Assembly: GCA_028716225.1 (NCBI GenBank)
Contig: JAQUQE010000006.1
Coordinates: 1-64,000 of the forward strand
Direction: 5' to 3'
Length of the DNA stretch: 64,000 nt
DNA from: Dehalococcoidales bacterium
GTDB taxonomy: Bacteria; Chloroflexota; Dehalococcoidia; Dehalococcoidales; UBA5760
In this document: positions 1 to 64,000 of the stretch, one piece after another
How the letters are laid out: each line of letters opens with the position of its first letter
Numbering within the stretch: position 1 is the stretch's first letter
The notes under the pieces: model-generated
Told to the model about the DNA's origin: nothing
The model's input: the letters and a program-made list of their open reading frames with translations, nothing else
The model's database searches: none
Made by a program: the position numbers and the translations under genes

Positions 1-168
1 GTAGCCTTTACAATGGACGTCTATAGCCATATAATAAGCGGGATGCAAGAGGATGCTATGGCGCTGTTGGACGAAGTGCTGCCCGCGGGGGTAAATAGAA
101 AATCCGTCGCCAATTTGTCGCCAACTTTGCAGAAATTAGCTTCAAGCCCCTGTAGCTCAGGTGGATAG
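1..168 (+). CDS. tyrosine recombinase (integrase), C-terminal fragment
   Basis: This reading frame is open from the window edge and ends at TAG 166-168, so only the last 55 codons are visible. It begins VAFTMDVYSH, which matches the end of the phage-integrase catalytic domain, where the tyrosine of the T-x-D-x-Y-S-H block is the DNA-cleaving nucleophile. An ordinary helical tail (MQEDAMALLDEVLP) follows, then about 25 residues of low character. The last codons lie inside the tRNA-Arg gene that starts at 146, so gene and tRNA overlap on the same strand. Element integrases often sit beside a tRNA used as attachment site, so this probably marks the boundary of an element to the left. Family assignment is fairly sure; activity cannot be judged from a fragment. 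Confidence 0.75.
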   Translation, partial: VAFTMDVYSHIISGMQEDAMALLDEVLPAGVNRKSVANLSPTLQKLASSPCSSGG

Positions 169-222
169 AGCAGCGGTTTCCTAAACCGCGTGTCGCGCGT
201 TCGAGTCGCGCCAGGGGCGCCA
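146..222 (+). tRNA. tRNA-Arg (anticodon CCT)
   Basis: The acceptor stem pairs GCCCCTG (146-152) with CAGGGGC (212-218), followed by discriminator G and an encoded CCA (220-222). The anticodon arm is GCGGT-TTCCTAA-ACCGC, giving anticodon CCT. The T arm carries GTTCGAGTC. The 5' part is overlapped by the end of the integrase reading frame, and a short T run follows the CCA. Confidence 0.95.
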
Positions 223-464
223 CTTTTTGAAGCTGAACTGATATCCGGAACACTTTATACCAGAGGAAAGCGCCCTTGAATGGCAGTTGTGTTGTAGCGA
301 TATTCCTCTCTCTCCGCACCAGGAAGTACCTCAAGCTTTACGGGCAATAACAAGATACGATAAAAGAGTTCCCGAAATTAGGAGGGTTCCTCATGAAGTG
401 TGACTTGCTATCGGTCTTTATACGTTATAGGCTATGATTTATGACTGATAGTGGAGGTAGCGTC

Positions 465-1295
465 ATGCGTGACAAGACAGAAATTGCAGCAGTTCAGATG
501 GAGCCCAAGATAATGAGGAACCCGGAGAATCTCGAAGAAATAACGGCTAGAATGAGGGTGGCTGCCGGTAGCGGCGCTGAGTTGATTGTGTTTCCCGAGT
601 GTGCCTTAACCGGCTACGTTTTTGCCAGCCGCAAGGAAGCTCTACCTTACTTGGAGACGGTTCCCGGCCCAAGCACAATGAAGCTGGAAGAGTGCTGCCG
701 TGAACTAGGCGTGTACGCAGTTGTTGGTCTTTTGGAAACGAAGGGAAACAAATACTTTAATACTGCCGCTCTTATTGGACCGGAAGGGCTTATCGGGAGA
801 TACAGAAAGGTACATCTCCCATATCTGGGCATTGACCGATTTCTCGACCCCGGCGACGAGCCTTTTAAAGTGTATCAGACCGATATAGGCAATATCGGCA
901 TATTCATCTGCTACGACTGTAATTTTCCAGAAAGCGCCCGTGTTATGGCATTAATGGGTGCAGATATTCTGGTACTACCGACAAACTGGCCTGAGGGCCG
1001 GGAAAGAATTCCCCAATATGTCGTTCCCACTCGAGCTCTTGAGAATAGGGTGCATCTTGTGGCAGTAAACCGTATTGGTAGTGAGCGCGGTACCGGATTT
1101 ATCGGCCAGAGTAAGATTATCAATTCCCGGGGAGACACACTAGCACAGGCCGGCAATAAAGCCGAGATCCTGTACGGTAAAGTCAGTCTGGCCGAATCAA
1201 GAGAAAAACGCGTTATTTTCAAGCCCGGTGAGTTTGAGGTGGACTACATTAAAGACAGGCGGCCGGAGTTTTATGACCGGATTACCAGGACTTAG
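465..1295 (+). CDS. carbon-nitrogen hydrolase (nitrilase superfamily amidase)
   Basis: A 276-residue cytosolic hydrolase of the nitrilase superfamily, which cleaves non-peptide C-N bonds such as omega-amides or carbamoyl groups through a Glu-Lys-Cys triad. All three residues are visible: E45 in FPECALTGY, K115 in RKVHLPY and C149 in FICYDCNFPES. Length suits the branch containing omega-amidases and N-carbamoylputrescine amidases, but the substrate cannot be read from sequence. I place the start at ATG 465 because GGAGG (453-457) lies 7 bases before it; an in-frame ATG at 441 has no ribosome site. A short hairpin follows the stop. It appears to be a single-gene unit. Confidence 0.88.
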   Translation: MRDKTEIAAVQMEPKIMRNPENLEEITARMRVAAGSGAELIVFPECALTGYVFASRKEALPYLETVPGPSTMKLEECCRELGVYAVVGLLETKGNKYFNTAALIGPEGLIGRYRKVHLPYLGIDRFLDPGDEPFKVYQTDIGNIGIFICYDCNFPESARVMALMGADILVLPTNWPEGRERIPQYVVPTRALENRVHLVAVNRIGSERGTGFIGQSKIINSRGDTLAQAGNKAEILYGKVSLAESREKRVIFKPGEFEVDYIKDRRPEFYDRITRT

Positions 1296-1309
1296 AATAT
1301 CCGTAATGT

Positions 1310-1328
1310 CACTTTCCACCGGAAAGTG
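1310..1328 (+). terminator. hairpin after the nitrilase gene
   Basis: A perfect 8-bp stem (CACTTTCC/GGAAAGTG) with a 3-base loop lies 15 bases after the nitrilase stop. There is no T tract, so it could be a weak terminator or an RNA-stabilising hairpin. Confidence 0.35.
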
Positions 1329-1431
1329 CACCAGGCCAACTCATTGATGAGAGCGACCCGGTGCCGTTAGTAGAAATTGTTCATGTGTGTTTGTTAAAAT
1401 GTGACGGTAAATATGGAGAGCAGGAGACTAG

Positions 1432-1839
1432 TTGTTCAAGAAGATTCACGTATTCAGAGTGAAACCTGAGCAGGAGCTGCTCACCGAGATAGTCCGTTAC
1501 TGTAATGACCACGGCCTATACTCAGGCCTGGTTCTCGGTATTATCGGGTCAGTACAAAGAGCCCGCCTCAACTTCCTGATGGAGTTGCCCGGTCAATACG
1601 ACAGCGTGGAATACACCGGTCCGTTAGAGATCGTCTGCGCCCAGGGTTCGATAGCCCTGAAAAATAATGAGCCCGTTATCCACATACATATATTGCTCTC
1701 CGGGAAAGACATCTGCCGGGGAGGACATCTTGCTGAGGCAGAGGTTTTCTCCACTGCAGAAGTAAGCATCGGGGAAATTGACTACAAACTCCAGCGGCAA
1801 TATGACAATTATACCGGACTTAATGAGTTACTCCACTAA
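1432..1839 (+). CDS. PPC/DUF296-domain protein
   Basis: A 135-residue protein matching the PPC (DUF296) fold found in plant AT-hook proteins and in stand-alone bacterial and archaeal proteins. Visible features are an early LVLGIIGSVQRARLNF stretch, a central EIVCAQGSIAL, then HIHILLSGKD and GGHLAEAEVFSTAEVSI; the G-G-H-L block is the family hallmark. No separate DNA-binding motif is present and the biochemical role of the bacterial versions is not settled. The start is TTG 1432 with CAGGAG about 6 bases upstream. Neighbours give no functional hint. Confidence 0.75.
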   Translation: MFKKIHVFRVKPEQELLTEIVRYCNDHGLYSGLVLGIIGSVQRARLNFLMELPGQYDSVEYTGPLEIVCAQGSIALKNNEPVIHIHILLSGKDICRGGHLAEAEVFSTAEVSIGEIDYKLQRQYDNYTGLNELLH

Positions 1840-1897
1840 GAAGTAATCGGGTTCTTTGCCATTTTCTTTAGAATAAATAACCTGAGTCTAGCCAAAA

Positions 1898-2785
1898 CTA
1901 GAGGGGTCGGGCCAGAAGTATCGGACCGGAGATCCCGCTCACGACCTTCATAGCAACGCTACCCAATACCCAGCGACTAAGTCCGGAGCGGGCGTGGGTC
2001 GACATCACGACCAGACTAAAGGGAATGGCGCCGGCATAGTCGACAATCTGTTCCGCAGGCTCGCCGGTAAGCACCCGGGACTGCACACTAAGGCCGACTT
2101 TTCTAAGCCGTTCTTCTACTCTAGCCAGGTACTTCTCAATCGCCTCCCGCGTCTCAGGTATGTTGCTGAAGTAATGGTCAGACATAACCGGAGACTCAAC
2201 AACCCTGAGCAGGACTACTTCCACCATCTCAACGCCGCTCTGCTCCGCCAGCGCTTTGACATGGGGAAGTACCGCCTCAGCCAACTCCGAGCCATCCAGC
2301 GGTACCACTACCGTCTTCTTGGGCCACATATCATAGGTAACATCCCCGGGCCCCCGCGCCGGAACCAGCCAAACGGGCACCTTGGAGGCATGGAGCACCT
2401 TATCCGCCACACTGCCGATAGCCCAGCGTTTGAAACCGGAGCGGCCGTGAGTCGCCATCAGAATCAGGTCGATACTATTTTCATCGGCATAACGGAGGAT
2501 TTCTTCAGCAGGGTAACCGGAGGCAAGCTCTCCCCGCACCTCTACCTCTTCCTTCACCGGCTTAACTGCCGACTTTTTCCATACCTCTTTTGCCTGACCT
2601 TTGATGACCTCTGCCTTATGCTCAATATAATCCCGATGCAGAGGGACCAACTCTCTTTCCTCCGGCTTACAAACGTGAAGCAGTACTACATCCAGACCCA
2701 GACTGCCAACGAGCCCTTTGACATAAGGTAAAACTACCTCGGAAAGCTCCGAGCCATCCAGCGTGACCAGCATCCTGCGGTACAC
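1898..2785 (-). CDS. tandem UspA universal stress protein
   Basis: Two UspA domains in one 295-residue chain. Domain 1 (about 1-145) opens MLVTLDGSELSE and ends ATHGRSGFKRWAIGSVAD; domain 2 (about 155-295) opens VVPLDGSELAEAV and ends STHARSGLSRWVLGSVA. Both keep the G-x2-G-x9-G(S) pattern of ATP-binding UspA proteins, so both sites may bind nucleotide. Such proteins are cytosolic and are induced by growth arrest or energy stress. It is divergent from the ABC exporter at 3004, with 218 bases between the starts that presumably hold both promoters. A single-domain paralogue lies at 59934-60410. Confidence 0.9.
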   Translation of the reverse strand: MYRRMLVTLDGSELSEVVLPYVKGLVGSLGLDVVLLHVCKPEERELVPLHRDYIEHKAEVIKGQAKEVWKKSAVKPVKEEVEVRGELASGYPAEEILRYADENSIDLILMATHGRSGFKRWAIGSVADKVLHASKVPVWLVPARGPGDVTYDMWPKKTVVVPLDGSELAEAVLPHVKALAEQSGVEMVEVVLLRVVESPVMSDHYFSNIPETREAIEKYLARVEERLRKVGLSVQSRVLTGEPAEQIVDYAGAIPFSLVVMSTHARSGLSRWVLGSVAMKVVSGISGPILLARPL

Positions 2786-3003
2786 TCTTACACCTCCGAC
2801 TAGAGCCGTTGCTATGATATGATATGTTACCCATCAGGGTATGTCAATAAAGGATGGCCGCTAACTGCTCCTACACAAAGGTAAGCCCGAAGTGTTAGAA
2901 TAGCATAAGGCAGGTCGGTACCCGGCCAGAGTCTGCTACCGGCAGCGGCTAAGACAACCTCTGAGTCAAATGCTACCAGCCAGGAACTATTCCAGGGAGA
3001 AAG

Positions 3004-3987
3004 ATGGGCGATTACATCATAGAAGTAAAAAACCTGGCCAAAAAATTCGACGATCTGGTGGCGGTAGACCATATCAACTTCCAGGTAGCACAGGGAGAGC
3101 TATTCGGCTTCCTGGGTCCAAACGGAGCCGGCAAGACCACTACCATCAACATCCTGTGCACACTATCCAAACCAACCTCGGGGCAGGCTATCGTTAACGG
3201 CTTCGACGTGGTACGGCAGCAGAGTCAGGTGCGCCAGTCAATCGGTCTGGTCTTTCAGGATCCCAGTCTTGATGAGCGGCTCAGCGGACTACAGAACCTG
3301 CGCTTTCACGCCATGGTCTATAACGTACCTGCCTCAATCCGCGAGAAACGGATTGAAGAAGTGCTTAAGATCATGGAGCTCTGGGACAAGCGCCACCACG
3401 ACGTACGCACCTACTCGGGAGGTATGAAGCGCCGCCTTGAACTGGCCAGGGGGCTACTCCATTACCCCAAGGTGCTGTTCCTTGATGAGCCCACCATAGG
3501 GCTTGACCCTCAGACACGTAACCGCCTCTGGGAATATATCCTGGAGCTAAAGCAGCGGGAAGGAACCACCATCTTCCTGACCACACACTACATGGACGAA
3601 GCGGATAAAGCGGATCGCATTGCCGTTATGGACTACGGGAAAATCGTGGCTATGGACACTCCCGAGGAGCTAAAGCGCAAGGTAGGCAGGGACGTCATCA
3701 CCGTGAAAACGGACGACAACACGAAGGCCGCCGAAGAAATCGAGACCCGCTACCAGATTGAGGTGAGACAGGATAATGATGAACTGGTCTTTGCCGTAGA
3801 GCACGGCGAGAAGTTTCTGCCCAAATTTATTAGAGAATTCGGCACCAAGATACTAAGCGTCAGCCTGCGCCACCCGAGCCTGGACGATGTCTTCCTCAAG
3901 CTCACCGGCCGGGAAATTCGCGAGGAGGAAGTGAGTGACACATTCAAGGCTATGGTCCGCCAGCACGGCCGCCACATGCGGCACTAG
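3004..3987 (+). CDS. ABC-2 type exporter ATPase, DrrA/CcmA-like
   Basis: A 327-residue ABC ATPase. Walker A is GPNGAGKTTT, the signature is YSGGMKRRLELA, Walker B is VLFLDEPTIGLDP and the H-loop is TTHYMDEADKADR. The roughly 100 residues after the ATPase core match the C-terminal extension of daunorubicin-resistance type (DrrA) ATPases. AGGGAG lies just before ATG 3004. The permease begins 8 bases after the stop, so the two form one exporter unit at the cytoplasmic membrane. Substrate is unknown; the following acyl-CoA synthetase could point to a lipid or acylated molecule, but that is only a context guess. Confidence 0.92.
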   Translation: MGDYIIEVKNLAKKFDDLVAVDHINFQVAQGELFGFLGPNGAGKTTTINILCTLSKPTSGQAIVNGFDVVRQQSQVRQSIGLVFQDPSLDERLSGLQNLRFHAMVYNVPASIREKRIEEVLKIMELWDKRHHDVRTYSGGMKRRLELARGLLHYPKVLFLDEPTIGLDPQTRNRLWEYILELKQREGTTIFLTTHYMDEADKADRIAVMDYGKIVAMDTPEELKRKVGRDVITVKTDDNTKAAEEIETRYQIEVRQDNDELVFAVEHGEKFLPKFIREFGTKILSVSLRHPSLDDVFLKLTGREIREEEVSDTFKAMVRQHGRHMRH

Positions 3988-3995
3988 AGGAAGCA

Positions 3996-4784
3996 ATGAA
4001 TAATCTACGGGGAATCTATACCATCTGGTACCGCGATATACTGCGCTTCTGGCACGATAGGATACGCCTGGTGGGAGCTATCTTTTTACCACTTCTCTTT
4101 CTCTTTGTCTTCGGCAGCGGTTTCGGCGGCATGATGGGCAACCTCGGCTCAGGGGTAAACTTTGCCCAGTTCATCTTCCCCGGCATCATCGGTATGACGG
4201 TAATGATGAGTTCCTTTATGGCCGGCGTTTCGGTAGTCTGGGACCGGGAGTTCGGCTTCTTAAAAGAGGTACTGGTGGCCCCGATTAACCGCGCCTCGGT
4301 AGCGATGGGGAAAACACTGGGCGCCGCCACGGTAGCGATGATACAGGGTTCAATTATTATGCTGTTTGCTCCGCTAATCGGGGTCGCACTCACTACGGCG
4401 ACTGCAGCCGCCATGCTGCCCATGATGTTCCTGCTGGCAATTACCATGGGTGCCTTCGGCGTCCTGCTGGCAACCCGCATCAGGTCGATGGAGGCGTTTC
4501 AGGTAGTAACACAGATGCTGCTGTTTCCTATGATATTCCTCTCCGGGGTATTCGTACCGCTGGACAAAGCACCGGCCTGGCTGAGTGTCCTGACCAAGAT
4601 TAACCCGGCCACCTACGGAATCACCGGTATCCGCCAGGTAGCCCTGGGGGAGACATCGGGAACCGCCTTCGGGGTCAACCTGTTCGGAAAGACGCTGTCT
4701 CTCTGGAATAATGTCGGCATACTGGCAGCCATCGGAGCCGTTATGATTCTGCTGGCGATGTGGTCTTTCCGCAATCAGGAATAA
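3996..4784 (+). CDS. ABC-2 type exporter permease, DrrB-like
   Basis: A 262-residue integral membrane protein with about six hydrophobic segments and the ABC-2 permease pattern: a first helix with LPLLFLFVFGSGFG, a glycine-rich loop, WDREFGFLKEVLVAPINR before the central helices, and a last helix after NPATYGITGIRQ. It pairs with the ATPase upstream. It ends 28 bases before the acyl-CoA synthetase, so all three are likely co-transcribed. Confidence 0.9.
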   Translation: MNNLRGIYTIWYRDILRFWHDRIRLVGAIFLPLLFLFVFGSGFGGMMGNLGSGVNFAQFIFPGIIGMTVMMSSFMAGVSVVWDREFGFLKEVLVAPINRASVAMGKTLGAATVAMIQGSIIMLFAPLIGVALTTATAAAMLPMMFLLAITMGAFGVLLATRIRSMEAFQVVTQMLLFPMIFLSGVFVPLDKAPAWLSVLTKINPATYGITGIRQVALGETSGTAFGVNLFGKTLSLWNNVGILAAIGAVMILLAMWSFRNQE

Positions 4785-4812
4785 TCCGCAGGACAGGAAA
4801 GGAAATAGACAG

Positions 4813-6618
4813 GTGCACAAAGATAGTACCGAATCCGATAGAAAGCACCTCTACCTACTTTCTACCGGTGATCCTATCATCTCCCTGGCTCCCTTTCCCT
4901 CCCCGCTGGAAGAATACCGCGCCGCCTTTATCGAGCGGGAGTACCCTTTCCTTAACTACTACACCTTTGAGAAAGGGGGCATAGGGAAACTGAGCCTCTC
5001 CAGAGGAGAGTTCTGGGATCTCGCCCGATCAGCAGCCTACTGCCTAAGCCGGCTGGGCATAGAAAAAGGCGACCGGGTGGTCCACTGCTTCTCTGCCAAC
5101 AGCCTCCATGATCTTGCCTTCAGGCTGGCCGCAGTACTGGTGGGGAGCGTACCGGTTACCATCAACTGGCAGGCTGATGATAACGAACGCATCTGTTATA
5201 AAGCAAATGTAACCGGGGCAAAGCTGCTGGTATACGATCATGGTTTCAATAAACGGGTAGCAGAATTCAGGCCGGAACTACCCGGGGTATCCTTCCTGCC
5301 GACCACACAGATCGAGCGCTCCGAACCTGTCTCCGGCTGGAGCTCGCCAACACTCGACTACGAAGATGAACGGATAATCGTCTTTACATCAGGTACCACC
5401 GCCAGACCCAAGGGGGTCAGCCTGCCCCACCGGAGCTACCTAGCCAACCGGCTTACCTTCGAGAAGTGGCTCGGCATGTCGGAAGATACTGACCTGGACC
5501 TGCTGCTGGTCAACCCCTTACACCATGCCAACTCAACCGCTCTATCGGACTGGGGTATGCGCCGCCCCCGGGCCATCATACACCTAGTGGAACGCTACTC
5601 GACACAGTACTGGAGGATACTGACGGAAGCCGCCGAAAGGAAGCGGGGCATACTATTTGCCGCCCTGGTCTCCCGTCACATAGACTTCCTGGAGTCCCTG
5701 GTCAGTACAGCAAGGCTGCCGGTCGCGGAAGACAGACTAAAAGAGGCGCTAGCTCAAACCGATATTATGATCGGCTCGGCACCGGTGGGGCCGAAAACGG
5801 TAAAGCAGGTACTCAACTTCAGCGGATACCTGCCGCGTGTCCGCTTCGGTTCAACGGAGACCTGCCTCGAGGTAGTGGCGACCCCCATGACGCTAGCGCC
5901 GGAGGCGTTACTGGAGTCATTTGAGGCAGGCTGGTCACACCGGTACCGGGGTGAAGCAATCACCGGCTACTACATCGGGAGGGAACATTACCCCTTTACC
6001 AGGGTCAAGGTGGTGAAGTCTATCGATACGGAGGCGGAGGACTACATGCGGCAGTGTGAAACCGGCGAACCGGGCTATCTGATCACACAGGGAGCAAATA
6101 CCATGAACGGATATGTAGCTGATGCTGAAGCCACGGAGTCCGTATTACGGGAAGGGTGGTATGTCGGCCTGAAAGATATCGCCTTTGCCTTAAGGAATAA
6201 AAGTGATGGTGAACCGGACTACTACTGGATGTCACGTGATTCCGAGCTGCTTATCCGTGGCGGCGTCAATTATGCCTATGACCAGGTAGCCGCCGAACTG
6301 AACCGATTTCTGACCGCTAACTTCCAGATGCCGGCCGGGGAATTCCAGCTGGCGGTAGTTGGGCTCAGGCTGGAGAGCGAGCATGAGGACAGCTGCTGCG
6401 TAACGATAGAACTGGGCGAAGAGGTAGTTCACCGCGAAGCAGAGCTGAAGGCTGACTTTCTCGAAAAGGCCTACCAGACGGTCAGCAAGGGCAGCCGCCC
6501 CGACTACCTGCGCTTCGCCCCGATCCCCCGTAACTTTAAGGGATCTATCCTCTATCCCCTCTTAAAGCAGGATTTCTTAAAATCAGTAAAACAGGACGCC
6601 GTTTTCCACCGCCGGTAA
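4813..6618 (+). CDS. AMP-forming acyl-CoA synthetase/ligase family protein
   Basis: A 601-residue adenylate-forming enzyme. The ATP-binding P-loop motif is visible as FTSGTTARPKGV, followed by a His-rich NPLHHANST block and, late in the chain, RGGVNYAYDQVAAELNRF in place of the usual hinge region; a C-terminal FKGSILYP contributes the likely adenylation lysine. Enzymes of this family activate a carboxylic acid as acyl-AMP and usually transfer it to CoA. The hinge and A8 region are divergent, so substrate and even thioester acceptor are uncertain. Start is GTG 4813 with GGAAAGG upstream. It follows the DrrAB-like exporter directly, an uncommon pairing. Confidence 0.82.
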   Translation: MHKDSTESDRKHLYLLSTGDPIISLAPFPSPLEEYRAAFIEREYPFLNYYTFEKGGIGKLSLSRGEFWDLARSAAYCLSRLGIEKGDRVVHCFSANSLHDLAFRLAAVLVGSVPVTINWQADDNERICYKANVTGAKLLVYDHGFNKRVAEFRPELPGVSFLPTTQIERSEPVSGWSSPTLDYEDERIIVFTSGTTARPKGVSLPHRSYLANRLTFEKWLGMSEDTDLDLLLVNPLHHANSTALSDWGMRRPRAIIHLVERYSTQYWRILTEAAERKRGILFAALVSRHIDFLESLVSTARLPVAEDRLKEALAQTDIMIGSAPVGPKTVKQVLNFSGYLPRVRFGSTETCLEVVATPMTLAPEALLESFEAGWSHRYRGEAITGYYIGREHYPFTRVKVVKSIDTEAEDYMRQCETGEPGYLITQGANTMNGYVADAEATESVLREGWYVGLKDIAFALRNKSDGEPDYYWMSRDSELLIRGGVNYAYDQVAAELNRFLTANFQMPAGEFQLAVVGLRLESEHEDSCCVTIELGEEVVHREAELKADFLEKAYQTVSKGSRPDYLRFAPIPRNFKGSILYPLLKQDFLKSVKQDAVFHRR

Positions 6619-6713
6619 TATCAAAGAACTTCAAATGCCAGACAGGCCGACATTGTAAAATTGATTTCCCCAGTTAATCTCTGCTTAAATAGAGGGTACA
6701 GAAGGAGGTAATA

Positions 6714-7367
6714 ATGGAGGGTATCGCACTAAAGGCTGCCACCAGAGATATATCGGGTAAGAAGACCAGGTTCCTGCGCCGCGAGGGCATCACCCCGACC
6801 CACCTCTTTGGTCATAATCTTAAATCACTGGCTCTGCAGTGTAACACCAATGAACTCAAGCGAGTTATCGGTCAGGTCGGGACGACCACACTCTTTAACC
6901 TGGGCATTGACGGCGAAAAACGCACCAGAAAGGTACTCATTCGGGAGATCCAAACCGACCCGTTGGGTAGACAAATCCTGCATGTTGACTTCTATCAGAT
7001 AAAAATGACGGAGAAGCTGAAGGTTGAGGTCCCCCTCGCTCTTAGTGGAGAAGCACCGGCGATGAAGATAAAGGGCCGCTCGCTGCAACATGCCCTTAAC
7101 ATCCTGAACATCGAGTGCCTTCCTGACAAGCTCCCCCACGAAATAGAGGTTGACCTAAGCCTCCTCACCGAATTGGGACAGAGCATCCACGTCAAAGACC
7201 TGAAACTGAGTGCGGATATCACCGTCAGCAACGACCCCGAACAGTTGATCGTCAAGGTCATTGAAACAGCAGCGGCGAGGGCAGAAGAAGGGGAAGAAGA
7301 GGAAGTTCCTGCGGCTGGAGAAACCACACCTCCGGAAGCAGGGCCGGAAGAGAACACGGCTGAGTAA
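6714..7367 (+). CDS. rplY: 50S ribosomal protein L25, Ctc form
   Basis: A 217-residue protein of the long L25/Ctc type that binds 5S rRNA. The N-terminal domain (1-95) has LKAATRDISGKKTRFLRREG and REIQTDPLGRQILHVDFYQI, and the C-terminal TL5 domain has EVPLALSGEAPA and HALNILNIECLPDKLPHEIE. The tail is acidic and Glu-rich, as in many Ctc proteins. A strong GGAGG lies 5 bases before ATG 6714. Confidence 0.95.
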   Translation: MEGIALKAATRDISGKKTRFLRREGITPTHLFGHNLKSLALQCNTNELKRVIGQVGTTTLFNLGIDGEKRTRKVLIREIQTDPLGRQILHVDFYQIKMTEKLKVEVPLALSGEAPAMKIKGRSLQHALNILNIECLPDKLPHEIEVDLSLLTELGQSIHVKDLKLSADITVSNDPEQLIVKVIETAAARAEEGEEEEVPAAGETTPPEAGPEENTAE

Positions 7368-7489
7368 GCTGGCAACTCCAAACGTCCCTCAAGATCGGCG
7401 GCTAACGCCCTTGATTGTGTTATGTTAATATGTTATGTTAAAGAGACCTATATTATAGAGACTTTAGAGCCTGATATGCGGGAGGTGTC

Positions 7490-8392
7490 ATGAAAGAGGC
7501 TATCAGCAGTTTTCTTGCCTATCTCACCGTAGAGAAGGGCTTCTCCTCAAACACGATAGCTGCCTATAGAAATGACCTGGAGCAACTGGCCGAATTTGCC
7601 AGTGAGGAGGCGGCTAAGAGCAGTTCTCTGCCATCGTGGGCCAGCTTCGGCCGAGAGGGCATGCTCAGGTACCTGCTAAACCTCAAGGAGAGGAACTATG
7701 CCGCCACTACCATCGCCCGCAAGGTGGCCGCACTAAGGTCTTTCTTTAACTTCATGAAGGCGGAAGGCACCGTCAAAGACAACCCCTCACAGAACGTCGG
7801 TTCACCCAAGGTGGGACGGTCGCTACCCAAGCCTATCTCCATCAGCGAGGTCCACCGCCTGCTGGAACAACCGGCCAAACAATCCAGACCGGAAGCGAAA
7901 AGGGACATAGCAATACTGCAGCTACTTTATGCCAGCGGGATGAGGGTAAGCGAGCTGGTATCACTAGACCTGGATAACATTGATGTCGAGGAGGGTTCTG
8001 TGCGCTGTCTGGGCAAGGGGCACAAAGAGCGCATCATCCCTATCCACCAGCGGGCCGCCCAGGCGATTAAGGAATACGTAAAAGAGGCCCGCCCTAACCT
8101 GGTACATCGAGAGGAGACGGCCCTGTTTGTTAACGCCCGCGGCGAGAGGCTGACCAGACAGGGGCTCTGGCAGATACTCAAAGAATACGCCAGAGCAGCC
8201 GGACTGGCAAACATCACTCCTCATACCCTGAGGCACAGCTTTGCCACTCATATGCTGAGCGGGGGAGCTGACCTGAGGTCGGTCCAGGAACTTCTCGGTC
8301 ATGCTAATATTTCAACAACACAGGTCTACACCCACCTGACTACCGAGCATATCCGCCGCACCTATGAAAAATCACATCCAAGGGCTAAATAG
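7490..8392 (+). CDS. xerC: tyrosine recombinase XerC/XerD
   Basis: A 300-residue site-specific recombinase of the size and layout of XerC/XerD, which resolve chromosome dimers at dif. The SAM-like N-terminal domain (1-90) is followed by a catalytic domain with R in YASGMRVSELVSLDL, K in CLGKGHKERIIPI, H-x-x-R in TPHTLRHSFATHML, and the final H and nucleophile Y in LLGHANISTTQVYTHL. No element or phage gene lies nearby and the flanking genes are housekeeping, so a chromosomal Xer role is more likely than a mobile integrase. Whether it is the C or D type cannot be settled by eye. GGGAGGTG precedes ATG 7490. Confidence 0.9.
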   Translation: MKEAISSFLAYLTVEKGFSSNTIAAYRNDLEQLAEFASEEAAKSSSLPSWASFGREGMLRYLLNLKERNYAATTIARKVAALRSFFNFMKAEGTVKDNPSQNVGSPKVGRSLPKPISISEVHRLLEQPAKQSRPEAKRDIAILQLLYASGMRVSELVSLDLDNIDVEEGSVRCLGKGHKERIIPIHQRAAQAIKEYVKEARPNLVHREETALFVNARGERLTRQGLWQILKEYARAAGLANITPHTLRHSFATHMLSGGADLRSVQELLGHANISTTQVYTHLTTEHIRRTYEKSHPRAK

Positions 8393-8407
8393 AGGGGGAG
8401 GTTATCG

Positions 8408-8683
8408 ATGCCCAGTAAATCACGGCACAACCGGGGGAAGCATTCTTTTCAGAGTAAAAAAAATAAGGGCAAGCGAATTACCCCCGTTGCGGTAGCTCAA
8501 GAGCAGACAACCTCGCCAGCCGAGCCGACGGCTACCCCTACGCGGATAACGACACCTCGGCCGACTGCGCCCACCACAGCAACGACCAGCCACCCCCATA
8601 TTACCGCCGAGCTACGCCGGATTGGTATCCTGGCCGGCATCATGCTGGCGGTTCTGGTGGTATTAGCTTTTACCCTACCCTAA
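8408..8683 (+). CDS. small basic protein with C-terminal membrane anchor, unknown function
   Basis: A 91-residue protein I do not recognise. The first 30 residues are very basic (SKSRHNRGKHSFQSKKNKGK), the middle is Pro/Thr/Ala-rich and low complexity, and residues about 70-90 form a single hydrophobic helix (IGILAGIMLAVLVVLAFTLP) ending at the C terminus. This suggests a tail-anchored protein with a basic cytosolic domain. A strong GGGGGAGG precedes ATG 8408, 15 bases after xerC, and pcm follows within 25 bases, so it is probably translated from the xerC transcript. The basic part resembles short proteins annotated elsewhere in Dehalococcoidia-type genomes, but that is an impression only. 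Confidence 0.7.
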   Translation: MPSKSRHNRGKHSFQSKKNKGKRITPVAVAQEQTTSPAEPTATPTRITTPRPTAPTTATTSHPHITAELRRIGILAGIMLAVLVVLAFTLP

Positions 8684-8707
8684 AACCCTGCCACGGTAGG
8701 TATCGGC

Positions 8708-9346
8708 ATGGACTTTACCCAAGCCAGAGCCAGACTAATCGCTCACCTCGGCAGTGAAATCAGTGACCGGCGGGTACTAGCGGCCATGGCCCGCGTTCCG
8801 CGGGAGCTTTTTGTACCCCCGGAGGAACGCCTCTCCGCCTACGGAGACATGCCGCTGCCAATCGGTCTGGATCAGACGATATCGCAGCCGCTGATCATTG
8901 CCGTGATGACGGAGGCCCTGGAACTTAAGGGTAAGGAAAAGGTGCTGGAAGTAGGCACCGGCAGCGGTTATCAGGCGGCCATTCTCGCCGAACTAGCTCA
9001 TCTCGTAATTACTGTAGAGCGCCTCCCTTCGCTGGCAGAAACGGCCCGGAAGACCCTGAACAGTCTGGGCTACAAAAATATTGAGATCCACCTGGCCGAA
9101 GAGACCCTGGGTTACCAGGACAAGGCTCCCTATGACGCCATTATGGTCACCGCAGCCGCTCCCGAGATACCCGATGATCTTCTCTCACAGCTGAACGTCG
9201 GAGGGCGGATGGTAATCCCGGTAGGCTCGCGCTACATGCAGGAGCTCTATAAGATTACCCGGCGGAAGAAGGGTGACCTGGTTCAAAACCTGGGCGGTTG
9301 TCGATTCGTACCCCTCATCGGCAAGAACGCCTGGGAGAAAGAATAA
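8708..9346 (+). CDS. pcm: protein-L-isoaspartate O-methyltransferase
   Basis: A 212-residue SAM-dependent methyltransferase that repairs isoaspartyl residues in aged proteins. It shows the family N-terminal block RVPRELFVPPEERLSAYGD, the substrate-side motif LPIGLDQTISQP, the SAM-binding motif I VLEVGTGSGYQAAILAEL and the later post-motif GGRMVIPVGSR. Length is typical. It is the last gene of a probable xerC - small protein - pcm unit. Confidence 0.94.
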   Translation: MDFTQARARLIAHLGSEISDRRVLAAMARVPRELFVPPEERLSAYGDMPLPIGLDQTISQPLIIAVMTEALELKGKEKVLEVGTGSGYQAAILAELAHLVITVERLPSLAETARKTLNSLGYKNIEIHLAEETLGYQDKAPYDAIMVTAAAPEIPDDLLSQLNVGGRMVIPVGSRYMQELYKITRRKKGDLVQNLGGCRFVPLIGKNAWEKE

Positions 9347-9429
9347 CCCGGTAGCTCAAGCTTCATTCCGACCGGAAAGATTATAATGGTATAATGCCAT
9401 TCAAGGTACAAAGAAGATAGGGGGAAGGC

Positions 9430-9978
9430 ATGGAAACTCAGGAAGCAATAAGGTCCCGCAGAAGCATCCGTAGCTACCAGGTTACCGAGGTGGATGACAA
9501 GACTCTGGAGTTTGTTCTGGAAGCAGCCCGCCAGGCCCCATCCTGGGACAATACTCAGTGCTGGCAGTTTATTGTAGTGAGGGATACTGACAGCCGGAAC
9601 AAGCTGGCCGATATGCTGCCCCGGAACAACTCCGCCGCCAGAGGCATCAGAGAAGCACCAGTGGTAATCGTAGCCTGCGCCGAGCTGGGTAAAGCCGGCT
9701 ATTTGGGCGGAAGGCTGTCTTCCGATAAGGATGACTGGTATATGTTTGACGTGGCACTGGCAATGCAGAACCTGGTACTGACGGCCCAATCACTCGGGCT
9801 GGGTACGGTTTATATCGGCTGGTTTGATGAAGAAAAGGCAACCAGATTCCTTGGCATCCCCGAGGGCTATTCTATAGTGGCGATGACCCCGCTGGGTTAC
9901 CCCGCCCAGCATCCCAGGCCAAGACCGAGGAAAAAGCTTACCGAGATCGTCTCCTACGAAAAATTCGGCCACAGATAA
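9430..9978 (+). CDS. nitroreductase family FMN oxidoreductase
   Basis: A 182-residue member of the nitroreductase fold, FMN-dependent NAD(P)H oxidoreductases that act as dimers in the cytosol. The N-terminal FMN-binding motif IRSRRSIRSYQ, the AARQAPSWDNTQCWQFIVV block, and GLGTVYIGWF with TPLGYPAQHPRPRPRK near the end are all standard. Substrate is not predictable. GGGGGAAGG precedes ATG 9430; two TATAAT-like boxes (9382-9387 and 9390-9395) lie upstream without a clear -35 element. Confidence 0.9.
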   Translation: METQEAIRSRRSIRSYQVTEVDDKTLEFVLEAARQAPSWDNTQCWQFIVVRDTDSRNKLADMLPRNNSAARGIREAPVVIVACAELGKAGYLGGRLSSDKDDWYMFDVALAMQNLVLTAQSLGLGTVYIGWFDEEKATRFLGIPEGYSIVAMTPLGYPAQHPRPRPRKKLTEIVSYEKFGHR

Positions 9979-10056
9979 TAGGGTATGGTTCCGGGCAAGC
10001 TATGGTGCCCCGGGACTAATCCTGAAACCACCCTGAACCAATTAGGAGGGCGCAAT

Positions 10057-10542
10057 ATGTATCAATTAGGTCTAGCTACTCCCTACTGGCTGATAGTTTT
10101 GATGTGGGTGGGTAGAATTGTGGTGTTAGTCGCCATCTGCTCCCTGCTCGCCTGGCTCGGTATCAGGGCCCTGGATGCCCTGACCCCCGAGATCAAGGAG
10201 CGTGAACACATCGGAGAAAGCCCGCTGGCCACCGGGTTGTTCATCGCCGGCTTCTTTATCCTGGTCGGACTGGTTATCCACGGCGCGGCTACCGCATACA
10301 CCGCTGTCGGTATTTCCCCGCTGGGTTTTATCTTCGACTTCAGGACCTGGGGGTTGGTCGCCATCAGCTTCGCCATCAGCCTGCTAATCGGACTGGCGCT
10401 GCTACGTATTGTGGATAAACTGACCCCAAAGATACCATTTCTGAACATCACTAAAAACCCGAACGCAGTGGGCATCTACGTCTTCGGCTACCTCATATTC
10501 TTCGGACTGATACTCCACGCCGCTCTGACAACACCACTATGA
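10057..10542 (+). CDS. DUF350-like four-helix membrane protein
   Basis: A 161-residue protein with four predicted membrane helices arranged as two related halves. Each half has an amphipathic D-x-LTP-x-I block (RALDALTPEIKE and RIVDKLTPKIPF) followed by a glycine-rich helix (ATGLFIAGFFILVGLVIHG and AVGIYVFGYLIFFGLILHA). This is the pattern of DUF350 proteins, which occur as tandem two-helix repeats and whose function is unknown. I start it at ATG 10057 behind AGGAGGG rather than at an upstream GTG. Its stop overlaps the ATG of the next gene by four bases, so the two are translationally coupled. Confidence 0.7.
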   Translation: MYQLGLATPYWLIVLMWVGRIVVLVAICSLLAWLGIRALDALTPEIKEREHIGESPLATGLFIAGFFILVGLVIHGAATAYTAVGISPLGFIFDFRTWGLVAISFAISLLIGLALLRIVDKLTPKIPFLNITKNPNAVGIYVFGYLIFFGLILHAALTTPL

Positions 10543-11375
10543 AAAAGACCGGGATTGCTATCATTGCGGCATCGCTACTACTGGTCGGGTTAGCCACCTC
10601 GCAACAGGTGTGGGCAATGCCCTCGGCCGACTTCAACGAGACGAGCGGCGATGTCTTTGACGAATGGGGGATATACCGGACCAGGGCCTTCGGTAAAGAC
10701 GGCTTCTACCAGCTGTCGGAGACTACCTTCCGCCCTGTGATAGCCTTTGAGAGCCTGGGCAAGGAATTAGACCGGGCCTACCGTCTGGGCGAGCATATGG
10801 CCGCCGAGTACCCGGACCGGATAGAGCGGGCAGAAGCGATATTTCATTTCGTCCGCGACCAGGTAGTTTATACTCCGGATATCGACCAGTTCCAATACGA
10901 TGAGTTCGCCCAGAACGCCGACGAGCTCGCCATTACCATCGACCAGTACGGGGTTGCTTACGGCGACTGCGAGGACAGTGCCGTGCTGCTGGCTGTGATG
11001 TACCGTGGCGCCGGCCTACGCTCGGCAATAGCCCTCGGCGAGGGGCATACCGCCGCCCTGGTCTATCTGCCCGATTATAAAAAGGCAACCGCGGTTTTCG
11101 AACTGGACGGCGAAGTGGGGTGGCTCTGGGCAGAAGCGACCGGAAAGAACAACCCGCTGGGCTGGGTGCCCAAGGAATTCACCGGCACCGGCTTAGCCGC
11201 CTACGAAATAGGCGAGGAGGAAGTTTACTCGCAGGAACCGACCGTACCGTCAACCGCAGTCGCTCCTATGACTGAGCCTGAACCTTCCTCATTCCGCCCT
11301 CCCCTCTTCCTCATCGTCTTAGGGATTCTCTTGCTGGCCTCACTGCTCCGGCGGAGAAGGCAGCGGGGCCGCTAG
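10539..11375 (+). CDS. exported, membrane-anchored transglutaminase-like protein
   Basis: A 278-residue protein with an N-terminal signal sequence (about 1-27, cleavage after VWA), a transglutaminase-like core and a C-terminal helix (about 253-270) ending in RRRRQR, so the core should face the outside. The catalytic Cys lies in YGDCEDSAVLLAVMYRGAG and the His in GEGHTAALVY; an acidic partner is plausible in WLWAEATG. Proteins of this fold are often proteases or peptide hydrolases rather than crosslinkers. The four-base overlap with the DUF350-like gene argues for a shared task at the membrane. Confidence 0.75.
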   Translation: MKKTGIAIIAASLLLVGLATSQQVWAMPSADFNETSGDVFDEWGIYRTRAFGKDGFYQLSETTFRPVIAFESLGKELDRAYRLGEHMAAEYPDRIERAEAIFHFVRDQVVYTPDIDQFQYDEFAQNADELAITIDQYGVAYGDCEDSAVLLAVMYRGAGLRSAIALGEGHTAALVYLPDYKKATAVFELDGEVGWLWAEATGKNNPLGWVPKEFTGTGLAAYEIGEEEVYSQEPTVPSTAVAPMTEPEPSSFRPPLFLIVLGILLLASLLRRRRQRGR

Positions 11376-11421
11376 CGAAGTTAAGGCATATAATGCCGGC
11401 AAAATGGCTTTGTATCACTAA

Positions 11422-11438
11422 GCGTACGTCCCGTACGC
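11422..11438. terminator. perfect hairpin between convergent genes
   Basis: GCGTACG-TCC-CGTACGC forms a perfect 7-bp stem in the gap between the convergent transglutaminase-like gene and the aldehyde dehydrogenase fusion gene. It has no long T tract on either side, so termination is suggested by position and symmetry only. Confidence 0.4.
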
Positions 11439-11490
11439 AGACCTATGACACTGTTTTTCGCCAGCAGTCTACTCCGTAATCGAGCCAACC

Positions 11491-13251
11491 TTAAAAACAC
11501 TGCGACAATCTCTTGATATTCAACAGGTGAGTATAAGTAACGTTATCGGTTGTCGAGGTATGACCAAAGGTGCCGCAACCGAGAGTAAAGGAAGGGGTCA
11601 GTCCGGAACCTATACCGACACACCCGTATGACGCAGGCACGTTTACCAAAAGACGGCTGGCATCGATCTCTTGCCCGAACTTCTTCATCAATTCACGGTT
11701 CTGCGTGTATATCACGGCCGTATGACCAAGCCCCTGATTCTCCAGTATCCGTTTGCACAGCTGCAGACCAGCTTCTTCATCCTCAACGGTAAATAGAGAA
11801 AGAATAGGAGCCAGCTTTTCATGAGCATAGGGACCTTTAAGCTCATCGGTTCTGACCGGCACGACAATCAAACGGATATCCTTATCCTTGCCAATCCCGG
11901 CCCGGTCAGCTATGTACTGGGCAGATTTGCCGACCAACTCTCTTTTCAGGGTTCCGGTATCAACATCAAAAGTCACCGGCGTGAAGCGGGTCTTTTCGTC
12001 TGCCGTTAATACGGCCGCACCATTTGCCTCCAGGTGATGAATAAATTCATCCCGAACTTTGGCAACCACCACCAGATTGTTCTCGGAACCGCATATTACG
12101 CCGTTATCGAATGATTTACTCTTAATGACATTTTGAGCAGATTTAGCGACATCGGCATCGGCACAAATCAACACCGGAGCGTTACCTGAGCCGACTCCTA
12201 TCGCCGGGGTGCCGGAGCTATAGGCAGCTTTGACCATGCTGGAGCCGCCGGTAGCGAGAATCATAGAAACACCGGGGTGATTCATAAACATGACAGTTTT
12301 TTGCCGGCTGCTCCTTTTTAAGACAGGCTGTACCAGATCCACGGGTGCACCGTGCTTTTCCAGAACGCCACGAATGATATCGCAGGTCTTCTTACCTACA
12401 CCCAGCGCATCACGATGACAGCTTAAGATAAGTGAATTTCGTCCTTTTAGACAAATCAATGTTTTGAAAACAATTGTCGATACGGGATTGGTTACCGGAA
12501 TCAGACCGAAGACAACCCCTACCGGACAGGCAATATCATGAACCCGGGCCTCTTTATCACTGAGATAGCCGGCGGCAGGACGACCCGATATCGCCTGACA
12601 TACATCCAGGCTGGCAAAACGGATCTTGGTAACTTTGTCAGCGACAATACCCATTTTGGTCTCAGCGACTGTATCCGTGGCTAATTGCTCGGCATTGTCA
12701 GCGACAGCCCGTGCAATTTCACCTAGTAAAGCATCCACCCTGTCCTGCGTCCACGAAGCAAACTGCTTCAGTGCCTTGGTGGCACGAGCCACGATCTCGT
12801 TAGTGTCCTGGTCTACGTCTCCTGCGAAAATGTAGCCCGCCACTTTATCATTGGCTACCCTGAGTTTCTCAATCAGGTTCTGGCCCATAGTAGTGGCTAT
12901 GGTTAAAGCTATTCTGGGGTATTGCCTACATATCTCATCATAGCTCTGTTTAGAGAAATAACGGGCTTTGACATCGGTATGGGCATAGGCAGTAGCCTCG
13001 CGCGGCTTATTATCAATCAGACTGAACTCGCCCACGAAAACGATGGGCTCCAAGAAGCCTATCACGCTGTCGGTATCTGTCTCGGTATTCCTTACTTCAA
13101 GACGAACCGTACCCTCGTCAATGATGTAACAACCTTCGCCCTTGTCTCCCTGATGCATAATGCAGGTATTCTTGGGAAATTGCACCGGCTCGAGATACTT
13201 TTCCAAGACGCCGCCAAGCTCATCGGCCTTAAGTATGTTCAGAAATGACAT
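11491..13251 (-). CDS. cyclic nucleotide-binding domain fused to CoA-acylating aldehyde dehydrogenase
   Basis: A 586-residue fusion. Residues about 15-125 form a CRP-type cyclic nucleotide-binding domain, with the phosphate-binding cassette visible as GEFSLIDNKPREATAYA (about 74-90, conserved G-E and R). Residues about 145-586 are an aldehyde dehydrogenase of the acylating AdhE/EutE/PduP branch, with GVGSGNAPV, the catalytic C387 in FDNGVICGSENN, and a C-terminal end like that of the AdhE dehydrogenase half. No HTH and no iron-alcohol-dehydrogenase domain are present. Such dehydrogenases interconvert aldehydes and acyl-CoA with NAD. The domain order suggests allosteric control by a nucleotide, which is inference. 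It is the last gene of an operon with three partner-switching proteins. ATG 13251 has AGGGAG about 10 bases upstream. Confidence 0.85.
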   Translation of the reverse strand: MSFLNILKADELGGVLEKYLEPVQFPKNTCIMHQGDKGEGCYIIDEGTVRLEVRNTETDTDSVIGFLEPIVFVGEFSLIDNKPREATAYAHTDVKARYFSKQSYDEICRQYPRIALTIATTMGQNLIEKLRVANDKVAGYIFAGDVDQDTNEIVARATKALKQFASWTQDRVDALLGEIARAVADNAEQLATDTVAETKMGIVADKVTKIRFASLDVCQAISGRPAAGYLSDKEARVHDIACPVGVVFGLIPVTNPVSTIVFKTLICLKGRNSLILSCHRDALGVGKKTCDIIRGVLEKHGAPVDLVQPVLKRSSRQKTVMFMNHPGVSMILATGGSSMVKAAYSSGTPAIGVGSGNAPVLICADADVAKSAQNVIKSKSFDNGVICGSENNLVVVAKVRDEFIHHLEANGAAVLTADEKTRFTPVTFDVDTGTLKRELVGKSAQYIADRAGIGKDKDIRLIVVPVRTDELKGPYAHEKLAPILSLFTVEDEEAGLQLCKRILENQGLGHTAVIYTQNRELMKKFGQEIDASRLLVNVPASYGCVGIGSGLTPSFTLGCGTFGHTSTTDNVTYTHLLNIKRLSQCF

Positions 13252-13276
13252 TATTAATATACTCCCTAAGTATTTA

Positions 13277-13708
13277 TTACACGCCTGTTCGAGTGATACT
13301 TTTTCTCATAGTGAGGCAGTTCCCGGCTGCGCTGTCAAAGCTATAGCTAACCTCATCCATCAGCTTCTTCATAAAATATATCCCCAGACCGCCAATCCTC
13401 CTTTTATCAAGGTCAGCCTCTAAATCCGGCGGCGGGATCGTATCCGGGTCGAAGGGTTTTCCATTATCATTCACACTGACAACCAGACTATCTCCAATCA
13501 ACTCCATTTCCAGCCTGATAAGGCCGGTTTTCTGCCCGTAGGCATACTTTATTACATTGGTGCAGGCTTCGTCCACCGCAAGCTGAACTCTATAGACACT
13601 GGCGGGATCAGCAGCAAACCTTTCCAGTACTTCGTCGACAAAATTTGCAATGACAGGCAGGTTCTCCAACTTACTGTCAATCTCAAGCTCAAATCGTGCT
13701 TTTTTCAT
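13277..13708 (-). CDS. RsbW-like anti-sigma/serine kinase (HATPase)
   Basis: A 143-residue GHKL-type ATPase of the RsbW/SpoIIAB class, which phosphorylates STAS proteins or sequesters a partner such as a sigma factor. The N box is VDEACTNVIKYAYG, the G1 box is VNDNGKPFDP and the G2 box is GGLGIYFMKKLMDEVSY. I start at ATG 13708 (MKKARFELEID) because the longer frame would run back over the STAS gene. It ends 25 bases before the aldehyde dehydrogenase fusion starts and follows the STAS gene by 37 bases. No sigma factor gene is adjacent, so the target is open. Confidence 0.85.
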   Translation of the reverse strand: MKKARFELEIDSKLENLPVIANFVDEVLERFAADPASVYRVQLAVDEACTNVIKYAYGQKTGLIRLEMELIGDSLVVSVNDNGKPFDPDTIPPPDLEADLDKRRIGGLGIYFMKKLMDEVSYSFDSAAGNCLTMRKSITRTGV

Positions 13709-13745
13709 CTTAAGGCCCTTTATATTTATGCTGTTCTTTGAGCCT

Positions 13746-14090
13746 CTATTTTTCTTGCTTGTAGCTGTTGATAGCTTCCTCCGCCTTATCAAACATCTTG
13801 AAGAGCTGGGTAAATCCTGATATTTCAAATATCTCCTTGACGTAGGGCTGGAGGCCTGTCAATATGATATCCCCCTGCTGCTCCCTGGCCTTCTTTAATG
13901 ACCCGAGTAATACTCTTAATCCGGAACTGCTGATGTAATCCAGCTGGCCGAGGTCAACCACCAGACGCACCTTTTCTGCAGCAACCAACGAGTCCAATTT
14001 TCGCTCAATATCACTGGCCGCATACGCATCAAGCCGACCGCCCAAAGCGATTACATTTACCCCCCCGGCAGTTCTTTCTGAAACCTCCAT
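13746..14090 (-). CDS. STAS-domain anti-sigma factor antagonist
   Basis: A 114-residue stand-alone STAS protein of the RsbV/SpoIIAA type. It has VIALGGRLDAYAASDIE near the start and the phosphorylation loop LDYISSSGLRVLLG, where one of the serines should be the kinase target. AGGGGGA lies about 8 bases before ATG 14090, which is preferred over an upstream in-frame start. It sits between the phosphatase and kinase genes, the usual order of a partner-switching module: the phosphorylated form is inactive and the SpoIIE-type phosphatase releases it. Confidence 0.87.
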   Translation of the reverse strand: MEVSERTAGGVNVIALGGRLDAYAASDIERKLDSLVAAEKVRLVVDLGQLDYISSSGLRVLLGSLKKAREQQGDIILTGLQPYVKEIFEISGFTQLFKMFDKAEEAINSYKQEK

Positions 14091-14198
14091 TATCAATGTC
14101 CCCCTTACATATAGATTACTCTGCTGATGTGCCTGATTATATTCTTTTCGCCACCGTCCAATCAATACTCCGGCCGTCTTTCCGTCGGCTCAGCCGAT

Positions 14199-15566
14199 TT
14201 ACAGCGCCTTTAATACCACTAAAGTTAAGTCGTCAAACTGGGGCTGACCAATCGAAAAGTCGACAACCTCACTCTTTACCTTATCGACCAGACTGCTGGC
14301 AGATAAATTGCTGTTCTCTACAACCAAATTGATTAACCTTTCCTGTCCGAACTGTTCCTCTTTTGCGTCGATGGCCTCCGTTACGCCATCGGTATAGAAG
14401 ACCACGGTATCGTTACTGCCCAAGTCCAGCTGTATTTCTTCCAAATTGATATCATCAAGAACGCCTAAAGCTATTCCTTTGGCTCCGAGGAGGATAACGC
14501 CACCGGTATTACCCCTGAACAACAAAGGGGGATTATGGCCGGCATTGACATAGGTGATTCGCCTCTGTTTCAAGTCCAGTAAAGCGTAGAAGAGGGTAAC
14601 AAACATTCCGGATTTAGCGTCATGGTAAATCAACTTATTAGCTATCCGTATAGCTTCGGAGGCTGTGGACACACCCATTGCATTAGCACGGACGCACATG
14701 CGGGATAGGGCCATAAACAAAGCCGCCGGAAACCCTTTCCCGGAGACATCAGCAATTACCAACCCCCACTTATCCCGGTCGATGGGTATAAAATCATAGA
14801 AATCGCCCCCTACCTCCAGTGCAGGCAGGCTGAATGCTCCCAGTTCAAATCCGTCTAAGCGGGGCGTAGATTCCGGCAAAAAACCCTGCTGTATCCGGCG
14901 GGCTGTCTCTATTTCAAACTCTTTACGCTCTAAATCACGGCGGTATTTTTCTTTTTCCGCCGCAGTACGCCTCTCTATGACCAGATTGTGTATAATAAGG
15001 GCGAAGATAGCTACTCCCGCCGCATTAGCCCCGGTCATCGGCACAATCACTTCCTGGACTACTGCCAGAGCCTGATCATACGGCCTGGCCAGCAACAGGG
15101 TTAGACCCATATGAAACAACTCCATCCCGGCAGCAAATATTATCGCCTGCCAAACCCTGGGAAACTCCTTTTTACGCAGCAGGTAAATCACGCCACCCAG
15201 CAAGCCGGCAATAATGGTGGCCAGGGAACAGGGAAGCGCGACAAACCCACCCAGGAAGTAACGGTGTAATCCTCCGATCAGACCTGCCCCCAGCCCGACC
15301 AGCGGTCCACAGAACAACCCCGCAACTATCGGCCCCAGGTCTCTAATGTTGGCAATAGCGCCCGAGGGAAGGGTTATGCCGCCATAGGTACCGAATATGG
15401 ACAGGCCGCCGAATAGTAGAATAGCGATTACCTGGCTTCTAATGTTGAATTGCTTATTCAGTATGTCGCTAAAGAACCTGGTGCGGGTTACGATATAGGC
15501 AAAAACAACTACTACACTCGCAGTCTTAACCAGGTCTATTAATATATCGGAAACCGAAATGCTCAT
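14199..15566 (-). CDS. membrane SpoIIE/RsbU-type phosphatase with LytS-like sensor
   Basis: A 455-residue phosphatase. Residues about 1-195 form several membrane helices of the 5TM-5TMR_LYT type, recognised by IRDLGPIVAGLFCGPLVGLG and GLHRYFLGG. A charged helix that could be coiled coil (about 200-235, RRTAAEKEKYRRDLERKE) leads into a PP2C-like SpoIIE domain with GGDFYDF, IADVSGKGFPAALFM and FYTDGVTEA, whose aspartates bind the catalytic metals. The natural substrate should be the phospho-STAS protein encoded next. I chose ATG 15566, preceded by AGGGTC, over a TTG 48 bases further out that has no ribosome site. It opens the four-gene unit. Confidence 0.88.
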   Translation of the reverse strand: MSISVSDILIDLVKTASVVVVFAYIVTRTRFFSDILNKQFNIRSQVIAILLFGGLSIFGTYGGITLPSGAIANIRDLGPIVAGLFCGPLVGLGAGLIGGLHRYFLGGFVALPCSLATIIAGLLGGVIYLLRKKEFPRVWQAIIFAAGMELFHMGLTLLLARPYDQALAVVQEVIVPMTGANAAGVAIFALIIHNLVIERRTAAEKEKYRRDLERKEFEIETARRIQQGFLPESTPRLDGFELGAFSLPALEVGGDFYDFIPIDRDKWGLVIADVSGKGFPAALFMALSRMCVRANAMGVSTASEAIRIANKLIYHDAKSGMFVTLFYALLDLKQRRITYVNAGHNPPLLFRGNTGGVILLGAKGIALGVLDDINLEEIQLDLGSNDTVVFYTDGVTEAIDAKEEQFGQERLINLVVENSNLSASSLVDKVKSEVVDFSIGQPQFDDLTLVVLKAL

Positions 15567-15705
15567 GTCTGACCCTGTTAATACGGAAGTTATTGATAAT
15601 GAAAAGCCAGCCAATTTTGTTAGTAAGAACTTAATATCTTAGCCTTACACGCTTGGCCAACGCTGGATTCAGCAGAGGCAAAAAACCGGCTCAGTGCAAA
15701 GGCCC

Positions 15706-15752
15706 CCAAAACAAAAGACAGGGCAGAGAGGGCGGAAAGACCCCCCTGCCCC
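15706..15752 (-). terminator. rho-independent terminator after the chagasin-like gene
   Basis: Reading leftward, GGGCAG pairs with CTGCCC (15721-15726 and 15746-15751), with additional G-C pairs inside, and the transcript then runs into a T-rich stretch (complement of 15706-15720). It lies just after the stop of the gene at 15780. Confidence 0.7.
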
Positions 15753-15779
15753 GTTATCACAAAGCACGTTTGCCGCTCC

Positions 15780-16196
15780 CTACTTCACCACTACGGTCAG
15801 GCTGAAGGTCTGGGCTGCCTTGGTGCCACCCTCCCAGGGCTGGCTGTACTCCATGGACAGGCTGCTGGTACCCGCCTTGAGCGCCTTGAAGGTCCATACC
15901 TCCTCACCGCCGGCGCCGACCATCCCGGTGTCTTCGGGAGCATTATAGGTGCCACCCTGCGACTGCAATACGGACGGGTCACCAACGGACTTAAGCTCCC
16001 ACTGGAAACCGGTGGTGGCATTGGACTCCAGGGTTACCGTCAGCGTACCTCCGGCAGCGATTTCAACCTGTTTCCCCGAAGACGACTCGTCGACAGATAC
16101 CGCACCGGGAGCGGATGAACCGGCCGGGGAACATCCGGACAGGACCAGCGACGCCATCGCCGCCACAGCAATGAGCACCATAAACCTTTTTCCCAT
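15780..16196 (-). CDS. chagasin-like (I42) protease inhibitor lipoprotein
   Basis: A 138-residue lipoprotein with signal peptide and lipobox ending at C22 (LVLSGC). After a Ser-rich linker it carries one chagasin/ICP-type domain whose three inhibitory loops are recognisable: NATTGFQW, GAGGEEVWTFKA and YSQPW. Chagasin-family proteins bind papain-type cysteine proteases tightly. The usual arginine before P-W is replaced here by Q, a modest variation. Placement outside the membrane suggests protection from foreign or self cysteine proteases. The next lipoprotein gene upstream ends 56 bases before this start, so the two may share a transcript. Confidence 0.82.
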   Translation of the reverse strand: MGKRFMVLIAVAAMASLVLSGCSPAGSSAPGAVSVDESSSGKQVEIAAGGTLTVTLESNATTGFQWELKSVGDPSVLQSQGGTYNAPEDTGMVGAGGEEVWTFKALKAGTSSLSMEYSQPWEGGTKAAQTFSLTVVVK

Positions 16197-16251
16197 TGTT
16201 AGCTATTCTCCTTTACAACGCTTTTATCGAAAATACTGCATCTTTCTTAAT

Positions 16252-17826
16252 CTACTGCAACAGTCCGGTGAAGTTCAGGGTAAAGACTATCGTACCGCCG
16301 GCATACAACTGCTGATTCGGCGAGGGTGTGATATCTTCCAGTATCCCGGGACCACCGGACCTGTAGTTCAGGGTATAGCTGCCCGCCGGACAGTTGTCGA
16401 AGGTATAGGGCACCGAGCCGTGGGAATCGACGTAAGGCCCGTTCAGAGTGTAGCTGACACTGCCTGCCCAGTCTTCACCGTTAACAGTGGCATTGACTAT
16501 CACGGTACCCCTGGCCTCGGAGTGGAAGTTCAGGGTGTAGGTTATCGTCTCCCCGGCAGCAAGGTTCTGAGTGGGCTGCGGTGAGATGCTGACCAGGGTC
16601 GCCCCGATGGGACCGCCGTCATGGTAGGTGAGAGTGTAGCTACCCGCAGGTAAGCCATCAAAGCTATCCGGCATTGAGGTACTGGAGTCCGTAACCGGTC
16701 CGCCGATGCCGTATCTTATTGTCCCTGAACCCACTGCGGTCTGCCAGGTCTTGCCATCAAGGAGAGCATTGACCTCGATGGTACCGCTGGCCTCGGAATG
16801 GAAGTTCAGGGTGAAGGTTATGGTATGACCGGACGATACCGTCTGGGTAGGTGAGGGAGAGATATCGGACAGGGTCGCTCCGGAAGGACCGCCCGAACGA
16901 TAGGAAATGGTATAGGTACCATCGGGCAGGTTGGTCAGCGTCTGCGGCACCGAAGTATCGGCATCCGAGTACGGCCCGCTGATGTTATAGCGGACAGCCC
17001 CGCTCCACGACTCACCGTCAAGGGTCGCCTTGATCTTTATTGTGCTAGCTGCCTGCGAGACGAAGTTCATAGTGAAGGTGGTCGTACTATCAGCCGAGGT
17101 AGTCTGGGTCGGCTGCGGGGTGATACTGATCAGGGTTGCCTCGGAAGGACCGCCGTGGTTGTAGACCAGGGTATAGGTCCCCGCCGGCAGGTTGTTAAAG
17201 GTCTCGGATACCGAGTTATTCGAGTCGGAAACCGGTCCGTTCAGGGTGTAGTCTACATTCCCCGTCCAGCTCGAGCCGTCAAGGGTCGCCTTGACCTTGA
17301 TGGTACTGGTGCTTTCGGAGTGGAAGTTGAGGGTGAAGGTGGTGGTATGTCCCGCAACCACGGACTGGGTCGGCTGCGGGGTGATGCTGGACAGGGTCGC
17401 TCCGGAAGGACCGCCTGCATTGTAGCCTACCGTATAGCTGCCGGCAGCGATATTGCTGAAAGTCTGGGCCACCGAGGACCCGGAATATCCCTGGGGCCCG
17501 GTGATGGTATAGTTGACCTTTCCCGCCCAGGAGGCACCGTCAAGAGTAGCATTTACCACCAGCGTCGTGACGGCCTCGGTCTCAAAATTGAGGGTGAAGG
17601 TTACCGTACCGCCATCGGACAGCGTCTGCACCGAGACCGGCGTAACATCGGAGAAGGTCGCCCCGGACGGACCACCCGAGCTGTAGCCCAGAGTATAGCT
17701 CCCAACAGGTGCGTTGCTGAACGTCTGGGTCGCCGAGGACCCGGAATAGGTCTGCGGGCCGCTTAAGGTATAGTTGACTCCCCCCGTCCAGGTGGCACCG
17801 TCAAGAGTAGCATTGACCACTATCGT
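16252..17826 (-). repeat. six tandem coding repeats of about 260 bp
   Basis: The 3' four-fifths of the lipoprotein gene is built of six in-frame units. Units 1-4 and 6 are similar in length; unit 5 has a short insertion (TAVGSGT) and unit 6 has lost part of the GGPSGATL block. Divergence between units shows an old expansion. Confidence 0.8.
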
Positions 17827-18234
17827 GCCAACACCGGGCTCCGGCGGCGTCGGCGAAGCCCCCGGCGTCTGGAAGGCCCAGGCCTCCGTCCATGCCGAGG
17901 TCCGGCCGCCCTTGCTGGCATTTACCTTCCAGTAGTAGGTCTGGCCTTCGGCCAGCTTTCCGCTGGCTACGGTGTAGCTGGGACCGGCCAGATTCGATTC
18001 ATCGATAATCAAGTCCTGGAAGTTGCCGTGCTGCGATACCTGGAGTCGATAGGTAGCATCGGAATAATTACAGTTCCAGGCCAGTATCGGCGTCAGTGAT
18101 GAGACCGTACTACCGTTAGTCGGCGTCTCCAGGGTAACCGTTAACGCAACCCCCTCGCTGCAGCCGGAAAGGCCGAGCAGCCCCACCAGCAACACCAGCA
18201 AAAAGGCGGCGTACTTCCTGTACTTTTTAAACAT
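16252..18234 (-). CDS. repeat-containing surface lipoprotein with fibronectin III-like domain
   Basis: A 660-residue lipoprotein. A signal peptide ends in the lipobox GLSGC (Cys at about 25). Residues about 28-123 look like a fibronectin type III-like module (TPILAWNCNYSDATYRLQVS, YYWKVNASKGG), followed by a Pro-rich spacer. Residues about 137-660 are six tandem repeats of roughly 86 residues, each opening like TIVVNATLDGATW, with Y-T-L-x-G-P in the middle, a GGPSGATL block and an ending like FTLNFHSE. The repeats are probably beta-sandwich units that hold something away from the membrane. No catalytic motif is visible. GGGAGAAG precedes ATG 18234. Confidence 0.8.
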   Translation of the reverse strand: MFKKYRKYAAFLLVLLVGLLGLSGCSEGVALTVTLETPTNGSTVSSLTPILAWNCNYSDATYRLQVSQHGNFQDLIIDESNLAGPSYTVASGKLAEGQTYYWKVNASKGGRTSAWTEAWAFQTPGASPTPPEPGVGTIVVNATLDGATWTGGVNYTLSGPQTYSGSSATQTFSNAPVGSYTLGYSSGGPSGATFSDVTPVSVQTLSDGGTVTFTLNFETEAVTTLVVNATLDGASWAGKVNYTITGPQGYSGSSVAQTFSNIAAGSYTVGYNAGGPSGATLSSITPQPTQSVVAGHTTTFTLNFHSESTSTIKVKATLDGSSWTGNVDYTLNGPVSDSNNSVSETFNNLPAGTYTLVYNHGGPSEATLISITPQPTQTTSADSTTTFTMNFVSQAASTIKIKATLDGESWSGAVRYNISGPYSDADTSVPQTLTNLPDGTYTISYRSGGPSGATLSDISPSPTQTVSSGHTITFTLNFHSEASGTIEVNALLDGKTWQTAVGSGTIRYGIGGPVTDSSTSMPDSFDGLPAGSYTLTYHDGGPIGATLVSISPQPTQNLAAGETITYTLNFHSEARGTVIVNATVNGEDWAGSVSYTLNGPYVDSHGSVPYTFDNCPAGSYTLNYRSGGPGILEDITPSPNQQLYAGGTIVFTLNFTGLLQ

Positions 18235-18448
18235 TCTCACTTCTCCCTCCCGCAGCCATTTTCTCTCTCCTACGCTTATCCGCAACCAACTCAAAAGAAA
18301 ATGGACCAGTTTATTTTGACATTTATTATATCACGGACTGTCAATGCTATTTCCGGAGAAAGCCTCCGGGAGCTCCCTGATATTTTACAACAGGGAGGCT
18401 AAACATTTTCTAAACATCTTCGCTGGCAGCACCCGAAACGAGGGACTG

Positions 18449-18477
18449 TTGATACGGTAAGGTCGATGCAGTATAAT
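18449..18477 (+). promoter_or_regulatory. sigma-70 type promoter for the 18526 gene
   Basis: TTGATA (18449-18454), 17 bases, TATAAT (18472-18477). It lies 49 bases before the ATG at 18526. Upstream, CTCCCTG and CAGGGAG (18373-18397) form a hairpin with an 11-base loop whose role is unclear. Confidence 0.65.
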
Positions 18478-18525
18478 GGTGAATTGACAGTCAGACAGTA
18501 AAACCCCGGTTCATAAGGAGACGAG

Positions 18526-18882
18526 ATGGAAATCAGGAAGACCTACCAGAGCGTAAACCCCGAGTTGCTCTATGATGAGATAAGGGACTTCGCCCTTAAG
18601 CAGGGGGTAGTATTATCGGAGACCAAACTGGAAACATACCCTATCGCCGGTGACTCATCGTCATTCATCTCCCGGGGTAACCTGGCCTTCAAGACGTCGA
18701 ACAAAGCCGATGAGAAAGGAAGGGAGTGTCTCAGGGTCCATATCGTGGGCTCAGCCAAGGGCGAGACCAGAGTAATAATAAATGTCGACGAGGAGCTTTT
18801 CCCGCTGGAAAAACTCTCCACTCTACAGAAAGACCTTGATTTTGTTTTCACTTCATATGAAGTGACCCACCCTGATTCCTGA
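18526..18882 (+). CDS. conserved-looking hypothetical protein
   Basis: A 118-residue soluble protein that I do not recognise. It has alternating helix and strand character, no signal peptide and no membrane segment; residues about 5-30 look helical and 65-90 (CLRVHIVGSAKGETRVIINV) look like two strands, which would fit a small lipid-binding or heat-shock-like sandwich, but I cannot assign a family. AAGGAG precedes ATG 18526 and a good promoter lies upstream. It ends 53 bases before the EF-G paralogue, so the two may be co-expressed. Confidence 0.7.
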   Translation: MEIRKTYQSVNPELLYDEIRDFALKQGVVLSETKLETYPIAGDSSSFISRGNLAFKTSNKADEKGRECLRVHIVGSAKGETRVIINVDEELFPLEKLSTLQKDLDFVFTSYEVTHPDS

Positions 18883-18935
18883 GTAGTGCGGAATAAACGG
18901 GGCTGCGGCAGGATAGAGCAAACTGAAGGAGAACC

Positions 18936-21008
18936 GTGAACCAGATGAAGCAGTATACGCCAGGAAATATTCGTAACCTTTCCCTGCTGTCCCATTGCGG
19001 CGCCGGCAAGACGTCGCTGTCAGAGGCAATTTTGTTCACGATCGGCATCACTAACCGACTGGGTAAGGTTGATGATGGGACGACTACGTCAGACTATGAC
19101 CCGGATGAGGTGAAACGTAAGATAAGCCTTAACCTGACCCTGCTCCCCTGCGAGTGGCAGGCTGCCAAGATCAACCTCATCGATACCCCCGGTTACACCG
19201 ATTTTGTCGGCGAGGTCAAAGCAGCCGTCCGGGTCAGCGAGGGAGCGGTAATCGTGGTCTGTGCCGCCTCCGGCGTCGAGGTCGGTACAGAACAGGTCTG
19301 GGGCTATAGCGAGGAAGCCGGCTTAACCCGGCTGATCTTCGTTAATAAGATGGACCGGGAGAACGCTGACTTCTACCAGACTGTGGAACAGATTCAGGCA
19401 AAGTTCGGCGCCAGGTGTGTCCCGATACGCTTGCCGATAGGCGCCCAGAGTGATTTTCAGGGAACGGTCGATCTGCTGACAATGAAAGCCTACCTCGGTT
19501 CTAAAGGGGAGGAGGGAGAGATACCCTCCTCGGTAAAGGCGCAAGCGGCCTCCTTCCGTGAGAAACTAATCGAGGCCGTAGCCGAAGTCGACGACCGTCT
19601 TATTGAGAAGTACCTCGGCGGTGAAGAGCTCAGCCTGGAAGAGCTAACCGATAGCCTGTGCAAGGCGACCAGGACCGGGCAGGTTGTACCCATTCTGGTC
19701 GGCTCCGCTCTACAAAACATTGGTACTGCCCCCCTGCTCGACGCCATATATCACTATCTGCCCTCACCCGAAGAGCGGGAAGTAGCTATCGTCGATGAAT
19801 CCGGTGCCGAGGTGGAGAAGATTAAGCCCGGTCAGGATGCCCCGCTGGCTGCCCTGGTGTTTAAGACCAGCGCCGACCCCTACGTGGGTAAGCTTACCTA
19901 CTTCCGGGTCTATCACGGCGCCATCGACAGCAACTCCCAGGTATGGAACGTAAAACGTGGCGAGATAGAGCGCATCGGCCAGTTGTTTATCCTAAGAGGC
20001 AAGAGCCAGGAGGCGGTACCTCGGATCGGTGCCGGAGACATCGGCGGGGTAGCCAAATTGAGTATCACCGGTACCGGTGATACCCTGGGCAGCCGGGACA
20101 AGCCACTAAGAATCGCTCATGTGCCCTTCCCGAAACCTATCTTCAGCGAGGCGGTACACCCCAAAACCAAGGCCGATGTCGATAAGCTGGGGACAGCCCT
20201 CGCCAGGCTTACCGAAGAAGACCCCACTCTACGCGTAAGCAGGGATAACGACACCAACGAGACTATCCTCTCCGGCCTCGGGGAGACGCAGCTGGCCGTA
20301 GCTGCTGATAGGATGCTGCGTAAATTCGGGGTCGGCGTGGAGATGGCGACACCAAAGGTTCCTTATAAGGAGACCATTACGGTAACGGCTAAAGCCGAGT
20401 ACAAACACAAAAAACAGACCGGTGGACACGGACAGTACGGACATGTTCTGCTCGAGCTGGAGCCCCTGCCCCGCGGCAGCGGTTGTGAGTTTGTCGACAG
20501 AGTAGTCGGCGGTACTATCCCCAAAAACTACATCCCCTCGGTAGAGAAAGGGGTCCACGAAGCGATAATGGAAGGCGGGCTAGCCCGTTATCCGGTGGTG
20601 GACGTAAGAACGATACTATATGACGGCAGCTTTCACCCGGTTGACTCCTCAGACATATGCTTCAAAATTGCCGGAGCGCAAGCACTGAAGAAGGGCCTGA
20701 CCCAGGGACAACCCATTCTCCTCGAACCGATAGTAAACGTCAAGGTGAGGGTACCTGAGGAATTCACCGGCGACATTATCAGCGACCTTAACGGCAAACG
20801 GGCACGGGTGCTGGGTATGAACCCGGAGGCAGGAACGAATACTATTGAGGCTCAGGCACCACTGGCCGAGATTCTGCGCTATGCCATAGACCTGAAGTCG
20901 ATAACTCAGGGCCGGGGCAGCTACACTGTGGAGTTCAGCCACTACGAAGAGGCACCGGCTCAGATTACCCAGAGGATAGTTGCTGCGAGGCAAGCAGAGA
21001 AGAGCTAG
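18936..21008 (+). CDS. EF-G paralogue (elongation factor G-like GTPase)
   Basis: A 690-residue translational GTPase with EF-G domain order: G domain (1-275), domain II (about 290-390), and domains III-V to the end. The P-loop is SHCGAGKTS instead of the canonical AHIDAGKTT, the G3 motif is DTPGYTDF and the G4 motif is NKMD. These features, together with LLPCEWQAAKINLIDTPGY, place it in the EF-G2-like branch present beside a normal EF-G in many bacteria. Roles of that branch range from ribosome recycling to unknown. The start is GTG 18936 behind GAAGGAGA. Confidence 0.88.
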   Translation: MNQMKQYTPGNIRNLSLLSHCGAGKTSLSEAILFTIGITNRLGKVDDGTTTSDYDPDEVKRKISLNLTLLPCEWQAAKINLIDTPGYTDFVGEVKAAVRVSEGAVIVVCAASGVEVGTEQVWGYSEEAGLTRLIFVNKMDRENADFYQTVEQIQAKFGARCVPIRLPIGAQSDFQGTVDLLTMKAYLGSKGEEGEIPSSVKAQAASFREKLIEAVAEVDDRLIEKYLGGEELSLEELTDSLCKATRTGQVVPILVGSALQNIGTAPLLDAIYHYLPSPEEREVAIVDESGAEVEKIKPGQDAPLAALVFKTSADPYVGKLTYFRVYHGAIDSNSQVWNVKRGEIERIGQLFILRGKSQEAVPRIGAGDIGGVAKLSITGTGDTLGSRDKPLRIAHVPFPKPIFSEAVHPKTKADVDKLGTALARLTEEDPTLRVSRDNDTNETILSGLGETQLAVAADRMLRKFGVGVEMATPKVPYKETITVTAKAEYKHKKQTGGHGQYGHVLLELEPLPRGSGCEFVDRVVGGTIPKNYIPSVEKGVHEAIMEGGLARYPVVDVRTILYDGSFHPVDSSDICFKIAGAQALKKGLTQGQPILLEPIVNVKVRVPEEFTGDIISDLNGKRARVLGMNPEAGTNTIEAQAPLAEILRYAIDLKSITQGRGSYTVEFSHYEEAPAQITQRIVAARQAEKS

Positions 21009-21016
21009 GAATACCT

Positions 21017-21060
21017 CCCGCCTGTTGCCCGCTTAAGAGGGTGCCTTAATCCCCGGCGGG
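21017..21060. terminator. possible bidirectional hairpin
   Basis: CCCGCC (21017-21022) and GGCGGG (21055-21060) flank a loop of about 32 bases in the gap between the convergent EF-G and methyltransferase genes. The long loop and lack of a T tract make this weak. Confidence 0.3.
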
Positions 21061-21102
21061 ACACCATCAAAACACCATCAAATTTACAGGAGGCCACCAC
21101 CT

Positions 21103-21912
21103 CTATCTGGCAAGCTTCCTCACGTGCTTGATGTACCTGAGACAACCGGCATCAGTACCCACTATCGCCTCCGCAGCACGCATAGTATTAATCATCGCGA
21201 CATCCCTGGGGTCAATCAGGGCCATATCCAGTCCCGCCTCAAGAAGCATCGCTAGGAAAGCCTGGTTAATCAAGCTGCGATGAGGTAAGCCGAAGGAGAT
21301 ATTGGACAGCCCTACCGAGGTCTTTACCCCCCGGCTTCCGTAGCGCTTCTTGATTTCCCGGACACTCTCAATCACAATACGCCCCTGCTCCTGATTGCTG
21401 CCGATAGTCATCACTATCGAGTCAATATACAAACGGGAGGGATCCACACCGGCATCATCCAGAGTGGAGAGCATTATGTCTACTTCATCGAGACGCTCCT
21501 CAACCGTCCTGGGCATGCCAACCTTTCCTCCCATAGGCAGTCCGATAATGTCACCGTCAAAACGCTTAACGATATCAATGAAGGCCCGCCCTCTGGGATC
21601 ATTATTAATGGAGTTGATCAGAGGGCGTTCCTGGCAAAGCGCTAACCCGGATGCCATTGCCTCGGCACTGGGGCTGTCAATAGATAGGCGTACTTTACCC
21701 ACCTCATCATGGATCAGCCCGATGACCCATTTCATATCATCAATCTCATGCTCCATACTGGTAGCAGTATTAACATCAAGAATATCCGCGCCTGCCTCTA
21801 CCTGCTCCCGGGCAAGACGCCTGATGACAGCTCCGTCCTTAGATTCAAGCGCTGCCTTAACCGCCTTCCGTGTCGAGTTAATCAATTCTCCGACGACTAG
21901 TATTTCAGTCAC
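21103..21912 (-). CDS. methyltetrahydrofolate:corrinoid methyltransferase (pterin-binding family)
   Basis: A 269-residue TIM-barrel protein of the pterin-binding family that includes AcsE, MtgA and the folate half of MetH. Visible blocks are LVVGELINSTRKAV at the N terminus, AGADILDVNTATS, LSIDSPSAEAM, SINNDPRG, GLSNISFGLPHR and IDPRDVAMINTMRAAEA. Members move a methyl group between tetrahydrofolate and a corrinoid protein. The corrinoid protein is encoded 62 bases upstream on the same strand, so this is a functional pair. Direction of methyl flow and the outside methyl donor or acceptor are not shown by the sequence. Confidence 0.88.
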   Translation of the reverse strand: MTEILVVGELINSTRKAVKAALESKDGAVIRRLAREQVEAGADILDVNTATSMEHEIDDMKWVIGLIHDEVGKVRLSIDSPSAEAMASGLALCQERPLINSINNDPRGRAFIDIVKRFDGDIIGLPMGGKVGMPRTVEERLDEVDIMLSTLDDAGVDPSRLYIDSIVMTIGSNQEQGRIVIESVREIKKRYGSRGVKTSVGLSNISFGLPHRSLINQAFLAMLLEAGLDMALIDPRDVAMINTMRAAEAIVGTDAGCLRYIKHVRKLAR

Positions 21913-21974
21913 CCCCTTTCCATACCCTCAAAGCCAGCCTGCCATACTGCCGGCACAATCTGTCTGCCCGCTTA

Positions 21975-22622
21975 TTAAGCCAAACCGGTTAGTGCCTTTA
22001 TCTTATTCAGCCCGTCGACAGCGCTTTCCGCATAAGCATCGGCCCCTATCCGCCTCGCCCATTGCTCGCTACAGGGTGCCCCGCCGACAATAGTCTTGAC
22101 CTTATCCCGAATACCGGCCTTTTTCAGCTCTTCCTCAAGCACCATCTGTTTTTGCATGGTAGTGGTCAGCAGCGCGCTGCTACCAACTACATCGGCCCCC
22201 ACCTCCCGGGCTTTCTGAACAAAGTCGGCGATGGGCACATCCCTACCCATATCATATACCTCAAAGCCATTGGCCAATAAGAAGGAAACCACTATCGATT
22301 TCCCGATGTCATGGATATCCCCTTCTACCGTTCCGATGACTACCTTCTTGGCTACCTTAACCTCCGTCGCCGGTAGCGCCTCAACGCATATTGCCGAAGC
22401 CGCCTTCATCGCCTCAGCCGCCAGCATCAACTCAGGCAGGAACAACTGCCCCCGGTCAAAGAGATCACCGACCTCAGTTATCCCGGGGACAAATCCCTCC
22501 GTTAGCACATCGTTGGGATTCATCCCGGCCGCCAGTGCCTTACGGGCAATTTCCTCAGCCCTGTCCTTATCGTAGTCAATAATTGACTGCTTTGCCTCCG
22601 CCAACAATGCCTCGTTCACCAT
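21975..22622 (-). CDS. corrinoid (cobalamin-binding) methyl-transfer protein
   Basis: A 215-residue two-domain protein of the MtbC/MtgC/MttC type. The helical cap domain (about 1-85) has the FVPGITEVGDLFDRGQLFLP block, and the Rossmann domain carries the cobalt-ligand motif GDIHDIGKS (D-x-H-x-x-G), then SALLTTTM and IVGGAPCS. The His is the lower axial ligand of the bound corrinoid. Start ATG 22622 follows GAGGAGTG; an upstream start would overlap prmC. Encoded 13 bases after prmC and before its methyltransferase, it appears to be part of the prfA-prmC operon. Confidence 0.92.
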   Translation of the reverse strand: MVNEALLAEAKQSIIDYDKDRAEEIARKALAAGMNPNDVLTEGFVPGITEVGDLFDRGQLFLPELMLAAEAMKAASAICVEALPATEVKVAKKVVIGTVEGDIHDIGKSIVVSFLLANGFEVYDMGRDVPIADFVQKAREVGADVVGSSALLTTTMQKQMVLEEELKKAGIRDKVKTIVGGAPCSEQWARRIGADAYAESAVDGLNKIKALTGLA

Positions 22623-22635
22623 GGTTTCACACTCC

Positions 22636-23514
22636 TCAGGCTGCTCTCTGCATCTCCCTGCTAATACTCTCCACCGGGGCAAGAGACAATACCACCATCC
22701 GGTCGATACCAGCCAGGTCCGGGAATACCTCTATCCTGGCGGAGGGGAAAAGGCGGCGTAGCAGAGCGGTCACTGCCCCGCCCTGTTCCTGTCCTATCTC
22801 CAGAAGCAGGAAGCCCCCGGGACGGAGCCTATCACCTATCTTACTACACAACCGGCCTATCTTTTCCAACCCATCCCGGCCTCCGTCGAGCGCCAGCAAC
22901 GGCTCGAAATCCGCCAACCCCAGCCGGTAGGCCTCCCGTTGCGGAACATAGGGAAGATTAGCCACGACAAGGTCGACGGGCCCGGGTAAAGGATCAAGCA
23001 TATCACCGGCCAGAAGACGTATTCTATCCGCTACCCCATGGCTCTGGCAATTAAGCCGGGCCACCCTGAGAGCAGGAGCCGATATATCAGTAGCATATAT
23101 TCTGACTTCGGGCAGGCTCAGCGCAAGCACGACGGCGATAGCGCCACAACCGGTGCCGATTTCAGCCACGCTCATAACCGGACATCGGCGCGCAATCTCG
23201 AGAGCCGTATCTACCAGCAACTCGGTTTCCGGGCGGGGAATCAAGACACTGCTATCAACAGAGAAGCTCAACCCGTAAAACTCGCGGCGCCCCGTAATAT
23301 AGGCGGTAGGCTCACCGCCAAGACGGCGCTCAACCAGTCGCCAGAAACCGGCTGCCTCACGGGGAGCCAATCTACGCTCCGGCTCCTGATATAACTGAAC
23401 CCGGTCTATTCTTAAAGCATGCCTCAACAGCAACTCGGATTCTAAGCGGGCATCCTCGACGTTGCCAATGGCAAAGGCTTTTCGGGCACGAGTGAGAGCC
23501 TCTTTTACCGTCAT
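22636..23514 (-). CDS. prmC: release factor glutamine N5-methyltransferase PrmC
   Basis: A 292-residue SAM-dependent enzyme that methylates the Gln of the GGQ motif of release factors. Motif I is VAEIGTGCGAIAVVLAL and the substrate-binding N-P-P-Y motif appears as VVANLPYVP, with Leu in place of the first Pro, an accepted variant. The N-terminal helical domain (about 1-85) is typical. The start lies 5 bases after the prfA stop, so the enzyme is made together with its substrate. Confidence 0.93.
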   Translation of the reverse strand: MTVKEALTRARKAFAIGNVEDARLESELLLRHALRIDRVQLYQEPERRLAPREAAGFWRLVERRLGGEPTAYITGRREFYGLSFSVDSSVLIPRPETELLVDTALEIARRCPVMSVAEIGTGCGAIAVVLALSLPEVRIYATDISAPALRVARLNCQSHGVADRIRLLAGDMLDPLPGPVDLVVANLPYVPQREAYRLGLADFEPLLALDGGRDGLEKIGRLCSKIGDRLRPGGFLLLEIGQEQGGAVTALLRRLFPSARIEVFPDLAGIDRMVVLSLAPVESISREMQRAA

Positions 23515-23519
23515 ATCAC

Positions 23520-24581
23520 CTACTCTTCCAACAGCTTCGCCTGATCATCGGCAGCCAAGGTATCGACAAGTTTGTCCAGATCTCCTTCCATAATCCGGGG
23601 TAGATTACGGAGGGTTAAACCGATACGATGGTCGGAAACACGATCTTGAGGGAAGTTATAGGTCCTTATCTTTTCTGCCCGGCCGCCGGTGCCTACCTGG
23701 GAGCGGCGCTGCTCGGTTATCTCATCTTCCTGCTTCTGCTGCTCGATATCCAGCAGGCGGGCACGAAGTACCGCCATTGCCCTATTTCTGTTCTGCAGCT
23801 GCGAACGCTCGTCCTGACAGATGATCACCATACCGGACTGCAGGTGGGTAAGGCGTACGGCAGTAGACACCTTATTCACATTCTGACCACCGGCTCCCCC
23901 GCTGCGGTAGAAGTCAACCTTCAGATCATTGGGATTGATTGATACCTCTACCTCGCTCGCCTCGGGCAGTACCGCCACGGTAACTGTCGAGGTATGAATT
24001 CGCCCTGACGATTCGGTGACAGGCACCCGCTGCACCCGATGCACCCCCCGCTCGAATTTAAGCCGGCTGAAAGCACCGACGCCCTTTACCTCGAATATGA
24101 TTTCCTTGAAGCCACCCCGTCCACTCTCACTACTATTAATAATGTCTATCGTCCATCCCTTAGATTGAGCATACCGGCTGTACATACGGAAAAGATCAGC
24201 AACAAACAGGGCGGCTTCATCACCACCAGCCCCCGCCCGAATTTCCATAATAACATTCTTTTCACCACTGACATCCCGGGGGACAAGGGCCGTCTTCAGC
24301 CCGGCCAGGATACGCTCCAGGTTCGCTTCAAGGCTCCCTATCTCCTGCTTGACCAGAGCCTTCATCTCCTCATCAAGTTCGCCATTCAGCATTGCCCTGG
24401 TCTCCGCCAGGGAACCGGCAGTTGCCTTATAATCCCGATACTTAGCCACCAGTTCCTCAAAACCAGCCCTCTCCTGGGCCAGCGTCTGCAACCGCTTTAC
24501 ATTAGAGGCTATTTGCGGCTCAGCCATCTGCTCGGTCAACTCCTGGTAACGATGCTCTATCTGCTCCAAACGCTCCAGCAT
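23520..24581 (-). CDS. prfA: peptide chain release factor 1
   Basis: A 353-residue class I release factor that reads UAA and UAG. The catalytic GGQ loop is SGGAGGQNVNK, and the codon-recognition region has PVTESSGRIHTSTV. Domain 1 is the usual long helical bundle (LERLEQIEHRYQELTEQM). I start at ATG 24581: a TATAAT box at 24604-24609 would place transcription start at about 24597, which makes the TTG at 24602 unlikely. It is the first gene of a prfA - prmC - corrinoid protein - methyltransferase series on one strand. Confidence 0.95.
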   Translation of the reverse strand: MLERLEQIEHRYQELTEQMAEPQIASNVKRLQTLAQERAGFEELVAKYRDYKATAGSLAETRAMLNGELDEEMKALVKQEIGSLEANLERILAGLKTALVPRDVSGEKNVIMEIRAGAGGDEAALFVADLFRMYSRYAQSKGWTIDIINSSESGRGGFKEIIFEVKGVGAFSRLKFERGVHRVQRVPVTESSGRIHTSTVTVAVLPEASEVEVSINPNDLKVDFYRSGGAGGQNVNKVSTAVRLTHLQSGMVIICQDERSQLQNRNRAMAVLRARLLDIEQQKQEDEITEQRRSQVGTGGRAEKIRTYNFPQDRVSDHRIGLTLRNLPRIMEGDLDKLVDTLAADDQAKLLEE

Positions 24582-24603
24582 AATTCGAATTACCTCGTCC
24601 AAT

Positions 24604-24633
24604 ATTATAGCACAGCCCCGGTTAGCGCTTTAA
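24604..24633 (-). promoter_or_regulatory. promoter of the prfA operon
   Basis: Read leftward: TTAAAG (24628-24633), 18 bases, TATAAT (24604-24609). Distance to the preferred prfA ATG is 22 bases. Confidence 0.5.
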
Positions 24634-24661
24634 ACAGGTAAGAAAGCCAGCCCGGTCTCGA

Positions 24662-24690
24662 TTGACGGGTGCCGGCCGCTGTTGTATGAT
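24662..24690 (+). promoter_or_regulatory. promoter of the pab operon
   Basis: TTGACG (24662-24667), 17 bases, TATGAT (24685-24690), 49 bases before the pabB ATG. It is back to back with the prfA promoter. Confidence 0.6.
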
Positions 24691-24739
24691 GCAGAAAATT
24701 AGAGACAGGGCGAAACCATCGGCACAAATCTGATGTCTT

Positions 24740-26218
24740 ATGTTCATGAGTAAAGCGTCTCGCTACCCACTGATAGAAGAAGTAGACCTGAAATCATCAA
24801 TGCCTGATACCTTCGATCTCTTCAGGAATGAGCAGTTCAGCTTCTTTCTGGACAGCGGGATGGATCCGCATAAGCTGGGGCGCTATTCCTTTATCGGCTC
24901 AAACCCTTTTCTAGTAATCAGAAGCCGTGGTACTGAGACTACGCTCCGCCGGGGAACCGAAAAGAGCAGACTGGGCGGCAGTCCCTTAGACACACTGAGT
25001 AATCTACTGGAAGTCTATCGGCTGGACTCCGGCCCCTCGCCGGTACCATTCATCGGCGGCGCCGTCGGCTACTTAAGCTATGACCTCTGTCACTTTATTG
25101 AGCGGCTACCCGAGACCGCCGTCGATGACCTCAAGCTACCCGAGTGTTACTTCGGCTTCTACGACCTGATCCTGTCATTTGATAACCTGCGGAGTAAGGC
25201 TTATATCATCTCAACCGGCTTTCCTGAACTAATAGAGGAAAAAAGAAGAAAAAGAGCCGTCGAACGCCTCAGTGAAGTAAAGGCCAAGCTGGCTAAGGCA
25301 CCGGGCCCCGGACAAGAGCCGCCTCCGATAACTACACCCCCATCTACCGAGACGGTGAAACTCAAGGGCGGATTCACTCATTCTGAATACATCAAGGCGG
25401 TTGAGAAAGCCCGGCAGTATATCATCGCCGGTGATATCTTCGAGGTAAACCTCTCCCAGCGCTTCGAGGCCGAACTCCGCGTTGCCCCGTATGAGTTATA
25501 CAAACGGCTACGGCGGATAAACCCGGCACCCTTTGCCTGTTATCTCGGCTTCAATGAGATCACCGTGGTAAGCGCCTCTCCGGAGAGGTTTCTTCGCCTG
25601 AGAGGAGACCGGGCAGAGACACGTCCCATCAAAGGCACCCGCCCGAGAGGAAAGACCCCCGAGGAAGACAAGGCGTTAGCCATAGAGCTTCTCAACAGCA
25701 CAAAAGAGCGAGCCGAGAACATTATGATTGTCGACTTAGAGAGAAACGACCTGGGCCGCGTATGCCGTTTCGGCACCGTCAAGGTGACCGAACTGGTGAT
25801 ACTGGAGATGTTCCCTACCGTATTTCACCTTACTTCCACCGTGGAAGGCAGGCTCAGGGAGGGCAAGAACGGCATCGACCTGATTAAAGCTACCTTCCCC
25901 GGCGGTTCCATAACAGGAGCCCCCAAGATACGCTCAATGGAGATTATCGACGAACTGGAACCGACCAGAAGAGGCCCCTATACCGGTAATATCGGCTATC
26001 TAAGCTTTAACGGCGACCTTGACCTCAATATAGTTATTCGCACCTTTCTGGTCAAAGGCAGTAAATCCTACTTCCAGGTGGGCGGCGCCATTGTCTATGA
26101 CTCGGACCCCGAGGCCGAGTACCAGGAAACGCTGGATAAGGCAAGCGCACTGATTGACGCCTTAAACAAGACCACAACTGAGGGAACTGAAGACGGATAC
26201 GGTTATAGTAATCGATAA
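24740..26218 (+). CDS. pabB: aminodeoxychorismate synthase component I
   Basis: A 492-residue chorismate-using enzyme that makes 4-amino-4-deoxychorismate for folate, with ammonia from PabA. It shares its fold with anthranilate synthase TrpE, but the motif PIKGTRPRG carries Lys (K298) where TrpE has Ala, the accepted marker of PabB. Other blocks are VSASPERFL, MIVDLERNDLGRV and TFPGGSITGAPK. The order pabB-pabA-pabC confirms the pathway. A second ATG lies two codons in. Its 3' end overlaps the start region of pabA in another frame, ending at TAA 26216-26218. Confidence 0.9.
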   Translation: MFMSKASRYPLIEEVDLKSSMPDTFDLFRNEQFSFFLDSGMDPHKLGRYSFIGSNPFLVIRSRGTETTLRRGTEKSRLGGSPLDTLSNLLEVYRLDSGPSPVPFIGGAVGYLSYDLCHFIERLPETAVDDLKLPECYFGFYDLILSFDNLRSKAYIISTGFPELIEEKRRKRAVERLSEVKAKLAKAPGPGQEPPPITTPPSTETVKLKGGFTHSEYIKAVEKARQYIIAGDIFEVNLSQRFEAELRVAPYELYKRLRRINPAPFACYLGFNEITVVSASPERFLRLRGDRAETRPIKGTRPRGKTPEEDKALAIELLNSTKERAENIMIVDLERNDLGRVCRFGTVKVTELVILEMFPTVFHLTSTVEGRLREGKNGIDLIKATFPGGSITGAPKIRSMEIIDELEPTRRGPYTGNIGYLSFNGDLDLNIVIRTFLVKGSKSYFQVGGAIVYDSDPEAEYQETLDKASALIDALNKTTTEGTEDGYGYSNR

Positions 26219-26798
26219 CTACGATTCATTTGTTTATAATCTCGCCCAGTACCTGGGGGAACTGGGATGGGAACCGCTGGTCTACCGGAATGACCGGGTA
26301 ACCCTGGAACAAATCGAGAGCCTTGGCCCCTCCCACATTATCATCTCCCCAGGACCCGGTACCCCGCTCGATGCGGGAGTCTCCAACGATGTTATACGCC
26401 GCTTCGCCGGCGCCATTCCCATCCTCGGTGTCTGCCTGGGCCACCAGTGTATCGGGTATGCCTATGGTGCCCGGGTCGTCCGTGCCCCTATTCCCACACA
26501 CGGGAAGCGTTCCCTGATCTACCACGACGGCAGGACGATATACCGGGGCCTGCCCAGGCCATTCGAGGCAGGCCGTTACCACTCCCTGGTAATAAAGGAG
26601 TCTACACTCCCTGCGGCGCTGGAACTGACCGCAATGACCGGCGACGGAGTAGTAATGGGAATCCGCCATAAAGAATACGTCGTTGAAGGAGTACAGTTTC
26701 ACCCGGAGTCAATAATGACCGATGTCGGCCACGATATACTAAAGAACTTTCTCAGCTTTTCACAGCCGAGTTGGACCAGGGAGCAGACCGGTGAGTAA
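26199..26798 (+). CDS. pabA: aminodeoxychorismate synthase glutamine amidotransferase, no canonical start codon
   Basis: A class I glutamine amidotransferase of about 199 residues that feeds ammonia to PabB. The conserved IDNYDSFVYNLAQYL opening, the oxyanion region ISPGPGTP, the nucleophile Cys in GVCLGHQCIGYAYGA and the His-Glu pair in GVQFHPES are all present. The frame is open from 26166, yet contains no ATG, GTG or TTG before the conserved core; the first ATG is near the C terminus. Alignment with the usual M-I-L-L-I-D-N-Y start puts the initiator at ACG 26199; CTG 26187 or ATA 26205 are alternatives, and GAGGG at 26180-26184 could serve as ribosome site. An assembly or sequencing error, or frameshifting out of pabB, is also possible. 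It overlaps pabC by eight bases. Confidence 0.82.
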   Translation, partial: TVIVIDNYDSFVYNLAQYLGELGWEPLVYRNDRVTLEQIESLGPSHIIISPGPGTPLDAGVSNDVIRRFAGAIPILGVCLGHQCIGYAYGARVVRAPIPTHGKRSLIYHDGRTIYRGLPRPFEAGRYHSLVIKESTLPAALELTAMTGDGVVMGIRHKEYVVEGVQFHPESIMTDVGHDILKNFLSFSQPSWTREQTGE

Positions 26799-27642
26799 TG
26801 TCGTCTACCTGAATGGTGCTCTGATACCCCGCAGCCGGGCTAAGGTATCCGCTCTGGACTACGGTTTTCTCTACGGACTCGGCCTCTTCGAGACCATGCG
26901 CGCCTACGAAGGACAGGTGTTTCGTCTGGAAAGCCACTTAAGCCGTCTGAGCCGTTCCGCCGAATTACTGGGGATACCGGTCATAATATCAGAGTTGAGA
27001 GATGCGATAAGAGAAACTCTCGAGGCTAACCGTCTCCGCAATGCCCGCATCCGCGTCACTATCTCCGCCGGCGAGGGGAAAATGCCCCCCAATCCCAAGA
27101 CATGCCGGAAGCCCACGGTGCTGGTGCTGGCGGAACGCTATCAGCCCTACCCCCAGGAGGTCTACCGGAGAGGCTTCCGGGCAGTTATCTCATCTATCCG
27201 CCGCAACAGCCAGTCCCCTCTGTCCGGACTGAAATCATCCAGTTACATGGAGAGCCTCCTCGCCAGACAGCAAGCCGGAGAAAGGGGGGGTGACGAAGCC
27301 ATCTGTCTCAATGAAAAGGGATTTCTTGCCGAGGCCAGCATGAGCAACATCTTTCTGGTAAGCGAGGGTATACTGAGAACGCCGGGGGAAGAAAGTGGCA
27401 TTCTGCCCGGAATTACCCGGAGCGTGATCATAGAGCTGGCCCTTAAGCTGGGTATCAATGTGCTTGAAGAGGACATCAGACCGATTGAGCTTTTCCAGGC
27501 CCAGGAAGCCTTCCTGACCAACTCACTGATCGAGGTAATGCCCCTTACCGAGATAGAAGGTAAGCCCGTTGCCTCGGGGAGACCGGGGGCTCTCAGCGAG
27601 AGGCTGCTTACGGAATACCGGGAGCAGGTTCTCAACGGTTGA
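26791..27642 (+). CDS. pabC: aminodeoxychorismate lyase / class IV aminotransferase
   Basis: A 283-residue PLP enzyme of fold type IV. The start GTG 26791 overlaps the end of pabA by eight bases. Family marks are LDYGFLYGLGLFETMRAYEG, the PLP-lysine region GLKSSSYMESLLARQQA and the block FLAEASMSNIFLV, with ILPGITRS and EAFLTNSLIEVMPL near the end. Sequence alone does not separate 4-amino-4-deoxychorismate lyase from branched-chain or D-amino acid aminotransferases. The operon with pabB and pabA makes the lyase, which releases 4-aminobenzoate and pyruvate, the better call. Confidence 0.85.
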   Translation: MSNVVYLNGALIPRSRAKVSALDYGFLYGLGLFETMRAYEGQVFRLESHLSRLSRSAELLGIPVIISELRDAIRETLEANRLRNARIRVTISAGEGKMPPNPKTCRKPTVLVLAERYQPYPQEVYRRGFRAVISSIRRNSQSPLSGLKSSSYMESLLARQQAGERGGDEAICLNEKGFLAEASMSNIFLVSEGILRTPGEESGILPGITRSVIIELALKLGINVLEEDIRPIELFQAQEAFLTNSLIEVMPLTEIEGKPVASGRPGALSERLLTEYREQVLNG

Positions 27643-27713
27643 ATTTGATCTAGCTATAAAAATGGTGCACCCGGTGCTTTTATCTCTACCGTTACTGTGC
27701 TTTAATCTATGGT

Positions 27714-28994
27714 GTGGAAAGGCAAGGGGGCAATATCGACTCCGCTGCTAACAGCAGAGACTTTCGTCCGCCTGACTGTGTCAGGATCACCATCTTCGGC
27801 TTTGCCACGACGGCCCTCTGGAGCAGCCTGCACATTATCATCCTGCCACTCAGGATAATGGAATTCGTCCCCGAATCACAAAAGGCGACCTGGCTCGGGC
27901 TGCTTACTTTTACCGGCCTGCTCCTGGCAATAGCCGTCCAACCGATAGCCGGAATGGCCAGTGACCACTCCGGGTCCGGGTGGGGACGGAGGCGGCCTTT
28001 CATCCTTGCCGGCGGTATACTGACGCTGTCGTTCCTGCCCGGAATAGGCCTCGCCGGCAGCTTAGCCGCCCTCTTTGCCATCTATTACCTGATGCAGGTT
28101 AGTGCCAATACCGCACTGGGCCCGTATCAAGCCTTTATTCCCGACCTGGTGCCGGCAGATAGAAGAGGGCTTGCTTCAGGAGTAAAAAACCTGATCGATG
28201 TAGTGGGTGGGTTCACCTTCGTCTGGTTGGTAGGCCAGCTAATGGACCGCTACTCTCCCGGACCGGGCAGCCAGTGGCTATGGTTTAGCCTGGGCGCACT
28301 GGCCGCCGTCTTCCTGGGTACCATGGTCTTTACCATCATGAAGGTCAAGGAGCCGCCCGGAGCCGGCGGCCCCAGGTTACCTTTCCTGACCACACTGACG
28401 AGAAGTTTCCGGATCGATACCAGAGCAAACCCCGACTATATCCGTTTCCTGCTGGCCCGCCTCTTGTTTGTTATCCCCCTGACCACCTTCCAGGTGTTCG
28501 GTTTATATTTTTTCCGTGATGTCGCCGGTGTTCCTAATCCTGCTGCGGTAATGGGTAACTTTATCCTGGTCTCCGGTGGTTGTATGCTGGCAACAACCTA
28601 CCTCGCCGGCCGTCTCTCGGACAGGTTGGGAAGGAGGCCGGTCGCCCTTATATCGGGAATCATCGGTACGGTAGGGATCGGGCTCCTGTTCTTCTTTCAC
28701 AGCTACCACCTGATGCTGCTTGCCTCCGTCCTGATGGGGATTGGCTTCGGCGGCCTGATGAGCAGCAACTGGGCTCTGGCAGTAGACCTGGTACCCAAGG
28801 AGAAAGCCGGGCAATACATCGGCCTGACTAACCTGGCTACTGCCGGCGGCTCGGCACTGGCCCGCCTCAACGGACCGATGATCGACTTCTTTAACATCCG
28901 CAGCCCCGGCTCGGGCTACTCGGCCATGCTGCTAGCCGCAGTCCTATCTCTTATTGCCAGCTCAACCCTGTTATGGGGGATTAAGAAAAGATAG
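27714..28994 (+). CDS. MFS transporter
   Basis: A 426-residue membrane protein with about twelve hydrophobic helices. The loop between helices 2 and 3 reads GMASDHSGSGWGRRRPFILA and its counterpart in the second half is GRLSDRLGRRPVALISG, the repeated D-R-x-G-R-R signature of the major facilitator superfamily. The first half recalls sugar/cation symporters of the GPH and SUC type, but the substrate is open. The GTG start has no clear ribosome site. The 3' end overlaps the convergent VTT-domain gene by 24 bases. Confidence 0.85.
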   Translation: MERQGGNIDSAANSRDFRPPDCVRITIFGFATTALWSSLHIIILPLRIMEFVPESQKATWLGLLTFTGLLLAIAVQPIAGMASDHSGSGWGRRRPFILAGGILTLSFLPGIGLAGSLAALFAIYYLMQVSANTALGPYQAFIPDLVPADRRGLASGVKNLIDVVGGFTFVWLVGQLMDRYSPGPGSQWLWFSLGALAAVFLGTMVFTIMKVKEPPGAGGPRLPFLTTLTRSFRIDTRANPDYIRFLLARLLFVIPLTTFQVFGLYFFRDVAGVPNPAAVMGNFILVSGGCMLATTYLAGRLSDRLGRRPVALISGIIGTVGIGLLFFFHSYHLMLLASVLMGIGFGGLMSSNWALAVDLVPKEKAGQYIGLTNLATAGGSALARLNGPMIDFFNIRSPGSGYSAMLLAAVLSLIASSTLLWGIKKR

Positions 28995-29588
28995 GGGTGG
29001 TATCCATCCCTGAGCACCGGCAAAGGCTATCGCTCCGTAGGCCAGTGTCCTCCCCGCCAAGCAGGCCAGGTAGAATTTCCACAGGGGAAAGCGCAGGGCA
29101 CCAGCCGCTATCCCAAAGAGATCAAAGGGAAAGACGGGCACCAGGTTAAAGCCGAAGATAACCCAAAAGCCCCACTTCTTTATCCACCTCTGTACCCGTT
29201 CGTAGGCCTTTCTCTTGTCCAGCTTCAGAATTGCCCGACCGCTATACCCTGCCATGTAGCTGGTCAGCTCACCAACGGCAGCACCGCTACCACCGGCCAG
29301 TCCGATAAGGGCCGGATGAAGACAAGGAATGGTACCGAGACCGAAATAGATCCAGAAGCTGGGGATAGGGACCAGAACAGTGGCGTTCCAGAGCATACTG
29401 CCCAAGAAAATACCGGGGTAGCTTAAAGCACCGAGTTCGGTAATGCTGTCTCGATACCGGATGATGACAACCGTAATGAAAACCACCGTGGCGATACCCA
29501 GAATGGGAAGGACTTTCCCTCTCATCAATGCTCCCAGCCAGTCCCTCTTCTCACCGGGCTGCCTATCACGGCTAAACATACTGCGCAT
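28971..29588 (-). CDS. VTT-domain (DedA/TVP38-like) membrane protein
   Basis: A 205-residue membrane protein with the VTT/SNARE-associated fold. The re-entrant segment VPIPSFWIYFGLGT, the G-G-S-G-A-A-V-G-E-L-T-S-Y-M-A-G-Y helix and FGFNLVPVFPFDLFGIAAG are recognisable. Relatives act in lipid scrambling or envelope homeostasis. The exact role here is unknown. Both starts and stop are clear; the 3' end overlaps the MFS gene on the opposite strand. Confidence 0.82.
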   Translation of the reverse strand: MRSMFSRDRQPGEKRDWLGALMRGKVLPILGIATVVFITVVIIRYRDSITELGALSYPGIFLGSMLWNATVLVPIPSFWIYFGLGTIPCLHPALIGLAGGSGAAVGELTSYMAGYSGRAILKLDKRKAYERVQRWIKKWGFWVIFGFNLVPVFPFDLFGIAAGALRFPLWKFYLACLAGRTLAYGAIAFAGAQGWIPPLSFLNPP

Positions 29589-29794
29589 TTGGTCTCTATA
29601 TTAGCATATTCGAGAGGGTAGAACGTAAAAATGGAATAGTCGCATCAAAGAAAATAACATGAACTTCATGCGCCATACCGAATCAGGCCACTAAATAGTT
29701 TGCAGCGACGTGTAGCCAGGGTATTCTCACGGAATATGGCCCCTTCACTCCCGTTTTCCAAATCTAAACATTTCCTAAATACCGGTAAAACGGC

Positions 29795-29822
29795 TTGTAA
29801 TACGTCCGGGATGTATTATAAT
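29795..29822 (+). promoter_or_regulatory. promoter of the 29886 gene
   Basis: TTGTAA (29795-29800), 16 bases, TATAAT (29817-29822), 63 bases before ATG 29886. The rest of the interval from 29589 is AT-rich and shows no gene. Confidence 0.6.
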
Positions 29823-29885
29823 AGTGACTGAAGGCCGGTGTGCTTGTCCCATCGATAATGACAGATATAAGGAGGGCTACATATT

Positions 29886-30218
29886 ATGAATAGGACATGG
29901 AAGTCAAAGACGGCGAGCATCTTGATGATAATAGGAGGTTTCCTGGGCGTTATCTTCGGCATCATAGTGGCGGCTATCAGTATCCCCGTCGGGGCAGTGA
30001 CCGCCGAGATGCTCCCTGTATTCGGGATATTCCTGGAAGGTATCGGCCCGGGGTTAATCGCTCTAGGTATAGTAGCCATAGTAGCCGGTATAGTCACGCG
30101 GAGAAGAAGCAATTGGGGGCTTGCGCTAGCAGGGGCAATCTGTGCCATGTTTCCCATTCTACCCCTGGGAATAGTCGCTATTATATTTGTCGCTATGGGC
30201 AAGAAGGAGTACGCCTAG
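29886..30218 (+). CDS. small three-helix membrane protein, unknown function
   Basis: A 110-residue protein with three hydrophobic segments (about 10-33, 42-72 and 80-103). Short basic stretches at the N terminus, between helices 2 and 3 (RRRSNW) and at the C terminus (GKKEYA) suggest positive-inside orientation. The pattern resembles DUF4064-type small membrane proteins, but I cannot confirm a family. AAGGAGG lies 9 bases before the ATG, and a good promoter is present upstream. Confidence 0.75.
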   Translation: MNRTWKSKTASILMIIGGFLGVIFGIIVAAISIPVGAVTAEMLPVFGIFLEGIGPGLIALGIVAIVAGIVTRRRSNWGLALAGAICAMFPILPLGIVAIIFVAMGKKEYA

Positions 30219-30302
30219 ATTCAAATCACGAACTGTGCTCCTAAGGATATCACCCCGGCAATCTGTTTTTCCCAGCATATAATAGAGGTATCCACTACAA
30301 AC

Positions 30303-30350
30303 ACCGCTCAAAGGTATTTAGGGAATACCTGAGTGATATCTATTGGCGGT
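30303..30350 (+). repeat. extended inverted repeat before the histidine kinase
   Basis: ACCGC (30303-30307) and GCGGT (30346-30350) enclose CTC/GAG and a perfect AGGTATT/AATACCT stem (30312-30330) with a 5-base loop. In RNA this would be a bulged hairpin. It may be an operator, an attenuator or the terminator of the preceding gene. Confidence 0.4.
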
Positions 30351-30427
30351 TATAGCAAGGTATTCAGAACATTAGGACAATACCATTATGCATCGTTGCT
30401 CTAGTTGTGGCTTGCGCTCAGGTTGAA

Positions 30428-33259
30428 ATGAAAGACAAAGACAGCGACAAAACTAAAAGACAGTTGATACAGGAACTTGAGGCTATGCGCCGGCGCATAG
30501 CCGGATTAGAGGCATCAGCGGCTGAGAGCCAGTTCATGGAAAGAGACCGGGCTGGGGAGGTAAAGAAGCTGTTCGTGCAAGGGCCGGTAGTTGTCTTCCG
30601 GTGGCGGGCCGAAGAAGGCTGGCCGGTCGAGTATGTTTCTTCGAACCTCGAGAGTCAATTCGGCTACAGGCCGGCTGATTTTACCGACGGCGGGATATCA
30701 TACCGCGACATAATCCATCCGGAGGACATACCGCATATATTAGAGGAATTGGAGCGATGCGATGAAAATAGCAAAGAATATCTCAGGCAGGAATACCGCA
30801 TCAGAAGCAAGGACGGCGGTTACAGATGGGTCTATGATTATACTCTGTTAATAAGGGGCAGTACCGGAACAGCGACACACTATCTCGGCTATATTACAGA
30901 CATCACCGAGAGCAAGCAGGCGGGAGAGGCAGTTCGGGAATCCGAAGCCAAATACCGGTTCCTCACCGAGAACATGACCGACATAGTCTTTACTATCGAC
31001 CTGAATATGAAGACCACATATGTGAGCCCATCCGTGGAAAGAATCCTGGGCTTTACTCCCGAAGAGAGGATGAGACAGCAACCGCAAGACCAACTCACCC
31101 CGACATCGTATAAATTAGTCGCGGAGACACTGCAACGAGAATTGGAAAGAGAAAGGGCTACCGGGATAGTTGCCGATAAACTATTTACTCTTGAGCTGGA
31201 ATACTATCACAAAAACGGCTCGGTAATAATCACGGAGGTAACCGCCCATGCCATTCGAGATGAGCAGGGTAAGCCGATCGGCGTCTACGGGCTGTGCCGC
31301 GATATCACCGAGCGGAAGAAGGCAGGGGAACAACTACGGGAGAGTGAGGGAAAATACCGTCTACTCGCTAACAATGCGGCGGATGTTATTTGGACCATGG
31401 ATATCGATAACCCCACCCAGCTGATCTATATCAGCCCTTCCGTAAAGCAACTGCTAGGTTACAGTATTGAAGAAGCTAAGAGCAAGAAGATGGAGGAGAT
31501 TTTTACCGATACCTCGTTTAAGCGTGCCATGCTGGTTTATGCGGAAGAAATGGCCAAAAAAGACGATTTTACAACAGGAGGAGCAGTAGGATCGAAAACG
31601 ATCGAGTTTGAGTTGAAGCGTGCTGACGGATCTACAGTCCCTGTGGATATTAATTACAGCCTAATACGAGGCCCCGACGATCAACCCGTTCAGATGTTGG
31701 CGGTAGCCCGTGATATTACCGAGCGTAAGAGGATGGAGGAGGAGTTGGAGCAGGAGCGTGCGCTGTTTGTCAGCGGCCCCACCATCGTCTTCCGATGGCT
31801 TGCCGCCGATGGCTGGCCTATCGATTACGTCTCTCCCAACGTATACGATCTGCTGGGCTATACCGCCAAAGAGCTGATGGATGGTAAGCACCTATTCGGG
31901 GATATGTTACATCTCGATGACGTTCGTCGAATAGCCGAAGCAAACGAAAAGGCCGAACAGCGGAAGGGGCAGAGGATATTGATGGGTGAGTACCGCATCC
32001 TGACCAAGAATGGTGAAATCAAGTGGGTGCATGAGCACACGATGCTGGTCAAGGATGACCAAGGAGCGGTCAAGTACCATCACGGCTACGTTACCGACAT
32101 CACCGAACAGAAAAAGACAGAGGCAGAGAAGCGGGAGATGGAGAGGAAGGCACAGGTGACCAGCCGTCTAGCATCGGTGGGCGAGATGGTCTCCGGCATC
32201 GCCCACGAGATAAACAACCCACTAACCAGCGTGGTCGGCTTCTCCGAGCTGCTGATGGAAAAAGACCTGCCCGAAGACTTGAGGAAGGACGTGGAGATTA
32301 TCCACGGTGGTTCACAGCGGGCCGCCGACATCGTGAAGAGGCTGCTTACCTTCGCCCGCCAGCACAAGCCGGAGCGGACCTGTACCGGAATCAACGAGAT
32401 CCTCGAAAGCACCCTGGCCCTGCGTAAGTACGCCCTGGAGACCTCCAACATCGAGGTGATTACTCTGCTCGATACCGAACTACCCTGGACAGTGGCCGAT
32501 GCCGGACAGCTCCAGCAGGTGTTCCTCAACATCATCGTCAACGCCGAGACGGCGATGAAGAAGGCCCACGGCAGGGGCAGGCTTACCATCAGGACGGAGC
32601 AGGCCGGCGATAGGATACGGATATCGTTTGCCGATGACGGGCCCGGCATAGCCGGGGAGAACCTGGAGAGGATATTCGACCCCTTCTTCACCACCAGGGA
32701 GGTGGGTGAAGGAACCGGCCTGGGCTTGAGCCTGGCCCACGGCATCGTCGTCGAGCATAATGGCGCGCTGTATGCCGAGAGCGAGGAGGGCAAGGGGGCC
32801 ACCTTCTTCGTCGAGCTGCCCGTAGTGATGGAGGAGGAGAAGAAGATAGAGCGGGTCGAGGAGGTCGAGACAGCCGGGAAGACCGTCGGGGGCCGGATAC
32901 TGGTGGTGGATGATGAGCCGGCCATAATGGCGTTCCTGAAGAAATTACTCGGCGGCGAGGGTTATGATGTGGCGACGGCAGGCAGCGGCAGAGAAGCCCT
33001 TGAGATGACTAAGGAGCAGAGGTACAACCTTATCATCTGTGATATTAAGATGCCCGGCTTAAGCGGCGCCGAGCTGTACGACGAGCTGGGGGGAATAGCC
33101 CCTTCCCTGCAGAAGAGGGTCATCTTTATCACCGGAGACGTGATTGGCCCTGCCACCAATAAGTTCCTCAAAGCGACCGGAGTCCCTCACATAAACAAGC
33201 CCTTTGATATCGCCGAGCTGAAGAAAGAGATAAACCGGGTGATTGTTAGTGCCGGGTGA
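30428..33259 (+). CDS. soluble hybrid histidine kinase with four PAS domains and a receiver
   Basis: A 943-residue signalling protein without membrane helices, so cytosolic. After a short coiled coil (QLIQELEAMRRRIAGLEA) come four PAS-PAC units, each closing with a D-I-T-E block (DITESK, DITERKK, DITERKR, DITEQKK). The HisKA domain has H593 in GIAHEINNPLTSVVG; the ATPase domain shows N in FLNIIVNAETAM, DDGPGI and GTGLGLSLAHG. The C-terminal receiver has VVDDEP, the phospho-acceptor D872 in IICDIKMPG and the conserved Lys in INKPFD. PAS 1 and PAS 4 are much alike (FRWRAEEGWPVEYVS versus FRWLAADGWPIDYVS), a likely internal duplication. ATG 30428 is preferred over TTG 30407. No output regulator is adjacent. 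Confidence 0.93.
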   Translation: MKDKDSDKTKRQLIQELEAMRRRIAGLEASAAESQFMERDRAGEVKKLFVQGPVVVFRWRAEEGWPVEYVSSNLESQFGYRPADFTDGGISYRDIIHPEDIPHILEELERCDENSKEYLRQEYRIRSKDGGYRWVYDYTLLIRGSTGTATHYLGYITDITESKQAGEAVRESEAKYRFLTENMTDIVFTIDLNMKTTYVSPSVERILGFTPEERMRQQPQDQLTPTSYKLVAETLQRELERERATGIVADKLFTLELEYYHKNGSVIITEVTAHAIRDEQGKPIGVYGLCRDITERKKAGEQLRESEGKYRLLANNAADVIWTMDIDNPTQLIYISPSVKQLLGYSIEEAKSKKMEEIFTDTSFKRAMLVYAEEMAKKDDFTTGGAVGSKTIEFELKRADGSTVPVDINYSLIRGPDDQPVQMLAVARDITERKRMEEELEQERALFVSGPTIVFRWLAADGWPIDYVSPNVYDLLGYTAKELMDGKHLFGDMLHLDDVRRIAEANEKAEQRKGQRILMGEYRILTKNGEIKWVHEHTMLVKDDQGAVKYHHGYVTDITEQKKTEAEKREMERKAQVTSRLASVGEMVSGIAHEINNPLTSVVGFSELLMEKDLPEDLRKDVEIIHGGSQRAADIVKRLLTFARQHKPERTCTGINEILESTLALRKYALETSNIEVITLLDTELPWTVADAGQLQQVFLNIIVNAETAMKKAHGRGRLTIRTEQAGDRIRISFADDGPGIAGENLERIFDPFFTTREVGEGTGLGLSLAHGIVVEHNGALYAESEEGKGATFFVELPVVMEEEKKIERVEEVETAGKTVGGRILVVDDEPAIMAFLKKLLGGEGYDVATAGSGREALEMTKEQRYNLIICDIKMPGLSGAELYDELGGIAPSLQKRVIFITGDVIGPATNKFLKATGVPHINKPFDIAELKKEINRVIVSAG

Positions 33260-33297
33260 AACGGGGGCGTTCCGGCGATAACAAAGACCAACCGACA

Positions 33298-33327
33298 TTG
33301 CCCCCCGGCCACAACCTCTGCTATACT
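33298..33327 (+). promoter_or_regulatory. promoter of tRNA-Glu
   Basis: TTGCCC (33298-33303), 18 bases, TATACT (33322-33327), ending 11 bases before the tRNA. Confidence 0.55.
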
Positions 33328-33338
33328 TTGAACAGCAT

Positions 33339-33414
33339 GCCCCCATCGTCTAGAGGCCTAGGACATCGGCCTTTCAAGCCGGTAACAGGGATTCGAATTC
33401 CCTTGGGGGCACCA
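33339..33414 (+). tRNA. tRNA-Glu (anticodon TTC)
   Basis: Acceptor stem GCCCCCA (33339-33345) pairs with TGGGGGC (33404-33410), then A and an encoded CCA (33412-33414). The anticodon loop CTTTCAA is closed by TCGGC/GCCGG, giving anticodon TTC. The T arm is CAGGG-ATTCGAA-TTCCC-like. Confidence 0.95.
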
Positions 33415-33449
33415 GCGAATCACCTCAATCGGACGGAATACTCCCTCAA

Positions 33450-34250
33450 CTATCCCATCGGAGATTGTAGCGCGATTTCCACTACCTCACCATCACCAAG
33501 GTAATAAATGCGGTTAATTTCAGAGCGGCTGTCCGGGCTAATCCGGGTCAGCTCTTCCGTTACCGCCACAGAGTCTATCGACCGGTTACCTTCTTCGATA
33601 AGCACCAGCCACTTGTGCCTTGCCCCAACCGTCCTGAGCTGCTCATTAGCCTGTGAAACCAAGTGCTTGAACTTCTCTATTCCAGCGGTACCATGCTCCG
33701 GAGCCGGGTAGCCGATCTGACCGAGACTAATAGTAAGAATGCTACCATCATAGCCAGTCTTCTTCAGCCGGCAGCGGAAGCTCTCCGGTAAGGAGAAGGA
33801 TAATTTATTGGTTATCTGAGTGGTCAGGTCTCGCTGCTCTTCAAGTCGTAAAGTCGGGGCTTTATCATAGATAACGGAAGCCAGCCGCCTGCGAAATTCG
33901 TGTGCCTTATTCCACTGTATTTTGTCATTCTTCCCGGGAAAGCAGTAGTCATCCGGAATCTCTACCTCAAGGTTAAAGGTACCCGTCAGCTTACCGGCCA
34001 GGCTGTCCTCCAGTTCCCCCCAGACTACCCTGATGATATCTCCCGTCTCCTCCGAATTTTCTCCGCTAAGCCTTTTTACCACCAGGGCAATTTCATCACC
34101 TGTCCTGGCATCACAGCAGACCCAGTCCCAGCCGGGCTGTTCTCCCGGTTGCGGGTAGATAACAGCGGCTCTGTCCTTAATATGGACTCCGTACTTCGAG
34201 TTGTGATGGTCAAGAATATCCTGCACCTGATTTCTTTCCCGGTCATCCAT
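33450..34250 (-). CDS. hypothetical protein next to tRNA-Glu
   Basis: A 266-residue soluble protein that I do not recognise. It is acidic, has no signal peptide or membrane segment, and seems to have two alpha/beta parts: residues about 1-120 (DWVCCDARTGDEIALVVKRL) and about 150-266 (GSILTISLGQIGYP, HKWLVLIEEGNRS). The layout of short strands and helices recalls nuclease-like or cargo proteins, but no catalytic signature can be named. GAGGG precedes ATG 34250. It stands alone, convergent with tRNA-Glu, a position where acquired genes are often found. Confidence 0.7.
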   Translation of the reverse strand: MDDRERNQVQDILDHHNSKYGVHIKDRAAVIYPQPGEQPGWDWVCCDARTGDEIALVVKRLSGENSEETGDIIRVVWGELEDSLAGKLTGTFNLEVEIPDDYCFPGKNDKIQWNKAHEFRRRLASVIYDKAPTLRLEEQRDLTTQITNKLSFSLPESFRCRLKKTGYDGSILTISLGQIGYPAPEHGTAGIEKFKHLVSQANEQLRTVGARHKWLVLIEEGNRSIDSVAVTEELTRISPDSRSEINRIYYLGDGEVVEIALQSPMG

Positions 34251-34422
34251 TTTTGCCCTCCCCGATTTTAGCGGAACTCACCAATAACTATAACACAAAC
34301 CGCCGGTATTCCAACCACCAAAATAAGACTGCTCAAAGCGGAAAAATGATTCTCAAGCTAACCTTTGGGGATACTTTGCGTTATAAATAATAACTTATAA
34401 CTAACAGGGAGAAGAGGGGGTT

Positions 34423-34629
34423 ATGATGGGGACAAGAGTAATAGATTACAGCGAAAAAATAGCGGATGGTATAGAACCCATGGTACAATCGCTAAGGTAT
34501 GCCTTTGGTGTGGATAGGCGTGACAATACTCCCTTTAGTACCACTGCTCGTCCTGAGAAATCAACCGCTGCTCCGGCTAAGATTAAGCCGAGACCATCCG
34601 GTCTGTTTGGTTATGTCGACCTGGATTGA
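34423..34629 (+). CDS. small hypothetical protein
   Basis: A 68-residue soluble protein I do not recognise. The first half looks helical (VIDYSEKIADGIEPMVQSLR) and the second half is Pro/Ala/Lys-rich and probably disordered. A strong GAGGGGG lies a few bases before tandem ATG codons at 34423, and a TATAAA-like box at about 34381 could be a -10 element. Those two features are the main support for calling it a gene. Confidence 0.55.
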   Translation: MMGTRVIDYSEKIADGIEPMVQSLRYAFGVDRRDNTPFSTTARPEKSTAAPAKIKPRPSGLFGYVDLD

Positions 34630-34704
34630 GAGTATGTAATAGCACCAGATCAGACCATCTGCCATGATCCGGGTCACAACAGCAACCCCGGAGCCAAACC
34701 GACA

Positions 34705-35388
34705 TCAAACAGGCTTGTCCCCGAGCCCTACTTCCAGGATAGAGAGGAACCAGCGTCCTTCACGCAGCACTCTTCTTGAGCGGAGTATCTTGAGCCGCTT
34801 TCGAAACAGGGGGCCATCGATCACCAGGGTATGATACTCCCCGGCTTCACCGCAGGGGGTCACCTCTTTGGTATCATTAAGTACCTCCAGGTGGTCAAGG
34901 AAGTCCCGGTCTACTGTCTGCCCCAGCCACTCCCGGCCAAACAGCTCAGCCTTAGCGGCAACTACGACGGCGGTAAAGCCCAGGCCGATCAATTCCTCAA
35001 GCAGCTTGCCTTGCTCTTCCCCCCAGAGGGGGAGGTGAGGGGTAATCGCCACATCAGCGCAGACCCGCTCAATCCACCGGCGGTGCTCATCGAGGTCGAT
35101 ATCGCCGAAGACGCCGCCGCTAACCCCCTTATCCTTCAAGGATAGCAGCACCCTCTTAAACTCGGCCTCGTAGTTTTCCCGTTTCGCCTGCTGCTGGATG
35201 AGGGGAATGCCGATCGCCTGAGACTGCGCTTCGAGAACCCGTGGGGACAAGCCATGGCTGTAGGAACGCTTGCCACCTTCACTAACCATGTTAAGCAGAC
35301 AGCGAACCTTATGTCCCCCTGCTATCGCCCGGTAGCAGGCCAGGCAGCAGTCCTTGCCACCGCTCCAGGAAGTAAAGACCGTCTCCAT
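34705..35388 (-). CDS. Dph6-like ATP pyrophosphatase (diphthine-ammonia ligase family)
   Basis: A 227-residue PP-loop ATPase with the N-terminal motif SWSGGKDCCLACYRA and the family blocks FGDIDLDEHRRWIERVC and PCGEAGEYHTLVIDGPLF, matching the Dph6/MJ0570 family. The eukaryotic and archaeal members amidate diphthine on elongation factor 2; bacteria make no diphthamide, so the bacterial proteins must adenylate and amidate something else. It begins 17 bases after cbiB at the end of the btuFCD-cbiB unit, which suggests an amidation or adenylation step in corrinoid metabolism. That link is inferred from context only. Confidence 0.82.
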   Translation of the reverse strand: METVFTSWSGGKDCCLACYRAIAGGHKVRCLLNMVSEGGKRSYSHGLSPRVLEAQSQAIGIPLIQQQAKRENYEAEFKRVLLSLKDKGVSGGVFGDIDLDEHRRWIERVCADVAITPHLPLWGEEQGKLLEELIGLGFTAVVVAAKAELFGREWLGQTVDRDFLDHLEVLNDTKEVTPCGEAGEYHTLVIDGPLFRKRLKILRSRRVLREGRWFLSILEVGLGDKPV

Positions 35389-35405
35389 ATCAACTCCGTC
35401 CGGGC

Positions 35406-36332
35406 CTAATAGACCAGTAAAATCACCTCAACAGCATAGCATACCAGCATCCAGAAAGCCGCCGCCACCCCCACCAGCTTTACCGCCCCACCGATGGTGC
35501 CGGGAACCAGCGGATTATCCATCCTGCCCAGCTGGTACTGACCTACCTTATCCAGTTGCACTCCGAGGGCACCGGCGGCAGCCGCCATCGGCCAGCCGGC
35601 ATTAGGGCTTTCCGTCCGGCCATGGTCGGCAAGCGCCACCTGCCACACCCGACGGCCACCCCGTCCGGAGAAGAAGGCAGCCAGGACGATCAGCAGCGCC
35701 GTCAGCCGGGCCGGTATGTAGTTCAGTCCGTCGTCCAGCCGGCTGGGAAACTTACCCAGGTACTCGTACTCGCCGTGATATCCGATCATACTGTCCAGGG
35801 TATTCACGCAGCGGTAGGCAAGCGCCCCGGGGACACCGAAGAGGAGAAAGAAAAAGAGCGGCGCCACAAAGCTGTCACAGGCGCTCTCGGCGGTCGACTC
35901 CACCGCCGCCGAAACCAGAAGCGGCTTTGAGAGGGTGGTAGTATCACGACTGACCAGGGCCCGCAGCCCGGAGCGCGCCTCATCCAGTTTCCCATTCTCG
36001 AGGAGACCCTTGATGCCAAGTGTCACCCGGCACAGCTCCCTCAGGGAAAAGGTAGACTTAAGAAGCAGCGCTCCAACAATAACATAGGCGACCGGGCTGG
36101 TATTTCCCAGGAAGGAAAGCAGAAAATAGGCAGGTACGGCAAAGGCCGCTACCGTGAGCAGGGTTACGCCGCACCCACAGGCAAACCGGACCCGAGAGGA
36201 GCAAGCGGAGACCCGTCCGACCAGACAGGAAATAAGCCTGCCCATCCACACCACCGGGTGTATTAGGCGCGGCGGTTCCCCCACCGCAAAATCGATAACT
36301 AAAGAGATCGCCAGTACCAGCAGAGCCGCCAT
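35406..36332 (-). CDS. cbiB: adenosylcobinamide-phosphate synthase CbiB
   Basis: A 308-residue membrane enzyme (CbiB/CobD family) that attaches aminopropanol phosphate or a related linker to adenosylcobyric acid. Marks are the opening VIDFAVGEPPRLIHPVVWMG, the central LVSRDTTTLSKPLLVSAAVES with its ESTAES-like continuation, and FPSRLDDGLNYIPARLTAL. About four to five hydrophobic helices are present. It follows the BtuFCD genes and precedes the Dph6-like gene on the same strand. Confidence 0.93.
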   Translation of the reverse strand: MAALLVLAISLVIDFAVGEPPRLIHPVVWMGRLISCLVGRVSACSSRVRFACGCGVTLLTVAAFAVPAYFLLSFLGNTSPVAYVIVGALLLKSTFSLRELCRVTLGIKGLLENGKLDEARSGLRALVSRDTTTLSKPLLVSAAVESTAESACDSFVAPLFFFLLFGVPGALAYRCVNTLDSMIGYHGEYEYLGKFPSRLDDGLNYIPARLTALLIVLAAFFSGRGGRRVWQVALADHGRTESPNAGWPMAAAAGALGVQLDKVGQYQLGRMDNPLVPGTIGGAVKLVGVAAAFWMLVCYAVEVILLVY

Positions 36333-36363
36333 TACCGACTAATCCTTTCCCCTTTCTATTCTA

Positions 36364-37167
36364 TTACGTAAGTCCGGCGCTCCGGCCGCCGCCCGCCCGG
36401 GGTAGAACCACCGGGGCACCACCGGCGGGGTGGGGATAGACACAGTCCTCAGCGCCGTAGACTTCCTTAATATTGCGGGGATTAATGACCTCATCCGGTG
36501 TCCCCTGGGCGTGGAGCCGGCCCTCCTTCATCAGGATGAGGCGATCACAATACTGCGCGGCAAGGTTCAGATCGTGAAGGACGATGACCACCGTCAGTCT
36601 GTACTCCCGGCAGAGGCCCTTAATCAAGTCCAGGATTGCAACCTGATGGCTGATATCCAGGCTCGCCGTCGGCTCATCGAGGAGGACCGACTTCGGCTCC
36701 TGGGCCAGGACACGGGCAATCACGACACGCTGGATCTCCCCGCCGGAGAGCTCGTTTATCCTGCGCTGGGCAAAGGCCTGTGTCCCGGTCATCTCCATCG
36801 CCCGCCAGGCAACCTCCATATCCCGGATGCCCTCATGCTGAAGAAAGCCGAGATGGGGATTCCTCCCCATCAGCACTATCTCAAAGGCGGTAAAGGTACC
36901 GGGCAGGATTGCTATCTGGGGCACCACGCCGAGCAGGCAGGCCAGCTCCCCGCGGGATATTTCCTGAACGTCTCTACCCCCCACCAGTACCCGCCCCGAC
37001 ACCGGCGAAATAACCCGGCTGAGCGCCCGGACAACAGTCGACTTTCCCGAGCCGTTCGGTCCGATAAGCCCAACCATCTCCCCGGGCACCACCCGAAAGG
37101 CCAGGTCTCTCACCACCACATTCCGGCCGTAGGCCAGGGTCAGATTATCCAATTCCAGTTCTATCAT
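36364..37167 (-). CDS. btuD: corrinoid/iron-type ABC importer ATPase
   Basis: A 267-residue ATPase of the FecE/BtuD family: Walker A GPNGSGKSTV, signature LSGGEIQRVVIA, Walker B SVLLDEPTASLD and H-loop VIVLHDLNLAA. The C-terminal tail after GTPDEVINPRNIKEVYGAE is usual for the family. It starts 12 bases after the permease gene. The family also transports siderophores and haem; the neighbouring corrinoid genes make vitamin B12 or cobinamide the likely cargo. Confidence 0.9.
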   Translation of the reverse strand: MIELELDNLTLAYGRNVVVRDLAFRVVPGEMVGLIGPNGSGKSTVVRALSRVISPVSGRVLVGGRDVQEISRGELACLLGVVPQIAILPGTFTAFEIVLMGRNPHLGFLQHEGIRDMEVAWRAMEMTGTQAFAQRRINELSGGEIQRVVIARVLAQEPKSVLLDEPTASLDISHQVAILDLIKGLCREYRLTVVIVLHDLNLAAQYCDRLILMKEGRLHAQGTPDEVINPRNIKEVYGAEDCVYPHPAGGAPVVLPRAGGGRSAGLT

Positions 37168-37179
37168 CCCAGATATCCT

Positions 37180-38268
37180 TTAGAAAAAGACCGCCTTCCT
37201 CTTGCGCCTCAGGATATAGAGGAAGAAGGGAGCTCCGCAGATGGCGGTGATGACCCCCACCGGTATCTCCATCGGCGCCAGAGCAGTACGCGCCACCAGA
37301 TCAGCCAGGATTAAAAAGACGGCCCCGCTCAGGAGGGACAGGGGCAGGAGAAACCGGTAATCAGGGCCCCAGATGAGGCGCACGGTATGGGGAATGATAA
37401 TACCGACAAAGCCGATGGTGCCGACGAAGGAAACAGCGGCGGCCGTAATCAGGGTGGCCGCGGCAAGCAGAATACGTTTTACCTTCTCCACATCAACCCC
37501 CAGTTGCTGCGCCTGCTCTTCATCAAGCTGCATCACGTTAAGGGAACGGGCATAGAGCAGAATAACAACTACCCCGGTTATGACATAGGGGAGAACAAAC
37601 CTTACCTCCGACCAGTCACTCAGTGAGAAACTGCCCATCAGCCAGAACACAATACCGTGCATCTTGTCACCGCTGGTGATGATCAGGTAGGAGACAATCG
37701 AAGAGCAAAGGGCACCCAGGGCAACCCCGGCCAGGATAAGAGTGGTGGTGGGGATGGTCTTGCCAACCCGGGCCAGATTATAGACAACAAACACCGTAAC
37801 CAGCGCCCCGGCAAAAGCGAGCATGGGAATAACCCCGAACCCCATTCCCTGCCACTGGAAGGGAAGTGAGAAGCCGATGACGGCACCCAGTGCCGCTCCC
37901 TGTGTCACACCGATAAGGTAAGGGTCGGCCAGCGGGTTACGGAACAGCCCCTGATAGGTCGCCCCGGCGATGGAGAGGGCAGCGCCGACGATACCGGCCA
38001 GGACTACCCGGGGCAGGCGCATCGAGAGGATTATCGTCTCGGTAGTGCTCTGCCAGGTGGAGGCGATATCTATCCCCGGCAGCTGGTCAAGGAGAATACG
38101 GAAGGTAGTGGTAAAGGGAATTCTAACGCTGCCCAGGAGAGTGGCAAACACTATCACCCCCCCCAGCGCTGCCAGAAGCCCGATTATGGCATATATCCGG
38201 CGGCGGCGCCGGGGAAGCCCGGGCACAGGCCGTCCGGTAAGAGACGATCCCGTCCGATACGGAGCCAC
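37180..38268 (-). CDS. btuC: FecCD-family permease, BtuC-like
   Basis: A 362-residue permease with about ten hydrophobic helices. Family marks are LRLPRVVLAGIVGAALSIAG, YQGLFRNPLADPYLIGVTQG, the coupling region LNVMQLDEEQAQQLGVDVE and FVGTIGFVGIIIPHTVRL. Start is GTG 38268 behind GGAGG. It is in a unit with the binding protein upstream and the ATPase downstream. Confidence 0.92.
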   Translation of the reverse strand: MAPYRTGSSLTGRPVPGLPRRRRRIYAIIGLLAALGGVIVFATLLGSVRIPFTTTFRILLDQLPGIDIASTWQSTTETIILSMRLPRVVLAGIVGAALSIAGATYQGLFRNPLADPYLIGVTQGAALGAVIGFSLPFQWQGMGFGVIPMLAFAGALVTVFVVYNLARVGKTIPTTTLILAGVALGALCSSIVSYLIITSGDKMHGIVFWLMGSFSLSDWSEVRFVLPYVITGVVVILLYARSLNVMQLDEEQAQQLGVDVEKVKRILLAAATLITAAAVSFVGTIGFVGIIIPHTVRLIWGPDYRFLLPLSLLSGAVFLILADLVARTALAPMEIPVGVITAICGAPFFLYILRRKRKAVFF

Positions 38269-38337
38269 TTAAAAAACCTCCGCCGCCCGGGACTCCGGGC
38301 ATACTTTCCTTAAATCAGACAGACCCGCCGATCCACT

Positions 38338-39276
38338 TCAGCCTCCGGCAAATAGTTCCGGGTGGATGAAGCGAGCAAACGCCTCCAGCGCATCGACTAT
38401 GCGCGGCCCGGGACGGCCCTCCAGGTCGGTATCTATCTCATATATCCGTCCGTTACGGCGGGCGTCGGTATTCCCCAGCCTCGGCTCCGTGCTAATGAAC
38501 TGAGCGGGCAGGGCCTCACCGTCCCCCATGCCGACGCCGGCAATCATCACTTCCGGGTTCGCCTCGATTACCGCCTCCAGACTGATATCGGCATAGCCGA
38601 TAAGGTCGCGGGCGATGTTTATTCCGCCCGCCATTTGAATCAGCTCGTCGTGACGAGTCTCCAAGCCGGGCGTCATCAGGGGATCATGCCATGTAATGAA
38701 GAAGACCCGCGGCCTCTGCTCCGGGGAGAGCCCTTCCGTCTTTGCCGTCACCGCGGAAATCCGCCTCTTCATATCGTTAACCAGCCCGGCTGCCTCCTCT
38801 ACCTTCCCGGTAACCTCACCGACCAGGATAATCGACTCCAGCACCTCATCAAGCGTAGCCGGGGCAAGCGCAAAAACAGTCAGCCCACTGTTTTCCAGCG
38901 CCGGAAGGACATCTGCTTCATGCATGCTGGTGGCCAGTATCAGATCGGGAGACAGGGCAACCACCCTCTCCAAATCAACGGTACTGAAACCGCCGATTAC
39001 TGCCTTTTCCTTAGCCGATGCTGGGTAATCGCAGTACTCGGTTACCCCGACCACTCTATCGCCCAGACCCAGAGCAAACAGTATCTCGGTATTGCTGGGA
39101 GCAAGCGATACAATCCGCTGCGGAACGCCATCAAACTCGACCGTCCGGCCCAACTGGTCGGTCATTCCACCCGAGGACACCGTCTCCCCGGCGGTCGGAG
39201 TACAGGCGGACAGCAGACCGAGCAGGGCAAGGGAAACGGCAGCATAGCAAAATTTTTTCCTCACCGGCGACACCAC
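38338..39276 (-). CDS. btuF: corrinoid-binding lipoprotein, BtuF-like
   Basis: A 312-residue substrate-binding lipoprotein. The signal peptide ends in the lipobox LLSAC (Cys at about 25). The body is a class III periplasmic-binding fold with RIVSLAPSNTEILFALGLGD, DRVVGVTEYCDYPA, LERVVALSPDLILATSMHEA and VFFITWHDPLMTPG. It captures ligand outside the membrane and delivers it to BtuCD. Start is one of several GTG codons at 39264-39276, behind AGGAG. It faces the rightward cob genes across a 231-base gap. Confidence 0.9.
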   Translation of the reverse strand: MVSPVRKKFCYAAVSLALLGLLSACTPTAGETVSSGGMTDQLGRTVEFDGVPQRIVSLAPSNTEILFALGLGDRVVGVTEYCDYPASAKEKAVIGGFSTVDLERVVALSPDLILATSMHEADVLPALENSGLTVFALAPATLDEVLESIILVGEVTGKVEEAAGLVNDMKRRISAVTAKTEGLSPEQRPRVFFITWHDPLMTPGLETRHDELIQMAGGINIARDLIGYADISLEAVIEANPEVMIAGVGMGDGEALPAQFISTEPRLGNTDARRNGRIYEIDTDLEGRPGPRIVDALEAFARFIHPELFAGG

Positions 39277-39507
39277 TCCTATTTACAACTACTCTGCAAG
39301 AGAGGAATACTCATGACAAGAACTGCCTCAGAGCCTTCAATAATTAATGCTTTTCGTTGCTCTTTAGGGTATAATACTACCAAAAGTAAATACAAGTCCA
39401 CTTTTCTATGGGAAAGTTTGCTTGAGTTGTTACAAGCCCGGAGCAAGAGTTTGACAAAGACGCCCGGTCTGCATAATGTGTTGAATTACCCCGAAGCAGG
39501 TAATAAT
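39277..39507. promoter_or_regulatory. divergent control region of the corrinoid cluster
   Basis: This AT-rich stretch lies between the leftward btuF and rightward cob genes. Rightward it holds TATAAT (39370-39375) and, nearer the gene, TTGACA (39451-39456) 15 bases before CATAAT (39472-39477), which would start transcription at about 39484. I looked for the conserved box and core of a cobalamin riboswitch on both strands and did not find them. Confidence 0.5.
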
Positions 39508-40428
39508 TTGGAAGACATTCTCAAAGAGCTACGGTCGCGCTTGAAAGAGGCGGCAGAGAGAAATACGGCCCGGGGCATACTGCTCTCCGGAGGCCTGGAT
39601 ACCAGCATCCTGGCCCTGCTTTCCCCGGGGGCAATCGGGCTGAACGTAAGGCTCAACGGGTACGGAGAAGACCTGAAGTATGCCGAGATGCTGGCCGTTA
39701 AGCTCGGCCTGGAGCTCCACCCAAAGAGCATCAGCATCGATGAGGCCCTGGCGATGGTACCCGAGGTGATCAAGATTCTGGGTAGCTTCGACCCCGCCCT
39801 ACCCAACGACCTGGCGGTATACCTGGGGCTACGGTTAGCCCGGGAGAAGGGCCTTAAAAGCGTCATCACCGGGGACGGGGCCGATGAGCTATTTGCCGGC
39901 TACGGCTATATGTTAGACTTAGACCTGAAAGAGTACCTGCCCCGGCTCGCCGAAAAGATGAGTTTCTCGTCCAGCCGCCTCGGCGCCCACCTGGGGGTCG
40001 AGGTAAAACAACCCTTCCTGGACAGGGACATCATCGACCTCGCCCTATCCATCAGTCCCGAACTAAAGATCAGGGAGCACCACGGCGTAAGGCATGGCAA
40101 ATGGATCCTGCGAGAGGCCTTTGCGCCCTGGCTGCCCGGGGAAATCGTCTGGCAGGCCAAGCGTCCCATCGAGGTAGGCTCCGGCTTCAGTCGGCTGCAT
40201 GAGATAATCGGTGCCGGGATCTCCGACGAGGAACTGGCGGAGGCAGAGGCAACCCTTTCCCTGAAGTTCTTGAGCCGGGACCACCTCTTCTACTACCGGA
40301 CCTACCGCCAAGTGGTCGGCGAGATTCCGCCGCCTCAGCCGGGAGAAGCAGGCTGCCCGGGCTGCGGTACGGGGATAGCACCGCAGAGCTGCCACTGCCG
40401 GGTCTGCGGTTGGAGCAGGGGACTATAA
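39508..40428 (+). CDS. asparagine synthetase-like amidotransferase without glutaminase domain, with zinc ribbon
   Basis: About 306 residues. The body matches the synthetase domain of asparagine synthetase, with the PP-loop ILLSGGLDTSILALLS near residue 30, TGDGADELFAGYGYM and VKQPFLDRDIIDLA. The N-terminal Ntn glutaminase domain is missing, so it would need free ammonia or a partner, or it transfers something else. A C-terminal ribbon CPGCGTGIAPQSCHCRVCG may bind zinc. I favour TTG 39508, which lies behind promoter-like boxes; an ATG at 39313 with AGAGG would add 65 residues of AT-rich, poorly coding-like sequence. It heads the cob genes and ends 4 bases before cobO, so an amidation role in corrinoid remodelling is possible. 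Confidence 0.75.
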   Translation: MEDILKELRSRLKEAAERNTARGILLSGGLDTSILALLSPGAIGLNVRLNGYGEDLKYAEMLAVKLGLELHPKSISIDEALAMVPEVIKILGSFDPALPNDLAVYLGLRLAREKGLKSVITGDGADELFAGYGYMLDLDLKEYLPRLAEKMSFSSSRLGAHLGVEVKQPFLDRDIIDLALSISPELKIREHHGVRHGKWILREAFAPWLPGEIVWQAKRPIEVGSGFSRLHEIIGAGISDEELAEAEATLSLKFLSRDHLFYYRTYRQVVGEIPPPQPGEAGCPGCGTGIAPQSCHCRVCGWSRGL

Positions 40429-40432
40429 AGCG

Positions 40433-40963
40433 ATGAAGACGAAGGAGCGCCTGGCCAGGGGATATATCCAGGTCTATACCGGGGAGGGCAAGGGGAAGAC
40501 CACCGCCGCCCTCGGGCTGGCCTTAAGGGCAGCAGGGCGGGGGATGCGGGTAGTCTTCATCCAGTTTCTCAAGGGAGAGACCTCGGGCGAACAGATCCTT
40601 GCCGCCGGATACCACCTCTTCGAAATCATCCGGCCGAACCAGGGCATCTGCCTCCGGCATGGTAACGAAGAACTCCGTCCGGTAACCGAGCAAACGCTCT
40701 CTCTCGCCGAAGAGAAGCTCACTAAAGGGAAGTACGATATCATCGTCCTGGACGAGATTTTCACGGCGGTGAACAGAGGGCTGATCACCACCGCCCGGGT
40801 CATCGACCTGCTGGATAAGAAGCCGGTTAACGTCGAGCTGGTGCTGACCGGGCGTAAGGCGCCCCCGGAGATAATCGAGCGGGCCGACCTGGTCACTAAT
40901 ATGACTGCAGTGAAGCACTATTTCAGTAAAGGGATCAGGGGGCGCAAGGGCATTGAGTACTGA
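40433..40963 (+). CDS. cobO: cob(I)alamin adenosyltransferase, CobA/CobO type
   Basis: A 176-residue P-loop enzyme that transfers the adenosyl group of ATP to cob(I)alamin or cobinamide. The ATP loop is GEGKGKTTAALGLALRAAG, with VVFIQFLKGE and DIIVLDEIFTAVNRGLI after it and LTGRKAPPEIIERADLVTNM near the end. A close paralogue with the same blocks is encoded at 45726-46259. It starts 4 bases after the previous gene. Confidence 0.94.
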   Translation: MKTKERLARGYIQVYTGEGKGKTTAALGLALRAAGRGMRVVFIQFLKGETSGEQILAAGYHLFEIIRPNQGICLRHGNEELRPVTEQTLSLAEEKLTKGKYDIIVLDEIFTAVNRGLITTARVIDLLDKKPVNVELVLTGRKAPPEIIERADLVTNMTAVKHYFSKGIRGRKGIEY

Positions 40964-41002
40964 TTTCCACAAACAAGATTTAAGACTTAGATGAGAGCGT
41001 AA

Positions 41003-42073
41003 ATGACGGAATCATTAACAGAGATAATCGGAAAGATAGGGGCGCCGGACCAAGCGGCAATGGCTGAGGCAAAAGCCAGGCAGAATACCCTGACCAAGCC
41101 CGCGGGCAGCCTGGGTCGGCTCGAGGACCTCTCCGTTCAACTGGCCGGCATTCAGGGCAGGCGCCTGCCCCGGATAAAGGAGAAGGCCATTATCGTCATG
41201 GCGGCCGACCACGGCGTGGTCGCAGAAGGGATAAGCGCCTATCCCCGGGAGGTAACCCCGCAGATGGTCTATAACTTCCTCGAGGGCGGGGCCGGGGTAA
41301 ACGTCATCGCCCGCCAGGTGGGCGCCCGGCTGGTTATAGTGGACATCGGGATAGCCGCTACGCTCAAGCCCACCCCCCGGCTCCTGTCAAGGAAGATCGC
41401 CCCGGGCACCCGCAACATGGCAGCCGGCCCGGCGATGAACGATGATGAGGCGAAGCGGGCGATAGAGACCGGCATCGAGGTAACGCTGGCTGAGGTAAGC
41501 AAGGGGCTTGATATCATCGGCACCGGAGACATGGGCATCGGCAACACCACCTCAAGCAGCGCTATCTGCGCCGTTATGACGGGAAAGCCGGTAACCGAGG
41601 TAACCGGCAGAGGCACCGGCATTACCGATAAGCAGCTGGAGCATAAGGTAGCGGTAATAACCAGAGCAATCAAAGTAAATGAACCCGACCCGGCCAAACC
41701 GATTGAGGTACTGGCCAAAGTAGGCGGCCTTGAGATTGGCGGGATTACCGGGGTAATACTAGCCGCCGCCGCTCACCGCATCCCGGTAGTAATCGACGGC
41801 TTCATCTCGGGGGCGGCCGCCCTGATTGCCGCAGCGCTGGCACCGGGAGTGAAGGACTTCCTGATTGCCGCCCATGTCTCCGCCGAGCCGGGCCATCGAC
41901 TGCTGCTCAAACACCTGGGACTTAAGCCACTGCTCGACCTCGGTATGCGCCTGGGCGAAGGCACCGGGGCTGCCCTGGGCATCTCCCTGGCCGAGACCTC
42001 AGCCAGGATCCTGGCTGAGATGGCCACCTTTATCGATGCCGGAGTATCGGGCAGGAGCGAGGCGGAGAATTGA
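41003..42073 (+). CDS. cobT: nicotinate-nucleotide-dimethylbenzimidazole phosphoribosyltransferase
   Basis: A 356-residue enzyme that makes alpha-ribazole phosphate, the activated lower ligand of cobalamin. It shows LTKPAGSLGRLEDLSVQLAG at the N terminus, AADHGVVAEGISAYP, GTGDMGIGNTTSSSAI and, near the end, LGMRLGEGTGAAL with the catalytic Glu. Its stop overlaps the cobS start by four bases. Confidence 0.96.
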   Translation: MTESLTEIIGKIGAPDQAAMAEAKARQNTLTKPAGSLGRLEDLSVQLAGIQGRRLPRIKEKAIIVMAADHGVVAEGISAYPREVTPQMVYNFLEGGAGVNVIARQVGARLVIVDIGIAATLKPTPRLLSRKIAPGTRNMAAGPAMNDDEAKRAIETGIEVTLAEVSKGLDIIGTGDMGIGNTTSSSAICAVMTGKPVTEVTGRGTGITDKQLEHKVAVITRAIKVNEPDPAKPIEVLAKVGGLEIGGITGVILAAAAHRIPVVIDGFISGAAALIAAALAPGVKDFLIAAHVSAEPGHRLLLKHLGLKPLLDLGMRLGEGTGAALGISLAETSARILAEMATFIDAGVSGRSEAEN

Positions 42074-42849
42074 GCTTTCTAGCCGCACTAAGGTTTCTTA
42101 CCACACTCCGGGTCCCCCGACGCGACGGGGGCGGCCCCGAAGACCTGTCACACTCGGCAGCCTTTTTCCCCGTCGTAGGTATTATCATCGGGCTTATCCT
42201 GGCCGGAGCCTACTGGCTCCTCATCCGTATCCTGCCTCTGGGCATGGCCAGCGGGATACTCATCGTGGCCGGTGTGGTCTTAAGCGGCGGTCTTCACCTG
42301 GACGGCTTTGTTGATACCTGCGACGGTCTCGGCGGCCACAAGGATGCTGCCACGCGGTGGCAGGTGATGCACGACAGCCGCTCCGGCGCCTTCGGCATCA
42401 TCGGGGTATTCTGCCTGCTGCTGGTAAAATACGGAGCGCTGAACAGCGTGCCGGATAACCTGATGATGGCCGCCCTCATGATTATGCCGGTGGTAAGCCG
42501 CTGGACAATGGTCTATGCCATCTTCGCCTATCCCTACGCCCAGCCCTCCGGACTGGGCAAGGTCATCAAGCAGGGACTGGGCCGGGGCCGGTTTGCCCTG
42601 GCTACGGCGGTAACCTTGGCAGCGGTAACCGGGCTGGCCGGCTGGGGGGGCATCCCACTTTTTTATCTGGCTGGCCCGCTGATAATGCTTGCGGTCTGGC
42701 TGATTACCCTGGCGATGGCAGCCTATCTCAAGGGCAAGTTCGACGGCCTCACCGGCGATACCTACGGGGCGATAAATGAGGTCGCCGAGGTCTCGACGCT
42801 TATTCTGGTCTGTCTGCTGGCCTGCAACCACTGGCCGGGGCTAAGCTGA
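42070..42849 (+). CDS. cobS: adenosylcobinamide-GDP ribazoletransferase (cobalamin synthase)
   Basis: A 259-residue membrane enzyme that joins adenosylcobinamide-GDP with alpha-ribazole. Family marks are LAALRFLTTLRVP, AAFFPVVGIIIGLIL, GGLHLDGFVDTCDGLGGH and the late FDGLTGDTYGAINEVAE. Six or so hydrophobic helices are present. The TTG start overlaps the end of cobT. Confidence 0.95.
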   Translation: MSFLAALRFLTTLRVPRRDGGGPEDLSHSAAFFPVVGIIIGLILAGAYWLLIRILPLGMASGILIVAGVVLSGGLHLDGFVDTCDGLGGHKDAATRWQVMHDSRSGAFGIIGVFCLLLVKYGALNSVPDNLMMAALMIMPVVSRWTMVYAIFAYPYAQPSGLGKVIKQGLGRGRFALATAVTLAAVTGLAGWGGIPLFYLAGPLIMLAVWLITLAMAAYLKGKFDGLTGDTYGAINEVAEVSTLILVCLLACNHWPGLS

Positions 42850-42873
42850 AGGTCAAGATAGTGGAGGTATAGA

Positions 42874-43431
42874 ATGAACAAAGGGTGTACCCTGATAGTC
42901 GGCGGCGCCCGCAGTGGCAAGAGCCGTTTCGCCCAGGATCTCGCCGAAAAGACGGGAAAAGCGGTGCTCTTTGTGGCTACCGCCGAGGCCAGTGATGAAG
43001 AGATGAGCCGCCGCATCGAGAAGCACCGCAAGTCCCGGCCGGCTTCCTGGCGGACTCTAGAGGCTACCGGCAATTTATCCGGCCGGATTAGCCGGGAAAT
43101 CAGCGGGGAAGGGGTGGTGATTATCGACTGCATCACCCTGCTGGTGAACAACATCACCGGGAGCTACGGCAACCGGGGCAGCGAGGACCTTGTCGAGGAG
43201 AAGGTTACCGCTGAGATCAGGGAGCTAATCGAGTGTATCGACCAAACCGATGCCAGATTTATTATCGTTAGTAACGAGGTCGGTCTGGGGTTGGTACCGG
43301 CAAACAAGCTAGGCCGCCTCTACCGCGACATCCTGGGCCGGGCGAACCAGCTCCTTGCCCGGCGTGCCGATGAGGTCTACCTGATGGTCTGCGGGCTGCC
43401 GGTAGTGATAAAAACTCCTGCCCGAAGCTAA
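42874..43431 (+). CDS. cobU: adenosylcobinamide kinase / guanylyltransferase
   Basis: A 185-residue bifunctional enzyme that phosphorylates adenosylcobinamide and transfers GMP to it. The P-loop is VGGARSGKSRFAQDLAE, followed by FVATAEASDEEM, the region with the guanylylated His (RIEKHRKSRPASW) and IVSNEVGLGLVPANKLGRLYRD. It completes the nucleotide-loop pathway with CobT and CobS. Confidence 0.95.
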   Translation: MNKGCTLIVGGARSGKSRFAQDLAEKTGKAVLFVATAEASDEEMSRRIEKHRKSRPASWRTLEATGNLSGRISREISGEGVVIIDCITLLVNNITGSYGNRGSEDLVEEKVTAEIRELIECIDQTDARFIIVSNEVGLGLVPANKLGRLYRDILGRANQLLARRADEVYLMVCGLPVVIKTPARS

Positions 43432-43811
43432 TCACCTGCGCCGGCTATATACAAACCTCCGGCTATCAAGTTATAATTATAATACTCAGGGTAATATCAT
43501 TCTGCCAGCTTGAAGGACGGAAGATTCAATGTACTGCACCTGGAACTGCTTTCAACGCCATCGTTTTAGAAGCGGGATGCTTCACCGATACCGGCATATC
43601 CGGTAAAGATACGGTTCCGTCTTCAACATCGCAGTCATCATCAGCCGCCGAGACAAGAGACCCTAATTCCATTCTCCATCACTGTTGAAGCGTGCATCAC
43701 CATAATCCCCCTGATATCTGCCGTATTTCCAGTACCTTATTACGCGCGCCAGGCTGCCGATAATATTTTGTTAACGTACATAAAAGGATAGAGGAGAAAT
43801 CAAGCAACCAT
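43432..43811. other. intergenic region without a recognisable gene
   Basis: Between cobU and typA. Two overlapping TATAAT-like boxes (43472-43483) may belong to a promoter, and GAGGAG before 43812 is the probable typA ribosome site. Reading frames here are short and interrupted, and no RNA gene was seen. A 21-codon frame near 43529 has no support. Confidence 0.5.
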
Positions 43812-45626
43812 ATGGAATGCCGTCACGACATAAGAAATATCGCTATCATAGCCCATGTTGACCACGGCAAGACCACCCTGGTGGACGCTATGCTCAAACA
43901 GAGCAGGATATTCCGGGATAACCAGACAATAGGTGAGCTGATCATGGACAGCAATACCCTGGAACGGGAAAAAGGTATTACTATCATGTCCAAAAATACG
44001 GCCGTGGTCTACCGGGGCATCAAGATTAATATCATAGATACGCCGGGTCACGCCGATTTCAGTGGCGAGGTAGAGCGGGTCATCAGCATGGCCGACGGTT
44101 GTCTGCTTCTCGTGGATTCGGTGGACGGCCCGATGCCCCAGACCAGATTCGTCCTCCGTCACGCCCTCAAGTACGGCCTTAAGCCAATCGTGGTCATCAA
44201 TAAGATAGACCGGAAGACCTCCCGGATAAAAGAGGTTCTCCGATTCACCCAGGACCTCTTTCTGGAACTGGCTACCAGCCCGGAGCAGCTTGATTTCCCG
44301 GTCCTGTACGCCAGCGCCAAGGAAGGAACCGCCGTGACCGAGCCCGGCCTGACGGGCAGGGACATCAGTCCTCTTTTCGATTGCATTTTGGAGAACGTGC
44401 CGCCGCCCCGGATCGAAAGCGGTCCCTTTCAAATGCTGGTCTCTAATCTGGACTATGACAGTCACAAAGGGAAAATAGCCATCGGCCGGGTCTGGCGCGG
44501 CAAGGTCTGTCCTCATGACCCGGTGGTCGGCATCGATGCCGACGGAAGCCTGAGCTACAGCGAGGTTAACCAGGTATTCACCTATTTTGGCTTGAAACGC
44601 CTGGAGGTAAGCGAAGCCTGCGCGGGCGATATTGTCGCGATAACCGGAGTCAGGGATGTCGTTATCGGAGACACCATTGCCAGCCGGGAGCGTCCGGAGG
44701 CCCTGCCCCGCATCGAGATCGGCGAGCCCACGGTAGAGATGACCTTCAGCATCAATACCTCACCGTTCGCCGGTCGTGAAGGCCGCTTCGTGACAACGCG
44801 CCAGCTCCGGGAACGACTTTACCGGGAACTGAGCACCAACCTGAGCCTGAGAGTCCAGGATACCGCTAACCCCGACAGCTTTCTGGTCAAAGGCAGGGGG
44901 GAGCTGCACCTTGCCATCCTGATCGAGACCATGCGCCGTGAAGGCTATGAGTTTGAAGTCTCTAAACCGGAGGCAATCACCAAGCTGGTCGACGGCCGGC
45001 TAATGGAACCCGTAGAAGCCCTGACTATTGACACTCGAGAGGGATACATCGGTATCCTGACCGAGATGCTCAGCGAGCGGCAGGCTCAAATGACAAATAT
45101 GCATCATGACGGCGCAGGGAATGTACGCCTGGAGTTCCGGATACCGACCAAGGGGATAATAGGTTTCCGCAGCGGCTTTCTGACCGCTACCCGGGGGGAG
45201 GGCATCATGAACACGGTCTTTCTCGGCTACGAACCCTGGCACGGGGCGATAGTCTCCAGCCGCAACGGTGCCCTGGTGGCTGCCGAAGAAGGCACCGCGG
45301 TTACCTATGGAATCAATAATGCCCAGGGCAGGGGCATGACCTTCATCGACCCGGGCACCCCGGTATACCGGGGGATGATAATCGGGCTCAGTTCACGCCC
45401 CAAGGATATTCCAATCAATGTCTGCAAGGAGAAAAAGAAGACCAACGTCCGCTCATCGACCTCCGATATCGCCATAAAGCTGATCCCGCCCGTCAAGATG
45501 AGTTTGGAGCAGGCCATCGATTTCATCACCGGGGATGAGCTTGTGGAAATCACGCCGAAGAATATCAGAATGCGGAAGAGGCCGCAGCCGGTCCATCGCC
45601 GCGGTGAATTATCAAACACCGGGTAG
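43812..45626 (+). CDS. typA: ribosome-binding GTPase TypA/BipA
   Basis: A 604-residue translational GTPase. The G domain has [15 protein letters not shown], the switch I region ERGI-like [27 protein letters not shown] and NKIDR; domain II and the EF-G-like domains III and V follow, with the TypA-specific C-terminal end ([20 protein letters not shown]). Length agrees with the family. TypA acts on the ribosome under stress and cold. Confidence 0.95.
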
Positions 45627-45725
45627 GGCAGGAAGGTCCAAACGGGTTAGAGTTTTTCTCCAGGCAGTGATACGAATTACCGTAATCGGAATGACATGAC
45701 AGTCCAACCATATTCAAACCCTAGG

Positions 45726-46259
45726 TCAGCGCTCGATACCATCCCGGGCGGTAACCCCTGCCTCACTGTAGTGCTTCACCTCTCTCATCTCGGTGACCAG
45801 ATCGGCGGCGGCGATAAGCTCGGGGGGCGCATAGCGACCGGTGAAGACCACCTCTACCCCCTCCGGTCTGGAACGGATTACTTCCAGCATCTCGTCAAGC
45901 GATACCAGGTGAAAATAGTGGCTGGTAATAATCTCATCGAAGATGATGATGTCATATTGCCCGGAGCACATCACCCCCATGGCCAATGACAAGCCCTTCT
46001 GAGCCATCCGGACGTCCTCTTCCCGGGGCGGGTCCTGGACATGAATGAAGGTGTCCTTACCGTACTGCTCGATGGTGATAAAGGGCCGCAGCTTTTTCAC
46101 CCCATCCAGCTCGCCGTAGTGCTGTCCCTTCATAAACTGCCCGATATACGTCTTTAAACCCCAGCCGGCCGCCCTCAGGGCAAGCCCCAGGGCAGCGGTA
46201 GTCTTCCCTTTACCGTTCCCGGTATAGACCTGAACATAACCTTTACCGAGAGAAGCCAT
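45726..46259 (-). CDS. cobO: second cob(I)alamin adenosyltransferase (CobA/CobO paralogue)
   Basis: A 177-residue paralogue of the enzyme at 40433, with GNGKGKTTAALGLALRAAGW, GQFMKGQHYGELDG, DIIIFDEIITSHYFHLVSL and FTGRYAPPELIAAADLVTEM. It carries an EQYGKDTFIHVQDP stretch typical of stand-alone copies. The gene begins 2 bases after the winged-helix regulator, so the regulator and the enzyme are one unit. Two copies may serve cobinamide salvage and repair of inactive cofactor, or answer to different signals. Confidence 0.92.
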   Translation of the reverse strand: MASLGKGYVQVYTGNGKGKTTAALGLALRAAGWGLKTYIGQFMKGQHYGELDGVKKLRPFITIEQYGKDTFIHVQDPPREEDVRMAQKGLSLAMGVMCSGQYDIIIFDEIITSHYFHLVSLDEMLEVIRSRPEGVEVVFTGRYAPPELIAAADLVTEMREVKHYSEAGVTARDGIER

Positions 46260-46261
46260 TA

Positions 46262-47044
46262 TCAGCCTTTTTCGATATTGATCAGCTCGTAGCCGATGTT
46301 TTCCTCTTCCAACCTCTTAACCAGGCGGGATATCTCATCCTCAACACAGAGGAGCAACGGCCTGAGCCCACTCTGGGCAGCCTCGACGGCTGCCTCGGCA
46401 GCACCGTAGAGAGAGAACCTGACACCAGCCTTTCTCAGGATGACCTGAGCCTCAATACCGAGCGTCCCGATGAAGACCCTATCCTTAAGCTCGCTATCCA
46501 GCAGCTTGAGGTCGACCTTCCGGGAGCCGCCCTTCTGAATACCGGGCATACTGAGGATGGTGACCCGGCCCGTCGCTACCGGTACTATCCCCTCGATGTC
46601 GGTAATGCCGGCATCCTCCCCCTGCTTGACATCGGCAACTACCCTGCCCCGGGCTCCCCGGCCGATGCGCCTGGTAGCGAAGAGCAGGCCGTCCTTCATC
46701 TCCAAGCCCACCGGCTGCCCACCGCTCAAATCACAGTCTGCCAGCGCCGCACACACCGAGCTGCCCATAATCGCACTGCGGGCAAAGGAACTATAGGCCC
46801 TGAGCTCACGGAGCACCTTTATTATCCAGTTGACACCCTCATTACTGACCCGATAGCGGGAACGCCCGTCGGAGGTAAGCAGTCCGTCAGCCAACATTCT
46901 TTTAACATAATCCGATACCGCCTGGGGAGTAATGTTAAGCTTCTTAGCGATATGTCTCTGCTGGATATTGGGCTGCATCGCCGCTATCTCCACCAGTATC
47001 TGAAACCGAGTCGCCAAGTTCTTGTTCTGCAGTACCTCTACCAT
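46262..47044 (-). CDS. winged-helix regulator with unknown C-terminal domain
   Basis: A 260-residue protein. Residues about 12-75 form a MarR-like winged helix (QRHIAKKLNITPQAVSDYVK, then MLADGLLTSDGRSRYRVS). The remainder (about 95-260) is an alpha/beta domain with LEMKDGLLFATRRIG, GIVPVATGRVTILSMPGIQK and VEDEISRLVKRLEEENIGY, resembling regulators common in methanogenic archaea; I cannot name the family with certainty. It overlaps the GHKL ATPase gene by seven bases and lies 2 bases before cobO, so it may sense a corrinoid state and control this unit. That is inference. Confidence 0.78.
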   Translation of the reverse strand: MVEVLQNKNLATRFQILVEIAAMQPNIQQRHIAKKLNITPQAVSDYVKRMLADGLLTSDGRSRYRVSNEGVNWIIKVLRELRAYSSFARSAIMGSSVCAALADCDLSGGQPVGLEMKDGLLFATRRIGRGARGRVVADVKQGEDAGITDIEGIVPVATGRVTILSMPGIQKGGSRKVDLKLLDSELKDRVFIGTLGIEAQVILRKAGVRFSLYGAAEAAVEAAQSGLRPLLLCVEDEISRLVKRLEEENIGYELINIEKG

Positions 47045-48483
47045 AGCAGGGGCTCCGCTTCAGAGAGCCGGCCCACCATTTCATCAGCCAGCTTCTCGGC
47101 ATCACTGCCGTATTCCTCGAGTAGGCTCTCCTTAACCCATATCGTAAACAGGTAGCGGATGCAGCGGGCGTCCTCCCGCTGTGAGAGGAGAAACTCCGAG
47201 TGCTCCCGGTTAACACAGATGCAGCCGCTATTCCGGTCGAACCAGCTCCGGGACTGGGCCTTCTCCTCGGGAGGAGAATATAGCCTTAGATTAAGGCTGT
47301 GGACTCCGGCCGGGCCACGCCGGGCGGTAAGCCGACCGGCTGAGTGAGTTGATTCCTCCTTATCACCGGCAGCCGCTGCCACCTTCCTGAGCCGCCGGGA
47401 ACGGTAGGGCAAATCGGCCAGAAGTCCCCGCTCCCGGTAACGCAGGAACCTATCCACCAGCCGCCCTGTCTTACCCAACACCACCTCAAAGCGACGCTCC
47501 AGAGAGCTGGCGCTGATCCTATCTATCATCTCCCTCACTTCCGGTTCGATGCGATACAATTCGGCAACAAACGCCTGGTAGACCTGGTCCGGCACCACCG
47601 CCGTCTTGTCCGCAGTACGCTTCAGGTTATCGCAGCGAATATAACCCTCAAGGCGCTTATCGATCCAGGGCAGCGCCCTGAAATCTTCGAGATCAGTAAG
47701 CAGGCAGACACGCGTACCACCCCGACCGTAAAGGCTCACGGTAGCATCCGCCATATCCCAGGGCAGAACATGAAGGTCAACCGTCACCGAGCCGAACTTA
47801 CCCAGCGACATCACAGTTGACATCGCCCTGATACCACGGTATCTCTTGGGCGGCACCGGCTCGAATTCGTGATTATCGGAGATGGACATCGCGTAGAAGC
47901 CCTGCATCAAATCGTTGGCAAACTCCCTCCCCAAGTACTCCTTCAAGCGTTCCTTGGTGAGCTTGTCGGCCACCTCAGGCAGAATATCCTCCAGGTAAAC
48001 GACCGTACCGCGCCGGTAGTGGGTATGGCGAGAACAACGCTCGACAACCTCGGCCTTTCCTATCTTGAGCCAGGGACGCTTCAGCACCAGACAGCTCGAG
48101 GGCGTGCCGTCGGTATCTGTTGAGGCGATATGCAACTCCTCGGCTACCATAGAAAAGGCAAGGATACCGATACCTTTCTCCCCTTTAAGCGCCATCTGCA
48201 CCTTCTCCGAGTTACCGATATGACCCAAAATATACTTCATCTTATCGCTGTTCATCCCGATGCCGTTATCGGCAACGACGATATTTTTTAGTCTCCTCAC
48301 CGCTCCGTCGATATCCGAAGCGTACTGGAGGTGGATAGAGATATGCTTCTCATCGCCAGCAGCCTGCTGTACGGCATCGGCCGAGTTTTCCACGAACTGT
48401 TTTACCGCCTCCTGGTGGCTGCGGCAGACATTAGCCAGAACCTCGAAGACTCCGGGACCGGTTTGCAGCGTTACCCTGCTCAA
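47038..48483 (-). CDS. stand-alone GHKL ATPase (Hsp90/MutL-like fold)
   Basis: A 481-residue protein with a GHKL ATPase domain at the N terminus: N box VKQFVENSADAVQQA, G1 VVADNGIGMNSDKM and G2 GEKGIGILAFSMVAEE. The layout resembles Hsp90, MutL and MORC rather than histidine kinases, and no phospho-acceptor domain is present. Residues about 200-330 have strand-rich character like a transducer domain, and the C-terminal part (about 335-480) is helical with a basic R-R-x-R-R-L-R patch. Partner and substrate are unknown. It heads a unit with the winged-helix regulator and second CobO. Confidence 0.8.
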   Translation of the reverse strand: MSRVTLQTGPGVFEVLANVCRSHQEAVKQFVENSADAVQQAAGDEKHISIHLQYASDIDGAVRRLKNIVVADNGIGMNSDKMKYILGHIGNSEKVQMALKGEKGIGILAFSMVAEELHIASTDTDGTPSSCLVLKRPWLKIGKAEVVERCSRHTHYRRGTVVYLEDILPEVADKLTKERLKEYLGREFANDLMQGFYAMSISDNHEFEPVPPKRYRGIRAMSTVMSLGKFGSVTVDLHVLPWDMADATVSLYGRGGTRVCLLTDLEDFRALPWIDKRLEGYIRCDNLKRTADKTAVVPDQVYQAFVAELYRIEPEVREMIDRISASSLERRFEVVLGKTGRLVDRFLRYRERGLLADLPYRSRRLRKVAAAAGDKEESTHSAGRLTARRGPAGVHSLNLRLYSPPEEKAQSRSWFDRNSGCICVNREHSEFLLSQREDARCIRYLFTIWVKESLLEEYGSDAEKLADEMVGRLSEAEPLLW

Positions 48484-48600
48484 GATACACCTCCTTAAAC
48501 ACCTTCTCCGGCGTGGCAGGTTTATCTGGCTAAATAATAATGCAGCGGAGAGAGAAAGGCAATAGTCTGTTCTCTACAAGACCACCTTCGTAAATGGAGA

Positions 48601-48636
48601 GGCCAAAAGAAGCCCCGGAAATAAGGGCACCGGGGC
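48601..48636 (-). terminator. terminator after the formamidase gene
   Basis: GCCCCGG (48612-48618) pairs with CCGGGGC (48630-48636), and leftward transcripts then read TTCTTTTGG. It lies 43 bases after the stop at 48679. Confidence 0.65.
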
Positions 48637-48678
48637 GGGTCTGAAAATGATGTCTGCCGCATCGGATCGGCATCCTGC

Positions 48679-49665
48679 TTATCCGGGTAGCATCTTCCTG
48701 GGGAACTCAGCCCCGACCGTAGTCATTAACCGGCCCAGCCCGCTACAGACCTGGTAGATATTGATCCTGAAATCAGGGCAGATGCTACAGAGCATATAGA
48801 CCTCACGCTTACTCATACCGTAGTCCTCTCCCAGCCACAGCACCAGGTCCTTCAGCGCCTGTTTGATCGCCTCTTCAACCGGCCGGTAGCAGTAGACGGA
48901 TATCAGAGACTCCGCAGTCTCCAGACGGACGTTATTCAGCTTCTTATTCTTGATAACATCGCACCTCAGGGTCACCTCGCCGGCCACCTCGTTAGCTATG
49001 CCGGTAACCTCGCCATCCCCCTGAGAAGCGTGCATATCGCCGAAGTACAGCAGCCCGCCCTTATTGAAGGACTGCAGGTACACCCTGGTCCCCTCCCTGA
49101 CATCCCGGCAGTCCAGGTTTCCCCCACCGGCCAGGGCGGAACCGAAACTGGTGGCCAGGCTGGATAGAACCTCCCACTCCGGAGCAGTGGCAAAGGTGCC
49201 CAGGAACGGCTTGAGCTCCCAGGTGTAGCTGTGCCCTCCATAGCGCCAGGTCCCCCTGCCACCGTCATGCTCTATTAAACCGGTATACATCTCATCGCAC
49301 TCTTCCCAGCCGGAGAGCCCGGTAAAGTGGTGCGCCCCCGGAATGGTGCAGGTTACTCCGTTAAGCAGGCTGTCGATCTTCTCTATGGTTACCACCAGGA
49401 CATCCCCTGCTTCGACACCGCTAACGTACACCGGGCCGCAGAGCGGGTTCAGGCAGGCCGGCACCCTTTCCGAATAGGGCGCCATATCCCGGGGATATAA
49501 CCGGCCCGGTTTATCCCTTAGAACGCCCCGGAAGCAGTCCTCGGTCTCGGCAACGAAAGACTCGCCAAGCTCCACTTTAAGGGCGGGCGGTGTGTTCCGG
49601 TCCAGGGTAAAGTGCTTGATTTCATCGAAGTTCCTGGCCCGGGGAATGCGTTTAAGTTTTGACAT
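48679..49665 (-). CDS. acetamidase/formamidase family protein
   Basis: A 328-residue member of the FmdA/AmdA family, which hydrolyses short amides to ammonia and the acid. Recognisable stretches are GDVLVVTIEKIDSL, PGAHHFTGL, GTFATAPEWEVLSSL, GGNLDCRDVREGTRVYLQ and YFGDMHASQGDGEVTG, the last being the metal-site region. The gene sits after serA with 19 bases between them, so they may share a transcript; substrate is not predictable. Confidence 0.88.
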   Translation of the reverse strand: MSKLKRIPRARNFDEIKHFTLDRNTPPALKVELGESFVAETEDCFRGVLRDKPGRLYPRDMAPYSERVPACLNPLCGPVYVSGVEAGDVLVVTIEKIDSLLNGVTCTIPGAHHFTGLSGWEECDEMYTGLIEHDGGRGTWRYGGHSYTWELKPFLGTFATAPEWEVLSSLATSFGSALAGGGNLDCRDVREGTRVYLQSFNKGGLLYFGDMHASQGDGEVTGIANEVAGEVTLRCDVIKNKKLNNVRLETAESLISVYCYRPVEEAIKQALKDLVLWLGEDYGMSKREVYMLCSICPDFRINIYQVCSGLGRLMTTVGAEFPRKMLPG

Positions 49666-49684
49666 ATCCCTTCCTCATCTAAGG

Positions 49685-51265
49685 CTATCTGGTCAGTTTC
49701 ACGATCAGCGCCCGGTGCATATGCGGTATCGCCAGTATCTCCCGGTAGCACTCACCGGGGACAGGGTCATCCAGACAAAGCACCATCATCGCCCTGCCGC
49801 CACGGCGGATGCCCCGGCTCACCTGCATCTGGCTGATATTAACGTCAGCGTTGCCGACAACGGTGCCCATCGCCCCGATCATCCCGGGACGGTCTTCATG
49901 CTCGGTGAATAGCATATAGTCACCCGAGGGCTCTATCTCCAGCCAGTAGTCGTTCACCCGGGTCAGGTGAGTCCTGCCTCGTATTGATGAACCGGCAACC
50001 AGAGTGCTGCCCGATTTGGTCTCCACCTCCACCGTCACCATATTAGCGTAGTTCTCGCAAGTAGTGTCCTTTTCTTCACTAACCCGCAGCCCACGGCTGC
50101 TGGCAATAATATCAGCGTTAACCATATTAACACGCTCCTCGGTCACTGCCTCCAGGAGACCGGCCAGTACGGCCACTTTTATGGGCTGGGTGTCCTCTCT
50201 GGCGATATCCCCCTGGTAGCGGATGGTCAGCGATTTAAAGGAGCCTTCTATCAGCTGGACGGCAATCCTGCCGATTGTAATCCCTACCTGGAGATAGGGG
50301 CCGAGCACCGACATAGCCTCGCTGGAAATCACCGGCGCATTCACCGGTGAACGGGCCGGATGGCCGTTCAGAATTGCCGCTACCTGCTCAGCGATATCGG
50401 TACTGGCGCTCTCCTCCGCCTCAACAGCGGATGCCGCCAGGTGAGGAGTCGTAACTACCTTTTCACACTTCAAAAGGATGTTATCCCGGGCCGGTTCCTC
50501 ACTGAAAACATCAACCGCCGCCCCGGCCAGACAACCGGATTCGAGTGCCTCGTAGAGCGCCTCTTCATCCACGATGCCGCCCCGGGCGCAGTTGATCACC
50601 ATTGCACTGGGCTTCAGCAGTTTGAGCTGCTCACTGCCGATCAACCCTTTCGTCGCCGGGTTTAAGGGAACATGTAACGTGACGAAGTCCGCCGCTTTCA
50701 GCAGGGGCTCCATCTCGACCAGCTTCACCCCCAGCCGCTCAGCCCGGCTCTCCGCAACCATCGGGTCACAGGCAATAACGTTCATCTTAATTCCCCTGGC
50801 CATCTCAGCTACCTCAACGCCAACTCTACCCAGCCCGATAATGCCCAGAGTCTTATTACGAACCTCAACCCCCTTTAAGCTACGATCCCAGATGCCGGAA
50901 TGGAGCATGCCGTGTGCACGGGGAATCTGGCGCGTCAGGGCAAGCAGCATCGCCATGGTATGCTCGGCGGTAGAGACGATATTCCCCTCCGGGGAGTTGA
51001 CTACCAGTATGCCGCGGCGGGTTGCCGCCTCGACATCGATATTGTCCACTCCCACCCCGGCCCGGCCGATGACCTGCAGTCTGCAGGCAGCATCAATAAT
51101 ACCAGCGGTCACTCTGGTCTGACTGCGCACTATCAGCGCGTCATAGTCAGCGATAATCGATCGCAGTTCTTCGGCACCAAGCCCCGGCCGCTCGTCAACC
51201 TCAGAATGCTGACGCAGAATGCCGGTGCCAGCCGGCGCTATCGGGTCGGTAACCAGTACCCTCAT
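49685..51265 (-). CDS. serA: D-3-phosphoglycerate dehydrogenase
   Basis: A 526-residue long-form SerA that starts serine biosynthesis. The nucleotide-binding region has GIIGLGRVGVEVAEMARG; the active site has NCARGGIVDEEALYEALESG with Arg, Glu and a following TPHLAAS His. After the catalytic core come the intervening domain (about 320-445) and a C-terminal ACT domain (EHEDRPGMIGAMGTVVG), which usually senses serine. The start codon overlaps the HIT gene stop by one base. Confidence 0.95.
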   Translation of the reverse strand: MRVLVTDPIAPAGTGILRQHSEVDERPGLGAEELRSIIADYDALIVRSQTRVTAGIIDAACRLQVIGRAGVGVDNIDVEAATRRGILVVNSPEGNIVSTAEHTMAMLLALTRQIPRAHGMLHSGIWDRSLKGVEVRNKTLGIIGLGRVGVEVAEMARGIKMNVIACDPMVAESRAERLGVKLVEMEPLLKAADFVTLHVPLNPATKGLIGSEQLKLLKPSAMVINCARGGIVDEEALYEALESGCLAGAAVDVFSEEPARDNILLKCEKVVTTPHLAASAVEAEESASTDIAEQVAAILNGHPARSPVNAPVISSEAMSVLGPYLQVGITIGRIAVQLIEGSFKSLTIRYQGDIAREDTQPIKVAVLAGLLEAVTEERVNMVNADIIASSRGLRVSEEKDTTCENYANMVTVEVETKSGSTLVAGSSIRGRTHLTRVNDYWLEIEPSGDYMLFTEHEDRPGMIGAMGTVVGNADVNISQMQVSRGIRRGGRAMMVLCLDDPVPGECYREILAIPHMHRALIVKLTR

Positions 51266-51738
51266 CAGAACCCCCCTTTAAGCTTCTCAAAGGTCTCCGC
51301 CAGGGCCTCCGGAACCACCCGAACGTCGGATATCACGGGCATAAAGTTAACATCCCCCTGCCAGCGGGGCACGACGTGGGTATGAACATGACTATCGATA
51401 CCGGCCCCGGCTACCTTGCCCATATTGATGCCGACGTTGAAACCATCGGGATGAAACTTCTCCCGCAACAACTCCAGGCACCGACAGACTAGGACGAAGT
51501 GTTCATTACGCTCTTCATCATTGAGCTCTTCCAGACCGCCCAGGTGCCGGTAGGGGGCTACCAGCAGGTGGCCGGGATTATAGGGATAGGTATTCATCAT
51601 AACGAAGTTCTTGCTGCCGCGGTGGAGGACATAGTTTGCCACATCACAGTCCTGGGCCGGTTTTTCACACAAAATACAGCCCTTTGGTTTCGCCATCCTG
51701 ATGTACTCCATACGCCATGGCGCCCAAATCTGCTCCAT
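51265..51738 (-). CDS. HIT family nucleotide hydrolase
   Basis: A 157-residue histidine-triad protein. The triad is HVHTHVVPRW, and two Cys pairs (CILCEKPAQDC) near the start probably bind zinc, as in Ap4A phosphorylase-like HIT proteins. Members cleave dinucleoside polyphosphates or nucleotide conjugates. GGAGAG precedes ATG 51738. The gene overlaps serA by one base. Confidence 0.92.
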   Translation of the reverse strand: MEQIWAPWRMEYIRMAKPKGCILCEKPAQDCDVANYVLHRGSKNFVMMNTYPYNPGHLLVAPYRHLGGLEELNDEERNEHFVLVCRCLELLREKFHPDGFNVGINMGKVAGAGIDSHVHTHVVPRWQGDVNFMPVISDVRVVPEALAETFEKLKGGF

Positions 51739-51992
51739 CCGTCTCTCCTCACCGCATAACTGATGCTATTTTAATCGACCAGACTTGAGCCGTCAAAGTC
51801 CCGCCGCCGACTCAGGACATAAGTCTCGACCACCGAGAGTAAGCTCCGGCCCGACAACTTAAGCGCCATCATTATATCACAATATCACACCGTCACCTGG
51901 ACTATGCCGGAGGCACTAACACCGTGGTGGCAGCGAATTAGTGGATTACTTCCCTCTCTTTTAACTATAATTAGCCATGGGGAAGAAACGTT

Positions 51993-53840
51993 TTGACCAA
52001 ACTCGATAGCATACTGCACCAGGTAAGCCGCCCGGCCCGCTACAGCGGGGGCGAGTGGAACAGTATCATCAAGGAATGGGATAAGACCGTCATCAGGGTC
52101 GCCCTCTCCTACCCGGACCTGTACGAAATAGGCATGTCTGCCCTAGCGCTGCCCATCCTCTACGAGCTTATCAACAGCCGGGCCGACGTCCTTGCGGAAA
52201 GAGTCTATGCTCCGTGGCCGGATATGGAGGCGGCAATGCGCAAGCAGGGCATCCCCCTCTTCAGCCTCGAGTCCAAGCGCCCGCTCAGAGATTTCGATAT
52301 TATCGGCTTTTCCTTAGGCTACGAGCTGACCTATACCAATGTGCTGAATATGCTGCACCTAGCCGGAATACCGGTACTCGCCGCGGAGAGAGACAGCAGC
52401 TACCCGTTAGTAATCGCCGGCGGCTGCTGCGCCCTCAATCCGGAGCCGATGTCAGACTTCATTGATCTATTCGTAATCGGGGAAGGAGAAGAGGTGGTCC
52501 CGGAGATGCTTGACAGCCTGCGGGAGGGAAAATTGAACGGGGCCAGCAAAGAAAGCTTGCTGCGCCGGCTGGCCGCCATACCCGGCATCTATGTACCCGG
52601 GCTGTACCAGGTACAATACGATGTCAGCGGGCTGTTTAAAGAGATCTCCCCTACTACCGCCGAGGCCAGCCCCCGCGTCGAACGGCGGATAGTAGGCAAG
52701 CTTCCCCCGCCACCTACCCACCCGGTGGTCCCCTACCTTGAGGCGATCCATGACCGCGGCGCAATAGAGATACAGCGGGGCTGCAGCCGCGGCTGCCGCT
52801 TCTGCCAGGCAGGGATTTTCTACCGCCCGGTACGCGAACGCTCTCAGCAAGAGGTGATATGGGCACTGGGAGAGCTTATTTCTAATTGCGGATATAGCGA
52901 GGTCTCCTTGGTCTCGCTAAGCTCGAGTGACTACCCGCACATTGACGAGCTGGTAGAAAGACTCTTCCGCCGCTATCAGGCGGACAATCTTGTCCTGTCG
53001 CTACCCAGCCTGCGTATTGACAACTTCTCGGTAAGACTGCTCGACTCCCTGGCTGCCCATAAGAAGACGGGGCTCACCTTTGCTCCTGAAGCAGGCAGCG
53101 AGAGACTGCGCCAGACCATCAACAAGAATACCAGTGATGATACCATCCTGGAAACGGCCGCCGAAGCCTTTGCCCGCGGCTGGAGCGGCCTCAAGCTCTA
53201 CTTTATGCTCGGCCTGCCCACCGAAACCACCACTGACATCGAAGCAATAATTAAGCTGGTGGAACGCATCAGCATTTTGGGTAGAACGGTAAAGGGGAGA
53301 AGACCCCAGATCAGAATCAGTCTGTCTACCTTCGTCCCCAAGCCCCACACGCCCTTCCAGTGGGTCGCCCAGGAAAGCGAACAGCAGCTATGCACCAAGC
53401 ACGAATTGCTCAAACAGGGCCTGCGCCGTAAGGATGTCCACCTCTCATGGCAGGAACCTAAGGTCAGCTTGCTCGAGGCAGCACTTTCCCGGGGGGACCG
53501 CCGTCTGGGTAGTGTTATCTACCGCGCCTGGCAGAAGGGCTCGGTTTTTGACGGCTGGGGAGAACACTTCAAGTACCAGAACTGGCTTAGCGCCTTTGCC
53601 GAAGCCGGGCTTGAGCCTGCTTTCTATGCCCAACGGCAGCGCCCCCTGAATGAGCCCCTGCCCTGGTCACACATTGATGTCGGTGTCAGGGAAGCCTTCC
53701 TCAAGCAGGAATATCACTACGCCCTGGAAAGCAGGTTAACCACTGACTGCCGTTACCAGGAGTGTAATGCCTGTGGGCTGGAGCGCCGGCAAGACTCATG
53801 CCAGCAGAAGTACCGCAACGTCAGTCAAAAGAGGCGATAG
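51993..53840 (+). CDS. B12-binding-type radical SAM protein (TIGR03960-like)
   Basis: A 615-residue radical SAM protein. Residues about 1-190 form a B12-binding-like Rossmann region ([36 protein letters not shown]). The radical SAM cluster motif is [11 protein letters not shown], and the C-terminal part has [18 protein letters not shown], a second Cys-rich site. It resembles the TIGR03960 family, normally next to a DUF2344 protein, which is absent here. The reaction is unknown; an RNA or protein modification near the ribosome is often proposed from gene neighbourhood. Start TTG 51993 follows GGGGAAG. It overlaps gyrA at the 3' ends by 20 bases. Confidence 0.85.
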
Positions 53841-56262
53841 CCGCCACGGTATCGTCTTCCCTCATCCGCATCAGGGTCACTCCCTGCGTACTCCTGCCCT
53901 GAATGGAAATGCCGCCCTTATCGGGGTCCTTCTCCCTGACCATAGTACGGGTGATAATGCCGTCAGCCGATATGATCATCAGCTGCTGCGAGCGGGAGAC
54001 CAGCTTGGCATCAACAACCTGCCCGGTTTTTTCAACAACCTTAAAGGTCCTTACCCCGCTGCCGGCGCGGTGCTGCCGGGGGTAGTCCCCGATGGGGGTA
54101 AGCTTACCGAAGCCTCTGGTGGTGACTATCAGCAGATAAGCCTCAGTAAAAACGACACCCATACTGACAACACGGTCATCTCCCAGTAGACGGATGCCAC
54201 GCACCCCCCCGCTGGTCCGGGAGCTGGCCCGGAGTTCGGAGGTGGGGAACCTGATTGACTGGCCCTTTCTGGTGACCAGAACGATATCATCCTGGGCACT
54301 GGCCAGATGTGCCGATACCAGCTCGTCTCCTTCTTCCAGATCCATAGCGATAAGCCCGCTGCTGCGCACCTGGGCAAACCTTTCCACTGCCGTCTTTTTC
54401 ACTTCGCCACAACAGGTGGCCATCAGCAGGTAGTCGCCCCGTTTAAAATCAGTCACCGCCACCATCGCGGTCACCCTCTCTCTTTCAACAACGGGAAAGA
54501 GGTTCACCACCGCGGTCCCCTTGCCGGTACGGGAGCTGTCAGGAATCTCGTGGCACTTGAGACTGAAGACCTTACCCCGGTTGGTGAAGAAGAAGAGCCT
54601 GTCATGGGTATCCGCTACCACGAGCAGCCTGACGGCATCTTCCTCCCGGGTCGGGTGAGCCTGAACACCGTGTCCGCCACGGTGCTGCGCCCGGTAGGAT
54701 TGAGCGGGCACCCTCTTGACAAACCCCCGTTTACTCAGGGTTACCACCATGCTCTGGTGAGGGATAAGGTCCTCTTCACTGAATTCGATGACCTCCTGCT
54801 CCTTAATCTCGGTGCGGCGCGGGTCGGCATATTTAGCCTTTAATTCACCCACATCATCCTTAACCAGCATCAGTATCCGCCTTGGATTAGCCAGTAGTTC
54901 TTCCAGGTAAGCGATATTCTTCAACACCTCAGCATACTCATCGAGTATCTTCTGCCGCTCCAGACTGGCCAGGCGGCGCAGCGGCATATCAAGAATAGCC
55001 TGTGCCTGCACCTGGGATAGGCCGAAGTTGGTGATAAGATTCTGGCGAGCCTCTTCAGCCGTCCCCGACTTCCGGATAGTGGCAATCACCGCATCGATAT
55101 TATCCAGGGCAATCTTAAGCCCTTCCAGGATATGGGCCTTCGCCTTAGCCTCCTTCAGTTCAAACCGGGAGCGCCGGGTGATAACCTGACTGCGAAAGTC
55201 GATGTAGTATTGAAGCGCTTCCTTAAGGCTGAGTACCCGAGGCTGACCATCAACCAGTGCCAGCATGTTAATGAAGAAAGCCGACTGCATCGCGGTATGC
55301 TTGTAGAGGGCATTAAGTACCGGCTGCGGCTGGGTATCCCTTCTCAACTCAATAACCAGCCGCATGCCCTGACGGTCTGATTCATCACGGATTTCACTGA
55401 TACCCTTGACCTTTTTATCCTTGACCAGTTGCGCTATCCTTTCCACCAGGGTAGCCTTATATATCTGGTAAGGGAGCTCGGTAACCACTATCTGGCGGTG
55501 CCCGGGCTCCTTAGCATCTTCCACCAGATGGGCCTTTGCCCGAACCATCACCTTACCGTGCCCGGTGGCATAGGCACTCTGAATACCGTCCCGCCCCAGT
55601 ATGATGCCGGCGGTGGGGAAATCCGGCCCCTGGACAAACTGAATCAGTTCGTTAACCGTAGCCTCCGGGTTATCAATGAGGTAGGCAATGGCATCACAGA
55701 CCTCACCCAGATTATGAGGCGGAATGTTAGTCGCCATCCCGACTGCAATACCCGAGCTACCGTTAAGCAGCAGGTTGGGCAGCCGCGCCGGCAGTACCAC
55801 CGGCTCCTTGAGGCTGTTATCAAAGTTGGGCATAAAGTCCACGGTATCTTTATCAATGTCGACCAGCATCTGCTCGGAGATAGCAGCCAGACGCACCTCG
55901 GTATAACGCATCGCCGCCGGCGGGTCATTATCCACGCTACCAAAATTCCCCTGCCCATCAACAAGAGTGCTCCGCATCGAGAAGTCCTGCGCCATACGTA
56001 CCATAGCATCGTAAACAGAGGAATCACCATGGGGATGATACTTACCCAGGACATCACCGACGACACGAGCGCTCTTCTTATAAGGACCGGAATGCTTTAG
56101 TCCCAGACCGTCCATAGCGTAGAGGATACGCCGGTGCACCGGCTTCAGCCCATCCCTCACGTCGGGTAAGGCACGGGAAACGATAACACTCATCGCATAG
56201 TCAAGATAGGCGCTCTTTATCTCTTCTTCTATGTTTATTGCCCTTACTTTACCTACTACCAT
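53821..56262 (-). CDS. gyrA: DNA gyrase subunit A
   Basis: An 813-residue topoisomerase subunit that cuts and rejoins DNA with GyrB. The N-terminal breakage domain has [20 protein letters not shown], the quinolone region [19 protein letters not shown] and the active Tyr in AAMRYTEVR. The C-terminal half is six beta-pinwheel blades; the GyrA box is probably QRRGGHG-like [14 protein letters not shown] 56262 fits better than the TTG at 56271. AAGGGG overlaps the stop of the upstream TPR gene. gyrB is not in the window. Confidence 0.96.
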
Positions 56263-56277
56263 ACTCAGCAAAACCCC

Positions 56278-57072
56278 TTATTCTTCATTATCCTTATCAT
56301 CAAGCTCGGGGGCACTCTCGGGCGGTAGTTCTATTCCCCCCATCGCGATTATACCGTAATAAGACTCTTCATCCGCCTCCTCAGAATCCAGCTCGTGCTT
56401 AACTCTCTCGCTGACATAAGGTCGAGGGCTCTTAAAACCTTTTAGCGGGAAGGAAGGACGATTGGCCTGAGAAGGGTCCTGATATGTCTCCCTGATGATG
56501 ACGGTTACCCGATCCGCCGCCGCGCTGACGATGGCGGCAATATACCGGTTACCCCCTTCGAGCAGCCGGTTAAGCCTCTGCCCATCTTTGGACCTGACCT
56601 GCCCCAGGTACTCACCGCGACTGTTCTCCACCGCCAAACCGGCGCCGTCTATCTTCAGGTAGACCTTATCCCCGGCCACCATCTTCGCCAGAACCTGAGG
56701 CGGCCCCAGGCGGGAAAGGCTGACCACTCCGGCCTTGCCGGTTTCCTCAATAAAGTGATACGGCTCGACATAGGGACCATCATTCGGGGTGCCGTCGACC
56801 TCGTCCAAATTGGATAACCGGTTAAGGTTCTTCTGGGCAATGGTATTATAAGGATCAAGCTCAATAGCCCGGCTGTAGGCCTCCCGGGCGTGAGAAAACT
56901 CCCCCAGCTCCGTATAGGCCCTGCCCAGCCGATTATAAGCGCTGACATCACCGGGGAAACCCTCTATCAGGTTCCGGTTCGCCGTCACCGCCTCCCGCCA
57001 CCGGCCCTGCATCGCCAGATCGATCGCCTGTTTACTATACTGCTGTCTTAGTCCGGCTGATTCTTCTCCCAT
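56278..57072 (-). CDS. TPR-repeat protein with TRAM/OB-like C-terminal part
   Basis: A 264-residue cytosolic protein. Residues about 10-90 are two to three TPR units (AIDLAMQGRWREAVTANRNL, SAYNRLGRAYTELGEFSHAR, YSRAIELDPYNTIAQKN). The middle (about 105-185) is strand-rich and contains a LAKMVAGDKVYLKIDGAG stretch. The C-terminal 70 residues are acidic. No enzyme motif is visible; it may be an adaptor. It is encoded 6 bases before gyrA and may be co-transcribed with it. Confidence 0.8.
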   Translation of the reverse strand: MGEESAGLRQQYSKQAIDLAMQGRWREAVTANRNLIEGFPGDVSAYNRLGRAYTELGEFSHAREAYSRAIELDPYNTIAQKNLNRLSNLDEVDGTPNDGPYVEPYHFIEETGKAGVVSLSRLGPPQVLAKMVAGDKVYLKIDGAGLAVENSRGEYLGQVRSKDGQRLNRLLEGGNRYIAAIVSAAADRVTVIIRETYQDPSQANRPSFPLKGFKSPRPYVSERVKHELDSEEADEESYYGIIAMGGIELPPESAPELDDKDNEE

Positions 57073-57116
57073 ACAATACCATCTCCGCAGCCATTACCGA
57101 TTCTATCCGCTCCGGC

Positions 57117-58337
57117 CTAGTCCTGAACCTCCAGCTCAAACGCCCGGTGTAAGGCACACACTGCCTTTTTGACCTCAGCCTCATCGACAATACAGGTTAT
57201 CCTTATCTCCGAAGTAGTAATCATATGAATATTAATGCCTTCCTCACTGAGCACCTGAAACATCTTCGCCGCGTAGCCCGGCGTATTCTGCATCCCGGTA
57301 CCGACGATGCTTACCTTACCCAGGCTGGTCTTACTGATACACTGCTTGGCCTCAATCGATCCGGCTACGGGCTCTATAACACGCATTGCCTCCGCCAGAT
57401 CACCCTTAGCAACGGTGAAGGTCAAATCGGTGATATTATCAATGCTGGCGTTCTGCACAATGGTATCAACGCTGATACCAGCCTCGGCTAACGGACGGAA
57501 GATAGACGAGGCGATACCCGGCCGATCCGAAACTCCGACAACAGTTATTTTCGCCACATCAAGATCGTGTGCGACTCCCCTCACCTTATTTCGAACTTCC
57601 ATAGACGCTCCTCCATGAATTAATGTTCCCGGCTCTCGCGAGAAGCTGGAGGCCACCAGAATAGGGATACCGTATAGCTCCCCCAGCTCAACCGCCCTGG
57701 GATGCATGACCCTGCTTCCGTAGGTCGCCAACTCCAGCATTTCATCATAGCCAATCTCAGCCAGCGGACGGGCCTGGGGGACCAGCCGCGGGTCGGCAGT
57801 ATAGACGCCGTCAACATCGGTGTATATCTGGCACCCTCCCGCCCCCAGACTGGCCGCCAGGGCTACCGCAGTGGTATCGGAGCCGCCCCTGCCCAGAGTA
57901 GTCACATCCATCTCATCGGTAACGCCCTGAAACCCGGCCACGATAACGATATTCCCCTTCTCCAGTTCGCTGACCACTCTCCGCGCCTCAATCTTAAGGA
58001 TTCGCGCCCGGCTATAAACAGAGTCGGTTCTTATCCCGGCCTGAGCGCCGCTCAAGCTGATCGCCTGGTACCCAATCTCCTTCAAGGCCATCGCCAGCAG
58101 TGTGCTGGAAACAAGCTCACCGGTGGAGAGCAAGGTATCAAACTCCCTCACATCAGGACGGGTGGCAACCTGATAGGCCAGCTCGATGAGGTCATCAGTA
58201 GTATCTCCCATTGCCGAGACGACTACTACCACCTGGTTGCCCTCATCCCTGGTGGTAGCTATACGCCGGGCAACGTTCTTAATCCGCCCGGCATCGGCTA
58301 CCGACGAACCACCATACTTCTGCACAACTAATGCCAT
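57117..58337 (-). CDS. lysC: aspartate kinase
   Basis: A 406-residue enzyme that phosphorylates aspartate for lysine, methionine and threonine synthesis. The N-terminal motif LVVQKYGGSSVADAGRIKNVA, then GRGGSDTTAVALAASLGA and TDVDGVYTADPRLV mark the kinase domain (about 1-240). Two ACT domains follow, opening with TVVGVSDRPGIASSIFRPLA and VSIVGTGMQNTPGYAAKMFQ, the usual site of lysine or threonine feedback. ATG 58337 has AGAGGT about 10 bases upstream. It is followed by the TPR gene. Confidence 0.95.
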   Translation of the reverse strand: MALVVQKYGGSSVADAGRIKNVARRIATTRDEGNQVVVVVSAMGDTTDDLIELAYQVATRPDVREFDTLLSTGELVSSTLLAMALKEIGYQAISLSGAQAGIRTDSVYSRARILKIEARRVVSELEKGNIVIVAGFQGVTDEMDVTTLGRGGSDTTAVALAASLGAGGCQIYTDVDGVYTADPRLVPQARPLAEIGYDEMLELATYGSRVMHPRAVELGELYGIPILVASSFSREPGTLIHGGASMEVRNKVRGVAHDLDVAKITVVGVSDRPGIASSIFRPLAEAGISVDTIVQNASIDNITDLTFTVAKGDLAEAMRVIEPVAGSIEAKQCISKTSLGKVSIVGTGMQNTPGYAAKMFQVLSEEGINIHMITTSEIRITCIVDEAEVKKAVCALHRAFELEVQD

Positions 58338-58379
58338 CTGGTCTTTAACCTCTATCAAATTTATCCGGCCGGCTGATAG

Positions 58380-59582
58380 TTACGACACACCGGACTGAAT
58401 ACCTATTAACCTGCCCATAATATTATAACCGGGGTCAAGAAACAAGCCCGTTTTTGCTGCCTCAACCTCGGTAAGACGCCCGGCCCCGCCGGCACTCAAC
58501 CCCATACCCCAGAGAATAAAGGGGACCGGCTCCGGGGTATGAGTGCGTAACTCGACAGGGGTGGGGTGGTCGGGCGTAACCAACACCCGGAGCGGTTCTC
58601 CCCGCCAGGAGCGTAGTTGAGCGGCCACCTCTGCGTCCACTCGCTGTATAGCGGCCACCTTATCATCAACTGAACCGGTATGACCAGCCTCATCCGGGGC
58701 CTCAATATGAACAACCACCAAGTCATATTGGTCAAGGGCGGCCAGGGCACCGGCCCCCTGAGCACCAAAATCGGTATCCATACCGTCGGTCACCCCGGCG
58801 ATATCGAGTACTCCCATGCCCATCACCCGTGCCATCCCCTGAATAACGTCGACCCCCGATGTTACCGCGGCGCTTAAGCCGTAGACCTGCCGGAAAGCAG
58901 GAATATCGGGAACCCTGCGGCTGCCCCAGAAGAGCCATATCATACTGGCCGGAAGGCTGCCCCGAGACCTCCGCTTGACATTCACCGGGTGGTCACGGAG
59001 TATTGCCTCCGAACGCTGCATCAGATCCCGCAATAGCCAGCTCCCCGGACCTTTGGGCAGAAACTCTTTAATCAACCTGTCCGGGATATTGTGTGGCGGT
59101 GTACAGGAGGCCTCCAGGGTATCCTCCCGCCCCTTAACCCTGCAGATATGCCGGTAGCCAATTCCAGGATAGAAGTGAACACCCCCGCTACCGAGTTCTT
59201 CCTCCAGGGTAGCGATAAGCTCCCCGGCCTCGCTGCTGCTGATATGACCGGCGCTGTAGTCCCGCATCCTGCCGTCGTGTACCGCCACGAGATTACACCG
59301 GAAGACGACCTCGTCCTCATCGATAGTAACGCCCATATTCCTCGCCTCAATGGCGGCCCTGCCAATCCGGTACCGTCCCGGGTCATAGCCGAGCAGCGAC
59401 ATACAGGCACAGGCACTGTCAGGCTCCATCCCCGCCGGAACGGTACGGACAAGCCCCACGGTACCCTCCTGCGCCATCGCATCCAGATTTGGCGTATGCG
59501 CCAGCTCCAGAGAGGTCTTACCTCCCCGCTCCGCAAGCGGCCAGCCAGCCGCACCATCAATTATCAGAACGCAGTATTTCAA
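58380..59582 (-). CDS. apgM: archaeal-type cofactor-independent phosphoglycerate mutase
   Basis: A 400-residue ApgM, which interconverts 3- and 2-phosphoglycerate using two metal ions. Marks are VLIIDGAAGWPLAERGGKTSLELA, the active-site GMEPDSACACMSLLGYDP, VHIEAPDEAGHTGSVDDK and LVTPDHPTPVE. I place the start at TTG 59582 (LKYCVLIIDG), behind GGGGG, because the TATAAT box at 59604-59609 would leave a leader too short for the GTG at 59603. The aspartate kinase gene follows after 42 bases. Confidence 0.92.
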   Translation of the reverse strand: MKYCVLIIDGAAGWPLAERGGKTSLELAHTPNLDAMAQEGTVGLVRTVPAGMEPDSACACMSLLGYDPGRYRIGRAAIEARNMGVTIDEDEVVFRCNLVAVHDGRMRDYSAGHISSSEAGELIATLEEELGSGGVHFYPGIGYRHICRVKGREDTLEASCTPPHNIPDRLIKEFLPKGPGSWLLRDLMQRSEAILRDHPVNVKRRSRGSLPASMIWLFWGSRRVPDIPAFRQVYGLSAAVTSGVDVIQGMARVMGMGVLDIAGVTDGMDTDFGAQGAGALAALDQYDLVVVHIEAPDEAGHTGSVDDKVAAIQRVDAEVAAQLRSWRGEPLRVLVTPDHPTPVELRTHTPEPVPFILWGMGLSAGGAGRLTEVEAAKTGLFLDPGYNIMGRLIGIQSGVS

Positions 59583-59603
59583 AATCGCCCCCGGTGAGGA
59601 CAC

Positions 59604-59633
59604 ATTATATTCCAAAAGTCCGAGACAGCCCAA
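59604..59633 (-). promoter_or_regulatory. promoter of apgM
   Basis: Read leftward: TTGGGC (59628-59633), 18 bases, TATAAT (59604-59609), 21 bases before the preferred TTG start. Confidence 0.55.
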
Positions 59634-59667
59634 ATCACACTCCGGCACTCTTCCGGAAAGGTTATTG

Positions 59668-59697
59668 TTGCCGAAACCGGTCGATTCTGTCTATAAT
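59668..59697 (+). promoter_or_regulatory. promoter of tRNA-Pro
   Basis: TTGCCG (59668-59673), 18 bases, TATAAT (59692-59697), 8 bases before the tRNA. Confidence 0.6.
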
Positions 59698-59705
59698 ACC
59701 AGTGC

Positions 59706-59781
59706 CGGGGTGTAGCGCAGATGGCAGCGCGCAGCGTTCGGGACGCTGAGGTCGGAGGTTCAAGTCCTCTCACCCCGACCA
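59706..59781 (+). tRNA. tRNA-Pro (anticodon CGG)
   Basis: Acceptor stem CGGGGTG (59706-59712) pairs with CACCCCG (59771-59777), then A and an encoded CCA (59779-59781). The anticodon arm CAGCG-TTCGGGA-CGCTG gives anticodon CGG, and the T arm is GGAGG-TTCAAGT-CCTCT. Its 3' half is duplicated at 62815, marking this tRNA as an integration site. Confidence 0.95.
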
Positions 59782-59807
59782 TCACCCGAACCGGCTACCC
59801 CCTTTTT
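59744..59807 (+). repeat. left copy of island direct repeat (attL-like)
   Basis: A 64-bp segment from the 3' side of the tRNA-Pro anticodon stem to about 26 bases past the CCA. It matches 62815-62878 with five mismatches, offset 3071 bases. This copy keeps the paired T and acceptor stems. Confidence 0.85.
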
Positions 59808-59830
59808 GGCTTTTCTTTTCCACTAAATAA

Positions 59831-59871
59831 GAACTGCCCCTCTGAAAGTCAGATGTTTCCAGGGCAGCTCC
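59831..59871 (-). terminator. hairpin after the island UspA gene
   Basis: GAGCTGCCC and GGGCAGTTC (read leftward) can pair across a loop of about 22 bases, followed by TTATTTAG. It lies 63 bases past the UspA stop. The long loop lowers confidence. Confidence 0.4.
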
Positions 59872-59933
59872 TACAGTTATTATACCGCAAAGTCAATACT
59901 GGGTACAGCTATGAATGCTGCTTTTTTCTCCGC

Positions 59934-60410
59934 TCAACTCATCGACGACATTCGGCAACTGCGTGGCGCCGCCATAAGCACGGGGGTAATGGAGTGGCGT
60001 AGAACTCTATCGGCTACACTACCGAGGGCCCAACGGGTGATCCCCGACCTTCCGTGTGTGCTCATGATAATCAGGTCCACCCCGTTTTTCTCGGCATAGC
60101 TCACTATCTCTTCGGCGGGCATTCCGTGGACCACGGCAGTCTTGACAATCAGGCCATCCTGCTTCATTTTCTCGGCCACCTTGGTCAGATAGTCCTTGCC
60201 ATAGGCCTCTTCTTTCACCTCTCCCTGGTGGAGTTCTTCTTCCGTAAGACCGACGTGCCGGTAGTGCATTTCGCCTTTATGGTAGGGCTCGACGACATAC
60301 AGCAAGACGACTTCGGGGTTTTGACACCCCTTAGCCACTGCCCTCAGGTGCCCCAGAGTGCACTCTGAGAATTCTGAACCATCCAACGGGGCTAGTATTT
60401 TTCTGTACAT
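59934..60410 (-). CDS. UspA universal stress protein, single domain
   Basis: A 158-residue UspA protein. The opening KILAPLDGSEFSE and the nucleotide-binding end STHGRSGITRWALGSVADRV are conserved, including the G-x2-G-x9-G(S) pattern. It is closest by eye to the first domain of the tandem protein at 1898-2785, so it could be a separate acquisition or an old paralogue. A GGAGGG lies 4 to 5 bases before ATG 60410. It is the first gene inside the tRNA-Pro island. Confidence 0.9.
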   Translation of the reverse strand: MYRKILAPLDGSEFSECTLGHLRAVAKGCQNPEVVLLYVVEPYHKGEMHYRHVGLTEEELHQGEVKEEAYGKDYLTKVAEKMKQDGLIVKTAVVHGMPAEEIVSYAEKNGVDLIIMSTHGRSGITRWALGSVADRVLRHSITPVLMAAPRSCRMSSMS

Positions 60411-60586
60411 TTTCCCTCCTTGATATTCCTAATTTTAGTATGTTTAGAGCGTCACCGCCGACCTGCCCCCGGTAGTGATACTAATTCTTAGGTCATTGCC
60501 GCGCCGGAATAGTTTCAGGAGATATAACCAGCGGGACCTCAATCATATTTATAATGCCAATCAAACATAGATGTCAATACACAAGG

Positions 60587-61129
60587 CTAACCTGCCCTTT
60601 TTTGCGAGATTATTACTCTTATTAACCCCTGCATTATGTTTAGGGCAGGTACTTGCTGCCGATACTCAAGGTAATCGTCGCCAAACTTCTTAATGAGCGC
60701 CTCCTCCTCTTTCCTTTGTACGACTGTATAGAGAAGTATTACCACAACGTAGGCAACTATACACGCAATGGACAGCCTCCAGAGCATAAGCCCGAAACAA
60801 AGCATGAATACCGCTAGTGCCATCGGGTGTCTTATGTATCGGTATATCCCCGAGGTCACCATGCGGTCAATCTCTAGATGACGGCCTTTTTCTGGAGCTC
60901 CTCTTGCCCTCAGTGCAGTCAATGCGAATAAGTAGGTGGAGACGCTGACCAAAACAATACTAAGCCCGGCTATCTGCAGCACTCCCGTGTTAGCAAGCAT
61001 TCTATGAAATACTCCACCGAAGATCACTTCGGAAACTGGGAGGAAACTAAAGAGTAATGTGCCGAAAAAGACGGACAGGCTCAGGTGACCGTAGAGTTCA
61101 GAAGCTTTTTCCCTCTCTCGGATTGTCAT
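60587..61129 (-). CDS. isoprenylcysteine methyltransferase-like membrane methyltransferase
   Basis: A 180-residue membrane protein with about four hydrophobic helices and the ICMT/PEMT signature: MVTSGIYRYIRHPMALAVF followed later by RKEEEALIKKFGDDYLEYRQ. These residues form the cofactor-side site in relatives that use SAM. Bacterial members methylate unknown small or lipid substrates. The 176-base gap to the UspA start is AT-rich without a gene. It belongs to the tRNA-Pro island. Confidence 0.82.
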   Translation of the reverse strand: MTIREREKASELYGHLSLSVFFGTLLFSFLPVSEVIFGGVFHRMLANTGVLQIAGLSIVLVSVSTYLFALTALRARGAPEKGRHLEIDRMVTSGIYRYIRHPMALAVFMLCFGLMLWRLSIACIVAYVVVILLYTVVQRKEEEALIKKFGDDYLEYRQQVPALNIMQGLIRVIISQKRAG

Positions 61130-61448
61130 TACAATATTCCATACCGTCAGTGAACCAAAGACGATAAGCCCTGATAAGTCAGTCAGAATATCTCTATACC
61201 CCTCTTCCAGGGCAACCCCCTGCCCCCTGTATCTGTCTCAAGGAATGATATGTGCTACCCAAATTATAACAAAATAATAGCCTGCCCTTTTTCTAACTCA
61301 GCAAGTAGGGGCATATCTCTACAGTATCGTCGGGTTGCGTTGCCTTCGTATTTAGGTAGGGTAGAGTGTTGACAAAGTGTTACTCGCAAATTAAAATCTA
61401 TCCCTAACAACGTCCAGAGTCGTGCGATTTCCCACCCGGAGGACATTC
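61130..61448. other. intergenic region of the island
   Basis: No convincing gene. A 60-codon frame on the minus strand (61264-61446) has no ribosome site and covers the promoter at 61369. An AT-rich tract lies at about 61259-61300. Confidence 0.5.
61369..61397 (+). promoter_or_regulatory. consensus-like promoter of the DUF6512-like gene
   Basis: TTGACA (61369-61374), 17 bases, TAAAAT (61392-61397). The start codon is 51 bases further on. Confidence 0.7.
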
Positions 61449-62003
61449 TTGGAAGAGAACTGTACAGTAAACAGAAAAAGAGACCTACGGAAATGGGAAC
61501 TTATCGGTATTGCTGTTGTTGCGAGCCTGGGTGCGATGTTTCATTTTGTTTTCGAATGGTCTGGTGGACTACCGCCTGTCGGTGCCATTGCCCCCGTTAA
61601 TGAGAGTGTATTTGAGCACCTTAAGATGACTTACTGGCCAGCCTTGTTTTATGCCGCGATTGAATATCGGCATATCAAAGAATACACAAAGAATTTCGTG
61701 GCTGCCAAAACCGCCAGTCTCTATATAATGCCACTGACTATCATTGCTGGTTTCTATGCATACACAACCATTACTGGTACCGAAAGCCTGATAGCTGACA
61801 TCTCACTATTCATTGGGGCAGTAGCCCTCGGCCAATTCGCAAGCTACAAGATAATGATTAAAAAGCCCTTATCGTCAGCACTTTACAGAGCAGCTATGGT
61901 AGGCTTAATCTCACTGGGCATAATCTATGCGGTTTTCACTTTCTATCCGCCTCATTTACCTATGTTTATGGACTCGACAACCGGGACATATGGCATACAT
62001 TAA
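61449..62003 (+). CDS. DUF6512-like membrane protein
   Basis: A 184-residue membrane protein with about five hydrophobic helices. The segment LGAMFHFVFEWSGGLPPVGA and the following PVNESVFEHLKMTYWPALFY match DUF6512, a family of unknown function found in bacteria and archaea. I start at TTG 61449 because GGAGG lies 7 bases before it; an upstream GTG has no such site. It is transcribed from a clear promoter and is part of the AT-rich right side of the island. Confidence 0.72.
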   Translation: MEENCTVNRKRDLRKWELIGIAVVASLGAMFHFVFEWSGGLPPVGAIAPVNESVFEHLKMTYWPALFYAAIEYRHIKEYTKNFVAAKTASLYIMPLTIIAGFYAYTTITGTESLIADISLFIGAVALGQFASYKIMIKKPLSSALYRAAMVGLISLGIIYAVFTFYPPHLPMFMDSTTGTYGIH

Positions 62004-62048
62004 TAAATAGCAAATAAAGACCGAAGCAAACGGCAGTTCGTCTCTAAA

Positions 62049-62077
62049 TTGACAGGCGTTAATTCCGGGAGTATACT
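62049..62077 (+). promoter_or_regulatory. consensus-like promoter with long leader
   Basis: TTGACA (62049-62054), 17 bases, TATACT (62072-62077). The next start codon is 62221, so the leader would be about 135 bases; it contains a GGCG/CGCC-type hairpin near 62115-62137. Confidence 0.65.
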
Positions 62078-62220
62078 CCACCCATATAGAATGTCGGGGC
62101 AGATTGGTACGTTGGCGCGGGCGTTTACCGCCGCCTTTAAGTAGGCACTCGGATTACGGACAGCCAGTGAAACCGCTCTCGAATGGTCGGTTTTATGCTT
62201 ATATAAGGAGTAGGAGAACT

Positions 62221-62604
62221 TTGAGTAATATAACAACATCTTCTGAATATGCAGGTCAGAATACTTCTGGAACGGGTAAGTCCGCGATATTACCCCCTGA
62301 ACTCAAAGGGTGGAACTGGGGTGCATTTTGGCTAACCTGGATTTGGGGAATAAGAAATAAGACTTGGATTGCTTTTCTCGCATTCATACCCTTCTTTGGT
62401 TTTGTCTGGGCATTTTTCCTAGGAGCAAAGGGCAACAAGTGGGCATGGCAAAATGAGAAATGGGAAACCATTGAAGAGTATAAGCAGTCACAGCACAGAT
62501 GGGCAAAATGGGGCTTAATAATATTCATTATCTCTATATCCATATCTATAGGTGTAGGGGCTTGGGCCTTCTTCATGCCATACCTATGGCTTAGTTCATT
62601 CTAG
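62221..62604 (+). CDS. small membrane protein with KGWNWGAFWLTWIWG motif
   Basis: A 127-residue protein with a soluble N-terminal 25 residues, two close hydrophobic segments (GAFWLTWIWG through FVWAFFLGAKG) and one near the C terminus (WGLIIFIISISISIGVGA). The conserved core P-x-L-K-G-W-N-W-G-A-F-x-L-T-W-I-W-G and KGNKWAWQNEKWE is common to a widespread uncharacterised bacterial family. The start is TTG 62221 with AGGAG 5 bases before it; a longer frame from 62104 would cover the leader. It is the last gene of the island. Confidence 0.72.
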   Translation: MSNITTSSEYAGQNTSGTGKSAILPPELKGWNWGAFWLTWIWGIRNKTWIAFLAFIPFFGFVWAFFLGAKGNKWAWQNEKWETIEEYKQSQHRWAKWGLIIFIISISISIGVGAWAFFMPYLWLSSF

Positions 62605-62814
62605 TGCCAGGGCTTCTCAGTTAATGTCAGGCTGACTACGTAAAAGCTAGTTGCATTGGCAAACACAAATATCAAAGGTGATATGTTCTTAAATAAATAG
62701 GCATAATTTTCTTTGTGAGCTGTTGACAGGCTGGAGCACTGTAAGCCAGATTCTGAAAACTTGGTGCTACCTTGATTGGGTCATGTACCTACGGACTTCT
62801 CTTGTTAAGAAATC

Positions 62815-62878
62815 CGCTGAGGTCGGAGGTTCAAGTCCGTTCATCCCGACCATCACCCGAACCGGCTATCCCCTTCTT
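62815..62878 (+). repeat. right copy of island direct repeat (attR-like, decayed tRNA 3' half)
   Basis: Matches 59744-59807 with five differences. Three fall in the T arm and acceptor strand, so this copy can no longer fold as a tRNA half, as expected for the displaced end. The mazG stop lies inside it. Confidence 0.85.
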
Positions 62879-63640
62879 CACTTCCTCCCACAGGGCATCT
62901 TTTTCGGCAAGGGATAACTTGATCAGGTTAAGGCCGCGCTGGTGGCAGAGTTTCTCCATGCAAGCAAAGCGCCGGTAGAAACGCTCGTTCGTCTCCCTGA
63001 GTGCCGACTCCAGGTCAATCCCCAGCCGACGGGCAATATTAGCCAGTGTAAACACCAGGTCGCCGAACTCCGCCGCCTTCTCTCCCTGGCTGGCCGCCTG
63101 CCTGAACTCCCCGACCTCCTCGGCCAGCTTATCGATCACTCCGTCATCGCTCTCCCAGTCAAAGCCGACCCGCGCCACACGCCGCTGCACTGACTGAGCA
63201 TAGCTTAGCGCCGGCATCCGTCTGGGTATACCGTCAAGCATAGAGACATCACTGTCCCTCTCCATCTTCTTGAGCATCTCCCAGTTGACCAGCACCTCAT
63301 CGACACTTGCCGCCTCCGACGAACCAAAGACGTGGGGATGGCGATGAATCAGCTTAGCGTTTATCCTCCTGACAATATCACCAAGTTCAAAATCACCGGC
63401 TTCGGCAGAAATCTGAGCGTGGAGCACAATCTGCAGGAGCAGGTCACCCAGCTCCTCGCAAAGCTGCTCCGGATCCCCCCCATCCAGTGCCTCCAGCACT
63501 TCGTAAGACTCCTCAAGCAGGTGTTCCCGCAGCGAAGTATGGGTCTGCTTTCTATCCCAGGGACAGCCATCGGGAGCACGCAACCTGGCGACAATACTGA
63601 CTAACGTCTCAAACCGGTCGAGATTCTGCGGCAAAGACAA
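62831..63640 (-). CDS. mazG: nucleoside triphosphate pyrophosphohydrolase MazG
   Basis: A 269-residue tandem-domain MazG, which hydrolyses NTPs and cleans the nucleotide pool. Each half has the E-E-x2-E...E-x2-D motif: LEESYEVLEALDGG with EELGDLLLQIVLHA, and LAEEVGEFRQAA with EFGDLVFTLANIARR. The N-terminal PWDRKQTHTSLREHLLEE is standard. The start is TTG 63640 behind GGAGAG. The last ten or so residues (GSGDGRDERT) are encoded by the right island repeat, so the natural C terminus may have been reshaped when the island arrived or was there before as overlap with the tRNA. Confidence 0.93.
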   Translation of the reverse strand: MSLPQNLDRFETLVSIVARLRAPDGCPWDRKQTHTSLREHLLEESYEVLEALDGGDPEQLCEELGDLLLQIVLHAQISAEAGDFELGDIVRRINAKLIHRHPHVFGSSEAASVDEVLVNWEMLKKMERDSDVSMLDGIPRRMPALSYAQSVQRRVARVGFDWESDDGVIDKLAEEVGEFRQAASQGEKAAEFGDLVFTLANIARRLGIDLESALRETNERFYRRFACMEKLCHQRGLNLIKLSLAEKDALWEEVKKGIAGSGDGRDERT

Positions 63641-63722
63641 AACTCTCTCCTTACAAATACATCCTTATGGAATCTACTTCACTAACCGTAACACCTGGGA
63701 CAACCCTAACCGTGTCCATGCC

Positions 63723-64000
63723 CTAATTTAACGGTAGCCGCGCCCCCACCAACTCCCGCTGCCCCTTCAAAAACTCGGCGGCCGATATCGCCCGTCTCCC
63801 CTCCATCTGAACCCGGAGCACACCTAGAACCGCATCCCCGGTGCCGACGCCAAAGGCCGGCTCTCCACCCGCCTCGCCAGCCGACGGTAGTGCCACTACC
63901 AGCCCGGCGGCGACGTCGCTAACATCATATACCGGTGCCGCCTCAATAATCCTCATCCGCCGCCCTCTCCATCTAGTATAACACCCCGGCCAGGGGTGGA
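63723..64000 (-). CDS. fmt: methionyl-tRNA formyltransferase, C-terminal part
   Basis: Only the last 92 codons are in the window; the frame is open through 64000. Upstream of an internal Met at 63956 the chain reads HPWPGCYTRWRGRRMRIIEA, which matches the C-terminal OB-like tRNA-binding domain of Fmt (P-W-P-G-x-x-T-x-W-x-G). It ends with EGRRAISAAEFLKGQRELVG, also typical. Fmt adds a formyl group to initiator Met-tRNA. The catalytic domain lies to the right. Confidence 0.85.
   Translation of the reverse strand, partial: HPWPGCYTRWRGRRMRIIEAAPVYDVSDVAAGLVVALPSAGEAGGEPAFGVGTGDAVLGVLRVQMEGRRAISAAEFLKGQRELVGARLPLN

Follow-up and report, generated by a model that had tools for sequence, protein, structure and literature searches.

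A four-gene operon of a Dehalococcoidales genome, which belongs to a little-known anaerobic bacterium, was found to encode a complete partner-switching module that lacks a sigma factor and ends in an enzyme with a cyclic-nucleotide-binding (CNB) domain fused to a CoA-acylating aldehyde dehydrogenase (ALDH). Partner switches are generally taken to control sigma factors; here we see an even chance that the output is the co-encoded acyl-CoA enzyme, in the way SiaABC acts on SiaD.

The operon occupies the minus strand of the window, the 64,000-nucleotide stretch of DNA that was analyzed (Table 1). Its genes encode, in this order, a membrane SpoIIE phosphatase, a STAS protein, an RsbW-type kinase and the fusion enzyme, and are separated by gaps of 108, 37 and 25 bases. 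Coordinates and Pfam profile matches confirm the order, strand, domains and gaps given in an earlier note on this DNA, and its statement that no sigma factor is present also holds, as a sigma gene is found neither in the cluster nor next to it. A congener carries an identical four-gene order, and comparison with it gave dN/dS values of 0.12 (SpoIIE), 0.22 (STAS), 0.32 (RsbW) and 0.07 (fusion). Judged by these ratios, purifying selection acts on all four genes, of which RsbW is the fastest-changing, and the catalytic and binding motifs of the operon proteins are intact. The promoter-like sequence in the 108-base gap does not exceed chance expectation, nor did the promoter and terminator scans return anything above chance; the STAS, RsbW and fusion genes may or may not have a promoter of their own.

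Table 1. Features of the operon, with positions in the window.
Feature	Position	Strand	Basis or detail
Membrane phosphatase, 5TM-5TMR_LYT + SpoIIE/PP2C	14199..15566	-	Pfam, motifs
Sensor 5TM-5TMR_LYT, residues 30-194	14985..15479	-	Pfam 1.9e-48
SpoIIE/PP2C catalytic domain, residues 264-453	14208..14777	-	Pfam SpoIIE 5.6e-48
SpoIIE/STAS gap	14091..14198	-	108 bases; promoter-like TTGATT-18-TATAAT at 14165-14136
STAS protein, 114 aa, anti-sigma-antagonist type	13746..14090	-	Pfam STAS 8.9e-22
Three serines of ISSSGLR	13923..13931	-
RsbW-type serine kinase, 143 aa	13277..13708	-	HATPase_c_2 (PF13581) 4.9e-33
CNB + CoA-acylating ALDH fusion, 586 aa	11491..13251	-	Pfam cNMP_binding 4.1e-17, Aldedh 1.1e-26
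N-terminal CNB domain, residues 23-111	12919..13185	-
Phosphate-binding cassette GEFSLIDNKPREAT, residues 74-87	12991..13032	-	Glu and Arg of cAMP-binding CNB domains retained
C-terminal ALDH, residues about 148-583	11503..12810	-
Cys387 codon	12091..12093	-	aligned with catalytic cysteine of AdhE-type acylating ALDHs (FDNGVIC)

The translation of the phosphatase contains the metal-binding aspartate motifs GGDFYDF, DVSGKG, YTDGVTEA and FDDLT, and its structure matches are of the RssB type and SpoIIE. A relative (G159) has a sensor 71% identical to this 5TM sensor, there joined to a class III cyclase. In the STAS protein, the putative phosphorylatable serine motif ISSSGLR (residues 53-59) aligns with MDSSGLG of SpoIIAA, and the anti-sigma-factor antagonist model TIGR00377 of NCBIfam passes its cut-off. 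The kinase possesses an N-box (DEACTN) and G-boxes (DNGKPFDP and GGLGIYFM), aligns with RsbW 6m36 and has RsbW as its nearest NCBIfam name.

The CNB domain is the most constrained part of the fusion (dN/dS of 0.03, compared with 0.09 for the ALDH part), and NF058543 matches it. Its cassette aligns with that of PKA RIalpha, and the GE and PR residues are conserved among the other full-length fusions. The earlier description of the ligand domain as CRP-type is compatible with the CNB fold, but among solved structures regulatory subunits of PKA match best; a transcription factor was rejected, as the protein has no DNA-binding domain. The ALDH part matches 3k9d with 309 bits and AdhE 6tqh with 307 bits, with Cys387 aligned. 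Its nearest NCBIfam models are AdhE (NF010378, 463 bits against a cut-off of 951) and the acetylating ALDH TIGR02518 (402 against 620), so that it passes no equivalog cut-off; because of these scores and the absence of an Fe-ADH half, an ordinary AdhE was also rejected. An AlphaFold2 model of the fusion, built from an alignment of three rows only, reached a pLDDT of 33 and was discarded.

SpoIIE, STAS and true RsbW-like proteins are each encoded once in the genome, in every case inside this operon, and the operon kinase is the sole strong HATPase_c_2 match of the genome. The same module was found beside other CoA enzymes in two further lineages. The gene order is STAS, TPP enzyme, 5TM-SpoIIE, RsbW and two CoA-transferases in G144, and STAS, 5TM-SpoIIE, RsbW and two CoA-transferases in G390; enzyme genes sit within the module and overlap its genes, and the adjoining CoA enzymes carry no CNB domain. 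A further relative (G381) has a SpoIIE-RsbW pair followed by a nitroreductase gene on the opposite strand, the other side being cut by the contig end. A sigma gene adjoins the module in none of the lineages read, and we found no paper on partner switches beside CoA enzymes in the open-access literature. Since relatives keep the module beside other CoA enzymes, we suggest that the switch controls metabolism directly. The module is the only source of SpoIIE, STAS and RsbW in a genome with no detected group-3 sigma factor, and it adjoins acyl-CoA enzymes elsewhere; we therefore regard its link with the enzyme as more than chance. In this respect the earlier proposal that the switch may act on metabolism is partly supported, a contact of the kinase or the STAS protein with the dehydrogenase being putative.

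Five fusions were found, which form one clade (98/96) and come from only four independent lineages. The tree divides them into a cyclase-adjacent group (87/75) and a partner-switch-adjacent group (92/95). The latter consists of the window genus and the relative G167, whose fusion copy is frame-broken and has a lone STAS gene visible next to it at the contig end; SpoIIE and RsbW were not found in G167. In the other subclade a CHASE2-class III nucleotide cyclase adjoins the fusion in two relatives, in one case directly upstream with a 49-base gap, and there are no partner-switch genes beside the fusion. G159, the relative with the cyclase-fused sensor, belongs to this subclade. Two of the four fusion lineages, G159 and G426, yielded no SpoIIE. 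Order-level searches around G159 and G167 gave no additional fusions, and a search of the phylum gave many AdhE-like ALDHs but no CNB fusions beyond the five; the nearest unfused ALDHs (G571 and G647) are 52% identical. A contig scan with two narrow peptide patterns gave two loci, which sets no bound on the spread of the fusion. No paper on a CNB-ALDH fusion was found in the open-access literature. The earlier note had asked whether the fusion is widespread without partner-switching neighbors: it is rare, but one of the two subclades has it beside a cyclase and no switch genes.

In the proposed mechanism, the membrane 5TM (LytS-type) sensor would set the activity of the SpoIIE phosphatase, which would dephosphorylate the STAS protein and so oppose the RsbW-type kinase. 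Free STAS, or kinase no longer held by STAS, would then bind the CNB-ALDH fusion and set its activity, and an envelope or extracellular signal would thereby gate the step in which an acyl-CoA, probably acetyl-CoA, is reduced to the aldehyde, or the opposite reaction. We infer this physical contact and its direction, as well as the substrate and the ligand. The CNB domain would provide an intact second input. Its original or parallel role was probably control of the cAMP type, which the partner switch may have displaced or supplemented; the window genus would have acquired the switch in the place of the cyclase or in addition to it.

Alternatively, the RsbW-like kinase could bind RpoD or one of four ECF-sized sigma factors, the fusion being merely a member of the same operon or regulon. 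Such a distant output has a precedent in Chlamydia, where sigma66, the primary sigma factor, is bound by RsbW (PMC4552016). The Sigma70_r2 matches of the genome comprise one RpoD-type frame of 477 aa and four ECF-sized frames of 184-217 aa, and the nearest NCBIfam names of the kinase and the STAS protein also fit an anti-sigma role. Operon neighbors can moreover be co-regulated without physical contact. However, the same search (assembly 96% complete) found no group-3 sigma factor in the genome or the operon, and no pairing of the three regulators with a sigma factor encoded elsewhere, as considered in the earlier note, was found in this genome. At the three ECF loci inspected, each sigma gene has a following gene of its own with a likely membrane segment, which is a usual ECF anti-sigma arrangement. 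Together with the recurrence of enzyme genes beside and inside the module and the lack of adjoining sigma genes, these observations make a distant anti-sigma output unlikely.

The intact cassette and strong constraint of the CNB domain, and the cyclases adjacent to the fusion in two relatives, would also suit regulation of the fusion by its cyclic-nucleotide ligand alone, the partner-switch genes being unrelated neighbors in one genus. We consider this improbable, since the class III cyclase profile (PF00211) has matches in G159, G167 and G426 but none in the window genome or its congener (G000 and G007), G167 likewise has a STAS gene beside its fusion, and the module also adjoins CoA enzymes without a CNB domain. 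In this class III search no source of cyclic nucleotide was found in the window genome. Phosphorylation of the enzyme itself by the RsbW-like kinase, instead of stoichiometric binding of STAS or kinase, appears more improbable still: the kinase motifs are intact and the fusion is the adjacent gene, across the smallest gap, but the kinase is the fastest-changing protein of the four and known kinases of the RsbW type are confined to STAS-type partners.

Control of the co-encoded enzyme by the switch can be placed in a broader scenario, which we find possible but doubtful. In Dehalococcoidia, one membrane-sensor family would be wired to acyl-CoA enzymes interchangeably, either via cAMP and a fused CNB domain or via a sigma-less switch that contacts the enzyme. 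The window would then catch the swap, in a CNB-ALDH whose genome has lost class III cyclases and relies on a partner switch in their stead, the CNB domain being perhaps a docking or second-input site.

Among known systems, RsbU-RsbV-RsbW and SpoIIE-SpoIIAA-SpoIIAB of Bacillus have all three protein families in common with the window operon, together with the motifs for catalysis and phosphorylation, but a SigB/SigF-type sigma factor is absent from the operon and none was found in the window genome. The ALDH part resembles the N-terminal domain of AdhE, EutE and SauS in its full-length ALDH match and aligned catalytic cysteine; unlike these, it is preceded by a CNB domain, lacks an Fe-ADH half and reaches none of the equivalog cut-offs. 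The mycobacterial lysine acetyltransferase Pat/KATms, which is activated by cAMP (PMC5861322), also joins a CNB domain at its N-terminus to a metabolic or regulatory enzyme, although its catalytic domain is GNAT and no partner-switch neighbors are described. The closest parallels in organization are SiaABCD of Pseudomonas aeruginosa, HsbA-HsbD and BgrV-BgrR, in which a phosphatase of the SpoIIE type acts with a kinase and a STAS-like protein to set the activity of a co-encoded enzyme through direct binding and without a sigma factor (PMC8457831); an enzyme is likewise co-encoded with the module in the window operon, the congener, G144 and G390. There, the target of SiaC, HsbA and BgrV is a diguanylate cyclase, and SiaC in its dephosphorylated form directly binds the co-transcribed SiaD (PMC8457831). 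In the window operon such binding is a prediction, SiaC is a DUF1987 protein, unlike the STAS protein of the window, and the enzyme here is not a diguanylate cyclase but a CoA-acylating ALDH with its own CNB domain (Aldedh and cNMP_binding), or CoA-transferases in the relatives. The known direct enzyme outputs of the named systems are diguanylate cyclases. If a module repeatedly accompanies acyl-CoA enzymes, partner switches would have a second general output, namely central metabolism controlled at the post-translational level. The two fusion subclades form a natural pair in which a single enzyme would be coupled to a cyclase in one and to a partner switch in the other, which is testable with purified proteins.

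The four genes of the window operon lie on one strand in the order and with the spacing that the earlier note had drawn (108, 37 and 25 bases for SpoIIE/STAS, STAS/RsbW and RsbW/fusion, respectively), and the profiles agree strongly with the gene identities. The PP2C metal motifs are retained in the SpoIIE phosphatase, the SpoIIAA serine motif in the STAS protein (by alignment), and the N and G boxes in the kinase, which aligns with RsbW. In the terminal enzyme, the cyclic-nucleotide-binding (CNB) part, whose best matches are PKA regulatory subunits, retains the phosphate-binding cassette GEFSLIDNKPREAT. The CoA-acylating aldehyde dehydrogenase (ALDH) part aligns over its full length to AdhE and acetylating ALDHs and retains the catalytic cysteine Cys387, scoring under every equivalog cut-off. 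Neither a DNA-binding domain nor an Fe-ADH half is present in the fusion protein.

Table. Genes of the partner-switch operon in the window
Gene product	Coordinates	Strand	Evidence
455-aa phosphatase, 5TM-5TMR_LYT membrane sensor and SpoIIE domain	15566..14199	minus	strong profile matches
STAS protein, 114 aa	14090..13746	minus	strong profile matches
RsbW-like kinase, 143 aa	13708..13277	minus	strong profile matches
CNB-ALDH fusion, 586 aa	13251..11491	minus	strong profile matches

The next gene but one upstream of the operon (16252-18294, minus strand) encodes an apparent lipoprotein of 680 aa that contains about six copies of a repeat unit of ~80 aa (..TLDGASWTGGVNYTLSGP..). Elsewhere in the window, two similar genes (40433-40963 and 45726-46259), cob(I)alamin adenosyltransferase-like by inspection, lie near apparent cobalamin-synthesis genes.

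The window assembly (2.64 Mb, 96% complete) contains one match each to SpoIIE and STAS and one strong match to HATPase_c_2 (9e-33), all in the operon; the remaining HATPase_c_2 matches are 1e-6 or weaker and fall on long histidine-kinase-like frames. The Sigma70_r2 search of this assembly yielded a single frame of 477 aa and four shorter ones of 184-217 aa (three were read), corresponding to RpoD and ECF-sized factors, and no SigB/SigF-like group-3 factor. A complete partner switch for which no sigma partner is evident therefore lies beside an enzyme.

When the class was searched with the sensor, 5TM-SpoIIE genes were identified in three further genomes (G144, G390 and G381); a fourth (G332) has one that is cut. 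The kinases and STAS proteins of these modules are 48-56% and 50-62% identical to the window proteins, respectively. The G144 genes lie on one strand in the order STAS, TPP enzyme (acetolactate-synthase-like), 5TM-SpoIIE, RsbW and two CoA-transferases. STAS and the TPP enzyme overlap by 4 bases, and so do RsbW and the CoA-transferase in its longest reading. The G390 order is STAS, 5TM-SpoIIE, RsbW and two CoA-transferases. The CoA-transferases of both genomes are nearest to butyryl-CoA:acetate CoA-transferase, under its cut-off. In G381, SpoIIE-RsbW is followed by an opposite-strand gene, nitroreductase-like by inspection, and bounded on its other side by the contig end; in G332, STAS is followed by the sensor at the contig end. 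What chiefly supports a metabolic output of the module is that enzyme genes adjoin or interleave with it in three lineages and that no sigma gene adjoins it in the stretches read.

Several features of these loci were also observed. A single in-frame TAG divides the G144 TPP enzyme into N+M and C parts (L130:4632-6353). A STAS family with a conserved ~320-aa C-terminal region, which has no Pfam match, is found at L130:2768-4141 and L057:493-1818; its G144 member is divergent and lies beside the partner-switch operon. In G390, a PFL2-3-kind glycyl radical enzyme and its activase (L131:651-4202) are divergent and next to the partner-switch/CoA-transferase operon.

Fusion genes were found in 3 of 393 genomes in an even draw of the class (the window genome, G159 and G167). 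Two more were found in a congener of the window genome (G007) and in a Chloroflexota MAG (JAUVWD010000018.1; G426), and a 400-genome draw of the phylum added none; the contig scan used two narrow patterns and sets no bound on spread. The nearest unfused relatives in the phylum draw (G571 and G647) are 52% identical over the ALDH part and have an unrelated N-terminus. IQ-TREE places all five fusions in a single clade (98/96) beside these relatives, with two groups within it: G159 and G426 (87/75), and G167, the window genome and its congener (92/95). The congener, a Dehalococcoidales MAG (JAQUOC010000079.1), carries all four genes in an order identical to that of the window. Between the window genome and its congener, dN and dS (in that order) are 0.027/0.223 for SpoIIE, 0.035/0.158 for STAS, 0.069/0.215 for RsbW and 0.014/0.193 for the whole fusion (CNB, 0.006/0.210; ALDH, 0.016/0.189). 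All four genes are constrained, the CNB domain the most.

The neighbours of the fusion follow its clade, as a single change of wiring would predict. A CHASE2-class III cyclase lies directly upstream on the same strand in G159 (49 bases) and adjoins the fusion convergently in G426, and no SpoIIE was found in either genome, whereas the neighbours in the window genome and its congener are the partner switch, and no class III cyclase was found in these two genomes. Motif reading of the CHASE2-cyclases shows the Lys and Thr/Ser residues associated with adenylyl cyclases. The G426 cyclase gene (L033:6770-8590) has an in-frame TAA within its CHASE2 domain, which breaks the frame. In G167 the frame of the fusion shifts near codon 160, and a truncated STAS reading and then a STAS gene at the contig end follow it; searches of the G167 genome gave neither SpoIIE nor a strong RsbW, and this copy may be decaying along with its module or be cut by assembly. 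Convergent to the G159 fusion are ACT-domain-like and 2-oxoacid:ferredoxin oxidoreductase-subunit-like genes (L027:11594-14406, by inspection), a possible acyl-CoA source.

The window 5TM sensor is 71% identical to the 5TM domain of another class III cyclase fusion in G159, whose gene is followed by a stand-alone CNB gene. In the sensor tree this cyclase-fused copy groups among the SpoIIE-linked sensors (96/98), apart from stand-alone 5TM proteins. The same input domain is therefore found with cAMP-type and SpoIIE outputs. The G159 locus (L106:6759-8528), a window-like 5TM-LYT sensor-class III cyclase followed by the CNB protein, forms a compact sensor-cyclase-effector pair.

By analogy with known switches, the window module most likely works as a switch with an enzyme-directed output. 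The 5TM sensor would alter SpoIIE activity, SpoIIE and the kinase would set STAS phosphorylation, and free STAS or free kinase would bind the enzyme. The chief rival to this reading is that the module has an anti-sigma output, exerted on RpoD, as has been shown for Chlamydia RsbW (PMC4552016). The evidence comes from few lineages and from metagenome assemblies with frame breaks. As far as our searches reach, neither a fusion of CNB to ALDH nor the placing of partner switches next to CoA enzymes has been described in a paper; partner switches that act on enzymes are already known, as are, separately, fusions of CNB domains to enzymes. For the enzyme-directed output the precedent is SiaABCD, a partner switch that acts on an enzyme by binding, in which unphosphorylated SiaC binds and activates SiaD, and HsbA-HsbD and BgrV-BgrR behave likewise (PMC8457831). 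The CNB domain is likely to provide either a second input via cyclic nucleotide, as mycobacterial Pat does (PMC5861322), or, for members of the window genus, a site for docking.
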